Positions 1 through 64,000 of a stretch of 64,000 nucleotides of DNA are shown piece by piece. The position numbers and the translations under genes were made by a program. This stretch comes from Caenorhabditis elegans (Eukaryota; Nematoda; Chromadorea; Rhabditida; Rhabditidae). Where the stretch lies: the NCBI RefSeq assembly GCF_000002985.6, contig NC_003281.10, positions 5,208,001 to 5,272,000 of the forward strand. Reading direction: 5' to 3'. A model generated the notes under the pieces. It did no database searches and was not told the origin of the DNA. It saw only the letters and a list, made by a program, of their open reading frames with translations. Numbering within the stretch: position 1 is the stretch's first letter; the number at the start of each line of letters is the position of its first letter.

Positions 1-883
1 TGGTGACACATCTAGCTCAGCCCAATTGGGAGCATCAATCAGTGGATCTGTTGTGATAAGGTAATTGTCCACGTTACGGGAACGATTCTGAAACAATTTT
101 GATGTGCTGAATGAAACTTTTTCAAATCGCTTACCTGGATATCACTCAAATATTTCAGTTGTCTTCCTCTAAATTCATCGGTAATTTGGCTAAGTGTTAG
201 GCTCAGGGTTGCAGCAGCATTTTCTCTTAACTTTCGCTGCATAGGTTTTTCTTTGTTATGACTTCCAGATATCATTCTGGAAAATTTTGAATTACCTAAG
301 TCAAACCGAGTCTGTAAATAACAAACCTGATTAGCCTTTGACAATGTGTGAGCATTTGAGTGATTTGCTCCGTCGTCTGTTCCATTTGCTTCTCTTCTTT
401 TTCGAATGCTTCATCTCCAAAATTAGGTCGCGAAATGTGTTTTCTCTGTGCCTCTCCAAGTTCATCTAGTCTTCTCTGAACTCTTTCAACTTCGAATTCT
501 ACTTGATCAGCAGTATGAATCCAAACTGGCTCTTCATCGGATTCTTGTCGCCCATCTTCAAGTTCCACTAAGGCCATTCGTTCTTCTGAAAAATACATTA
601 TTGCAGACTGCAATTCGCAGTACAGAATTTGATCATTTGAAAAGAAGAGATTTTAGAAAAACCTATTTAATAAAAGTCATTTAATGAATATTTGAACCAA
701 TTCAGAATACTCACCATCACCACGACTCCTCACAATTATATCTGTATCATCTTTATAAATTAATCGACTTTGATGAGCATTTGAACGTAAAAGCATAAAA
801 ACTTCTGTCAAATTTCTCGTTGTTCCGTAAATTTCATTTTTCTTTGCAGCATTTGCAGCAGCGGTAACAGAAGAGGAAGCCAT
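1..883 (-). CDS. syx-16: Syntaxin-16 homologue, N-terminal part (3' end lies outside the window)
   Basis: Syntaxin-16 is the Qa-SNARE for endosome-to-trans-Golgi fusion. Four exons fit in phase: 883-715, 585-327, 276-135 and 87-1 (continuing left of the window), giving 219 residues. The N-terminus contains a peptide (residues ~23-35, reading TRNLTEVFMLLRS) that matches the short N-peptide used by this family to bind Vps45, followed by a helical, charged region equivalent to the Habc domain (residues ~60-200). The SNARE motif and membrane anchor would lie beyond base 1. An apparent acceptor at 312 cannot be used because it runs into a stop; the acceptor at 277-279 restores the frame. The start was chosen as the first ATG after the upstream non-coding DNA. 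Family assignment rests on the pattern of the N-peptide and Habc segments and is firm; the symbol follows from the chromosomal context. Confidence 0.85.
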
Positions 884-1134
884 CTGGAAAAAATCAATAA
901 AATGCTAGAATAAAAACGTTGCAAATTTACTTCCAGAGTGACGTTATCCAGCGAACGACATCAATTTGGAGAGGAAAAAGGGGAATGTGCGATGGAGCGT
1001 GTTTACTTTGGAATTTTCTTGCATATCGGCTGCGATAAATGGAAAGAAAAAAAGTTGCCGGCGAGCGAAAGAATCATTCAACCCACATTTATTGTTTTAT
1101 GAAAAGCCTGAACGCAAAATTTTGCGATTTCAGC

Positions 1135-1440
1135 TCCGAAAATACGACGCCCGGTCTCGACACGATAATATTTATTAAATGCGAAAAGGTGTGCGCCTTT
1201 AAAGGTTACTGTAGTTTGAAATTTTTCATACATAGTATTTCTCTCGAGTTGTTCAAATTCAAGTGTTTTCATATTATTTCGCTTTAGTTTTTAATAAAAA
1301 ATTAAATTTTCTTCAAAACATTTAGAAAATTGATAATCAACACCAAAAGTTTAAATTTACAGTACTCTTCAAAGGTGCACACTTCTTTTATTTAACGAAA
1401 ACTTGTCGTGCTGATTTTTGGCACCGAATTTTTGTGCAAA
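1135..1440. repeat. Inverted pair of a dispersed worm repeat
   Basis: One arm (about 1145-1235) reads CCGGTCTCGACACGA, then TTTATTAAATGCG, then GTGTGCGCCTTTAAAGG and ACTGTAG. The other arm (about 1360-1440) carries the same blocks in reverse order and complement. The same motif set recurs at least a dozen times in this window, mainly in introns. The element family is not named here because no repeat library could be consulted. Confidence 0.7.
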
Positions 1441-1639
1441 AATCGTAGATTGTAATTTTGAAAATAAATTTCTAAATTTAAAATATTAGCAACAGAAATG
1501 AAAAAATTAACAACTTTCTGAAAAACTCAGTCTGGAAAATAAAAACTAAAATATGTAGGCAAGTCGAAAATTTTGAAAACAATTTTTTTTTTCGATTCTC
1601 AAAACAGTGGAAAACAACATCCTTTGGCATTGATACATC

Positions 1640-1990
1640 AGACTTGACTGTTTTTAGCTTTTAATTGATAAAACACTCAAACGTATGCAACGTTTGGACC
1701 TGAAAAGCTCCCAATGACAAGATCAAAGTGAGAATGATTAGTGAATAGATATGCAGGTATGTATGAGATTGAAGCACCGATCAGACCAGGAAGCAAAGGA
1801 ATAGTACTTTTAGAAGAATATTATAAGGTTTCAAATTTTATCTAAAGAATTTTTCATCTTCAATTCGTGCTCAATGACCGGTGCTAATGCTGTAAAGTCA
1901 AAAACCGCTATGGCCAATTCCGTTGGTGTAGCTCATGCTGATGTGTCCAGTGGCATTGTTCAGAAAGAAAATACGTTCGGCTGAAAACTG
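1640..1990 (-). pseudogene. Possible decayed gene fragment
   Basis: On the minus strand two open blocks look more protein-like than their surroundings: 1985-1910, which translates to a segment containing NATGHISMSYTNGIGHS, and about 1815-1670, which contains LLPGLIGASISYIPAYLF followed by DLVIGSFSGPNVAYV and a stop. Between them a further open stretch reads ALAPVIEHELK. The blocks are in different frames and no consensus introns join them, so this may be a pseudogene, or chance. No family was recognised. Confidence 0.2.
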
Positions 1991-3219
1991 AAATAATTCG
2001 AAAAAAATAAATAGTAAGATTGTACACTGTGTTCGTAAAAAACAAGAACTTATTGCCAAGAAAAATTTTAGTTTTTGCAAGTCCAACGCACGTTTTTTCA
2101 GAATTTCTAAACTTTTCTTTTTCGCAAATTCTGCAAATAATCACAACACATTGTTTCTTTTCAGTGGAAATATTTTACAAAATTGGAAAAGAAAAAATTG
2201 CACTTTAAGTCTTGAAAGATGTGTGACTTTTTACATTTTATGGTGACTCAGATCAATCTTCATGCATTTCAGAATGTGAATTTACACATTCTACGAGCAG
2301 AAAAAACGGCATGCGCCTTTAAATTGTCGTATCACATTTTAAACAATAAAATTCAAAAAAGAACAAAAGTGTTTTAACGGAGGAATAATATATTTTATGA
2401 TTGTGCACAAGAAAGTAGAATGCTTTACAATAATCGAACACTTTACATCGAGATGTGTGGAGGAGGCACACAAAGAAATAAATCATCTATTACGTGGACA
2501 TTTAGTGATTGTATCACAATGAGAGACTTAGAAAACCAAGGTTACTGTATATTTACCCAAAAGTTCTTCAACAACGACCAATTATCAGATCGTTTTTTGA
2601 AAATTTTTTGTTGCAACATTGAAAATGCTCGAATTTCTGATCATAATTTTCAAACAGTAGTGTAAAAACGAAATTAGGGTTATTAGCCACACTGGTAAAC
2701 AGTTGCTTACCAACATAAATAATTGTTTAGTTCACATGAGAGAATGATATGAAACAAAGTGAAATATATCAATCACAAAGACGACAAGTGACCCTTTAGC
2801 CGCAAAAAAGTTCGTCAGACAGCTGTTACATAACCGAATAAAATAGAAACATTTTTACAAATATCTTATATCGACAGATTGGCATCAAATATTTGAAAAA
2901 TTAAATTACTAAGCGTTGTCCTTTAGTTTTCAAACTATTTTTATTGAAGAGTTAATAAAAAGTGTATTGAAATTAAAAAAGAAAAGAAAACACACACCGT
3001 AATACTGTAGTTGAAGGGTACTGTAGTTGAAAAGTTTTGCGCGCGGCAGGACCTACGGGTCGCATTTATTGCAATTAGGTAATTACCAAAAGTGTTCTAT
3101 ATTAAAAATGCTATTTTATAAAGCATTGCAACAAAACTCACGTACTAAATAAAACGTTCTGACCGTTGCACTCTCCCTTTCCCCATAGACTCGTCTTTCC
3201 TTTCGCATTGCGAAAAACC

Positions 3220-3520
3220 ACCGAGCGTCGTGGCGGGCGCTTGTGAGTCAGCTTCTTGACGGTAGATAAGTGTGGATGGAGTGAGAGGAGGAGTCCTGTG
3301 TATGTCGTTGTCTACGTCGACCGAGCGTCCGTGCCAAGCGCTACGTCACCAGGGGATAACTGTCGGAAGGCGGTTAGTCCCGGGTGCATAAGGAGTCGTG
3401 GATGGTTCAGGACCGAAAGGTAGCAGACAAAAGCGACCGCGTGGTGCAGTGGCCGGACCGCGCTTGTGAGTTGACACACATACGCAGCCTTCTCGATACC
3501 TTCAGACCACTTATCATTTT
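3220..3520 (+). ncRNA. Signal recognition particle RNA (7SL)
   Basis: A GC-rich island of about 300 nt in AT-rich DNA with the landmarks of metazoan SRP RNA in the right order. The Alu-domain start has GTGGCGGGCGC (3230-3240) followed by TGTGAGTCAGC, matching the 7SL 5' fold. Helix 6 is a hairpin at 3358-3375 with a GGAA loop (3365-3368), fitting the GNAR rule for the SRP19 site. Helix 8 has CAGGACC, a GAAA loop (3415-3418) and GGTAGCAGACAAAA, the SRP54-binding loop signature. The strand after helix 8 (3430-3515) is broadly complementary to 3260-3345, as expected for helix 5. A T5 run follows at 3517-3521. The product scaffolds the particle that targets ribosomes to the ER. Ends are approximate by 5-10 nt. 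Confidence 0.88.
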
Positions 3521-3531
3521 TGGATTTTTTT
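3517..3531 (+). terminator. Pol III terminator of the SRP RNA gene
   Basis: Two T runs, TTTTT at 3517-3521 and TTTTTTT at 3525-3531, sit where an RNA of about 300 nt should end. Runs of four or more T on the coding strand are the RNA polymerase III stop. Confidence 0.6.
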
Positions 3532-4184
3532 AGGATCTTGTTGTTTCAATAATACAACTGACGTGAGACATGTCTGTAGGCGTAGGTAAGGTTGATCTAG
3601 GCGTGTAGGCAGAGATGAGGGATTTTTTTTAGCAAGGGGAGTTTTTGCATTCAGATTGAAAAGAACATGGATAGAAGTAGATGGACACCACTTTTATACT
3701 GCAAAACGACACATTTCCTGGAAATATTTTAATGGTGTGCGGGGGCTGTGAGAGAACAACGTTATGGATGAAGAGGATGGTTGGCCGAAAATTCTTTATT
3801 TATGAATCACAGCGAAAATATAAACATTCTCGGCTTTATCACAGCAGATTCATTTCCAGTGAAATGAAAAAATTGAAAAAAAAAACGGCTCCTGCCTACA
3901 TGCCTACCTACAGGAATGCCTCTGTCCCACTTTTTCGTTTGAATTTGAATTTAATTTTATATGGAAACACAGGCTTTTTAATTTTTTTTCATAGCTCAAT
4001 TGAAATTCTTCATATTTCAAAACAATTATGCAGGATACAATATGAAAAATCTACAAAAAGACATAAAAGTAACTACGAGATGAAATGAGATTGATACAAT
4101 CTTCGGAATGCAAATATATTAATGACAAGGAAAACCCATTAATTTTGTAAAACATTAAGTAGTACTGTAGCTACAGTAACCCGA
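3532..4184. other. Non-coding stretch 3' of the SRP RNA gene
   Basis: Contains a short TGCCTACATGCCTACC-type repeat around 3895-3912 and an open frame at 3681-4088 that lacks recognisable domains and is interrupted by A-runs. No gene supported. Its right edge is the 3' flank of the minus-strand phosphodiesterase gene. Confidence 0.5.
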
Positions 4185-7004
4185 TTAGTGTGGAACAGTT
4201 CCAACATTGTCAGTGAGAAATGGAACATTGAGATAATCACGAAGCCATACTTGTTCCGTTGGATTGTTACTCGTCCAGCCAGCAAGATAGATGTTATTGG
4301 CTGCTGCATCAGTTTTAAGGAAACTGAAAAAATGTTATTTTTTCGATTAGAAAGCTTGAAAAGATCTATTAAAATTACCTGCTGATATCATTAACATGAT
4401 AAAAAATCACATCGGATCCCAAAAACTTTGGCATAATTAATGAGCGTGCCAATCCAAAAACAAGAACATCAAGAACACTTGCAATTGCATTCAATGCTCC
4501 AGTAAATCTTGGAATCCTCGCTGCTTCATCAGTTGTACTCAATTCCCAGTTTCTCCACGTAAATCCAGTCAGAATCTTTGGATCCGCCATTTTCACTTTG
4601 TATGTATCAATTGGATTGAATCCAGAAACAAGAACTTTTGAGTAGAGATTATGAGTTTTCATTTGAATCACAAATTGTTTGAGAAGATTCTCATCGACAT
4701 TCTTCACATCCCAAATCATCATTATATCATTGGCAACGCAATATGAAACGGCTTCTTCAAATGTTGGCAGAGAAATGTTTGTTCCAGTGAAACGGAGTTT
4801 TCGAAATTCCGTGATATTCATTGTAGAAATGTCTTTGTCCACTCCAGTTACTCTCACTGAAATTATTGAATAAAGTTAGTTGATACTTTATAGGAATGGT
4901 TACTATGTATACTTTTTAAAGGCGCACACCTTTTTGCGCGGCCTCGATTTGAAGATATTCCGTTCATAGTGAGAACACCATCGTGTTTATGAGTGGAAAC
5001 TGATAAAAATTTGGCATTTGATTTCATAAAATAAATACTTTAACTCAAAAAAGAGGTCCAGTAGTCCTAAAACTTTCAATTTTCTGCCTCAATAAAATAT
5101 TGCGAATTTTAAAATAAATCAGAATTTTCTGTGACTAGTAACTAACTTCCGCTTCTTAAAAAATTATATGTCGTGATTTTATTCAAGCGTGGATAAATTA
5201 GCACAAAGTTCCACCAAAGTGGGAGAAAATTTCAATTAAAAAAATCACAATTCAACGAATCTAACCTGTGTTAGCATCATGACAAATAACTGGAACACCA
5301 TCCAATGTAATCTGTATATCCATTTCAGCCAATTGTCCTCCCTCACGCTTCACAGCACTAAATGCCTCTAAACTGTTCTCTGGTATATCATCATGTGCAC
5401 TTCCACGATGACCACCAATTTTCCAAGCAGAGAAGAATTGTGATTTGTGTGGTTCATTTGTGAGTTGTGGAATACGGAAAATGAAGAAAGCGATCATCAG
5501 AGCAATTGGAATAAACGCAAGAGTTACGATGATAACTCGGATTGTTGTGAATTTGAGAGCAAGAAGTGATAGAATATAAATTATTCCGACTATTATTCCC
5601 CAAGCAATGAACGTCAGCAGATCCATGTTCACCTGAAAATTTACTTTTTTCATAAAATGTTTTCGATTTTTGGATTTTCTGGAAAATCGAAAAAAGGTTT
5701 AGAAAATTTTGAAAAATTCAAATTTTGTTTATGTTAAGGAGAATAAAAAGAAACAATGTTTTCTTTTTTAAAACTTTTTTTAAGAAGAAAAGTAGAGAAG
5801 CTTTAAATATTTTTCGAAAAATGGAGGAAAATTTCCACAGCAATGAAAGTTTGAAATTACAGTACTCTTCAAGGCGCACACCTTTTCTCATTTAACAAAA
5901 ATTTGCCTCCTCGAGACCGGGTGCAGTTTTGATTTTTTTCATGAAAAATCGAAAAATTGAAAAACGAAAAAAATTTAATTCAAGAAAAATTAGTTTTTAA
6001 ACAAAATTTATGGTAAAAATACAGTTAGTGATATCCAAAATGTCTGAGCAAGCGTACAATATTCAAATTCCAGCCAAAATCCAAAACTCAGAACAACAAA
6101 AAAAACATTAAAATACCAAAGTATCATATCTATTTTTCGTGAGCTACAGAATAATAAAATCATTGAAGCCTAGGTGGTTTCTTTGCGTACGTGAGCTCAT
6201 TGACCGTAAGATTTCTTCTAAGAATTAAAAATAGTGAAATTTGGTAGGTTTGATCTTGAAAAAGGGTTGAGGTAGGGGCGTGAGATTTTGAAACGGAACT
6301 TTGTGGAAAAGTTTGGAAATGTTGTGAGAAATTATTCATAATTATATGAAAGAATTAATTTGAATTCGAAGAAAGAATTTATTTCAGAAATTTATCGGAA
6401 TTTTTAAACTAAATTTTTAGCATTTTTAGACATTTTTCAAAAACAATTTTCGCATTTTTTGGCTCAAAAGGCTTGAACCATGAATTTGAGAAATTGAAAA
6501 AAGTGAAAAATGCAAAAAAATTTTTTTCGGTATTTAGACATCACATAAATAACCTCATAACGGTTAAACTTTTCCAGATTGCGAAAAGATGCCGAAAATT
6601 TGTACTTTTCAATTTCCGGAAAGTAAATTGATTTAAAAAGCCGATAAAGATCGTTTCGTGGCGGACTTTTCATTTCCTATTAGAAACTGTAGAAAATTGG
6701 TTTTCATCGAATTTGACGGGAATTTGCAAGAAAAAAAAGCATCTGAAAGTTATGAAAAATTTGAAAGCAAGAATTATTTTCAGTTAACTTTTGGAATATT
6801 ACTTTTTATTGTAAATACTAATTTTTCAGATTTTTTTCAAAAATCAATTGTTTCTCTTACCCGATGTGGCTGGGTGACAAGCTTCTGAACATCAAAACTA
6901 TCCGTAATATCATCTTTTGATAACTGGGTCAGTTGTAGAAATTCTCGGCCGAATAATTGCAGTAGTGTACCCACCATCATTGAGTAGAATGTTCTCGTCC
7001 ACAT
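4185..7004 (-). CDS. GDE1-type glycerophosphodiester phosphodiesterase, membrane protein
   Basis: Four in-phase exons, 7004-6861, 5632-5266, 4856-4379 and 4323-4185, encode 375 residues. An N-terminal domain contributes two hydrophobic helices (roughly residues 53-75 and 82-104). The catalytic GDPD domain follows with GGHRGSAHDD, PENSLEAF, an E-x-D pair in AEMDIQITLDG, and VICHD, which are the metal and active-site residues of this family. The family hydrolyses glycerophosphodiesters, such as glycerophosphoinositol or lyso-phospholipids, to glycerol-3-phosphate (or lysophosphatidate) and an alcohol. The start at 7004 was chosen because TTTTTTCAG lies immediately before it and the exon joins the next in phase; an internal ATG at 5626 would lose 50 residues. 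Intron 1 is 1.2 kb and introns 1 and 2 contain single arms of the dispersed repeat. Length exceeds human GDE1 (331 aa) through the added N-terminus. Confidence 0.85.
4900..4965. repeat. Dispersed repeat arm in the phosphodiesterase intron 2
   Basis: TTTTTAAAGGCGCACACC followed by GGCCTCGA: one arm of the recurring element seen at 1135-1440, here alone and degraded. Confidence 0.5.
5858..5935. repeat. Dispersed repeat arm in the phosphodiesterase intron 1
   Basis: Contains ACAGTACTCTTCAAGG, CGCACACC, a TTTAACAAAAATTTG block and CTCGAGACCGGGT, in the reverse orientation relative to the arm at 1145-1235. No facing partner nearby. Confidence 0.6.
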
Positions 7005-7999
7005 TCTGAAAAATGAAAATTATTTTTAAATTATCTGAAATTAAAAGGAAAAAACTTTCAAATTCAAAAAAAAAACAAAATAGATTCCAACAGACTTAAT
7101 GTCTAATGGTAAACTTACTTTGTAATTTGGAATAAATTCATTTCAATAATCATAATTTTGGCTTGAAAAGACAGCTTGGTCTGAATTTTTCACCTTTCCT
7201 GACTTCTTTTTGTACTGGAATCATCAGTTGGGAAGATAAGCGGAACATAACTTCGAAATAACATGTGAAATTCAGAAGTTTACAGACATTACAACCTTTT
7301 TTCTAATTTTACTTTAATTTCTTATCAATTTTATTGCAATGACTACTGGATGAAAAAGGTCCGAAGCCCGTTTAATTGGTGATAAAATGTGAAAAAAAAT
7401 GATAAGGTTCGAGAGATTTTATGAGGTTTCTGGTAAAAAACGATGATGATGAAAGATTGTGTCGAAACTGGTTTTTTGTATAAACGAATGAATGGCGGGA
7501 ACAGAGAACAAAAGTAGATCACGATATAAAAAAAAACAGTTCACAGGAAAAGCGTTTGTGGAAAAAACATTTGGCGGAGCGATTCAAAACAAAACCACAT
7601 AGTTTTTTTTAAATCCATAATTAATTTTATTGTTTTTTAAAAAATTTATTTCCAATAGAATTTCAAAATCCGGATAAAGAAGAAATAAAAAAAAATAATA
7701 AAAAAATAAAAAAAGTTCACACCGTCTTTGACGACAAAATGCAGACTGGGTTACTGTACAGGAAAACTTTTTCTTGACTTTTTTGCACTTTTAATGTCAT
7801 TAATTGCAAATTTCGCTAGTTTAAAAACACGGAAAGTTGTTAATATATTTTTTTAAAAATTATATAAAACATTTTATTTTTTGTTTGTTAAACTTTTAAT
7901 TTCTCGAAAATGTTCTGTGAATTTAATGAAACACCGAAGCTGACGACGTTTGTGGATACGGTAATTTTTTATTCGAAATTAAATATTCTTGAGCAAAAT
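7005..7999. other. Intergenic stretch upstream of the phosphodiesterase gene
   Basis: Nearly 1 kb with A-runs and no supported gene. It separates the phosphodiesterase start (7004) from the stop of the upstream ZP gene (8000) on the same strand, so it should hold the phosphodiesterase promoter; no specific element was recognised. Confidence 0.5.
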
Positions 8000-9569
8000 T
8001 CAACGTAATAAGAAGACAAGTAGCAGAATGATAATATTTCCAACATTTTGGAAAGGAGAATTTCCAAAATTCAAATTCAAATTTTCAGTGGTCGATGGCT
8101 CGGGAAAACATAAATTCTTGACTCTAGAAGAACTATTCCACATAGCCTCATAGTCATCGGCTCGATTATCATTACAGGTTCGTGGAGGCTGAAAAAAACA
8201 AGAAAAGTGATGAGCAATTGAATTTAACGAAATGCTCACTGTTATTGTCTGACACTTTGGATCACATAGGTGGCACAGGCGGATAGTACATCCGACATGC
8301 ATGTACTTCATATCTGGAAGATTGAAATGAAATATTGTTGATTTGAAAGAGATAACAGAGAAAAAGAGAGGAAGTTTTTCGGATTGGGTTTGTTGTTGAT
8401 TGGGGGTGCGTTCGTTTTTTATTTGTTTGATTTTCTAAAAATAAGCAAGGAAATCTTGAAAACCTTCGTGGTAGCAAAGTTGTTCAACAAAAAACAACCG
8501 GAGACTAAAATCAAACTAACTTTTCTGTCTTACAGCCATCCATCCAATTGCTGCAGCTCTATTAAATGATGTATAAACTGGAGATGTTAGTATTGCTTTT
8601 TCAATTGTACATCCATCATCTCTTAATATGTAAACAGACATATTTGGTGATCCAATCCAACAACTTTCCACTCGCATCGCGTACTTGGCTGAAAATGGTT
8701 ACAATGAAGCTTTACAGTACCGGCAAATATTATATTGGTTCTTGGTTATGCTTAGAATTTCTTGCCAAAAACAGTATTTATTCAACTTACTTGTATCGCA
8801 AACCCATTTATAACAAACTCTTGTTGACCATGATAAGGTGTCGTTTAATTTAAACTGAGGACTTGAACATGTATCTCTGAAATACAAGAAGTTTGAATTC
8901 ATGTACCATGATCAAAACTAACCAAACAGTTTGGAAGTAACTTTTTTGATATTTTTGAAATTTAATTTTTTTAAAATTTAGTTGTTTGAAATTATAGGCA
9001 AAAAATTTTACTTCCATAAAAACTGAAAAGTCTAAACTAAAAGAACCGAAAGAAATGAAACATAGGTACCGATCCCAGCCTGACTTATGCAATGTTAGCC
9101 GACATCTTGGATGTCCTGTAGATGTGATCGTTGTCTCATTTTCATAGATCATATTTAGTACTTCGACACGAACTCCAATTTTCTGATTCATAAGTTCACT
9201 ATATTCACATTTGATTGTGGTCTGTAAGGGTTAGAGAAAATTGTGATATTTTCAGATTTTCTTTTTCGATATTTGCCAACACCTTGAAAAAAATTTTCCG
9301 AAAAATCGAAAACATAATACAGATTTTTTAACAGATTTATTTAGTTTTTTTGACCCGCACTGGGTATATTTCGATCAAATAATTACTGGTGCTACTCCAC
9401 GTTTAATTGTAAGGGCGCATGAATTTATTCGGATGGGACTTGTCAAAACAAGTTATTGCAGTACATTAAATTTATCCAATAGTCGAAAAAATCAATTAAA
9501 AGCAAAAATGTCAAAACTTACAGAAAATATCACTAAAACGCAAAATATCCTATTATATTCCACCATCAT
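8000..9569 (-). CDS. Short ZP-domain (cuticlin-like) secreted or membrane protein
   Basis: Six exons, 9569-9522, 9221-9070, 8876-8791, 8688-8521, 8313-8240 and 8188-8000, join in phase to 238 residues. Residues 2-16 are hydrophobic (EYNRIFCVLVIFS), a signal peptide. The body has paired cysteines and, near residues 160-180, the string GWMAVRQKNMKYMHVGCTI followed by RLCHLCDPKC, which is the ZP-C pattern of cuticlins and other ZP proteins. The last 15 residues (GNIIILLLVFLLR) are a hydrophobic tail with no clear furin site before it. ZP proteins polymerise in cuticle or other apical matrices. The donor at 8520 (GTTAGT) is preferred over GTAAGA at 8533 because only the former keeps the frame. 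It is short for the family, so only a partial ZP module is present. Confidence 0.75.
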
Positions 9570-11304
9570 ATTGAATGCATTAAGCTGATAGATTTTTTAA
9601 AGATCTGAAAACTTTAGAATGAAAAAATAGGCTAACATAAATTCTAAACAAATGCACCAAAATGCCAAAAGAGGACGAGAAGAAATAGGAGAATGCATTG
9701 AAATGAAAAGAGGATGAGCTGATGATTTATGGGCTTCACAGTAGTGAATTGGAAAGGGCAAAGAGTAGATAACTAATGTGGGAAGACATTGTTCAGAAAG
9801 GAGAACGGAGAAAATGTGCAATGGGCTTTTTACTATAAGTGAACTCATAATGAAGTTCAAAACTACGATGAGCTATTACCAAATGAGTCATATGCGGCTT
9901 AAGTTTTTTTTGGATAAATAATTAAAAATTCTGTGGCGAGCTTCTCAAGTTTAACTTGCTGATAAATGTAAAAGTGGATTAGACAAATTTAAAAGTTTAA
10001 AAACTGAAAGTATGCATTCAGAAAATTGGCAATTTACCAAAACGTTGACTGAAAAATTTTTGCAAATTCTAGTTTTTGAATTCGAATATAATATTCAGTC
10101 ATGTTATTGTAGGTCAAGCATGACTGATTATCATAATTAAATTCAGAATCTAGATTTTTTCAAAAATGTTCAATTAAATTTTTGGTAAATTGCCTTTTTT
10201 TTTTTGAAAAAATATAGAAGAAGAAGTATTGAGAGAATATTACTGCAGGTTCTGACATCTATAATTTTCACATAGAAACAATTGAAAAACAATGGAAACT
10301 TGAATTAACTTAGTAAATACAATTTTCCAAAACTCTGATATCTGGACGAATGTTGGCAAAAGCAGAGATATCTGATAAATTTAGGTTTTTTTTTCAAAAA
10401 TTGGAAAAATTATATCTCGAAAACGGGATTGAAAAATTGTGTTTGAAAAATTATAAATTGGAAGTTTCGACATTTGTTTTTCAAAAAAAAAAAAGCAGAA
10501 GTTGGTCATTTTTCTGAAAAATGAGTTGTGAAAATTGTAGACGGCTAATATTGTTTTTCAGCCTTGAATGGTACTCCGTTCTATTAAAACTAACAAAAAT
10601 TAATTTTTGATAATTTTCATTCAAAAAGCGTTGCGAGCTCTGTTTAGAATATTTTTGAAAAATCCGAAAATGAAAAACTCAAAAACCAGCCAAAACTCAA
10701 AAGATGCTTCCTCATATAAAACAAAGCGGTTCTGAAATTGGACAATTTGGCCTCATCTTTAGAATTGAGCGCTTAAACTTGGTAGAAAGACATTTCCGGG
10801 GAAAGAAGAAAGTCCTACTAGATGTGTGTGCTTGTTGCTGTTTTTGAATAATGATAGTTGGGAGAGCAGAGATGGGATGTCCCATGGGATCATAGAAGTC
10901 TCAGGGCTTGTCACGAAGAAGACTTTGTTAAAAGAAGGATAACAGAACAAGAAAAAGAAAAAGATATGGAGATTTTTGACGGATTTTTGAAAGATTCAAT
11001 GTGAAGTTTCGTTTTCCTTATTTATGTTTCCGTGTTTTCAAACCTTTTTCTCCACAAAAGGTAGGGTTTCTATGGTAGGACCGCCGCACTTTGAAAAATT
11101 AAATTACTGAAATCGAAAAAAAAAATCAGTGCGCCATTCATCAAGGTGTGATAGCAATGATATGTGCTAAATCATTTTTAAAACATTTAATAAAAACTGC
11201 AAAATGTTCATATATCGTGAACTTAAAATTATAAATAAATTTTAAAAAAACATAAACGTTTTCACAACTGTTTTAATTTATTTCCGAATATTTCAAATAG
11301 TAAA
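9570..11304. other. Non-coding stretch between the ZP gene and the H3-like gene
   Basis: 1.7 kb between divergently transcribed genes. It holds a 167-bp palindromic element (10028-10194) and pyrimidine-rich stretches at 9600-9860 and 10760-10950 on the minus strand. No gene supported. Confidence 0.55.
10028..10194. repeat. Palindromic (fold-back) element
   Basis: The ends are exact complements, GGCAATTTACCAAAA at 10028 and TTTTGGTAAATTGCC ending at 10194, and the arms stay largely complementary to a centre near 10110 (CAGTCATG at 10097-10104 facing CATGACTG). A similar end, TTTGGTAAATTGCC, occurs alone near 38599-38612. The structure is that of a small non-autonomous DNA transposon that is almost wholly inverted repeat. 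Confidence 0.7.
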
Positions 11305-12048
11305 ATGAGACGAGTTTCAATAAATTCTTTTCTAGAACCGGTGAGTTTTATTACAGGGGTTTTCCAACAGTTAATCGAATTTTTCAGAATTCTCCAAATG
11401 TTCCAAATCGTGTGACCATACCGGACGGTGATCTACGTCGAAACTCAGATGATACGGCAACTGATAGAATTTCGCTAACAAATCAACTAGGAAAATCTGC
11501 ATATTCAACAACTACAGAAGATTCGATTGATTCTGAAACTTCTGAAACTAGAATGGATTCATCTAGAACGTCTGAAATTTCCGGAAATGTAAAAGAGGAT
11601 CCGGTATCGGAAAATCAATATGTTCTAGAAAATTCTGAAAGTTCAGAAAGTATTGTCGTAGATCTTGAGATGCCTGGAATGACTCTTCGATCCAAGGCCA
11701 GTCCTCGAAAACGCTATATGTCTAAAAAAGAAAAAGATCTTAACGATGAAAAAAAAAACTTCAAGGACCTGGTTCTGACGATTGGCCAAAATCAAATTCA
11801 AGATCCTGATGAAGATTTCCAAATAACAAAAGAAGCAATTGATCTACTTCAATCGGAATCTGATAAAATTCTTCTGGAAATGTTCACATCTTCGAATGCA
11901 ATTGCAACTGCTGGTGAGAGGGATATTTTGACTGTAAGTTTCTTTTGATTTTAAACTATAGTCGTTACAATATTTTAAAATATTTCAGCCCACCGACATT
12001 CAGACGGCTCGACACATTCAAATGATCATGAAAAAATACAAGAAGTGA
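11305..12048 (+). CDS. Divergent histone H3-like protein with a long acidic N-terminal tail
   Basis: Exons 11305-11340, 11388-11933 and 11989-12048 give 213 residues. Residues ~137-213 follow the H3 histone fold: FKDLVLTIGQ aligns with H3 alphaN (FQRLVREIAQ), AIDLLQSESDKILLEMF aligns with the alpha2 helix (ALQEASEAYLVGLF), and ILTPTDIQTARHI aligns with IMPKDIQLARRI before a basic end (KKYKK). The preceding 136 residues are not an H3 tail: they are Ser/Thr/Glu/Asp-rich with basic patches (RSKASPRKRYMSKKEK at ~113-128), and lack the usual ARTKQ start. Such long, unrelated tails are typical of CENP-A-class variants, but the loop-1 region here is not lengthened, so centromere identity is not claimed. 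Worm H3-like orphan genes are known. The start is the first ATG in frame; a short first exon of 12 codons precedes a 47-nt intron. Confidence 0.8.
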
Positions 12049-12406
12049 AATTTTTCCAATTGAACTTACGGATAATAAATATTATTATTTGATCACAAAC
12101 GTTGTAAATTCCTACAGTACTCCAACCGTACGATTTCATTATTTATACTATGAATGAAACTGTCTCACATCGCGAAAACGTGACTGTATCACAAATCGCG
12201 GAAAAGAGGTGGAAGGCGTGCAAGTTTGAGACAAGGCCCGCTTGGAAAATTTTCCTGCCTACCGTGTCAGAGTTAGTATGATTTGATTCTTTTCAACCTC
12301 TGACAACTTTCAAATCATTATTGGATGCTCTTGAACTTTTTGATGTAAACTCACACCCGAATAAAAAAAAACAACAATGCTTAAACAATTTTATTCAATA
12401 TCCTTT
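12049..12406. other. Intergenic region between convergent genes
   Basis: 3' flanks of the H3-like gene (plus) and the small Cys-rich gene (minus). A GC-richer patch at 12165-12285 includes CATCGCGAAAACGTGACTG and a CTGCCTACCGTG motif resembling other dispersed repeats; no gene recognised. Confidence 0.45.
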
Positions 12407-12744
12407 TCAATATCTGTTCAACAAACGACAGGTTCCTTTAGAACAAACATATCCTCCTCCAAGTCCTTGACAATCTCTCGAAGTGTCACAATCACTGGAT
12501 TCCACTTTCTTTGCCACGTCAAATCCATATTGTGTACGGAATCTTCTCTGATTTGCATACGGATCCTTTCTCACACATCTTCCATTCCAACAGACTTGTC
12601 CCGAAGTATAACGATACTCATCATAACAGCTCAAATAAGCAGAAGTTTCAAGGATCAGAAAAGCCAAAAGAGTGAATAGGGCCTGGAAAAAAGTGTTTTT
12701 GCAGGAATAAACTGAAGGAAACTTACCAAATTCAAATATTTCAT
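12407..12744 (-). CDS. Small secreted cysteine-rich protein
   Basis: Exon 12744-12727 (six codons) and exon 12682-12407 encode 97 residues. A signal peptide spans about residues 1-21 (MKYLNLALFTLLAFLILETSA). The mature part of about 76 residues has seven cysteines, with spacings C-x11-C-x3-C in the first half and C-x5-C-x8-C-x4-C in the second. The second half resembles EB-like or dickkopf-like Cys modules of worm secreted proteins, but no family can be assigned. An odd number of cysteines leaves one unpaired or used for dimerisation. The short first exon followed by a GTAAGT donor and an acceptor at 12683-12685 is a typical worm structure. Confidence 0.72.
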
Positions 12745-15700
12745 GGCGATTAATCTGTTTGTTTCCCTACTTTTCCTTCTGTTTTATAGAGTTTCAGATA
12801 CTGTAGAATTATGCAAATTGCCAACTTTTCTTTAAAGGAATGCCGAATTTTATTCATTGTTTTATTTCAAGGAAACGATCAGAAATGAAAAATGTGAGTC
12901 ATCACAAATGGGGAATTATCTGCAACTCTTATATTTTATTCTACATTCTACAGAATTGGGGGTTCATAATACGCTCAGGTAGAAAAATGAGAAAGTAAAT
13001 TCTCTGAGTGCACATATCAAAAAAGAAGTGGCGCCTACAAGGAAAGGAAGTCAAAATAGTTCTAGACTTAAAAACGAGATCTATAAAATTTCAACGTTTA
13101 GGCTAGTTTAGACCACAACTATTTTATCAGTAGATCCGAACTGAAAACGCTGTCTGAAATTTTTAAGTACATTTTTTACTAATTTTATAAAAAAGGTTTA
13201 TAGAATAGCTCCAACCGCAGATTTACACAAAGTTTTATTTTGAAGTTCTTTAGGAAAAATAGTTTATTGAAGAGTATTTCGGAAGGTTTTTTCATCCAAT
13301 TGTCAACCAATAAAGTTTCAGACTGAAAAATAACAGTTTCCAAAAAATTAACTGAGAATATTTCAACAATCCCAAAAAAAAACAATTAATTCTGCAATTT
13401 TTAGTCGAATAAGTTAATGTTCTAGCAATAAGACCACGTTTCCCAATTTTCCATTTTATAACCAATTTTACTTTTTTTTTCAGAGTTCTAGTTTCCATCA
13501 AATTTTCTTTGATAAATATTTTTAAAAACTATTTCCCAAACCAACTCAATTCATTTTTTACAACAAAAAGCCTCCATTTGAAAAATTTCCAGTTTCAAGG
13601 AAATATTTTTAAAAAACTTGAAATCTTTCATATCCTACCATATTTAACATCCCTTATTCCCTTGTCAAAAATACCTTTGCTATCATTTTCTTTGCTCGAT
13701 GACCATCAAAATGCTTTTATATTTTTTCCCCTTTTTTGTCTGTGTAACCATCAGTTTACATATCTCTCACTAACTTTTTTCTCTCATCTTCTTCTTTTTT
13801 CAAAGAATGCGCCCTTCATCAAATAAATACCCACGACTCCATTTTTATGTCTTCTAGTTAAAACCACACCCATTTATTGTGAGGTTTAAAATGGAAAGAA
13901 ATATTTATTCTGATTTCACAAAACTCCAATTTCTTCCGCTTTTCGATTTTATCAGAAATGTTTAAATTTCGGAAGACTCTTATCATAAGTTTTCTCAAAT
14001 ATGAAACAAAAGTAAACAAGTAATCATTTCATTTTTTTATTTGCTTCGAACTTTGAACCTTTCAATAGAAATATTTGTGTGGATTCGGATTGGAACAAAA
14101 ATAGCAAATATTTTGGAAAATGAATATAGTATTGGATTCTTTTGGTGAAGAGCAATTCAAGCGAACAAAAATAGATGAACAGAAAAATAAGAAGACATCA
14201 ATGATCAGAAAGAGATGCAGTAAACAACTCAAGAGCATTTTAAGAATAAGAAAGCTTATCGAGTATTTGAATTTGTGACTTGAAATCAGGAGATTTATAG
14301 GGTTTATTTTTTCCTGACTAACTGTGAGCTCAGGTTTCAACTCATATCTAATAGCTGCCATTTTCCAAGCACTAAAGTCTTGAAATCTTTCCAAACGCCC
14401 TTGTTTTCTGCTCACTTCTTCCGTTTTTCTTGAGAGGTCATTTACTCAAAAGCTTCATCCTCTTCTTCTCTTTGCCTAACCCCTTTCATGACCTATCCAA
14501 CCAACAATTTCACATTTCCACCAGATGTTGTTGATGTGTATAGTACATGTGTTGGAGGGTCTGCTCTCATTGAATTTCAGTAATTTGCCACCTTGTAATC
14601 CTAGTAAATAATTTAGACGTAGTTAATGACCCATCTAGATAATTTATCGATAAACCCGTAGGCGCTTCAGAAATACGAGCCTAGGTAGAAGTTTTGTAAG
14701 TTTTTGGTTGAAACTGGAATACCAGGTGGGCCTGTAGGCTATTCATATATTGGTAATACATAGACTTGTCTCAGAAAGTTTTTTATTTCCTATCGCAGCT
14801 ATTAAACTATTCAACTTGCCTGTCGTAGTAACTCTCGCCCGTTTTCTTCCCTTTTCGCTCTGCGAAGTTTCGAACTTTGAAGAACCAATATTGGTTGTTG
14901 TTTACCCTTACTCTTTCCATCGCCACAACTCATTCGCTCGGCGCCATCTCTGTCCTCTGTTTTCTCGAATTCTCTTCTATTTCGTATATTCCGTCTATTT
15001 GAAACAGGCAAACACAAACACAAACATTTATTCAAAAGAAGGGGACAAGACGGTCAGATCACAGTTATGGCGTTGTTGTAGAGTACGGGGGACATTTCAC
15101 TATTGAGTTCTCTTTTTTGATTTTTCGACATTTGAAAAGTACAGCGTTTTGTTTGAGAGCATGTCTACGGTTTTTCGATTTTAGAATTCTTTAAGCTTGA
15201 ACTTTCCGAATTTTTTCCCCGTAACTTACCTGAATTTGCCCATGACATTTTAAACGCAATTTGGAAAAGAAAATGAACCTATGTATGTATTTAATTTTGA
15301 GTGTCTTTTTATTTTTGGGAAAAATGCAACTGTTTTAATATGGTACTTGGTCCCGAACTGCTGTGAAAAAAGTATGTACCTTTAAAGAATACAGTTAGAG
15401 AGTGGGAACTACCGTACTCCTCTAAGAAGCACAATTTCTTTTTAAATCTTTGGCCGTTTTCCAACATAAATGTTGTAACTTTAAATCTAAACATTCATAT
15501 TGTTCTTTTTTGAATTCAAACAAAATAACGTTTGCAACATGTGTATAGTCCGTTCTCTCTGTTTTCCAATTGTTCCCCAAAAAGGTCAATTCATCTGAAC
15601 ATGCTACTACATCAAGACCAATCCGTTTCTTGAACTTTTTTATTCTCCTCTCCATTAATAAAATCCCATTTAATGTACAGTTATTAACTTCCTATACTTT

Positions 15701-17623
15701 TGAAAATACTCTCCAAATCCTTTTATTCCCTCAATACCAACCAAAAAAAAAGATTGGCCACAGTTATATACGCGGTCTTTTTCAATTTATGTTGACAAAT
15801 TTGATCGTTGACCAATGGCCTTGTGAACCATTCAAATTCCACATAGTATACATCAACAAGAACATTTGCATATGCCACGGAAGTAATATATGGCTATTCC
15901 ACATATTTTGATAAAACTCTCAGTTATCTAGAAAATGAAACGCCGCGAATAGAGTTATCTAAGCAACTCGTAGGAATGCTTAACAAAAAATTTAAAACGC
16001 TTCATCTAATTTCTCGGCATTTGGCGACTCATAAAATATTAACTCAGTTTAGAAGTTGACAAAACTAGGGCTAAACTTCGAAAATACTTGGAAAATACTT
16101 TAGGCCGTGCCAAAGTTTATCTCAAATTTCATCCAATTCTTGCCAAAACCTTACCCAAGTTCAAACCAACTCACTAGTCAAAAACAAATTCGTATCAAAG
16201 ATTGGCCCGGCTTAAACTAAGTCTGGGCAAGGTATGGCGCAAGTTTATAAAAGGAACTTTTCCAATAAATCTTTGAAAAATCGTAGAAAATCCGTTTCGA
16301 GAAACTTTGGGCCAGTTTCAAAAAAGGTTGAACTGCCCGAAATTGTTCACGAAATTTCATTTCAGTCAACATTGAAGGGCAAGCTCTCAAAAACTTGACT
16401 TTAATTTGTTCATTTTTCTAATAACACAAAATTTCTTAGTCATGCTCTCCTCGTTTTTGCATTTCTTACCAAAAAAACTCTGTTTTTTTCATCACAAAAA
16501 TTTCTAATTTTCACAATTTTTGTTTCTACCCATACACCATGAATCATCCTCTCTCTCTCTCTCTCCGTTACACATCAACTAGAACACTACACCGATCGTA
16601 CAGGTCATTCAATGTGCGAACGGACACAAAAAATTGGTAGAAGATCGGTGCCTGTTGGTGTCCCTGAACCGGCAGGAAAAATGTTTGTTGGAGGGAAAAC
16701 AACAAGGAAATCGATCCCTCATTTCGGGACTCCAGTTAAAAAACAAGAAATGATAGCATGAAATTTGAGAAACGAGAGAAGATGCTGGTTTTTTCGCTTC
16801 TAAATTAAAATTCACCCCCATAAACACTTTTGGTATGGACCTGAAGAGGTGTTACATTAGATCATTTATATGAATTCTAAATTTAGAATTTAGAACCTAT
16901 ATAACCTAATGAGTCATAACTTTCGCAATTTTCGTTTAATTTCAATTTTTTCAATTGCCTCAAAAAAAAGACAAAGAAGATCCAATATTATCTGTATTTC
17001 ATCATCCGCCTATGTTTCTTCTCCACTGTTTTCTGTTGTTTTTGTTTTCTCTCTCAATCTCTATCTCTCCTATCGTTTGCGATGAATCACCCTCTTGGCT
17101 CCGCCCATTTTCTCCCCCAGCGGCGCTCTTCCTTTTAGTCGTCCCCAGATGCCCCTCTTTACCACTCAGTGAACAGTCATTTTTGTTTCAGTGTTGTCAT
17201 TTCATTTTGCTTATCAGTTGACGGTTTTCTTGTCCAGAAATATGTTCATTTATTTCTCTCTGGCCAGGATTGGAACAAGTGCCTGGATTTTTCCATTTCA
17301 AAAAAGATTACAAACATCCTATATATAAGTAGATATTTTCACTTAACCCATAAACAAAAATTAATTATATAATTGTTTAAAACATTCTTGAAAAACATGG
17401 CGTAATTTGTGATGCACTACCCGCAAACACCGCAAGAATGCGTACCAACTGTATACAGTAGTAAACAAACTGTGTAAACAAATTTGTATTCGCCGAATTT
17501 TTTAAAAACAAAAAACTGAAAAATATAAATATTAGACGCCATCTCATTTATCCATTCATTTTCTTCCATTTTTCTGCTTCTTTCTTACTTTTAAAACCTA
17601 ATAATTACACGTTTGTTTCCAGA
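12745..17623. other. Large gene-poor interval upstream of nex-1
   Basis: About 4.9 kb. Open frames here are short and carry no recognised domain. Visible items are a CT dinucleotide run at 16550-16565, a degraded dispersed-repeat pair around 15355-15445, and near the nex-1 end a TATATAAG box at about 17321-17328. An acceptor TTTCCAG at 17616-17622 directly before the nex-1 ATG indicates a 5' non-coding exon or spliced leader. No tRNA or other RNA gene was recognised. Confidence 0.5.
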
Positions 17624-18645
17624 ATGACTTCCCCATACGCTACAATCGTCGACGCTAGAGAGTTCAATGCTCCGATGTTCGCTGAGAAGATCGACCGTGC
17701 TCTTCGTGCCGGAGAGAAGGACGCTGTTGTCAACGTCATCACCTCGATCTCCAACGCTCAGCGCCAGCAGCTCCGCGAGCCATACAAGCTCAAGTACGGA
17801 AAGGACATCATCCAGGCTCTTGACAAGAAGTTCTCTGGAGATCTCGAGAAGGCCATCTTCGCTCTCATGGAAACTCCATTGGATTATGATGTGAAGCAGC
17901 TTAAGGCTGCCATGAAGGGATTGGGAACTGACGAGGCTGTGCTCATCGAGATTTTGTGCTCCAGAACTGTTGATCAACTCCGCGCCATTCGTGTGACCTA
18001 CGAGAAGGAGTATGGAAAGGCTTTGGAAGCTGACATCGCTGGAGATACTTCTGGAGAATTCCGTGATCTTTTGGTCAGCTTGGTCACTGGATCCAAAGAC
18101 GGATCTCATGATACCAACGACGCTCAGGCCAAGGATGTAAGTTTTCTTTATTTTTTCACTGTGATCAATTATTCATTTTCTTATTTTAGGATGCTGTTCG
18201 CCTGTTCGCCGACGGAAAAGCCAAGCTTGCCAAGAAGGACGGAACACACTTCCTTCACATCCTCGCCACTCAAAATCAATACCAGCTCCGCAAGGTCTTC
18301 GCCTACTTCCAGGAACTCGCTGGTGGCTCTATCGAGAAAAGCATCGAGAAGGAGTTTTCCGGAGATCTCCAGAAATCCTACCTCACCATTGTCCGTGCCG
18401 CTTCCGACAAGCAGAAGTTCTTCGCTCAGCAGCTCCACGCTTCCATGAAAGGACTCGGAACTCGCGATAACGACTTGATCCGTGTCATCGTCACTCGTTC
18501 CGAAGTCGACTTGGAGCTCATCAAGGCCGAATTCCAAGAGCTCTACTCTAAGAGCTTGGCCGACACAGTGAAGGGAGACACTTCTGGAGCCTACCGTGAC
18601 GCTCTGCTCTCCATCATCAATGGAAACCACGCTACTGCCCACTAG
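17624..18645 (+). CDS. nex-1: Annexin
   Basis: Exons 17624-18136 and 18190-18645 encode 322 residues, the usual length of a four-repeat annexin with a short N-terminus. The four ~70-residue repeats begin near residues 15, 88, 172 and 247. Type II calcium sites (K-G-L-G-T) are clear in repeat 2 (MKGLGTDE) and repeat 4 (MKGLGTRDND); repeat 1 (ALRAGEKD) lacks the GxGT loop and repeat 3 has KKDGT. Annexins bind acidic phospholipids in a calcium-dependent manner. Codon use is strongly biased to C-ending, highly expressed worm codons, in contrast to most neighbours, which predicts abundant expression. It converges on the minus-strand UTP23 gene, with 251 bp between stop codons. Confidence 0.95.
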
Positions 18646-18896
18646 ATGCTGAAATTGACAAACCCAAGCTTTACTTCATTAATTTCGTATTAAAATTCAC
18701 TTTTCAACCCCTAAAATGTTACCTGCATTCCTCTCCTAATATGTACCAGACTGGATTGTATTTTTTATGTTCAAATGTCGCATTTTGTAATAAAAATCTT
18801 AAAAAAAAATCTGCGTTCACAAAATGAATTTTCATTCAACAGAAAAAAAATTAAAAATCAACAAAAACAAGTAAAAACGGAAGAGATCATTATGTT

Positions 18897-19689
18897 TTAC
18901 TCTTCATCCATGGAGGATCCCTTCTTTTTTGTCCTTTTCCTCTTTCCTGAAGCAGTTCTCTCTCCAGTTCTGACGATATCCACAGACGCTTTCATAATTT
19001 TCTTCTTGCACGACAATGGATTGACTCCTTTTTTCTTTTTCTTCTTCTTCAATTCTTGTTGGCCGATCAGCGCATTTTTTAACTCCTTTAGCTTCTTGAT
19101 TTCGGATTCTTCTTTAGAACAGCCAGCCTTTGTAGCTTCAGAAATCTGAAACGTAAAATGTTTTTTCCAGTACACTCAGTTTTTAAAAACTCACATTATC
19201 AAGTAGCACAGTCTTAAATTTGATGTACATAATCGGTGTTCCAACGATTGCTCTCAGCTTTTCAGTTAATTCATCGTCCTGGGTTGCAATCAAATATTTG
19301 GTTTTTCCACTTGCAGCTCGCCGAGCTAAATGAGCAAGACAGTCAGAAGCCGCTCGGGGAGTTGAATGTGTACATTCTGCAATTTCGAACTGCTTGGCAA
19401 TGACAAAAGCTCCATAAAGAAGTGGTCCGAATTTTTCTAGTTCCTTCAACACACAATTTGTTGTCATTAGGTGTGTCTCCTCGGTGAGATATTTTGGAAT
19501 TTGTTCAGCAAGGTTGAGCTTTTCTTGGAGTGCCGCATTGCAGAATGTTCCATCAACTAATACACGATAAGGAGCGACAAACTTGTAGTTGTATTTGTAG
19601 AATGTTAACAGACGATTTGCTCGTTTGAGTCTGAAAATAAACTAAAAATTTATTAATTATACGCAAATATCTTACCGTTTAACTTTCAT
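18897..19689 (-). CDS. UTP23-family small-subunit processome protein
   Basis: Exons 19689-19676 (five codons), 19630-19195 and 19145-18897 encode 232 residues. The protein matches UTP23/FCF1 PIN-like proteins: VLVDGTFCNAAL near residue 28, CVLKELEKFGPLLYGA, a Cys/His cluster (ECTHSTPRAASDCL) and YLIATQDDEL, then GVNPLSCKKK in a lysine-rich tail. UTP23 acts in nucleolar early 18S rRNA processing and in release of the snR30/U17 class of snoRNA. The start lies only 12 nt after the stop of the upstream twin-CX9C gene, with no acceptor AG in the gap, so either both are read from one mRNA or the leader is spliced inside the upstream ORF. The 3' end overlaps the 3' flank of nex-1. Confidence 0.88.
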
Positions 19690-19701
19690 TGTTTATTGAA
19701 T

Positions 19702-19881
19702 TTATTTCTTCTTCAAATTTTTTGTCACACAGTCGATTAGTTTTCTGAATTCTGCACTGCAATCACCCTGTTTGATACGTTCAGCCTGAACTGAGACGCA
19801 CGATCCGTAGTTGGAAGTTTCGGTTGGACACTTGGCAATCGAGGTGGCGTAGTTGAGAAGCCGCTGTTGAGTTTTTGGCAT
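19702..19881 (-). CDS. Twin-CX9C mitochondrial protein, NDUFAF8-like
   Basis: A single-exon ORF of 59 residues. It has a perfect twin CX9C motif: C-PTETSNYGS-C and, after 15 residues, C-SAEFRKLID-C, the helical hairpin oxidised by the Mia40 pathway in the intermembrane space. The order and spacing resemble the complex I assembly factor NDUFAF8 (C17orf89), including the AxYGxCV context of the second cysteine. It is the first gene of a minus-strand pair with UTP23 and diverges from atp-2. The ORF is too short for routine calling, but the motif, the lysine-rich end and the position make it convincing. The exact orthology among twin-CX9C proteins is less sure than the fold. Confidence 0.82.
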   Translation of the reverse strand: MPKTQQRLLNYATSIAKCPTETSNYGSCVSVQAERIKQGDCSAEFRKLIDCVTKNLKKK

Positions 19882-20427
19882 ACCCTATAACAATTTCAGA
19901 TTGATTAAATGTTCCAATCTCATTACAAATACAAATAATTCTATTAATGACATAAATTGAACGATAATTAAAGGCTTTCTAGAAAAACAATGTCGCAATC
20001 GCCTTTTTAGGGCATAAAACACGATTTCTATACTAAATAATTAAACTAACTCTAAAATGTGTTTGCGAAAAATAAAATAAAAACTAGAAAAAAATAGAAC
20101 AAAAAATCGTGATTTTTCTGCGCCTCTCTTGCCAAAATGCAAGCCTGGCACGGAAATTTTTCCATTTCGTTGCGAGACCCGCTGCCCCGCTCATCGGGCG
20201 GTCTAGCCTGTTTCAGTGCAAGTAAGCTAACCAAGCGAATTTTTTGATTTTCTCAGGCATTTTAGGTGTTCTTTTAAATATTTTTTGCAGAAAGTCGTAG
20301 TTTTTAATGTTTTTTCTTTTTTATAATAAGCACCGAACAATTTTGTTGCTCGTTGTTACGGCTTTTTGAAGTTTTAGGTTGAAAATTTATACAATCCAAA
20401 TAAATTATGTTTTCAGGGGTACAAACT
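19882..20427. promoter_or_regulatory. Divergent promoter region of the NDUFAF8-like/UTP23 unit and atp-2
   Basis: 546 bp between the two start codons. It contains a GC-rich block at 20110-20220 with CGAGACCCGCTGCCCC followed by GCTCATCGGGCGGTC, unusual in this AT-rich DNA, and a TTTTCAG acceptor at 20409-20415 just before the atp-2 ATG. Both flanking first genes act in oxidative phosphorylation, so shared control is an inference. Confidence 0.5.
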
Positions 20428-22235
<1,808 letters not shown>

Positions 22236-22578
22236 TTTTATTTTTTTTGTTATAACGCCGACACTTCGTTTTTCTTTTTTTCAATGTTTTTTGGTAGAGA
22301 TAAATTTAATGTATAGTTTATTGTATTGTTGCGGTAGTGCTGTTTCCGTCAGACCACTATTTGGTGACTCCCAATACGTTGTTTTCCATCTCTCACTCTC
22401 CCTTCTTCGAATTCAACTACCAACCCAAATGCCCTAAAAGGCAACAAAAATAAAGCAAAAACATTATTTTTTTCACACCCCAAGTTCATTTGACTTCTAG
22501 TATATTTTTATCAGAAATAAACAGAAAGCCGATGATAAAACTGCGAGTTTGTTGATCGTCAAATTTCAGGTTAAACGA
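22236..22578 (+). other. Spacer between atp-2 and prmt-5
   Basis: Holds the atp-2 3' UTR, with an AATAAA signal near 22449-22454, and an AATTTCAG acceptor ending at 22569, nine bases before the prmt-5 ATG at 22579. The distance is longer than the usual ~100 nt of worm operons, so independent transcription of prmt-5 is possible. Confidence 0.5.
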
Positions 22579-25500
22579 ATGAGTAACAGAACGTATGCCG
22601 ATAATCTGTTTCCACAACAGGTCGCGGAGCAGCATGAGGAACAGATGTCTTCTGGTTCTTCGCCCAAAAGTAATTCTCCCAGCAGAAGTATAAGCTCTGT
22701 TGAGGCAGCGAACTCTAGAATACACATCGGATGGATGGCCACAACCTTGGACGTTGCCGAGAATCTAGACCGTCATGTTGCTACTTTCTGTACACGACTG
22801 GGAGAGTTCAAGTATAACTTTGTCGTCTACCCGATTGGAGGGGTCGTTCGCGCATTCTGGACGCCTAATGGAAGGTTCACATCGACTATCTTACCCAACT
22901 TCAACTAGACTACTAATTTTCAGCGCGGAGAATCATCCACCTGTTATTGATTTGCCCGATGTTCAGCTGAGAAATGATCTCTGGGAAAGCTATGTTGTAG
23001 GAAAAGTATGGGGGGTTTTTTTTTTAATTTTAATTACTTTTTCGAAGAACAAGCCCTTTATTCTTAAATTAAAACCTGAAATTGTCATTTTTTTCAAGAT
23101 TTCTCCATGGATCGACTGTGACTCTTCTGATCCAGCCTTTGCCTCGCTTTCCGAGGAACATCTTCTGAAAGAGCTCAGCTACATTTGTTATTTGGGTCTT
23201 CAAACGATGGCAATCGAGCTCACACGCATCTCGTCGCCTCGTACTGCTGCCATTTTGAAAAAATGGATTTGGACTAGAAATTCGCGTTTTACGTAAGTAA
23301 AATGCAATATGAAATAGCTCCTTTTTTTCAGTAAAATATTTTTTAAAAAAGCAAAGTTTATATTTATTTTCAGTGTTTGGGTTCAACTTCCGTCTGCAAT
23401 TGAAAAGTGCAAAGATTATGACGCTTTCACAATAGAACATGTTGATTTATGGACAATTTGGGCCGATTTCCGGAAGAATTGTGGTAATTTCAGTGGTGTT
23501 TATTTCCAAGTGGCTTTGACGATCTCTTCGGAACTTCCCGATGAGCTTACTGAGCTTAAACTTGTGGACCGTTGGAAGGCCGAGCCCCTAGCAGCTTTTG
23601 TTATCGAATCGGGTCTTTTTATTTCTGGAAGAAATGGAGAAGCATCAATTCCAAGGTAAATTTCAAGATTACATTTTCAAATAAATACTAATTTTTCAGT
23701 GCCCACATAAATTTATTAAAACATCTATGGACAACTGATGCACTTCGGATCGTTCTTCGTGCCACAACGGATACATTCAAGTACAATACTTCTATCAAAT
23801 CCGAGTATTCTCAAGCTCTTCGTCATGCAGTTCGAAATGTTAATTACCGAAGTCGTCCTGATGTTGGAGAAGGATCGAATGACTCCACTCATTATCTTAA
23901 TGTTATCGAATACAAAGATGTTTTGCAAGCACCTCTTCAACCATTGTCTGAAAATTTGGATTCAGGAGTTTATAATACATTCGAGCAGGATCAAATTAAA
24001 TACGACGTGTATGGAGAAGCTGTAGTTGGAGCATTAAAAGATCTTGGAGCTGACGGAAGAAAAACTGTTGTCATTTACTTGTTGGGAGGAGGACGTGGTC
24101 CTATTGTGAGTTTTTGGCTATTAAGTAGAAAAAGTCCCTTTTAATTCGACATGAAAACATATTTTGTGGCCAATTGAAAACACTCCACCCCCTGACCATG
24201 GGTCTCGTTTGGAAGTTGGCGACAAGCCGGAAATTCAAACATTTTGCAGTTAATTTTGCCAATTGTCTGAAGCGAACTGCAACATTTTTCAATTTACAGT
24301 TTTTCGGTCTAAATGAATATCAAAACGGGCATTTTTATGCGTCTCCATAGTTTTAAATATTATAAATTTCAATTTTTTTCAGGGAACGAAAATTCTGAAA
24401 TCTGAAAGAGAATACAACAACACATTCCGACAAGGCCAAGAAAGTCTCAAAGTGAAGCTTTATATTGTTGAAAAGAATCCAAATGCAATCGTCACTCTGA
24501 AATATATGAATGTGAGAACATGGAAACGACGAGTAACGATTATTGAAAGTGATATGCGAAGTCTGCCGGGAATTGCGAAAGATCGTGGATTCGAACAACC
24601 TGACATAATTGTTTCGGAACTTCTTGGAAGTTTTGGAGATAACGAGTTGAGTCCTGAATGTCTAGATGGTGTCACTGGATTTTTGAAGCCAACAACAATT
24701 TCAATTCCACAGAAGTACACTAGCTATGTGAAGCCAATAATGAGTACTCATATTCATCAAACAATTAAAGCTCAAAGTATTCCTTATTTGAGTCGTGCAA
24801 TTCCATCGCATGGTAGAGGTGAACCGGAATTGGATGAAGACGAAATGTGGATTCAAAAATACCCGTTTGTTTTTCAATTTTTTTATAAAAATATAAACAT
24901 TCTGCCTTATTACCCCGATGCCAAATTTTGCTAGTCCCGGTCTCGATTAGACAAAATTTTTAAAATTAAAAAAAAAATTCAAACAAAAATCTTTGTTATA
25001 TGCGAAAACGTGTGCACCTTTAAACTATACTGTAATCTAAGACTTGTTGCTGCAGAGTTTTTATTAATTTTTTATAGTTTTTTTTGGTTGGCATTTTATT
25101 ATTTTAGTTTAGTTTTGATAAATTGATATTGATTTTTATTTAAAAAACTATGAAAAATCATGGGATATTGAAATTACAGTACTCTTCAAAGGTACAAAAA
25201 GTTTCGTATTAACGAATATTTATCGTGTAGATACCGGGTACCGTAATATTAGAAAAAGTATCGCTAAAATTCATGTTGTGGTAATAAATATTTCTGAAGT
25301 TTTCTACTCTTGTGTACATAAAGGCCCTGGCCGAGTACACGGAGGTTTCTAGGCCATCTTTTCTTGACGGGAGTATCCGCTCCACAAGTTATGCTTCAAT
25401 TTACTCTTATTTTAGAATAATTTTTAATTAAAAAAAAAGCATAAAAACTTTTTTTTTAAATTTTAATAAACATTTTCTTTCAGACAAGGACATGTTCGTA

Positions 25501-26218
25501 ACAATATGGATCAAATCTACGTTGTATATCTTTCAAAATACATTCCACTTGCCGAAACCACCAAACCAGTATTCACATTTGAACATCCAAATTTCATGAA
25601 TTCAAGCAATGAGAGAAGCGATTCTATTGAATTTGTTATGGATAGAAATGCAGATGTAAGTTTTTCAGCAAAAAAAAAAAAAAAAACTTAGAAATTCTTA
25701 AGAAAATTTAAAAATATTTTTTCGTTGATTATTTGAGGTAATTTGCTTATATTAAATGCAAAATTCGCACAAATGACAGTCCACCTTTGAAAATAAAACA
25801 ATGAATTGAAAAATTTTATTGATAAAATATGTGTTTATTAAATTAAAAATCAAATAAGTTAGAACCTAATTTATTTCAGCTGATGGGATTCGCCGGCTAC
25901 TTTGATCTTCAACTCTACAAAACCGTGATGCTTTCAATTGAACCATCAACTCATACACCTGGAATGGTCAGTTGGTTCCCAGCTGTTATTCCACTTAGAG
26001 ATCAATTGAGAGTTGGAGAAGGTGACAGAATTTCTCTGAAAATCGATCGAAAAGTTGACAATACTGGTGTGTGGTACGAATGGCATGTTGAAAAAAAGGT
26101 AACAGTTTTTGATAACTTATTAAGATTATAGTTGAGTTTTTTCCAGAAAACCAATGGCGAATCTGTGAGCACCCCGATCCAGAATCCAAATGGAGAGAGC
26201 TATTACATGAGAATGTAG
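22579..26218 (+). CDS. prmt-5: Type II protein arginine methyltransferase 5
   Basis: Nine exons (22579-22874, 22924-23006, 23099-23292, 23374-23655, 23701-24105, 24383-24864, 25484-25655, 25880-26098, 26147-26218) encode 734 residues. N-terminal TIM-barrel region to ~residue 300; the SAM motif LLGGGRGP is at 412-419; the double-E loop [19 protein letters not shown] carries Glu499 and Glu508; Phe379 in FEQDQIKYD is the residue known in this family to direct symmetric dimethylation. The C-terminal beta-barrel ends in YYMRM. The enzyme makes symmetric dimethylarginine on histones and Sm-type proteins. Intron 6 (619 nt) holds a facing pair of the dispersed repeat. The phase closes at every junction, and the catalytic residues are all intact. 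Confidence 0.97.
24930..25250. repeat. Inverted repeat pair in prmt-5 intron 6
   Basis: Arm 1 (24935-25045) has TCCCGGTCTCGATTAGACA, TGCGAAAACGTGTGCACC and TTTAAACTATACTGTA; arm 2 (25165-25250) has ACAGTACTCTTCAAAGG and GATACCGGGTACCG in the opposite orientation. In the pre-mRNA the arms would pair over about 80 nt. Confidence 0.65.
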
Positions 26219-26617
26219 TGCCTAGTTTTTCGCTTTTATAATTATTATTTTCCTGTTTTAATCCTAATTGTTGATGTGTTATTCACTTTTGCGCCCCTAT
26301 TGAATTTCCCAATCATTCCTAGAATTTTTTCCGTTGGTTTTCCCATTTCCTGTTGCCCATTTTCCGGTTCATTAATTTGAAGATTCTTTTTTGCTCCGGT
26401 ATCTATCGCGATTCGATTGTTGCTCCTTTTAATTCGATATTAATTGTTTAAAAATTCAGTTTTTAAGTTTCCGTTAATTTTCCGAATTAAAGAGCTTGTT
26501 TTATTCTGTTGTTTTTTTGTAATTTTGAATTATAGTTATTAGTTTTCATACTAAAACATATTTTTATAGAGATTTTAAAGTTTTCCCAATTATTTTTCAT
26601 TTAAAAATATTTTCAGA
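26219..26617 (+). other. Spacer between prmt-5 and mrps-26
   Basis: T-rich 3' UTR DNA of prmt-5 followed by a TTTTCAG acceptor at 26610-26616, directly before the ATG of mrps-26. No other feature seen. Confidence 0.5.
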
Positions 26618-27677
26618 ATGTTGATAAACAGTTCTCGTTTATCAATTTCTTCAACGGGACGATGTCTTTTGGCATCTGCCATGTCACAAATGGACGAAGT
26701 ATTCGGAGTACAGAAGAGACAAATGGGACGACGGCAACCAAAGCAGGGAAAACCACCAATTTTGCCTCCATCGAAGAAAGTGAGTTCTATTGATTTTTTC
26801 ACTAGAACAAAAATTGGAACATAAAAAAATCCAATTTTTGCCGAAAAAAATGCGCCAGCGGGGCTTTTTCCCAAAATGACAGAAAATGTCTCAATATACC
26901 GAATATAACTGTTAGAAAATTTACAGTATTTTTCTAACTCCTTAAAAATGGGTTTTTTCAGTCTTGCAACAAAAAAACGTGCAACTTTTTATTGAAAAAT
27001 TTAGAAGAATTCTATAAATTTTTAACAGTTTTAAATTTTGTTACTCTTATCTATAAATTCACAAAATTCAGGTTCTCTACCACGTTGTGCATGCTCCATG
27101 GCAGAAACCAGAAGATGTCGAGGAGCTCCTCTGGCGTCGTCATGCATACAACAATGCAGTTATTTCACTTCGAGAAGTATTCCGTGCAGAACTTGCTCAA
27201 AATGCATCTCATGGTCAGGGTATCGAAGCAATGAAAGAAGCAGAAGCACTTGAATTAGACGAATTAATTGCTCAAAATGAGAAGCGGAATGAAGAAAAAC
27301 GGGCGGCACGTAAAGAACGAGAAGCCGAAGATGCGAAGGAAACAAAATCTGTAATTTTGGAAGAAATTCGAGTTGAATTGGAGAAAAGAAATGCAGGCAA
27401 AAAGCAGGCAGAAGATGAAGTTAAAAATGCAATTTCTCGTTCAAGTGAATTCATTACTCGTTCAAATCTTGAAACTAAAATTCTCGAAGCACTCGAAAAG
27501 CCAACAATTTACGATTTTGCAATTGATCGGGCTGGGAACAAGTATTTCGTACCTGAACCAGTTAAATATCAAGAAGGAACACCAACTCGACAAAAAGGAC
27601 GATTGTATGATCAGACATTGGGTACACAACATGGAACTATCGAAGAAGCTAATAAGATACAACAGAAAAGTGTTTAG
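26618..27677 (+). CDS. mrps-26: Mitochondrial small-subunit ribosomal protein mS26
   Basis: Exons 26618-26779 and 27072-27677 encode 255 residues. Residues 1-25 are basic and hydroxylated (LINSSRLSISSTGRCLL), a mitochondrial targeting sequence. KRQMGRRQPKQGKPPILPPSK precedes the domain, then a long charged helix (residues ~95-165, with RNEEKRAARKEREAEDAKE) which is the main helix of MRPS26 on the mitoribosome small subunit. The end (GRLYDQTLGTQHGTIEEAN) is more compact. Human MRPS26 has 205 residues, so the worm form is longer at the C-terminus. The assignment rests on the pattern of targeting peptide, basic linker and helix, plus the known gene order in this region. It lies between prmt-5 and prx-10 on the same strand. 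Confidence 0.78.
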
Positions 27678-28430
27678 AGGACATGATGTGAGTTATTTTT
27701 GAACATCGAAAAATAAAAATAATAAAAAAATCTTCTAATGTAGTAATATTTTTGTTTTCAAATTTTTGAATTTTTTGAAGAAATGAAATTTTCATCTCTG
27801 GTAATTTCTCTACATAAAAATCAACTTTTTTTGATAAGTCTATAGACTAGACTACTATATTTCCTTACAATTTTTTCCAGTTTTACGAATTTCAATTTTT
27901 CAGTTCGAAAATCGAAAATTTTTCGACGACATCCATGTTCAATATAAACTTGTAGTTTGTGAGAAAAAAATATGAAATAATTGGAAAAGTGTTACACTTT
28001 TAAATATTTTCTGTAATCAATATTTTCGTTTACCTAATAATTTACTTTTTTTATTTCAGATTTGCCATTTCCCCAACTGGTCATCATCATTCTTCCCAAA
28101 AGGGACAACATTGTAGTCTACACACATTTCTTCCTAATTCGGATGATAACACTATAAGATAACTGTTCTCTGTCTCCGTCTCTTGTTCTCTCTTTCTCAT
28201 TATTTTTTTTTGTATTCTATTTCCCTTTTTGAGTTTATACAAATTATATCAATTTTTGTTTTCTTTTTCTCTGTTTCAAATTCCAGTTTTCTAGACATTT
28301 TCCCTTTAGATAGACTTTTGCTGTTATAAGTTTTTGATTTTTTTCATAAATCTACAATCGTTTCATTTTACTTTCTTTAATTTGACTGTCTAAAATATTC
28401 GGATTTCAGCCGGTTGAAAATATCAGAAGA
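27678..28430 (+). other. Spacer between mrps-26 and prx-10
   Basis: 753 bp of A/T-rich DNA, presumably the 3' UTR of mrps-26, then a CT-rich stretch at 28165-28200 and a GGATTTCAG acceptor ending at 28409, before the prx-10 ATG at 28431. The length suggests that prx-10 might have its own promoter. Confidence 0.45.
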
Positions 28431-30136
28431 ATGAACACATATGTGGCTGAAATTGGGGAAATTGTGAGATCTCAGCGAAGAGATGAAGAGTATATTGAAG
28501 ATATTACAGAAAGATTGAGCAGGGTAATTAAAAAATTAGATTAGATTTTTTTTTTGAAAATTACGGTGCCTGGTCTCGACACGACAAAATTTTGTTAAAT
28601 GTAAAAGGGCGTGCGCCTTTAAATTCAAAGATTACAGTAATTCACAATCTCTTTTTGCGGAATTTTCACAGATTTTTCCACAAACACATGACATTTAGAA
28701 AATAACTTTAAGTAACAACAATCGGTTGAAAATTTAAGAAACTACAGTACTATTTAAAAGCGCACACATTTTAGAATTTAACAGAAAATTTGTCGCGACG
28801 AGAATAATCCAATTACACAACAGGAATAAGTCAAATTGCCAAACTGTTTTTGTGATAAAAAATTAGTTATTTGAATTTCTTAAATTTCTAGGTCAGCAAA
28901 GAGCTTCTGGGCCAACGTACGTGGATTCGGTGGTTTCCGTATTTAAAATCCATCGCATCGACTCTTTATTATACGAGCACAGTTGTATTAGGTCAGAATA
29001 TTAATATTTCAATCATAAATCAAGAAATCCCATTTTCGTTCAGGAAATCAAACTCTTGGCGAGGAATACGTTCATTTATTTGAATCAAACGGTCTTGAAC
29101 GAACAGTTCCATCGATTCCATCACGGATTTCTTTTGTTCTTCTTCATTCAGCATTTCCATTAATTTCAAATTATTTGATTCAGGTGATTTTCATAGTTTC
29201 TTTTTGAAAATATTTGTGAAAATAAGTTTACAGAAAGCAGAATCAACACTTACACATCCATCAACTGAATCATTTCTTGGAATTCCGATTCGAAAAAATC
29301 AAAAAGCTCGTCAATCATTTCTTGACGTGTTTTTCTGGTTGAGAACTAAACTTTTTCCACAACTTCAACGTGCTCATATTGCTCTTTTCTATATAACTGG
29401 AGCATATTATAGCATCGCCAGAAGATTCACTGGAATTCGATTTTTATCAGCCAGTGCTCATTCGGATATTCCTGTACGTTAAGTGGATAGTCTCATTTTG
29501 GGTCCCGGCACGAGTGAGACTTTCCAGCTACCGTACTCCCAATCTAGATAGATTTTCAAAATTTTATTGGGTTTCATTACCCAGACGCGAATTATTACAG
29601 TAGTCTTTAAAGGCGCACACATTTTTAAATTTAACAAAAAATTTGTCGTGTCGAGACCGGGTACCGTATTTTTGCCACAAAAACATTAAGCTTTTCAATA
29701 TTTAAAGTTTTCAGGCGCTGAAAGTTTATCGATTCCTTGGTTATATAACATTAATTCAATTGGCAGTTAGTATTGGAATATCATTATATTCATTTCTAGA
29801 ACAGGAGAAATTCAATAATAAATTGAAAAAGGAGAAAAAAGAAAACAACGGAGGATCGGATAGGAATCTAGACGAGAATTCGGTGAGTTTTTCACGAGCA
29901 TATAATAATTTTGAAATAACAATTTCTTTCAGCTATTTCATCCAACATTCCAGTGTTCAATTTGTCTTGAAAACAAGAATCCATCTGCTCTTTTCTGTGG
30001 ACATTTATTCTGTTGGACGTGTATTCAGGAGCACGCAGTAGCTGCCACGTCATCCGCTTCAACTTCATCTGCTCGTTGCCCACAGTGTCGATTGGAATTT
30101 CAACCTCGTGACGTCACGCCTTTACTTAATTTGTAA
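28431..30136 (+). CDS. prx-10: Peroxin-10, RING-type peroxisome biogenesis E3
   Basis: Six exons, 28431-28523, 28892-28991, 29044-29183, 29234-29473, 29715-29882 and 29933-30136, encode 314 residues. The Pex2/Pex10-type N-terminal domain has QRRDEEYIEDITERL and the membrane-embedded segments typical of Pex10 (residues ~55-240). A C3HC4 RING begins at residue 255: CSIC, CGHLFCWTCIQEH and CPQC, all ligands present. PEX10 is part of the ubiquitin ligase that recycles the import receptor PEX5. Introns 1 and 4 contain dispersed-repeat copies. The stop (30134-30136) is 78 bp before the start of wars-2, and a weak in-phase donor just upstream of the stop could link the two genes (see findings). Confidence 0.93.
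28560..28815. repeat. Inverted repeat pair in prx-10 intron 1
   Basis: Arm 1 (28562-28640) reads GGTGCCTGGTCTCGACACGA then GGGCGTGCGCC; arm 2 (28740-28815) reads CTACAGTACTATTTAAAAGCG, CACACA and TTTGTCGCGACGAGA in the opposite orientation. Same family as at 1135-1440. Confidence 0.65.
29595..29675. repeat. Dispersed repeat arm in prx-10 intron 4
   Basis: Well-preserved arm: ACAGTAGTCTTTAAAGG, CGCACACA, then TTTGTCGTGTCGAGACC and GGGTACCGT. A weaker companion, CCCGGCACGAGTGAGAC, lies at 29503-29519. Confidence 0.6.
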
Positions 30137-30214
30137 TAATGATATTTTCTGGAAAATTCACTTCGCATCTCTTGAATTACGGGTTTAAGGTATTTTGTAA
30201 CAAATTTGAAGAAA

Positions 30215-31927
30215 ATGAGAAATTATGATTTTCAGCCAAATAATCTCCGTTTACTTTCCACTTCAACTCATCCAACAATATATTTCACTGGAATACAACC
30301 AACTGGAATTCCACATCTCGGCAATTTCTTTGGATCTATTGAGCCATGGACTGAACTTCAGAATTCTGTAGATAAGAATATTCTTATGATGTTATCTGTA
30401 GTTGATCAACACGCTATTTCACTTGGACCACTTCCAGCAAATGAGGTTGGGGAGAAATTTATCAATTTTTTCGTTTTTTTTTCGGAACAAAAATGTTTGA
30501 TTTTCCGGGAAATCGAAGAAAAATATGTATAGAATCATTGGAAAACGGAAATTTTAGATTTTTAGATTATTTAAATAGAAAAAGTAACAATTTAGTATCG
30601 AAAAAAATAATGTTTTTTTTCTATTGAAAAATTATTTTTCAAAACTATAAATAAAATATTTTTATTTATTTTTTAAAAATCGAAATTTTTGATTTTTCAA
30701 TTTTACGGAAAATCGAAAAAATTGAACAAAAAACAATATATTTAAACTTTTTTTTTCTTTTTGGAAAATCTAAAAACAAATGTTTAGAAAATTAATAAAA
30801 AAATGTTTACAGCTCCGCCAAAACACTCACCAAATGACAGCAAGTCTTATTGCATGTGGTGTTGATCCAAACCGAACTCTCCTTTTCCGACAATCAGATG
30901 TTCCTCAAATTGCCCAAATTTCATGGATTCTTGGTTCACTTCAAACAACTTCAAAACTTGCAAGACTTCCCCAATATAAAGAAAAAAAAGAAAGATTCAA
31001 AAAAGGTGATATTCCAGTTGGACTCCTTACGTATCCTCTCCTTCAAGCAGCTGATGTTCTTACATTTAAAGCCACAACAGTTCCAGTTGGAGAAGATCAA
31101 AGTCAACATTTAAATCTTCTTGGAGGACTTGCTTACGCATTTAATAAAACTTATGAGACTGAAATCTTTCCGATTCCAAAGCAGTTAACACGAGAATCTC
31201 ATGCAAGAATTCGATCATTAAGAGAACCTGAAAAGAAAATGAGCAAATCATCAGGAGGACCGAGGAGTCGTATTGAGGTAATAATTTCACATTTCTTACT
31301 GAACAAAAACATATTTTTTGGAACAGCATTTAAGAAATTGACACTTTGAATCAAGAATCTAAACTATAGCAAGTTTCATCTACAGTACCCTTTTCAGATC
31401 ACAGACAGCCGTTCCACAATTATCGAGAAATGTCAAAAAGCACAAAGTGACAATGCTGGAAAAGTGACATATGATAAGGAAAACCGGTTAGCTGTTTCCA
31501 ATTTGGTATGTCCTCTAATTAATTTCAGAACCTAATTTTCCAATTTCCAGCTTGATCTCTATTCGGCAGTCACCAAAACTCAAACATCAGAGATCGACTT
31601 CTCAAATTGGACAACTTTAGATTTGAAAATGAATTTGGCTGAAGCAGTTGATAAACGACTAGCTCCAATTCGACAAAAATTTGAAGAATTACAAAATACT
31701 GGAGAGGTATAATTTTATTCGTTTTTTGGCTTCTCTTCAAATCATTCCCCAGTTAAACTAAAATTGCGGCCATCTGTGTTGTCAAATTTTTGATTTTTGC
31801 AGAGCTTTTCATTCTTAATTTATCCACCTTTCAGGTTGACAAAGTGCTAACTGAAAATGGTGAAAAGGCTCGAGAAATTGCAGAAAAAAATCTAGAAGAG
31901 ATTCGTCGAACTATCGGATTCTTGTGA
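30215..31927 (+). CDS. wars-2: Mitochondrial tryptophanyl-tRNA synthetase
   Basis: Exons 30215-30445, 30813-31277, 31398-31505, 31551-31706 and 31835-31927 encode 350 residues. Class I synthetase motifs are present: the HIGH equivalent in TGIQPTGIPHLGN (residues 29-41), GEDQSQHL, and the KMSKS loop in EPEKKMSKSSGG. The length fits bacterial and mitochondrial TrpRS (human WARS2, 360 aa). The enzyme charges mitochondrial tRNA-Trp. The start is uncertain: the ATG at 30215 lies upstream of a good acceptor (TTTTCAG, 30229-30235), and if that acceptor is used the message has no ATG before the HIGH motif. Intron 1 (30446-30812) is long and very AT-rich. The gene follows prx-10 with 78 bp between them. 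Confidence 0.92.
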
Positions 31928-32734
31928 TATTTAAATTTACGGATGTTTGAATTGTTCAGTTATTTTTCGTTGTTGATTTTACTTTTTACTTAGAGGATAT
32001 TGTTGATTTTTCATTTCGTCTATTCATATTTAGGTTAAGTAAATTATTAATGTTTTCCACGCATTTTAAACATCTTCGAATATTCATTGGCTGTATCTGT
32101 CAATAGTGATGATATAATTACACCCGCAATTATCTTCTTCTTTGCTTCTCCCCACACTATTTTTGGTGTTTGTTTTAGGAGTGTAAATTATAATTATAAT
32201 TATTATTATGCTCTCAGAGCAGCACGGATTCCCAGGAGGACTCCCCCCCGTAAACATTAAGTGGCTCTTCAGTTATGGAACTTTTTTTCATTCTTTGTTT
32301 CGATCTTAATTGGACAGAAAATCTTGATCATGTGAACGTTGAAGACTCGGGAAAAGGAAAAACGTTGTGAAAAAATTGAGAAAAATATTTTATTACATGA
32401 CTATAAAAAAAAACGTTGCGGACAACACACATTCCGATCACGTACTCGATATCTCGCCGCGATCGTACCGTAACCTACCGTACTTCTAGCATTTTGTTTC
32501 TGTTCATTCTATATTTTTTCTTTATATTTCTAGCATTCTAGCAGTCATATTTTAAAATGAAAGAGAAACAAAAATGGAAAATTACTGGTCAATACTTTAA
32601 AATAATTTATTTTTCAGTTCAACTGGATGTATAAATGTAGTGACAAAAATAAAATTAAATAACAGACCCGTAACCAAACAAATCAGAAATCAAAGAAAGA
32701 GACTCTCAACAAATATTTGAAAAAAAACCGAAAC
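31928..32734. other. Intergenic region between convergent wars-2 and cnd-1
   Basis: 3' flanks of both genes. A short non-AT patch at 32210-32265 contains GCTCTCAGAGC (a hairpin) and a C7 run, and another at 32430-32490 reads TCGCCGCGATCGTACCG. No gene recognised. Confidence 0.45.
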
Positions 32735-34044
32735 TTATGGTGAATAATTAAAAGTATTCTGATGGGAATGTTGATGATACATTTGTTGATATTGTGGATC
32801 ACATGATCCTTGAAGTGGAGCAGCTGATGGTTGAGTTGGAGAATAATAATATTGAGGTGGAGAACATGAAGATGATGGTGATGATGATGAGAAGGATGAA
32901 TGTGGTGGTGGATGAGATGGATGAAGTTGATGATGGGATGGATCAGAGAAGATGTCGAATTGTGATGGTGGAAGGAGTTGACGAGGTTGGACCTGGAAAA
33001 GAGAGGGGATATGGAGATTTTGGGTAGTAAATTGTTTTTACTCTAACAAAATATGGTAAATGTGTAAGAAAAAATGGGTTATACAAAGCCCAAATCTTTT
33101 AGATTCATCTATTCGAAAAAATTATTTCTCATTTAAAAATACAGCACGCGGTCTCGACACTTGTTTTGTAAATCAGCTAACAAGAAGATAGGCAAACTAC
33201 AGTACTAAACATTTCCTATGAGTTTAATATTTTGACTATGTTTAAATTAACTGTATTTGAAACTTCTGGAGGACTCCGAAAATTCAACAACTAGTTAATT
33301 TCGCTAGCGAAAAACTATCTTATGACTTCTAACTTCAGTTATAAGACAATACCAAGTTATTTAATGAAATGCTCTCAAAACCTTACCTGCAACAAGTTAG
33401 CCAACATATTCGTGGTAGTCTGTGACAATCCATTGGCAAGTGTGTGAGCATATTCAAGTGGAGTTGGTTGTTCGTTTGTTTGCAACATTCTTTGAAGAGC
33501 ATCAATGTAATTCCTGAAATATTTGAATTAATTTGGAAATATTTTATGGGTTTAATGATGACTATGTTCATAGTTAAATCGTTAAAATTCTTATTTGGAA
33601 CGGGGGAGAATCATAAAACTTAATGACAGCGAGCTGGTAATTAAGAAGAGTCTTTCTATATTCTATTCTATTCAAGACGGCTTGGAAATTATATAAATCA
33701 CGGAATTAATTATGAAAATTGAAAAAAAAGTTATTACCTCGTTTTGGAAAAAATGTATTTAAAAAATCTAAACTTTTAAAGCGAAGTTTCAGTTAATTAG
33801 AAACACTTTAGAAAAATTAGAAGAAAGCGCCAAATAACAAAAAATCTTACCTTGCGAGTCTCAAAGTCTCAATTTTGCTAAGTTTCTGATGTTGAGTAGT
33901 AATTGGAATATACTCTCTGAGCATATCCAATGCATTATTCAAACCATGCATTCTTGCTCTTTCTCTTCCATTTGCTTTCACTCGTCGAACTTTTCGCTTT
34001 GAAATTTCGGCTGGAGCAAAGTTTGAAGTATCAGTAGGACGCAT
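32735..34044 (-). CDS. cnd-1: NeuroD-family bHLH transcription factor
   Basis: Exons 34044-33851, 33513-33387 and 32992-32735 encode 192 residues. The bHLH spans residues ~18-75: basic region [14 protein letters not shown], helix 1 [10 protein letters not shown], loop, and helix 2 [18 protein letters not shown], which is the NeuroD/neurogenin type (RERxRMHxLN). Downstream is a short conserved-like helix and then a Ser/His/Pro-rich tail of low complexity with [14 protein letters not shown]. Such factors bind E-boxes as heterodimers with an E protein and drive motor neuron fate. The worm protein is much shorter than vertebrate NeuroD. Intron 2 carries a repeat fragment at 33145-33205. More than 7 kb without genes lies upstream, consistent with dispersed enhancers. 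Confidence 0.95.
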
Positions 34045-37000
34045 TGTAGAAAATATAACTGGATGACAGGGAAGTGTATAGTGAAAGAGAATGAGCTACT
34101 GATCTGGTGGATGGTTCACAGAAGGAGGGGCGGGGCTGGTGGAGCTGGGTGAACAGAGAGCCCGTGGTGTACAAAAGGGGCGGGATGTTCGTTGGGAAGG
34201 ATGGAATGGTTTCCAATGATAGCATTAAAAAGTTCTAAAAAGATAAATTTACAGATGAAACTTTCGAAAAAGTTTAATGTTGATGTGTCTTACAATCAGA
34301 TTTTAGAAAACTTGCTTAAAATAGGAACCTTGCATAGAAAAATACTTTTAAAAAAAACTTTTAGCTCTACTTTATCTACTTTTTAGAAAACAAAATATCA
34401 AAATGTTCTAAGTATACCAACAAGGCAAAGGACTCTTAATTATGTTCCAACTAAAAAACTGCATTCCAAAAAGTTAATATTTTTGAATGTATGTGCCAAA
34501 CTTGTAACATGATCGACACTATTGACTATAAATATTAAAATACGAAGCTTTATAACATGTGTGGAATGGTGTTCCACATTTCAATAAATCCCTTCCAATA
34601 GATAAAAAATTTGTTCTGAAAACGATCCAGTTAACAAAAACGCTCGTGCTTGTAATTTTAAAAATCTTGAAACATGCTAGAAATCGTCCACGGTAGTTCA
34701 ACTACTCCATATTAATTACAGTATGATTTTATCTCAACCAAAACACATGCGTGTCACCGATTAACATGTTATTTGCCTAAAACAGTAGCACTATCTCATT
34801 CGTTGATCTTCTGTTAGATCCGGAGAGCATGTCAGATATGCACGCAATTGCAATTTGTAATTTTAAATTTCGAAATATAAATAGATTTGAAAATTGCCGT
34901 GAATTTCTGGAATTGCCATTAATTCCCGCCTAACAAAGGTGTAGAGTGCCCATTACTAGAAACTTGTCAGTTCAAAATATTTGACCTTTTACAAATCACA
35001 AATGTCAATGAGCAGGTGTCAAAGTTTCATGAAACAATGAAAATCTCTGTAATCCTACATACCAGAGGTGTCAACTGTAATATTTTCTTCCTTCCTGAAC
35101 ATAATCCAAGTGTTCTTCTGGGATCTCATTGTACTGTGAGACTTTTGCCAGGGGTCAATATAAACAATACATCAATATGAAATATTCCACAAAAAATTCT
35201 GAAAATCAAATTCTGATTTGAAAATTGAGATCATAGATTGTCTTATTCTTTCAAATTCAAATATCATCGTTTTTTCGATTCCGAGAGTGAAGGTCCAAGA
35301 GTGAAAACATATAGTCTGAATTTTTGTTCTATAGGATCTATCGATACGACCGTTATCGAAATAGAGTAGTATACATCCAGTAAAAGTTGTTATGTCATAT
35401 TTCTCCAATTATGCAATGATGTGCATCAGTAAATGCAGATATCATCTAATTACCAAGAAAGGTTTTATAAGGGTCACACAATTCTGTAACTGACATACTC
35501 TTCAAGATAAGTGCACGGGATGTTCTGAGAAATGTTCTAGATAGATCACAGATATTTGTTGACGCGGGAACTGATTGGAAGTTGATAAGGTCTTTTCACA
35601 AAAACGATGGTTTTGAAAAACAAGTTTTTTTCTTCATTGCATGTTTTTGAGACTTCACTAATCTGCAGATTCTGTTATTAGTTGGTAAGCATTCAGTAAG
35701 CCTTTTAGAGCACTTTATTAGTCACTTTTTGTTTTAAAACATGAAAAGGTTGGTTATAAAGTTAACATATTTTATCAAAAAATAATATAATAAAAACCTA
35801 ATCTTACAAAAAAACATCCTAAAACCAAGACTAGTTTTGGAAAAAACTTCAGCGAAAAAATTTACTGAATACATTTCAGTTTGTTTGTTTTAGTTCAAGA
35901 GAAATGTACCACTTTCGCGCAAATAATGAGTTAATGAGAATCTCACTTAATGCCAATTAACTTTCCATTTAAATCATAACTGTTTTCTTTTCTTTCCTCT
36001 ATTTTTTTCTAATAACACCCTTCTTCCGGTAATGGCCTCAGTCCATCCTCAAGCTAACCTAAATTGGCAATAATTAATTCAAGTCCTTCAAATGTCTTAG
36101 TCTCCTATACTCATGTGCTATCTAGCCAGCTGCCACCAACAGTTGGTCATTCATCTTTTGAAGAGACTAGGAAAAAACACAGAAAGAACACTTAAATAGT
36201 GGCCCGGAATGGAAGGAAGATAGGCAAGTACTTGTGCAGATTTTTCCCCGTGGAATCTAGAATCTCTGAAAATTATCGAAAGCGTCCAAAAATCCACTTT
36301 TCGAGCAATTTGAAAAGGCTCGAGATTATTTCTTTTGACACTGAAAAATTAAGTTTCATGGATATTCTAAAACCAATAATTTCACAATTTGATTATCACA
36401 TTTCCTCATTTGAGTTCATATACCTTTTGTTCTGCTAGAAACCAAATACCAAAATTTCACACCTCTTGACTCATAAATCCCCTAGTTGAATTCCATCCTT
36501 TGACAGTTTGGTTACCGCATTGCATCACACCTAATTAGACCAATTCCTTGTCACTGTCACACATTTCTAAACGGATTTGGCACCGTATGTTGAACGTTTT
36601 CAGGAGTACGGGCGGTATATTTGTATGATGATGCAAGTCTGTAATTAATCTTTCAAGACCGATCGGTGGGAGGAAGAGAGCAAGCGGTGCGGTTATTAAT
36701 GAATAACAATATGGTTGGTGCCTAGGTGATGATTTGGTACAATAATTGGGTATATAGAAAGATATAGTAAAAAATATTTTCAACATTTTTCAACTTATTA
36801 AAAACTTTTCAATTAATTAATGAAGGAATATCGTTAAAGAGGATTTTTTCTAGATCTACCAATAGTTTTGGAAAAATTCCAAATTATTTTTTTTGCACAT
36901 TGCCATAGTTTAATTTTTGACGAATTGTCCAAGCAAAACCTTTCAAATAAGGGTATTCCGAATAATTTTTTGTGAAGTGTTTCCTCTCCTGAACTTTTCC

Positions 37001-40000
37001 CAATTTTGTGATAATATGTCAAATAAACCAAATATTATTGCAACCAAATGCGCAAACATTCACATATATCGCGCATGTAATAATCATTAAATACACATGT
37101 ACCTGTTACCATATATCTTTTTTATTGACAGATATCCTATATTTGTCTCTTCCCAGCAGGTGTTCATCGCCCTCTTCATGACTTCTGAATAAATACAGAC
37201 CGGATGGATACAGTGTATCACTACAAGTATGCGCGAAAACTTTCAAGTATTACTAGAGCCACGTGTCATAGCTGTTGACCGTTAAATGAGCATGAGATGA
37301 GCTCAAGTGAGTGAGAGTACTTGTTGAGGATTAGCCCATTTGAGAAGGGAAATTGTAACAAGAGAATGGGTAACAGGAAGTTATGTAATCTTTATTGTTT
37401 CTTTTTTGTTCTGATTTAAGGAATTAACAAGCAGATGGAGACTAGTTGTCAACGTGTCAAGTGGAGATGGTTTATTTTTTGAATTCTCATGAGAGTCTTG
37501 GTTTAATAAAATGGAGAAACTTATGCAGGTTTAACGGTCTTTCTTTAATTGTATTTTTATTTGGAAGTTTATGCTCTCTCTAGTTTATTTTATTTGTTTG
37601 TTATTCTTTGCTCTGGCCTAACCTAAAAAAACCATTCATAATTTTCCGGTTGATCACCCTATTCTCTAAATACCGTAACCTAAGTCTTAATCACGTTCCG
37701 TCTGTTTCCATTTTCCCCTTTTCTTCATACCGAAACCTTGCTAATGCTCATCACTCATTCGAGCTGTGACCAAAAAAGAGCCGCCACCACAACCACCGTG
37801 CTCAACGAAAAATGGTGGGTGACGACGGGAAGGAAATCAAAACGATTTGACAGTTGAAGCATAGTGGAGAGAAAATGGGTGAAATACACGGAGGGATGGA
37901 ACCAAGCGAGATGAAGATTTATTTATGTTCGACCCAATAGGAGATAATGGAAAAACAAAAAGAAAACAAACCAAAAAATAGAGAAAATTCTGGGGAAAAC
38001 ATAGCAATTGAAAAGAAAACCATCTCGAATTAAAATTGTAAGATGCTCGAAATACGATTTCCGGTCTTGACATGATTTATTTTTAATGGAAGTGTGTGCC
38101 TTTATGGAGTACTGTATTCCCCAACTCCTCATTGCGTTCAGTTTTCAAAAATGTTTTTACAGTATACTTTAAAAGTCCATACCTCTTTTGTCTTTAAAAT
38201 GTAAAGTATTTTTAGACGAAAAAAGCGCAAAATCTCGTAGTTTATCAATTCTCGTCATCTTGCAATAACGGAAATCAAACTTATTTCACACCAATCGAAT
38301 ATTTTTTCAAAAAGTGTGACCATCTGCTCTGTGTTTCCATAAAAATCAATCACCTTGAATGCAGACGCGGAACAAAATCAAAGCATCAAATATGCAAATT
38401 TTTGTTTCTTTTTCAAAGTCGCACAGGGCGGCCATAATTATGTATGGTCTTGTCGAAGGAAAAGCTTTTGAACAAAATTGATGGAGTCACCTACGATTTT
38501 AAATTGTTATAAAACTGTTTAGGTAGTGCCAAAATGATTGTATGTATGAAATATTCTAATACTTTCCAGACTTTCAAAATTTACAATTTCAGTTAAAATT
38601 TGGTAAATTGCCAAATTCCGGGTTTTCTTCAATTTTTTGCGAAATACACAGAAATAACTTTTTGAATTTAAATTTAAATACAAACAATAGAAACATCATT
38701 GAAATATAATACCCGAGGAGAAGTAAATATATTTTTGGTAGAGTTCAAGAAATTATAATATTTGAAAACTGAATAATTGTAACTTTTTGGTGGTACTACA
38801 AAAGTTTTGAGATCCCATGTTAGTAAACTTGAAAGTAGTAAATAACTATTGTTATTATTCTTATTGTTACAATTAGTACTTGTTTACAACTTCTCATCTT
38901 TATCTACCAATTCAATGCAAAATGACATATTGGAAAGGGTCAATCAAAAGAGGAGCCTCTAGTTAAATGCAAAACACCAGTAGGGAAAGAAAGAGCACAT
39001 TTATTTGGTATTTTTATGTTAAAAAATATCAAATTTCGATATAAACTCAATTATTTCTTCCAAGTTCTATCTCCTTTCTCTTTTTGTTTTGAGCAACAGT
39101 GCATGCACCACTAAAAGAGTACATGGAATACAAGCAGCTCTTAACAGATGGTATTACTGTAGATATTAGGGAGACGGAATGATGATTGACTTCTCCTCTT
39201 CTATTCAATTTCTATCGCTTCCTAATCTGATTGGCACTCATTTTGTTTGTCATCAAAAGACATATGCCGGCTCTCCCGAAAAAGGAGAAGACACCTAGTG
39301 CTCTTTCTCTCTGCGGGAAGCTTTCACCCCATCCCCAGTCTTTCGAGTGTTTGTATTTTGTTAATCAAGAGGCGACAATATGGAATGGGATTAGTGGATT
39401 TACAATAATATTTTTATTTTTCTGTTAGGGAAGTGTTGAGGGAAAAAATTTTTAAAGCAAAAACATGTTTAAAAACATACTTCTCGCCAACCGTATGATT
39501 ATGCCATTATGGATTTTGTTCGAATATGCGTATACGCTATATATTTCAAAATATGTCCACTTTTCAATTACTGTACCACCTTGCAAATTTCTCTTTGTAT
39601 TTGAGTTGGTTTTGATAAATTTAAAACTGGGTTCCTTTTAATATTAAAAAAATTTCTGGGTACGGTAGCTGAAAAGTTCCTCTTAAAGCTTCCTTTGAGG
39701 AGTACTGTAGCTTCATACTTTCTGTCTTTTTTTTCGCAATTTTTTGCGATTCTCTGAAAATTGCGACATGGGGAACTACGATAGATCTTGAAGGCCCCTT
39801 TTCGGCTGAAACTTTTTGGCCACTCCGAGGCCTGGTACCGTATTTCAAGCTAAAACCGCGGCCTTCCCAAACTGGATAATAAACCCAAACTCCTAAAAGC
39901 ATAACTGGCATCTTAAAAGATTTCCAAAACTGTTTTGATATGCAAATTCGCTCTACAGTACTACTATATTTATAACACCCGCCAAAAAAGCTCATCGCAA

Positions 40001-41270
40001 CAAGTTAATCCTCTAAACAATAAGAAACAGTGGGCAATCCTCTTAATATCTTCCCGCATGGTCAATGTGTGATATTTGCATTACAAAAAGGGCGATCTAG
40101 TGACGGCGCGGGATAAGAAGAAGTGTCGGGTGGTTGTAAACGTTGAGATTTTCTGAGAAGCCGACACAGTTTTATTATGCGGGAAACGAACAGACGGATC
40201 ATTGTAAATTATACGAACAAAAAAGTGAGCAAAAGAGTTGGAAGTGAATCTTCGAGTGTGGGGTTCGAATAGGTTTCTTAGAAAATTGTGTTGAACACGT
40301 TGTGTCAAGATGTCCCAAGATGGTTTGCTATGCAATAGATACAGGAATCGTTAGCCCAGAAAAACAGAAATTTTAAGCCAGCTTCGGTAGATTTCTTCAA
40401 AAAAATTAAGAGCACAAAGTTCCAGAAAAAAGAAATTATCAGATACTCCATTCTCTATAACTTTATTTTCTCATTTACCACCCAACAGTTTGAGTAGTAC
40501 TAGTAGGTGACCATTCATTTTTGCAGATGCCACGTGGCTGGCAGATGGTATCACGTACTCCATTGTAATGCATCCGGATGGTTTTTATTTATATTGCACC
40601 TATTTCCGCATACATACATGTATCACTTTAAAGGTACATGCCAAACTAAAATTAAAAATCTAAAAAATGTTAATACGAATTGTCTCGTTTTAATTAAATG
40701 TTTTCAAAAAAATTAGTTAGTGTAATCATAAATGTTAACTTTCGCTGCAAGACCACGTCTGAAAAATGCGTGCACCTTTAACCAGGCGTTCTCTTGTTTA
40801 TTTAGTAATTGATAGGATCATCTTGATCCTTCAAACGAAAAAAGGGAAGTGTACACTTCATCCTTTAATTAATCCCTTATTTTGCCGCCAACATAATCCG
40901 TAGAAATGGTAACCGGATATACTCTGCACATCATTTTCTTTGAGGTGTCTTCTGTTCATATTGACACCTCCTGTTACGTAACACACAAGAGCTCTTTGTG
41001 CGGGAGAAGGTTGCGCCGAAATGTCGAATGGATTTGCATGAGGGGAATTACTAGATAAGAAGGGAGATGGAGAATACAATAAAACTATTTATGATTAACT
41101 GTAAGGCGAGACAAAATCATTAATAAGAATGCATAATTTCGGAGGTAACAAGGTGAAAATTATATGAAAATAAGATAATTCAACAGATCATTAAGAGAAT
41201 AATGGTGAGGATAGCGAAATCGTGAAACAATATATTAAAAATTATGAAAAGTTGAAGCAAAATTAAAATT
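34045..41270. other. Gene-free 7.2 kb between cnd-1 and sumv-1
   Basis: No protein or RNA gene could be supported. Several short open frames occur but none has domains or splice partners. Visible items are dispersed-repeat copies at 38055-38200 and 40742-40785, an isolated TTTGGTAAATTGCC end at 38599-38612, a CACGTG E-box at 37260-37265, a CATCATTTT-rich stretch with GTTACGTAAC at 40973-40982, and GGTTGGTGCCTAGGTG at 36713-36728. As the only DNA upstream of a cell-type-specific bHLH gene it is likely to be regulatory, which is inference. Confidence 0.5.
38055..38200. repeat. Dispersed repeat pair, degraded
   Basis: Arm 1 has TTTCCGGTCTTGACATGA, GTGTGTGCCTTTATGGAG and TACTGTA; arm 2 (38155-38195) has ACAGTATACTTTAAAAG in the opposite orientation. 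Same family as at 1135-1440. Confidence 0.55.
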
Positions 41271-44200
41271 TCAAAGTTCCTCCTCATATTCCTCACTGTT
41301 TTCTCGTTTCTTTCCTATTGATGAACGAGAAGGTGACTTTCTTTGCGCTGAAAATGGAAAAAAGTAGAGAAATTAAACATTAATCTTTGGTTATAATGAG
41401 TTTAAAAAATAATTTCTCACTCACTTTTCTTTGTGCTTCCTCCATTTTTCGACGTACTCCCTATTGCTTGTTGTTGCTCTTCAGCAGCTGCAGCTACCGA
41501 CAATTCAGCAAGCAAATCTAGCGGATTCTGAAAAATAATTTTTTTCCTATGATACTTCACAATATAAAAACAAATTTTACCTCTTGATCGGTGGAAGCAG
41601 CCGAAGAAGATGTAGACGCAGAGGGAACATTAGGTTTTGAATGAGAAATAGCTTGATTCGCTGCAATTGCGGCCGCCCGTGGTGTTCTTCCGGATGGAGT
41701 TGGTGTTGTCCGTTTTGTAGATGATTTTGGAGTTTTTGGACGATCTGAGAATTGAGAATATTATTAAAATATCAATCTTTATTAAATTACAAAGATTTTG
41801 GAAAAGTAGAATAACTAACCTATTTTCTCCTTTTCCTTTTCTGGAGATGGCACAGGTGCTGAAACATCTGATGATTTCTTTGCTGGAGGCTCTCCAGACA
41901 CTGTCTCTGCAGAAGAAGAAGAAGTTGTATCGTGTATTAATGTAGCCTCCGAAGATGTTGATTCAGATGCCAAAGTTTCATCGATTTTCCGTTTATTGGA
42001 AGTTATTGTCATCGCAGCTGGTGCAACTTTTTCTATAACTTCTGGAGCTGGTGAAGGATTCGAAAATGATACATCTGATTGCGGATCCACTGATGATTCT
42101 GAACTTTTCGTCGGTTCTGGGACGCTTGTTGAAGCTGCAGAAGTTCCTTTTTGAGCGCCTCCCGCAGCTTTTGATGATTCTTTTGCACCGGGAGCACCGG
42201 CCTTTCTGCCTCCCTTTTCCGGTGAATTTCCAGCCATCAAGAGATCTATTTCATCTTGAGTTAGTGTTGAAAGATCCCGATTTCCAATTGACAAAAATGT
42301 TCGTACATTGATGTTTGCCAAACGTGGATCATGCTGAACTGTGTCCAATGCAGTATGCTGGGAGCTGAAAATAATTCAGAAATCAGAAGAAATCAGATTC
42401 TTTGAAGGTTTTGTGAATTTCGAATAATTTATAAATACAAACCCCGAAGCCACAGAACTTCTTGATGGACCAGCTACAGACGATGAACTTCCTGATCGAA
42501 CAACCGTATAACTTGTTGTAACTCTTTGGGGTCCCATAAGACGGTAAGGTGGAACTGGAGTTTGTCGCCGAACAGCTTGAGGGCTCTGATTCATTGCTAC
42601 TGGCATCATAGATCCTTGTCTTGGCGGAGAAATTAATTGAGGGCTTCCTTGTTGCGCTGACGGCGTCATTCCTGGTCTTTGGCCAGCCATTTGAGATCTG
42701 AAATCATGTAAACTTCAATTGAAATTGTAGAAACTTGAAAAATTTCCAGCTAACGGTGATAGTTTTCAGTTTATTGTTAGATTTCACGAAAAAATTACCT
42801 ATAAGCTGGGCGAGTTCCGACATCGGCTGGATTAAGTCCTGCAGCTATAGCACGATGTGGTGCTATTGGAAGACGTGATGCTTGAGATCGAAAAGTTTGA
42901 GAAGATGTACCGGGTTGTGGTGATTTAGGAGGAGCCAATAGCTGAGATGATGATGTAGAAGTAGATGGAGTGAGTGGAGAGTGTTGGGCATGACGAGATG
43001 GAAGTTCAGCTGAAAATTCAAGATTAGATATTTTATTAACTAGACTTTTTTTTTACTTCTTCGATAGGCATTTTTATAATATGGAACACCGCGTCTCGAT
43101 GGTTCTGGTCCTTGAAACATGGGTGATGGTCCAATATCATCTTCAATTGAATCTTGAGTTTGTTCTAATGGAATCATCTTCGGTTGCTGTGAACGAGCTG
43201 CATGAACTGGGAAACGAGGCTAGAAAATTATAAAATTGACACTTTTAGATTGGAAAAAATTATTATTTGGGACTAGGGCCTGTAGATTTTTGGTTTTTTT
43301 TTAAATGTTTTGCCGAAAATTTATTCTTCGTTTTTTTCGAAAATAAAAGTGAGCCAAAAACGTAAATTCTGATATACTGAAAACCTTAAAAATTTTTAAA
43401 TTTTCCTTTCTCTCAAAAAAAAACAGTCATTCCCATTTTTAAAAGAGTGCAATTTTTATCCAGATATTAAAATTTTTCCGAATCACGTTTCAATATTACA
43501 ACATTTTTCGTCTTTTTTTCGGTTTTGTCGCCAAATACCTAACGAGACCCATGACTCGGGGGCGGAGCGTATTGAAATGTACGTGGAGCTTGTTTGAATA
43601 ATATTACCTGTGGAAGAGGCCGTGTAGCCGAGCTCGTAGATTGATTTTTCCATCCTTGAAAATTCATTTTTCCAGGTGACGAATTGTACGCTGTCGATAT
43701 TATCGATGGCATTTTCTTTTGTGATTGTTGATGGAATTGATAAGAATTTGGAGATGTCCCAAATGATGGAGAACGTCTTGGTGGTAGTCGTTGTTCTGGA
43801 ATTATAAATAATTGAAATTTTCCAATTTTAATCGTAAACTAACTCTTCTTTCCTCCACCAAACTGACTTGCATCAATAGGTCGAACTCTGAAATCACTAT
43901 TATCTCTCTAAAAGTACATTCATCGTAAAATCAAGACCCACCTTGCACACGTTTGAGACATCATCTCTTCTTCTTGCATTTTTAATTTCTGTTGCTCGTG
44001 GAGCTGCTGTGATGTCATCGGAGGAGTTCTGTTAGCTTTTGGTTGATATGGTACTTGATTAATTCCTGGAGGTGGTCCCATTTGTGGTGGCCGGAGTACT
44101 TGAGCCGGTGGACCTTGATAACGACGGGGTAATGGAGCAGTTAATGTATTCGATTGATTTGAAAATTGTTGCATTGGGGAAACCATCTGTAACTTTTTTA

Positions 44201-46186
44201 AATGTTAGAATATTAAACGGCTCAAATAGGTTCAAAATCACCTCAAAAACCGAATTTCACAAACCTTTGAAAAAAAGCGCAAAAAAATGCAGAAAACAGA
44301 AAAAACCCAACTTTTTTTGGTCCAGCAAATAGAATAAAGCTTTTCACCTATTGTTACATTTTGTGGTAGTTTATTTCTTGTTCATACGTTGATTTAGGTA
44401 CACTTAAAGGTGATAGGTTTCCTAAAATCATTGAAACTAGACAAGTTAGACCGAAATTTGGCAAAAATGATCACAATCGCTCAAAAAAACCCTTCTCCAA
44501 AATTGATAACTGCTGCGACACGGACAACCTCGTGAAATTTTATATTTCAGAAAATTTGAATTTGTTCAAAATTTTGAAAAAAAAACCTCGCTACAAAACT
44601 TTTTGGAAATTTTTGAGAAGTGAAAATCGGCTGCTTGAGGTCATTTTGGGAATATCAAAATCTAAATTGATCGGTTTTTTCTCTTTTAACTCAAAAATGT
44701 CTGAAAAACAAACCGATTCGATTCTTGACAAGTTTCCCAGTGTAGGCTCGTCGTCGTCGGATGAATTCAAATAGCAGGTTATCTAAAAATAACGACTTAA
44801 AAAATGTTTTTCTATAATTGAAAAAAAAACAATTTACCGAATTTTTCTCATCTTTCGGGGAAGCATGTTCACCAGGTTGGACACACCGATTACACGGGCA
44901 AGACGTAGTTTCAGCTATTGCAGAACTTTCTGGAAATTTTTTTAAAATCAGATTTTTTCAAAATGATTTGGCACTCACTTATATGGAACGAACATTTCGG
45001 ATCAACTCCTCCAATTGCAGTAAGACCACATGCATTGCAGACATCGAACATTTTTTGAGAACGATCCAGTATAATATCTGGACTTTGAATTTGTAAGCCA
45101 CGAAAAAATATTTTTAAAACTTACGATCAAAGCAAAATTTGCTAAGATGAAGCGCCGGCTTGTTACATTGCTTTTCAGAGTCGATTGGTTCAAAATTGTC
45201 AATTTTATCCAAAATAGAGTGCATTGTGTGTACAATAACTAAAGAATCATCCATATCTGGTCCAACACAACATTGATGGAATACTGGATCAATTGTCTAA
45301 AAAAATATCAATAGAATAATGAAACATTTTCAGAATTCATTACCGTCAATGTCAGATAGTCATTCCTTGAGTATTTTGTGGATGCTTTGAAAATTCTTCG
45401 CTGGGCCATATCTGTTGGATAATCTGAAAAACGCAATAAATTTCATCGAAAATGCCTATTAAATTGAATTACCTTCTTCTTCATCATTTCCTAACAATTC
45501 ATGCTCTTTTTGTGCTTGACTTGTGACCAATTCTTTAAATTCAATTAAATCGTCAATATCCTTTTGTACTAAATCCATCTTGATATTCAATATATCTTTG
45601 TCAGTATAGTATTCAGCGTATCTGAAATTTCGAATTTATTTTTCTAATTCCCAAGAAAAATAATTAATAAGAATACCTTAACGAATTATTATCCAATATA
45701 TCATCATTTGCCACATCTGGAAGACGCTGAGGAACTGTTTGAGCAGCTTGGAGGTAGTCGTCATCGTCTCTGGAAATTGTTATTTTCAATTTCAAAAAAA
45801 AAACTTTACTTACGAAATATACTCATTTGATGCAATCCACGGATCAAAACGACGTCTTTGCATCTTTGAATCATTTTCCGCATGGCACCGCATCACTTCT
45901 TTCTTATGATTATTTTCTAACGTTTTTGAAAATTCGACGTGCTCTTCACAACGGCCGCCATGTTTCGCAAGTTCTTCTTTTGATCGTATCTAAAATTTTA
46001 AATTTGAAAAAAAGCTTACTATCAAATTTTCGTATTTTTTCTCACCTGCTTACACCGAACAAGCGTTCGATACGAAGCATAATTACATTGTCCATACTTA
46101 TTTTTGTCGTATTCATTGGCAACAAGACGGAATCGTGTTCCAGGTGCAACTATATATTGAGCAGGAGGACGAGTTGTTTGTTTCAT
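41271..46186 (-). CDS. sumv-1: KANSL2-like NSL/chromatin complex subunit
   Basis: Eighteen exons close in phase to 998 residues: 46186-46046, 45989-45814, 45769-45677, 45621-45473, 45423-45344, 45296-45125, 45077-44979, 44929-44838, 44186-43942, 43887-43844, 43795-43608, 43219-43057, 43009-42799, 42697-42443, 42364-41820, 41744-41581, 41527-41425, 41347-41271. Two Cys/His modules occur in the first third: CNYASYRTLVRCKQ with CEEHVEF, and CNKPALHLSKFCFDHIL with CNACG and CSFH, plus CPCNRC; this paired arrangement is that of the KANL2 zinc-finger protein, a subunit of the NSL acetyltransferase complex. The remaining ~650 residues are Pro/Gln/Ser-rich and probably disordered. Worm sumv-1 is known as a synthetic multivulva gene related to NSL2. 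The 651-nt intron 8 is the largest. It diverges from gop-1. Confidence 0.88.
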
Positions 46187-46469
46187 GCTGCTTAAAAATA
46201 AAAATGGAAAATTGAGTCAAAAAGTTGAGATAAAACAAATTAAAACAATTTTCTGAAAAATAAACAACTGAAATTTGAAGTAATAAACAACACGCGAAAA
46301 CGTTATTTCGGAGCATCGTTTGAGAAGTAAAACTTTTTTTCGGCGCACCCTTGTGCGCAGTTTTTATCTTCTCTTTTAATTTAATTTTCAAGCTAAATCT
46401 TTCTTTTTAAACTTTGAATAAATATTTAAATATTCAGAATGCACCAATAAACCTGGAACAAAATCGATA
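46187..46469. promoter_or_regulatory. Divergent promoter of sumv-1 and the gro-1 operon
   Basis: Only 283 bp separate the sumv-1 and gop-1 start codons. An acceptor TTTTTAAG precedes the sumv-1 ATG (46191-46198 on the minus strand) and AATATTCAG (46429-46437) precedes gop-1, suggesting spliced leaders on both. The acceptor for gop-1 is followed at once by a three-codon upstream ORF (46439-46450). Confidence 0.6.
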
Positions 46470-49400
46470 ATGTTCCGCAAGCTTGGTTCTTCTGGGTCAC
46501 TATGGAAGCCGAAAAATCCGCATTCTTTGGAATACCTCAAATATTTACAAGGAGTGCTCACAAAAAATGAGAAAGTTACGGAAAACAATAAGAAAATATT
46601 AGTAGAAGCATTACGAGCTATCGCAGAAATTCTCATTTGGGGCGATCAGAATGATGCTTCGGTTTTTGAGTGAGTTTTTTTCCAATGTTTTTTTTCAAAT
46701 CTGATGTTGAATTTCAGTTTCTTCCTTGAGCGGCAAATGCTTCTTTATTTCTTGAAAATTATGGAACAAGGAAACACACCACTAAATGTACAATTACTGC
46801 AGACTTTGAACATTTTATTCGAAAATATTCGACATGAAACTTCACTTTGTAAGTTTTTTATATGGATTTTCGCTTAAAATTGCCAGTTTTCAGATTTCCT
46901 TCTAAGTAACAATCATGTAAACTCGATTATTTCCCACAAATTCGATTTACAAAATGATGAGATCATGGCTTACTACATTAGTTTTCTGAAAACTCTTTCA
47001 TTTAAACTGAATCCAGCTACAATCCACTTCTTCTTCAATGAAACGACTGAAGAATTTCCATTGTTGGTAGAAGTTTTGAAGCTTTATAATTGGAATGAAT
47101 CAATGGTTCGAATTGCTGTTAGAAATATTCTTTTAAATATTGTGAGAGTTCAAGATGATTCAATGATTATTTTCGCTATCAAGCATACAAAAGTTAGTAG
47201 AAAATTATTTTGAAAAGGTGTATTTAAGCAATAAATATTACAGGAATATCTATCGGAGTTAATAGATTCTCTAGTTGGTCTCTCACTTGAAATGGACACA
47301 TTTGTACGATCTGCTGAGAATGTGTTAGCTAATCGAGAGAGATTACGAGGAAAAGTGGATGATTTAATTGATTTGATTCATTATATTGGTGAACTATTGG
47401 ATGTGGAAGCTGTCGCCGAAAGTTTATCAATTTTAGGTCAGTTTTACTGCTGGAAAATCAAGTTTTTAATGTTAAATTTTCAGTAACAACACGATACTTA
47501 AGCCCTCTATTACTTTCAAGTATATCACCAAGAAGAGATAATCATTCACTTCTACTCACTCCGATTTCTGCGTTATTTTTTTTCTCTGAATTTTTATTGG
47601 TGAGTTTTAACATTTAAAATTACATTTTTCTAATTTATTTATTTTTCAGATAGTTCGTCACCATGAAACAATATATACATTTTTATCATCTTTCCTATTT
47701 GACACTCAGAATACTTTGACGACCCATTGGATACGTCATAATGAGAAATATTGCTTAGAACCGATTACATTATCATCACCAACCGGAGAATATGTGAATG
47801 AAGACCAGTAAGAGCTGAAATTTTAAAATTTTTGCTTTGAATATAGTATTTTCAGCGTATTTTTCGATTTTCTACTGGAAGCATTTGATTCCAGTCAAGC
47901 AGACGATTCGAAGGCATTCTATGGATTAATGCTGATTTATTCAATGTTTCAGAATAATGGTGAGTTTTAAAAAATTGATTTGTTAAATTAAAATTTCCAT
48001 TTCCAATAACTCCTCTTCAGACAGTAAGTTTTCAATGTTGTAAAGTTCCTGTTCATCTGTGATCGTTTTCTTCATTTTTTTAGTTTTGCATGAACAGTTT
48101 TCAAATTTTTTTGATATCATACAGTAAATATCGTCATCCAGATAATTTTCTATTTAAAAAAAATGAATAAAAAGAGGGCGCGCAGAAATTGCCGAAGTAA
48201 TGTAAATTTAAAGGGACACATGCGTAGCTTGTTGTGTGGGTCTCGCCGCGCTTTGTTTGATTTATCTTGTTTTCTGCTCAAAGAGCTGTTTTTATTTTAG
48301 CGTTGAATGCTTTTTTACCGTTCTCATCGGCTTTTTAATAGGAATATTTAAAAAAAAAGGTTTAATAAATCTTCGTTTTTACAAAATCCATCTAAGATTT
48401 GCATTTGTGAAGCTCAACAAGTAAAGTTTTAAGTAACATTGTTTTTTAAAAAACAATTGAACCAAATTTTGCCGAAACATTAATAACATGACGATACTCT
48501 ATAAAATATTCCTCTTTTCAAAATAAATTTTCAAAAAAAATCCATTTTTCAGCCGATGTTGGAGAACTTCTATCTGCTGCCAACTTCCCAGTGCTCAAAG
48601 AATCAACGACAACTTCATTAGCTCAACAGAATCTTGCTCGTCTCCGAATAGCATCTACGTCTTCCATATCAAAGCGAACGAGAGCTATCACTGAAATTGG
48701 AGTAGAAGCGACCGAGGAAGATGAGATTTTTCATGATGTTCCTGAAGAACAAACGTTGGTAAGTAAATAAATCAACATTGATTGTTACACAAACTTTAAT
48801 ATTTTTAAATTTGAAAATTTTCTTCAAAGTGCTCAAAAATCCTGTCGAAAATTACAGGAAGATCTGGTGGATGATGTATTGGTTGATACTGAAAATTCAG
48901 CAATAAGTGATCCAGAAGTGAGTAGAAAACGTGCATGTATTAATTATTAAAAAAAAAATATAGTTTTCCCCAGTTTTCCTTGACCTAAAACTCAGCAATT
49001 TCAGCCTAAAAACGTGGAGTCAGAATCTCGTTCTCGATTTCAATCTGCTGTTGATGAGCTTCCACCTCCGTCGACTTCTGGATGTGATGGTCGACTTTTT
49101 GATGCACTTTCATCGATTATCAAAGCAGTTGGAACAGATGACAATCGAATTCGACCAATTACATTGGAACTTGCATGTCTTGTAATTCGGCAAATTTTAA
49201 TGACTGTTGATGATGAAAAAGTAAGATTACAAATTCAAAATTGAGCAAAATCAGAATCTAAATTTCATAAATTGTTCAGGTACATACCAGTTTAACGAAA
49301 TTATGCTTCGAAGTTCGTCTAAAACTTTTATCATCAATTGGACAATATGTTAATGGAGAGAATCTGTTTTTGGAGTGGTTTGAGGATGAATATGCAGAAT

Positions 49401-50639
49401 TTGAAGTAAGCCAAGAGGTCCGAAAATAATTTAATTCATCCTTTTTATTCAGGTGAATCACGTGAATTTCGATATAATCGGTCACGAAATGCTTCTTCCT
49501 CCAGCTGCAACTCCTCTTTCGAATCTGCTACTTCATAAGCGATTGCCCAGTGGATTTGAAGAACGAATAAGAACTGTAGGAAACTTTTTAAATTTGAAAA
49601 TTAATTATATATATATTTGCAGCAAATCGTATTCTACCTACATATTCGAAAATTGGAACGAGATTTGACCGGTGAAGGAGACACAGAATTACCTGTGAGA
49701 GTGTTGAATTCTGATCAGGAACCAGTTGCCATCGGTGATTGTATTAATTTACGTGAGTTCATCTGCATAGAAAACACCATATTTCTACTCAAATTAACAA
49801 TTTTCAGATAATTCGGATCTTCTATCCTGCACTGTGGTTCCTCAACAACTATGTTCTCTTGGAAAACCTGGTGATCGTCTTGCTCGATTCCTTGTCACTG
49901 ATAGACTTCAATTAATTCTTGTCGAACCGGATTCTCGAAAAGCCGGATGGGCAATTGTTCGATTCGTAGGACTTCTTCAAGATACAACAATTAATGGAGA
50001 TTCTACGGATTCGAAAGTTTTGCATGTTGTGGTGGAAGGGCAACCCTCGAGAATTAAGGTAAGAATACTAACGGGAAAAAAAAATCAAAAAATTACTTCT
50101 GTTTCAGAAAAGACATCCGGTTTTAACTGCAAAGTTCATATTCGATGATCACATTCGGTGTATGGCAGCAAAGCAACGGCTCACCAAGGTAACGGAAAAA
50201 ATAACCAAAAAGACGGAAAGTTATTGTAAATGGACGAAATCGGCGAAATTAATTGAAAACGTTTGAATTTGCCGCTAAAACCAAACGAAAACCAAACGAA
50301 AGCGAAATTTAACTATCCCTTCAGGTAGAATATACATTTTATTTCTCTTTATAGGGTCGCCAAACAGCACGTGGTCTGAAACTTCAGGCGATATGTTCAG
50401 CTCTTGGAGTTCCACGTATCGATCCAGCGACAATGACGTCATCACCACGAATGAATCCATTCAGAATTGTGAAAGGATGCGCACCGGGAAGTGTACGAAA
50501 AACTGTTTCCACATCATCATCGTCAAGCCAAGGACGTCCCGGACATTATTCTGCAAATCTTAGATCAGCATCTAGAAATGCAGGAATGATACCAGATGAT
50601 CCAACTCAACCGAGTAGTTCTTCGGAAAGAAGATCCTAG
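46470..50639 (+). CDS. gop-1: CLEC16A/Ema homologue, first gene of the gro-1 operon
   Basis: Sixteen exons (46470-46669, 46718-46848, 46894-47192, 47244-47436, 47484-47599, 47650-47807, 47856-47959, 48553-48758, 48858-48917, 49005-49220, 49280-49405, 49453-49575, 49623-49752, 49808-50058, 50108-50188, 50355-50639) give 892 residues. The N-terminal FPL domain (HSLEYLKYLQGVLTKNEKV to about residue 190) and the following helical repeats match CLEC16A and fly Ema, which act in endosome maturation, autophagy and mitophagy. There is no C-type lectin domain or membrane segment despite the mammalian name. The C-terminus is Ser-rich. Known work places worm GOP-1 in vesicle maturation via Rab2 activation. 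An upstream mini-ORF precedes the start. Confidence 0.92.
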
Positions 50640-51032
50640 GGATCAATATCTCTTCAGTTTCATCATTTTATGCTGTAAATTGTATTTAAGTATTCCTATT
50701 CTTTGTAGTACTGTATTTACACATCGTCTAGTTAAAATCACAAATCTCCGAAAAAACAAACCAGTGAACATGTGATATTTCTCTTGCCCATAGTTCTCTT
50801 TTTTTTTTGAAACAAAAACAATTACTTTTATGCTCACCTATTCGAGCCATATTTTTTTCCCAATTACCGGTTGTTTATTTTAATTTCTTTTTTTTTTCTG
50901 TAAATCTACTTTATTTTTAAAACTGCATTTGAGATTGTGTATATTTTTTCAAAATGGTTCAAATGCCGAATCTATCTACTTTTTAATCATTATTCAAACA
51001 GAAAAACCGATTATTTATTCAGATTCTCAAAA
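50640..51032 (+). other. gop-1/gop-2 intercistronic region
   Basis: 3' UTR of gop-1 then T-rich DNA and a TTATTCAG acceptor ending at 51022, ten bases before the gop-2 ATG. This is the likely spliced-leader site. Confidence 0.6.
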
Positions 51033-52394
51033 ATGGCTGAAAAAGCTGAAAATCTTCCATCTTCTTCGGCCGAAGCTTCAGAAGAGCCATCACCTCAAAC
51101 TGGACCAAATGTGAATCAAAAACCATCGATTTTGGTTCTTGGAATGGCTGGTTCTGGAAAAACGACATTTGTTCAGGTAACTTTCATTCAATTTTGAGAG
51201 TTTTCAAACATTACTATTTTCAGCGTCTCACAGCATTCCTACATGCTCGTAAAACACCTCCATATGTGATTAATCTGGATCCGGCAGTTAGCAAAGTACC
51301 TTATCCAGTGAATGTTGACATTCGAGATACTGTGAAATACAAGGAAGTTATGAAAGAATTCGGAATGGGACCAAATGGAGCAATTATGACATGTCTTAAC
51401 CTGATGTGTACTCGTTTTGATAAAGTAATTGAGTTGATTAATAAGAGATCTTCTGATTTCTCAGTTTGTCTTCTTGATACTCCTGGACAAATTGAAGCAT
51501 TCACTTGGAGTGCTAGTGGATCTATTATCACTGATTCATTGGCAAGTAGCCATCCCACGGTAAGGGATTTTGATTTATGAAATCTGCTTGAAATGAAAAA
51601 AGATTCTAATAAATTTTTGACTTTTAAACATTTTTTACAGTTATATTTGGTCTATTTTCTATCATTAAAAGCAAAATGAAAAGTCGATTCTACTCCATAT
51701 TTATTAATTTCGACTTTTCAGGTGGTAATGTACATTGTGGATTCCGCTCGTGCCACAAATCCAACTACATTCATGTCCAATATGCTCTACGCATGTTCCA
51801 TTCTCTACCGTACCAAACTTCCATTCATTGTCGTTTTCAACAAAGCTGATATTGTCAAACCAACATTTGCACTCAAATGGATGCAAGATTTCGAAAGATT
51901 TGATGAAGCTTTAGAGGATGCCAGAAGCAGTTATATGAATGATTTGAGTCGTTCATTGAGTCTCGTTCTTGATGAATTCTATTGCGGACTGAAAACAGGT
52001 TTTTATTCGAAATAAAACCTTTTTTAAATAATAAATTTCAGTTTGCGTCAGTTCTGCAACTGGAGAAGGATTCGAAGATGTAATGACAGCAATCGATGAA
52101 AGTGTTGAAGCATACAAAAAAGAATATGTTCCAATGTATGAAAAAGTGTTGGCTGAGAAAAAACTATTGGATGAGGAGGAGAGAAAGAAAAGAGATGAAG
52201 AGGTAATTGTAGTAATTTAATTCTGATTATCTTCAAATTTTCAGACTCTGAAAGGAAAAGCTGTTCACGACCTGAACAAAGTCGCCAATCCCGACGAATT
52301 TCTGGAGTCGGAGTTGAATTCAAAAATCGATAGAATTCATTTGGGCGGAGTCGATGAAGAGAATGAGGAGGATGCTGAACTCGAAAGATCCTGA
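51033..52394 (+). CDS. gop-2: GPN1-family GTPase (GPN-loop)
   Basis: Exons 51033-51176, 51224-51559, 51722-51998, 52042-52202 and 52245-52394 encode 355 residues. After ~30 Ser/Glu/Pro-rich residues comes the P-loop GMAGSGKTT (residues 37-45), the family-defining GPN tripeptide at 97-99 ([11 protein letters not shown]), DTPGQIE (switch II) and NKADIV (base recognition). The C-terminus is a charged helix rich in Glu and Lys. GPN1 (XAB1/MBDin) shuttles between cytoplasm and nucleus and is needed for assembly and nuclear import of RNA polymerase II. Gene 2 of the gro-1 operon. All nucleotide-binding motifs are intact. Confidence 0.95.
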
Positions 52395-52707
52395 TTTTCT
52401 TTTTGTTTTTGAATTTTTATTCTATTTTGATCCCTGTTTACTTCTTATTGTTCTCATTTTGTTGCGTTGTTTTACATTTTACTCATTTTTGCATAAACTT
52501 GTTGCAAAAATCAATATAATTTTTGATCTGGAAATGGTTTTAAACCTTAACCTTTCATATATTAATAATTTTTTTTCAAAAAAACGTTCTAAAAAGGTTC
52601 CTCATTTTTTCAATATAGGAAATTTTGAAGATCTTTTCCAAAAATGAGGTTCTTCGCTTGAAAAGCCAACATTTAAAACCTTTTTTTTTCCAGAAACCTA
52701 GTGGTTA
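52395..52707 (+). other. gop-2/gop-3 intercistronic region
   Basis: T-rich 3' UTR of gop-2; a strong acceptor (T9 then CCAG, ending 52693) lies 14 bases before the gop-3 ATG. Confidence 0.6.
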
Positions 52708-55635
52708 ATGTCTGAAAAGACGTTCCACAAGGCACAGACCATCCGTGCAAAGGCATCCGGAGTGCCTTCAATCGTCGAAGCTGTACAGTTTCATGGAGTT
52801 CGCATCACAAAAAACGATGCTTTGGTTAAGGAGGTACTACCCAAATTTCAAAATGTTGCACAATTCAATTGAAAATATAAATTGTGAATTAAATTCAACT
52901 TACATGTTTTTTCAGGTTTCCGAATTATACAGAAGTAAAAATCTAGATGAACTTGTTCATAACTCTCATCTGGCGGCTCGTCATCTTCAAGAAGTTGGAT
53001 TAATGGATAATGCAGTTGCTCTAATTGATACATCTCCAAGCTCAAATGAAGGATATGTTGTCAATTTCCTAGTTCGAGAACCAAAATCATTCACTGCTGG
53101 AGTCAAAGCAGGAGTTTCAACGAATGGAGATGCGGATGTCAGTTTAAATGCCGGAAAACAAAGTGTTGGAGGACGAGGAGAGGCAATCAATACACAGTAT
53201 ACATATACTGTAAAGGTAAGGACGAGAGTTGGCACTGCCAGTTTGGCATGTTCTCCCAATATTTTTTAATTATAAAATTTGGAAGTATAAAAAAATGTTT
53301 GCTTCATCTAAAAATAGCCTTTTTCACATGAAAAAAATTGAAAAAAAGTGCTCAAAAATTTCAGAAATTTCCAATTTCCAAACAATTTTGGAGAACTTTC
53401 AAAAATTTTTCCAACTGAAATTAAAGCTATATTCTATCACTAAATTTTATACAAGTCTTAAGAGAAAATGATGAAGTGGCTCATTTTGTAGAATTTCCTA
53501 AAAAATAATATCTTCAGGGCGATCACTGCTTCAACATTTCCGCAATCAAACCATTCCTGGGATGGCAAAAATATTCGAATGTATCAGCGACTCTATACCG
53601 TTCACTTGCACATATGCCATGGAATCAATCAGATGTTGATGAGAATGCAGCTGTTCTTGCATATAATGGACAACTATGGAATCAAAAGCTTTTGCATCAA
53701 GTCAAATTGAATGCGGTAAAGTATTATAAGTGTTTTGTCCAAACTATGATACAGTTCTTCAGATATGGAGAACACTTCGTGCCACTCGAGATGCCGCATT
53801 TTCAGTTCGTGAACAAGCCGGACACACTTTGAAATTCTCGTTGGAGAATGCTGTAGCTGTTGATACAAGAGATAGACCTATTCTTGCAAGTCGTGGAATT
53901 CTTGGTAAGAGTAACAACGACTATTTTTAAAAAATATCTTTTTCGAAAAAATTACGAACGAAAAAAAACTGTATTATGTACCCAAACGCGAAATTTTGCA
54001 GTTCTTGCGCGTTCTTGTTGATAAAAAATATGTAAAAAATTGGAAAAACTACGAAAAGTCGATAAAAATTCCGTACCAACCGGAAAATGTTTCATTAATT
54101 TCTCTTCCTTTTTTCAGCTCGTTTTGCTCAAGAGTACGCAGGAGTATTTGGTGATGCGTCATTTGTGAAGAATACATTAGATTTACAGGTAACAACCTTA
54201 TTTCAACAATTATTTCAAATTCTATTAAAAATAATTCCAGGCAGCTGCCCCTCTTCCACTCGGTTTCATTCTTGCCGCCTCATTCCAAGCGAAACATTTG
54301 AAAGGACTCGGAGATCGAGAAGTTCATATTTTGGATAGATGTTATTTGGGTGGACAACAGGATGTTCGAGGATTTGGTCTGAATACTATTGGAGTGAGTT
54401 TTAACGAAATTCTCTTGAAAGTCAAATAATCATTTTCAGGTTAAAGCAGATAACAGTTGTCTTGGAGGAGGTGCTTCACTTGCTGGTGTCGTTCATTTGT
54501 ATCGGCCATTGATTCCACCAAATATGCTATTTGCACACGCATTCCTTGCATCTGGAAGTGTTGCATCAGTTCATTCCAAAAATTTGGTGCAACAATTACA
54601 GGATACTCAACGAGTATCAGCCGGATTTGGTGAGTTTGAAATTTAGGAAACATTTGGATGAAATGTATTTTTTAAAAATAGATCAGCTTTATTTATTTGA
54701 AAAAAAACGCTCATTAATCAATAGTGATAGTTCCATTCTGAGTTTCTTCTTCTTCCTCGCGGAATACAATTTTTGACTTGTTCGCATCCTTCTTGTGTAC
54801 TTTGTCACCAATCTTCTCATCAACTAAATCTCGAAACTGAAAAAATTTCAAAATTATTCCAAAAAATATTGATGCAGACTACCTTTTTGATGGCTTCTGG
54901 TACGTTTCTAGCGTCGAATGGATTGGCTCCTCCAATAATTAAAGTCTCGTTCGGTAGTTTAGCCAGACGGACGGTGTGCTTCAACATTTTTCTAATTAAT
55001 CTATTTCAATTCAAGTCACTCACTCTCTCTTGACGTCTTCTTCTATATTCCAAGAACTCTGCAGAAAATCCGTGTCCGCCTTGTGTGTTTCTAGTTGGCG
55101 TCGGAGGATTCACGGGTCCAAGACGAATGGATGTCTAAAAAATGTTATATTTTTGCATAAAGAAAACACCATACCTTCACCACTTTTTGAGTTGTGGGCG
55201 TTCTGAATGGAATTGATCGATTATTATTGCTCTTTCTTGATTTGCTTCTATCAGCTGCGTAATGAGGTGTTCTAAAGATCAGCTTTAATTCATTTGGACA
55301 AGTGCTCCTCTAATAAACTTACCCTGTACTCATTTTTGAAACGATTTACGATGATAAGATTGAAAGTGGAAGTTAAATTTAGTCTTTCAAAGTTGAAATA
55401 AAATCTTCATAAATAAATAAATTTAAATGAAAGATTAAATAAATTAACGTTCACGTAGTTAAAAAAATAATTTAAATCTTAACTTCTAATAAAAAATCTC
55501 AATTTTCCAGGACTCGCATTCGTGTTCAAAAGTATTTTCCGGCTGGAACTCAACTACACGTATCCATTGAAATATGTGCTCGGCGATTCATTGCTCGGTG
55601 GATTCCATATTGGAGCTGGTGTCAACTTCTTGTAG
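52708..55635 (+). CDS. gop-3: SAM50/Omp85-family outer-membrane assembly protein
   Basis: Eight exons (52708-52833, 52916-53215, 53518-53715, 53763-53904, 54118-54188, 54241-54393, 54440-54629, 55511-55635) encode 434 residues. Residues ~20-115 resemble a single POTRA-like domain; the rest is a beta-barrel of the bacterial surface antigen family: [34 protein letters not shown] (the conserved Omp85 barrel signature) and a C-terminal strand ending in [12 protein letters not shown] with a final aromatic-aliphatic pair. SAM50 inserts beta-barrel proteins into the mitochondrial outer membrane. The last intron is 881 bp, far longer than the others, and contains a minus-strand gene (54714-55333). 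Gene 3 of the gro-1 operon. Confidence 0.94.
54714..55333 (-). CDS. Uncharacterised small gene nested in gop-3 intron 7
   Basis: Minus-strand exons 55333-55323 (MSTG), 55271-55175 and 55134-55024 join in phase, coding a basic, Pro/Thr-rich segment ([19 protein letters not shown], then [15 protein letters not shown]). Exons 54978-54883 and 54836-54714 also join in phase and code [20 protein letters not shown] to [13 protein letters not shown]. The link between these parts is a 45-nt candidate intron (55023-54979) with a good GTGAGT donor but an AAG acceptor that is not the worm consensus. It gives 145 residues. If the intron is not spliced, the first part reads on to a stop at 55006 (78 aa) and the second could start at an ATG at 54987 (75 aa). 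No domain recognised. Good splice sites and no frame breaks support a real gene. Confidence 0.65.
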
Positions 55636-55948
55636 AGATTAATTGGATGCAAGCACCCCTCAAAAAGATTTTTTTGAAAAACGATAAATTCACAGAATTT
55701 CAGTTCTTTTTCTCCCCCTTTTATTGTTATTTTCATCGTAATGCTGTGCTAGAAGTCAGAGTAAATATGAGTTTTTTTGTGTTCTAGGAATTCCATTTTT
55801 TCAGGAAGCAAATTTAATAAAAATTATCGAATTTCTTGCTCTAAAGATGTTGTACATTTTATGGAAATGTTCGTATAGTAATTCGAACACTTTATATTTC
55901 TCGTTTTAAAACTGTCGGTGTTTTATAGTAAACTATCTTCAGAAAAAA
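55636..55948 (+). other. gop-3/hap-1 intercistronic region
   Basis: 3' UTR of gop-3 with AATAAA at 55816-55821 (TTTAATAAAAATT context), then a TATCTTCAG acceptor ending at 55942, six bases before the hap-1 ATG. Confidence 0.6.
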
Positions 55949-56902
55949 ATGAGCCTACGAAAAATCAATTTCGTAACTGGAAACGTGAAGAAGCTTGAAG
56001 AAGTCAAGGCTATTTTGAAGAATTTCGAGGTAAAATATATTTGATATTATTCGAACGCGAAATTTTGCGCCAAAAGTACGATGCCTGGTCTCAACACGAC
56101 AATATTTTGTTAAATACAAACGAATGTGCGCCTTCAAAGAAAAGTTTCAATCTTTCGTTGCCGTGGAGATATTTTTAGAGTTTTTGTTTAAATTATATAT
56201 TTGTCGTATCGAAACCGGGTACCGTAATCAATCAATTAAATATTTTCAGGTTTCAAACGTGGATGTCGATTTGGATGAATTCCAAGGAGAACCCGAATTT
56301 ATTGCCGAAAGAAAGTGCCGTGAGGCTGTTGAAGCTGTAAAAGGGCCCGTTTTGGTATGGAAAATTGTATTTGTTCTAAAAATTGTCAAATTTCAGGTCG
56401 AAGACACAAGTTTATGCTTCAACGCAATGGGCGGTCTTCCTGGACCTTATATCAAGTGGTTTTTGAAGAATTTGAAACCAGAAGGACTACATAATATGCT
56501 AGGTAAATATTTTAATTTTTTGAAAAAACTTATTTTTCAGCCGGATTTTCTGACAAAACCGCCTATGCTCAATGCATCTTTGCGTACACTGAAGGACTCG
56601 GAAAACCTATTCATGTATTTGCTGGTATGATTTTTTGAATTTAATTCTTTAATTTTATATGTTAATTTAGTTGTTTCATTCCTCAATTTATGAGAGATTT
56701 TTTTTTCAATTTTTCTATTTCAGGAAAATGTCCTGGTCAAATTGTTGCTCCACGTGGTGATACTGCTTTTGGATGGGATCCATGCTTCCAGCCAGATGGT
56801 TTTAAAGAAACATTCGGAGAAATGGATAAAGATGTAAAAAATGAAATTTCTCATCGTGCAAAGGCTCTGGAACTCCTCAAGGAATATTTTCAGAATAATT
56901 AA
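55949..56902 (+). CDS. hap-1: Inosine triphosphate pyrophosphatase (HAM1 family)
   Basis: Exons 55949-56029, 56250-56354, 56397-56502, 56541-56624 and 56724-56902 encode 184 residues, the family's usual size. Signature elements: [14 protein letters not shown] at the N-terminus (substrate phosphate loop), the metal-binding E in [57 protein letters not shown] and the terminal SHRAKAL motif. The enzyme hydrolyses ITP, dITP and XTP to the monophosphates, so keeping deaminated purines out of nucleic acids. Intron 1 holds an inverted repeat pair. Gene 4 of the gro-1 operon; 233 bp before gro-1. Confidence 0.96.
56070..56225. repeat. Inverted repeat pair in hap-1 intron 1
   Basis: Arm 1 (56080-56145) has GATGCCTGGTCTCAACACGA, TTTTGTTAAATAC and GTGCGCCTTC; the partial arm 2 (56199-56225) has TTTGTCGTATCGAAACC and GGGTACCG in the opposite orientation. 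Confidence 0.6.
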
Positions 56903-57103
56903 ATTATTTTTTCTCATCTATGCAATTTCTTGAAAATTTGTTAAGTTTCCGTTGTTATGCATTTGCTTTTATTTAAAAAAAAAAGAATATTTTTACATTA
57001 ATATTAGATATGAGAAAAGAGTAATTTCTGGATTTTAACCTTCCTACAAAAGAATATTTATATTTTTTGTATGATTTTTTAAAAATATCGTCAGGAAATA
57101 ATA

Positions 57104-57144
57104 ACATTTCAGATATACCCTGAACTCTACAGTTTATGATATTC
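57104..57144 (+). promoter_or_regulatory. Two candidate trans-splice acceptors around the first gro-1 ATG
   Basis: ACATTTCAG ends at 57112, upstream of the ATG at 57136. GATATTCAG ends at 57144, inside the coding region just after that ATG. Use of the first keeps the 14-residue mitochondrial leader; use of the second leaves the ATG at 57178 as the first. The rest of the 56903-57135 spacer is AT-rich 3' UTR DNA of hap-1. Confidence 0.55.
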
Positions 57145-59130
57145 AGGAAATTTCTGAATTTTCTGAAACCTTACAAAATGCGAACGGATCCGATTATTTT
57201 CGTGATTGGGTGCACTGGAACCGGGAAAAGTGATCTTGGAGTGGCAATTGCAAAGAAATATGGAGGAGAGGTGATTAGTGTAGATTCAATGCAATTTTAT
57301 AAAGGTACATGGGTTTTGTTTCAATTTTAAATTAATTAATTTTCGTTTTTCAGGACTTGACATTGCCACGAATAAGATAACGGAAGAAGAATCTGAAGGG
57401 ATTCAACATCATATGATGTCATTTTTGAATCCATCTGAATCATCATCTTATAATGTACATAGTTTCCGAGAAGTCACGTTGGATCTTATTAAAGTGCTTA
57501 ATTCGCCACTTTTTGAACTTGATCCTAATTTTCATAATTTTCAGAAAATCCGCGCCCGTTCAAAAATTCCTGTAATTGTCGGAGGAACCACTTATTATGC
57601 TGAAAGTGTCCTTTATGAGAATAATCTGATTGAAACCAACACTTCAGATGACGTGGATTCCAAATCGAGAACATCATCAGAATCGTCATCTGAAGACACT
57701 GAAGAAGGAATTAGTAATCAAGAATTATGGGATGAATTGAAAAAAATCGACGAAAAATCAGCACTTCTTCTACATCCAAATAATCGTTATCGAGTACAGA
57801 GAGCATTGCAAATTTTCAGAGAAACTGGTAATTGATTTGCAAATTTCCAGATTAAAAACAAATCAAGTAAAGTTTTTTGCAGGAATCCGAAAAAGTGAAC
57901 TTGTTGAAAAACAGAAATCAGATGAAACTGTTGATTTGGGTGGACGACTACGATTTGATAATTCTTTAGTTATTTTTATGGATGCAACACCTGAAGTTTT
58001 AGAAGAAAGACTTGATGGAAGAGTTGATAAAATGATTAAATTGGGTTTGAAGAATGAATTGATCGAGTTTTATAACGAGGTAAATATTTGAATTTTTCCA
58101 GAAAAAAAAAGAAAATTTTTTATTATTTTGTTTTTTTTTCATTCTTTACTATTTTCCAAAAAAGTTTAAACTTTTGAAAACTGTTCAGAAAATGTTCGTG
58201 TATTTATTTTAGCTTACTGAGGCATTATTTCATTGTGATTTTTACTATACTCTATAAACTAAATTTTCAGCACGCCGAGTACATAAATCACAGCAAATAT
58301 GGTGTCATGCAATGTATTGGTCTTAAAGAATTCGTTCCATGGCTCAATTTGGACCCATCAGAAAGAGATACACTCAATGGGGATAAATTGTTCAAGCAAG
58401 GGTAATTTAAATTTATTTTCAATTTTTATAAATTCCAAGCTATTTTCAGATGCGATGATGTGAAGCTTCACACTCGACAATATGCACGGCGCCAGAGACG
58501 GTGGTATCGATCGAGACTTTTAAAACGGTCGGATGGTGATCGGGTATGTTGATTTTAAAAAAATTGAATTTTTAAAGAACTTTTTTACTAAATTAACAAA
58601 GTTATTGGCTGAAAATGGCTGAAAATTATAGTAAAACTAATCAAAAAAATTGAAATTTTGAATTAAAGTCATAAAGTGACGACCAGAAAATTAAAAAAAA
58701 ACATTTTTCTATTTTAATTAATTCACTCTACTTCACTTTAAAAATAATTTTCAGAAAATGGCAAGTACAAAAATGCTGGATACATCTGACAAGTACCGAA
58801 TAATTAGTGATGGAATGGACATTGTTGATCAATGGATGAATGGAATCGATCTATTTGAAGATGTAAAATTTCACAAATTCTAAAATTTCCGAATCACAAA
58901 TTAAAATTTCTACAGATCTCCACAGACACCAATCCAATTCTAAAAGGGTCCGATGCAAATATTCTGCTGAATTGTGAAATCTGTAATATTTCAATGACTG
59001 GAAAAGATAATTGGTTTGTTTCAATACATATTATAATTTCGAAATGAATTTTTTCAGGCAGAAACATATCGATGGGAAAAAGCACAAGCATCATGCTAAG
59101 CAAAAGAAATTGGCAGAGACTCGCACATAA
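57136..59130 (+). CDS. gro-1: tRNA isopentenyltransferase (dimethylallyl-tRNA transferase)
   Basis: Nine exons (57136-57304, 57354-57493, 57545-57827, 57883-58079, 58271-58401, 58450-58543, 58755-58862, 58916-59013, 59058-59130) encode 430 residues. The P-loop GCTGTGKS (25-32) binds dimethylallyl diphosphate; [15 protein letters not shown] follows, as in MiaA/MOD5/TRIT1, and GGTTYYAES and [10 protein letters not shown] belong to the tRNA-binding face. A C2H2 finger CEIC...H-x5-H closes the eukaryotic C-terminus. It modifies A37 of tRNAs reading UNN codons. Residues 1-14 ([14 protein letters not shown]) are basic and hydrophobic, a mitochondrial leader; Met15 (57178) starts a form without it. 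Known gro-1 mutants are slow-growing and long-lived. Last gene of the operon. Confidence 0.96.
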
Positions 59131-59870
59131 GACGCTATATTTATTTTTTGTTAACTTAAATTATTTTTGTTGTTGATTGTTCTCTAAATAAAAAAACAGC
59201 TCAGAGAGAAGATTAGGCGCTCGTCCACATCTCCGACGATAGTCAACCCGAACGAAGGGAACTATCTTTAATTGTCAGTGATGACGTCATGTCGTCAAGA
59301 ACTCGTCATAGCTGTGAGAATTGAACCATTATAGATTTGGACATTAGTTTAGGTTATATCCAGTACACTAAATGGTACATGATAGACAGTGTACATTTAC
59401 AGATTTATAGATTGTCTCAGTGACTAGTTACCGGAAGAGGAGAGGAGAACATGTGGCGATGTCTTTTGGATCGATATTATTCCGTCTGAAAATTGTTCAC
59501 TAGGGGGACTGCCGATTACCACTTCACATGACGGAACATGTTAGTTAAAATATTGGCTTTTATACACATTTTCAAAATAGCACCTGTATTAGAATATTCA
59601 AGAAAAACCTATTCCATGTTATTGCTCCACGAGCAGAAATGCGATACACTGTGTTGCATTCGTAAGTGTTTACCATAAATGTTACCTTATTAATATCAAA
59701 TAGATAAGAAAAAGCATGTAGAAGATATAATCACGTGTGTCAATCGACCTTCTCCACCCATTTTTGATTGTTTAGATGGTTAGGTACCCGCTAAAAAAAG
59801 AATAATATAAAAAGGAAAAGACGAACAATTTGATTGATAATTCATTTGATTGTTGAGAAGAACTAGAAGA
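59131..59870. other. Spacer between gro-1 and the 74-aa orphan gene
   Basis: AATAAA at 59186-59191 for gro-1, then DNA that is less AT-rich. A perfect CRE palindrome TGACGTCA is at 59282-59289 and a TATA-like TAATATAAAAAGG at 59804-59816, so the next gene probably has its own promoter rather than belonging to the operon. Confidence 0.55.
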
Positions 59871-60495
59871 ATGGACAAATCGACCAAAGATTTTATGGAT
59901 TTGAAGAAGATTGGTGGTGACGATGAAAGGGAGCGACGTTTCAGTGATGGTTTGTTCTTTTTTAAATGAAAACTATATGTTGATTAATTGCTGTATTAAC
60001 CCTGAGAATTTACCCAGATTTTTGTCAAAAATACAGTGCCCGGTCTCGATACGACAAATGTTTGTGAATGGTGTGTACCTTTGAAGAGTACTGTAGATTG
60101 TCAACAAAAGAAAATATGTTTTACAATTAAATTTCAACAAAATAGAAAAATCAATGAAAATTCCGCAGAAACACAAGTTTCTAACTACAATACTCTTTAA
60201 AGTCGCACACCTTTTCGAATTGAACAAATGTTTGTCGTTTCGAGACCGGACGCCTTAGTTTGGTGTAAAAATCGTAAGGTTTTGCGTCTCGGTAATATAT
60301 TTCAGGTAATTTTCCCCTCTAAAGTTATTGATATTATAAAAATTTTCAGCATCTGATACATCAATGGATTGTCACATGGAATCTATCGGAAGTCGTCGCC
60401 GTGACAGTTTAATCGAACAATTCCGCGATTTTTTGAACCGATCAATGGATTTTAGTGTCAAGATTGATGATCCATTTGAAAAAGAAATGTATTAA
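59871..60495 (+). CDS. Uncharacterised 74-residue charged protein
   Basis: Exons 59871-59949 and 60350-60495 join in phase (GAT G|CA). The product is highly charged, with KIGGDDERERRFSDASDTS and IGSRRRDSLIEQFRDFLNRS; the second block could form an amphipathic helix, and RRRDS and RRFSD are potential basophilic kinase sites. There is no signal peptide, membrane segment or known domain. A TATA-like box about 60 bp upstream and a consensus TTTTCAG acceptor support a real gene. The 400-nt intron is mostly an inverted repeat pair. Function unknown. Confidence 0.68.
60025..60260. repeat. Inverted repeat pair filling an intron
   Basis: Arm 1 (60030-60105): CAGTGCCCGGTCTCGATACG, ACAAATGTTTGTGAATGG and TGTGTACCTTTGAAGAG, then TACTGTAG. 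Arm 2 (60188-60255): CAATACTCTTTAAAGTCGCA, then AACAAATGTTTGTCGTTTCG and AGACCGG. This is the best-preserved facing pair of the family in the window, in the intron of the 74-aa gene. Confidence 0.7.
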
Positions 60496-60998
60496 AATTA
60501 TATCGTTTTCTTGTTGATTTTTGTAATTTTATATGTTGAAATTGTAATTTTTTGTTTCTGTAAATAAATGTACTTATATTGATTCGAAAATTTTAGATTT
60601 AACAGTTTTAGTTTCACTTCCGTATTTAGAAACATGGATTTTTGAATCGAGACTTTGGAGAACGATAGAAGCAATAAAATATTATAAAACACAACACACA
60701 TGGAATATTCGTTTAAACAGAACGAGAGATTCAACAATTAAAGTCAAACAACAATGGCATTATTTTATTGCTAACTAAAAAGAGATAATTGAGAATTGTT
60801 ATCTTAGATATGAAACGCTAGGATATACTAACACACAGAAACTAAATTTGATGTTTGAAAGCGAAGGAGATTTAGATTTTTCGAGAAATTTTCTTAAAAT
60901 TTCGCACAAGCTGATTTGGAATACTGGAAGGTTAAGGGAAATATTTGAAGATTGAACGGTTTTAGAAGGAAAATGCATATATAATATTGATGGCGGCT
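60496..60998. other. Intergenic region between convergent genes
   Basis: 3' flank of the 74-aa gene (AATAAA at 60563-60568) and of the minus-strand zinc-finger gene. AT-rich; nothing else recognised. Confidence 0.5.
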
Positions 60999-63900
60999 TT
61001 ACCATCGAGAGCCTCGATCATCTCGATTGCCACGATATGACGAACGGGAATGATGATTGGAAGACGAAGAATTATATTCGGAACGACGAGAAGATCCTTC
61101 AGTTGTTTCAGAATTGTTGTTGTAGTTATTTCGACTAACAAATGGAGAATTGAAACGATTCGATGATGAATGTCCCCGTTGGTTTCGTTGATGGAATGAA
61201 CGATTGCTGTAGTTACGAGGGTTACTGTAGTCATTTCGAGACCATCTTTCATCGTAGTTTCTGTTGGAAGAACGTTCACGTGATGTCGATCTTCTTGAGC
61301 TACTGAAATTAGAAATTATATATTGTAATGATGGTTAAAACTGATCTGATTTTGAATTTAACTGCTTAAAAATTAAAACGTTTATAATTTTTTAATGATT
61401 TTTTTTCCATATCTTACTATCGTAATAAATATAAATGAAAATTAAATTAAATTAAAGATGGGCTAATTATTTTTAAATTCCCTGGCTGAACAAATGTTTT
61501 TCAGTATAAAAAATATTTAATATGAAGATGAGTTTTTCAATTTTTAGGCCAAAATAAATTCACTAAAACTTCAAAACTGACTTAAAAACAGTTTCACCGT
61601 TATAAATAATTTTTTCGCGGAAAACGAGCTGAAAACGTTAAACTAGGCAATTCATTAACGCGAGAATTTGAAAATAATTAGCCCATCTTTTTTTAATTTT
61701 GCAAAATTGATAGGAAACATCAAAAGTTGTTTTTTTTTAATTTTCAGATATTTCGTAAAAACTCACACATTTTCATTATATTTATTCTCCAAAACGTTTG
61801 TCGCACTGAGAATTCGAGTTGGAAGCAGTGATGCAATTGGCGGATTCATTGGATCTGGAGATGTAGCTGGTGGTGGAACAATTGGCTCATATGGTGAGAA
61901 GATTGATGGAATTGGAATTGATGGTAGAGTACTGAAAATAATAAAATAATATGGAGTACTGAATCTTTCCAAAAACGGGCAATTTTCAAAAAATTTCAAA
62001 AAACTTTCAAAAGGAATTAATATGTAACCTTACGGGAGAAAAATATTAATCTAAACTATTTACGTAAGAAAAAAACATCAAAACGAAATATTCAAAAAGG
62101 TTCAATTTCATCAGTTCTTATTTTTAATCATTTCACTCATCTGTTCGATTATCATTTTTCAATAAATCGAACTGTAATAGTGAGTTTATTTTTTTCGTCT
62201 ATCGTTTCCGTTGAAGAACAATTTCCGCACACTTCCAGGCACGTGTGTAGTAGTTCAAAAATGTGTGTCACAAAGTGTAAGCAGAAGAAGAAAATGAAAT
62301 CGGCGAAGAAGAATCTATCGACTCCTGGTACTGGTGGAAGTGTTAATCCCGAAATGAAGTCAATTTCACATTCGACAACAGCTCAATCGGGAGAGAAGGG
62401 AGCAAGCAAAATGGCAAAAGTTCCGTCCAAGGAGGTAAGAGAGGGATGGAAATATTATTAGAAGGGCGCAGATAAAAGTGGTGTTTGGCGGCGAAACCGT
62501 AAATTTAAAAAAAAATTCAGTTAGTTTCGCCAATTCTCAAGAGTTTTCAGGCATTTATTATTGGAAAATGACTTTTTTCAGAAGAGCAAGGGACCAAGGC
62601 AAAGTGATCGTGATGCAAAGGATGAACACAACGAGGCGGTGTCTCAACTCAAGAAGATTGCCGAAAAAGCTTCAGAAATGTCACATGGACCATCTGTAGC
62701 TCCACCAAGAAAACTGTAAGCACAATAATAACTAATTTCCCAATCATTCTCATTACAGTGACGCGAAACGCACTGTGACCGGAATGAAGGAAAGCAAAGA
62801 TCCCGAGTATGTGACGCTGGATGACGATTTTCCGAAATTCGAGAAAGCAATACTGAAGGGCAACTCTAAAGAGGTGAGGAGTATTTATTTTTAGACTAAT
62901 CTAAATATTTTCTTATTTTCCCAGGCTACGGAAACTCGAAAACTTGAGATAACGCAACAATTGTCTGTTGATGAAAAGAAGATTGCAGGAAGCAGCGAGA
63001 AAACTACTTAAAAACGAATAAAGCTTAATCTATGCAATTTTTACCTGTTATTTTCCTCTTTCGGTTGCTCTTCCTCTGTTTCTTCTTTAACTGGAATCTC
63101 ATTTATTTCCATTGTAACATCATTCATAAGCACGTCTTCCACATCAATGATCTCTGGCTTTATTCTGACGATCTGCGACAGTTTTTGAGCAACTTCCGTA
63201 TTGAATTGATGACATATGTATATGACGTCTTGCGGGAAATCATCGGTTCCACCAGTTTCGGAAACTTCTCCCGTAGCCACCGACGCTGCTTCTTCATGTT
63301 CTGAATCAGAATCGGACGACGAAGATCGGTTCGCATTGTATTGAGGAGCACGGCGAGTTTTCTGAAAATGTGTTTTGTAAGAATTGAAAAATTAAATTTC
63401 AATTAAAAAAAAATTTGGATGTCACTCTTGGTCGTGATGACTCCCGTAGATAATTTTTCTAAAAACTTACGTTAACGTCTCTCACTCGAACATCTGTGTC
63501 AAACGAGCGATCGACAGGAGCGCGGTTAACAGAATCCGACTTCTCCTGAATCTCATAATTACCCAGAAAACTTTAATAATTCAACAAACCCCAACTACAG
63601 TCTTATTCTCAATTGCTTCTAATCGAGACCACGGAAAGCATTTATTGATCATCTCGTTTATCATAGCATTTCGACGGCGACGAACTTGTTGAAATGTTGC
63701 ATTTTTGTACACTGCCATGCTCGCTTTGTGTGTCTGGAATTCTTTGATTTTTTTTGTCAATTTCCTAGCTTTATTATAAATTAAATAAATAAAACTATAC
63801 ATCTTTCATATGAGAACTCAAATCACACTGTCTTCTGAATCCTTTTTCACATTCTCCAACTGGACATGTTAGCGGTGGAAGACTCGTCGTGTGCAGCTTC

Positions 63901-64000
63901 TCGATATGCTCTCGGCGCATATTTTTTCGAACTTCAGCACCAGTCATGCAAAGTTGACAAGCAAGATCCGAATTTGGGAGATCTGGATACGATCGATCCA
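60999..64000 (-). CDS. ztf-8: C2H2 zinc-finger protein, C-terminal part (5' end outside the window)
   Basis: Exons 64000-63801 (continuing to the right), 63733-63599 (or to 63590; both donors keep the frame), 63545-63471, 63361-63045, 61931-61767 and 61302-60999 join in phase. The first has two zinc-finger-like units, CQLC...H-x4-H and CPVGEC...CDLSSHM. The middle is basic then acidic (VRRRRNAMINEMINK, SSSSDSDSEHEEAAS, KEETEEEQPKEEN), followed by a Pro-rich exon (IPIPSIFSPYEPIVPPPAT) and an RS/Asn-rich end with SSRRSTSRERSSNRN. Gene order suggests ztf-8, known as a germline DNA-damage factor interacting with the 9-1-1 clamp; the symbol is from memory of the region. The 1.1-kb intron 63044-61932 encloses a plus-strand gene; the next intron (61766-61303) holds a MITE. 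Confidence 0.72.
61451..61696. mobile_element. MITE-like element in a ztf-8 intron
   Basis: Terminal inverted repeats of about 30 bp: GATGGGCTAATTATTTT at 61458-61474 is the exact complement of AAAATAATTAGCCCATC at 61671-61687, and similarity extends outwards (A/T-rich) and inwards (AAATTC / GAATTT). The 200-bp interior has no ORF. Structure fits a small non-autonomous DNA transposon. It lies wholly within an intron of the minus-strand gene. Confidence 0.68.
62261..63011 (+). CDS. Uncharacterised lysine-rich protein nested in a ztf-8 intron
   Basis: Exons 62261-62434, 62582-62715, 62759-62873 and 62925-63011 encode 169 residues in phase. The N-terminus is very basic (MCVTKCKQKKKMKSAKKN), then Ser/Lys-rich, then a more ordered stretch SKDPEYVTLDDDFPKFEKAI and an acidic-basic tail. 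No known domain, signal or membrane segment. An AATAAA follows at 63016-63021. The gene lies entirely within the intron 63044-61932 of the opposite-strand zinc-finger gene, and its 3' end is only 33 bp from that gene's exon. Function unknown; four well-formed exons make it a convincing gene. Confidence 0.75.

Follow-up and report, generated by a model that had tools for sequence, protein, structure and literature searches.

ZC155.2 of Caenorhabditis elegans encodes a divergent H3-family protein, possibly a non-nucleosomal H3 mimic

The locus and its neighbours

The window analysed here is a stretch of 64,000 nucleotides of C. elegans chromosome III (C3:5208001-5272000). The gene under study lies on its forward strand at positions 11305-12048 and is almost certainly ZC155.2, since its neighbours match chromosome III and ZC155.2 is listed in print as "Protein harbouring core histone domains" (PMC3498369). 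Twenty open reading frames were scanned, and 12 of them gave a match over the cutoff. Among the neighbours that agree with chromosome III are these two:

3220-3517 (+): metazoan SRP RNA (Rfam, 248.6 bits)
within 4378-5698 (-): exons of a glycerophosphodiester phosphodiesterase (ORF scan)

An SRP RNA bears the name ZC155.8 in PMC4180458, and ZC155.4 is given as a GDE1 orthologue in PMC9648848. Further neighbouring exons in the window belong to an annexin, ATP synthase, PRMT5, MRP-S26, a class I tRNA synthetase, a Ham1-type protein and an IPP-transferase. Exons of ATP_bind_1, the Ham1-type protein and the IPP-transferase follow each other on the same strand at 51050-57832 (+), a run that fits the gro-1 operon. 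Rfam also identified snoU6-47 at 59196-59314 (-) with 114.3 bits; its SNORD36 match at 59939-60010 (+) is marginal (31.2 bits, gathering score 30). Convergent with ZC155.2, a small Cys-rich open reading frame with a leader-like stretch is found at 12410-12766 (-); its match to the EB module stays below the cutoff (17.7 vs 24.3 bits).

Gene structure and transcript

The coordinates given in a preliminary description of this DNA, made from the sequence alone, proved correct: the ATG lies at 11305 and the stop codon ends at 12048. Three exons encode 213 amino acids.

11305-11340 (+): exon 1, residues 1-12 (MRRVSINSFLEP); GT donor at 11341, junction in frame
11388-11933 (+): exon 2, residues 13-194; open frame, TTTTTCAG acceptor ending at 11387, GTAAGT donor at 11934
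11989-12048 (+): exon 3, residues 195-213 and stop; alpha3 and a lysine-rich C-terminus
12074-12079 (+): AATAAA poly(A) signal, 3' of the stop codon

Exon 2 encodes, in this order, an acidic Ser/Thr-rich tail, a basic linker, alpha1, loop 1, alpha2 and loop 2. The two introns, 11341-11387 (47 nt) and 11934-11988 (55 nt), are of the GT-AG type; if both borders of the second intron were moved by one base, the protein would stay identical but the GT-AG borders would be lost. Exon 2 is held by an open frame of 214 codons (11304-11945), a length matched in none of 2000 shuffles of 10800-12800; a chance reading frame was rejected on this basis. Its codon score is the highest of the six frames, yet weak in absolute terms (-0.161, a value reached by 3.3% of 3000 stretches drawn at random from the window).

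Replication-dependent histone genes end in a 3' stem-loop instead of a poly(A) signal. No such feature was found at ZC155.2, which carries the AATAAA listed above: the Rfam search of 10500-13000 (E<=10) did not match the histone 3' stem-loop, and its seven matches all lay well under their gathering scores.

An H3-type histone fold

Approximately residues 125-206 of ZC155.2 correspond by sequence to an H3-type histone fold, the larger part of which is encoded in exon 2:

11760-11933 (+): histone fold, alpha1, loop 1, alpha2 and loop 2 (residues 137-194; Pfam, PDB match, alignment)

The earlier proposal that residues 137-213 resemble H3 is borne out by the Pfam Histone family (31.4 bits, cutoff 26.4, E 2.5e-7); the other Pfam matches listed, whether obtained with the whole protein or with the fold, were SF3A2, DUF1931 and AF_0924, all under their cutoffs. 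A search of the PDB gave 151 distinct chains at E<=10, and the best 60 of these 151 were all H3-type or histone-domain chains, with a top E value of 7.1e-4. Profiles built from the histones of the same genome discriminate between the classes: the combined H3, CenH3 and F20D6.9 profile scored 39.7 bits, CenH3 34.2, H3 24.1 and F20D6.9 15.3, as against 5.0 for H2B, -0.6 for H4 and -1.4 for H2A. In this comparison with H3 and CENP-A, proposed in the preliminary description, ZC155.2 thus scores with the H3 class and nearest to the C. elegans CenH3s. The best of 4909 scored shuffles reached 11.2 bits with the combined profile, and no shuffle attained the scores of the combined, CenH3, H3 or F20D6.9 profiles; the H2B score was attained by 27 of 4836 and the H2A score by 2346 of 4399 scored shuffles. 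An H2A-type fold was rejected on the difference between -1.4 and 39.7 bits, which also contradicts a table on nematode epigenetics in which ZC155.2 is filed under H2A (PMC5934874).

In the alignment, the segment FKDLVLTIGQ, formerly labelled alphaN, falls on H3 FQRLVREIAQ and is therefore alpha1; the alphaN label was rejected. AlphaN itself would be expected at about residues 113-133, where the similarity is degenerate. Exon 3 contributes PTDIQTARHI, which lines up with H3 PKDIQLARRI, and the remark that the H3 Arg pair before the C-terminal end is altered proved correct (R128-R129 reads R-H).

Searched against its own genome, ZC155.2 matched 26 places at E<=10, two of them ZC155.2 itself. The top other matches were C3:9434797 (E 1.8e-4), C3:9615454 (E 0.0025) and C3:4058375 (E 0.004), and the weaker ones coincide with places also found by Pfam Histone, save C5:18224062 and C6:2456700. 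A genome scan with Pfam Histone, which runs per exon and scores first-look candidates only, gave 87 matches at E<=10; the ZC155.2 locus was not among them, though the protein alone passes the cutoff. Eleven pattern matches were obtained in viral contigs, with no relative of ZC155.2 among them. A structure predicted for exon-2 residues 122-194 alone, hence without alpha3, was poor (pLDDT 59.8, pTM 0.28).

Relation to CenH3 and other H3 proteins

Compared with one protein at a time (phmmer), ZC155.2 scored 30.3 bits with CPAR-1, 29.2 with HCP-3, 25.5 with the H3 of locus L005, 22.2 with H3.3, 19.8 with H3, 16.4 with the H3 of locus L025 and 15.8 with F20D6.9; the top of 5000 shuffles in any run was 13.2 bits. 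Similarly, blastp aligned it with HCP-3 (36% over 83 columns, E 1e-10), CPAR-1 (33% over 82, E 3e-10) and F20D6.9 (32% over 56, E 6e-7); none of the four H3s gave a blastp match. Identities amount to 28/80 positions for HCP-3, 27/80 for CPAR-1 and 20-25/77 for H3 and H3.3. Nine residues are common to ZC155.2 and CenH3 but not H3, five to ZC155.2 and H3 but not CenH3. A loop 1 longer than that of H3 is a criterion for CenH3, and this loop spans 20 residues in ZC155.2, 19 in HCP-3 and CPAR-1, and 16 in five other H3-family proteins. Trees of eight and nine sequences placed ZC155.2 with CenH3, both with weak ultrafast support (77 and 65) and with a very long ZC155.2 branch of 1.7-1.8 substitutions per site. 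On these scores, ZC155.2 is an H3-family member that within its own genome appears closest to the CenH3s HCP-3 and CPAR-1, a placement to which long-branch effects may contribute. Among the options raised initially, the class scores and the weak tree support thus speak for an H3 or CENP-A-class relative, and the TAF or NF-Y type found no Pfam match.

HCP-3 and CPAR-1 share with ZC155.2 the H3 fold, the long loop 1 and residues such as the Ile at H3 position C110. They differ in retaining six of seven basic contacts (two of seven in ZC155.2), H113 and the RR pair, and in their introns: by frame reading, HCP-3 has an intron between alphaN and alpha1, whereas ZC155.2 is interrupted before alpha3. 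In two H3.3-type genes, read in the same manner, the intron lies at the end of alpha1 or within alpha2. F20D6.9 (D6H3) is, like ZC155.2, a divergent C. elegans H3-like gene, but has the loop length of H3, 7/13 DNA-contact identities, a recognisable alphaN and a short tail. With H3 and H3.3, ZC155.2 shares the register of alpha1, alpha2 and alpha3 as well as R116, P121, D123, I124, Q125 and R128; it differs from them by its lack of an H3-like tail and by R69D, R72L, R83Q, H113A, K115E and T118I.

DNA-contact face, core and tetramer positions

The contrasts between H3 DNA-contact and core positions given here were drawn post hoc. Among 13 positions at or after residue 63 that contact DNA in H3, ZC155.2 is identical to H3 at only one, compared with nine in HCP-3, eight in CPAR-1 and seven in F20D6.9. 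At the seven basic contact sites, ZC155.2 has E K D L Q E R, with two sites kept and three occupied by acidic residues; HCP-3, CPAR-1 and F20D6.9 keep 5-6 of the seven. Most of the basic residues with which a nucleosomal H3 contacts DNA in alpha1, loop 1 and loop 2 are thus missing from ZC155.2. At 22 core positions, on the other hand, 13 are identical to H3, and 17 are hydrophobic as against 20 in H3. This core list is an initial list of 27 without positions 61, 62, 75 and two overlapping ones (65 and 84), a choice that favoured the contrast: Fisher's test of the 1/13 DNA positions against the core gave p = 0.004 for 22 positions, 0.012 for 25 and 0.015 for 27. Set against the 64 other positions of the fold (21 identical), p rises to 0.094, and with H3.3 as reference (2/13 vs 23/64) to 0.20. 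The wider first lists gave 4/21 DNA vs 13/27 core positions (p = 0.067), and F20D6.9 behaved likewise (p = 0.038), whereas HCP-3 and CPAR-1 lacked the contrast in every version (p = 0.38-1.0). The loss of DNA-contact residues, as read from the alignment, is real; that it exceeds the general divergence of the protein is only suggestive, because p runs from 0.004 to 0.20 depending on the list used.

At the positions of the tetramer bundle, ZC155.2 has 5/12 identities to H3, HCP-3 and F20D6.9 seven each and CPAR-1 six. Tetramer loss is therefore weak evidence, the three divergent relatives reaching 6-7. H3-H3 contact residues changed in ZC155.2 are H113A, L126T and R129H, and the R116/D123 pair is retained. 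The overall charge of the fold is mildly acidic only (12 K/R and 16 D/E in 86 residues). Position 118 is Ile in ZC155.2; in H3, T118I is a SIN mutation, with which nucleosomes slide without SWI/SNF and chromatin is loosened (PMC4798946).

The N-terminal tail

Two short elements of the tail were recorded:

11646-11672 (+): ESIVVDLEM (residues 99-107), a possible motif of SUMO-interacting type within acidic, Ser-rich sequence (motif scan)
11688-11729 (+): basic stretch RSKASPRKRYMSKK (residues 113-126), a candidate nuclear localisation signal or putative alphaN remnant

The 136-residue tail had been described as acidic and Ser-rich. This characterisation is accurate for residues 1-112 (21 D/E, 10 K/R and 30 S/T) and fails for residues 113-136, which are basic (10 K/R, 4 D/E); the net charge of residues 106-135 is +5. 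Equivalents of K4, K9 and K27 are indeed missing, residues 1-112 containing two lysines and the alignment showing no H3-like tail. ESIVVDLEM resembles a SUMO-interacting motif. Since 1.4% of 100,000 shuffled tails carry such a [VIL]3[DE][VIL] run, we regard it as a lead only.

Published observations on ZC155.2

ZC155.2 is already annotated but uncharacterised; in the openly licensed literature, no paper devoted to the protein was found by gene or cosmid name. GFP driven by its promoter is seen in neurons only, those of the ventral cord motor type among them, and the transcript is neuron-enriched 2.8-fold by one of two amplification methods; the same study, which as a rule scored this reporter in L2 larvae, labels ZC155.2 a "putative nucleosome assembly factor" (PMC2263045). 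In a valproate study, RNAi of ZC155.2 suppressed the induced arrest, opposite to the H3.3 genes his-71, his-72 and his-74, which are listed there as synthetic lethal with valproate; that study checked some of its genes by mutants and gives the ZC155.2 effect from RNAi (PMC3498369). ZC155.2 is also among the nhr-62-regulated genes under dietary restriction (PMC3723528). The passages on H3 gene lists in PMC10081851 do not name it.

A possible H3 mimic and its alternatives

The best reading of these observations is that ZC155.2 is a non-canonical H3-type subunit rather than an ordinary nucleosomal H3. Beyond this, we tentatively propose, with a probability of roughly 35%, that this divergent H3-family protein works outside the nucleosome as a mimic of H3 and against the deposition of H3/H3.3, for the most part in neurons. 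According to this proposal, ZC155.2 would fold together with H4 or with some other histone-fold partner, and the heterodimer would not form a stable DNA-wrapping tetramer. A protein that pairs in this way without stably wrapping DNA would mimic H3 or regulate how H3-H4 is handled and would not be a building block: it might redirect or hold H4 or H3 chaperones and in this way counteract the deposition of H3/H3.3, chiefly in neurons, with the tail possibly supplying targeting or chaperone-like contacts. The reading is favoured by the changed DNA contacts, the Ile of the T118I type and the paucity of tail lysines (two). It is weakened by the tetramer count, the mildly acidic fold, the enrichment seen by one of two methods and the poor model of residues 122-194. 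The neuronal reporter and a valproate effect opposite to that of H3.3 fit the reading without proving it, and a reporter confined to neurons does not suggest a mitotic role.

ZC155.2 could instead be a fast-evolving CenH3 duplicate that still serves as a centromeric or nucleosomal histone, comparable to hcp-3L, the short-lived paralogues known from Caenorhabditis; ten independent hcp-3 duplications have been published (PMC9577544). HCP-3 and CPAR-1 are its closest relatives, loop 1 is long, and the DNA-contact loss does not clearly exceed general divergence; all this favours such a duplicate. We nevertheless consider it unlikely: the folds of published hcp-3L proteins are 69-100% identical to hcp-3 (PMC9577544) and that of ZC155.2 matches HCP-3 at 28/80 positions, the alphaN-alpha1 intron of HCP-3 is missing in ZC155.2 and the intron before alpha3 in HCP-3, most DNA contacts are altered, and the reporter is neuron-only. 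Relaxed constraint on a decaying H3 or CenH3 copy that lacks a fixed function would account for the very long branch, the weak codon score and the DNA-position changes that do not clearly exceed those of the rest of the fold (p = 0.094). An intact frame with intact splice sites, the largely hydrophobic core (17/22 vs 20 in H3), the neuronal reporter and the reported RNAi effect make decay, too, rather improbable.

Still less probable in our view is a subunit of a non-nucleosomal complex of the TAF, NF-Y, CHRAC or DNA polymerase epsilon type, derived from H3 or converged on it. Altered DNA-contact residues combined with a mostly retained hydrophobic core would suit such a subunit, as would the weak DUF1931 match (15.6 bits for the whole protein and 18.5 for the fold, cutoff 21.8). 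The similarity is, however, clearly H3-specific, and no TAF, NF-Y or CENP-T/S/X family appears in the Pfam result, although HMMER filtering removes the majority of matches beyond about 0.1. The boldest reading, to which we give very little credence, derives from published work on dendrites that contain CENP-C and KMN without CENP-A. In the sensory neurons of C. elegans, CENP-C(HCP-4) and KMN subunits reach the dendrites, tagged CENP-A(HCP-3) and KNL-2 not being among the proteins seen there. NEFR-1, newly named as the HJURP orthologue, was formerly described as a neuronal protein (PMC13001451). ZC155.2 might then be a neuronal, non-chromatin CENP-A-like platform without DNA binding that helps to position CENP-C and the KMN kinetochore network in developing neurons. 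The two were scored at different stages, the ZC155.2 reporter typically in L2 larvae and dendritic KMN in embryos.

Histone variants are usually viewed as a means of altering nucleosomes. Should the H3-mimic reading be confirmed, a small, well-studied animal would offer a naturally occurring mimic of H3. The gene also directs attention to diverged H3-like genes outside the CenH3 survey, which states that highly diverged H3-like genes were ignored and in which the name "ZC155" is absent (PMC9577544).

Other H3-type loci

A PDB search with CPAR-1 returned H3 chains. At the CPAR-1 locus (L003, 1105-1710), the presumed alphaN-alpha1 intron contains no stop codon and is in frame with the fold, so that an intron-retained form could be translatable; at the HCP-3 locus, the frame closes in the corresponding intron. 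On C2 near 13.18 Mb (L026, 1357-1755), an H3 fold is found in frame behind a 5' stretch unlike an H3 tail, with Phe104 replaced by Leu. This locus is, as read from its frame, a divergent or rearranged H3 copy.
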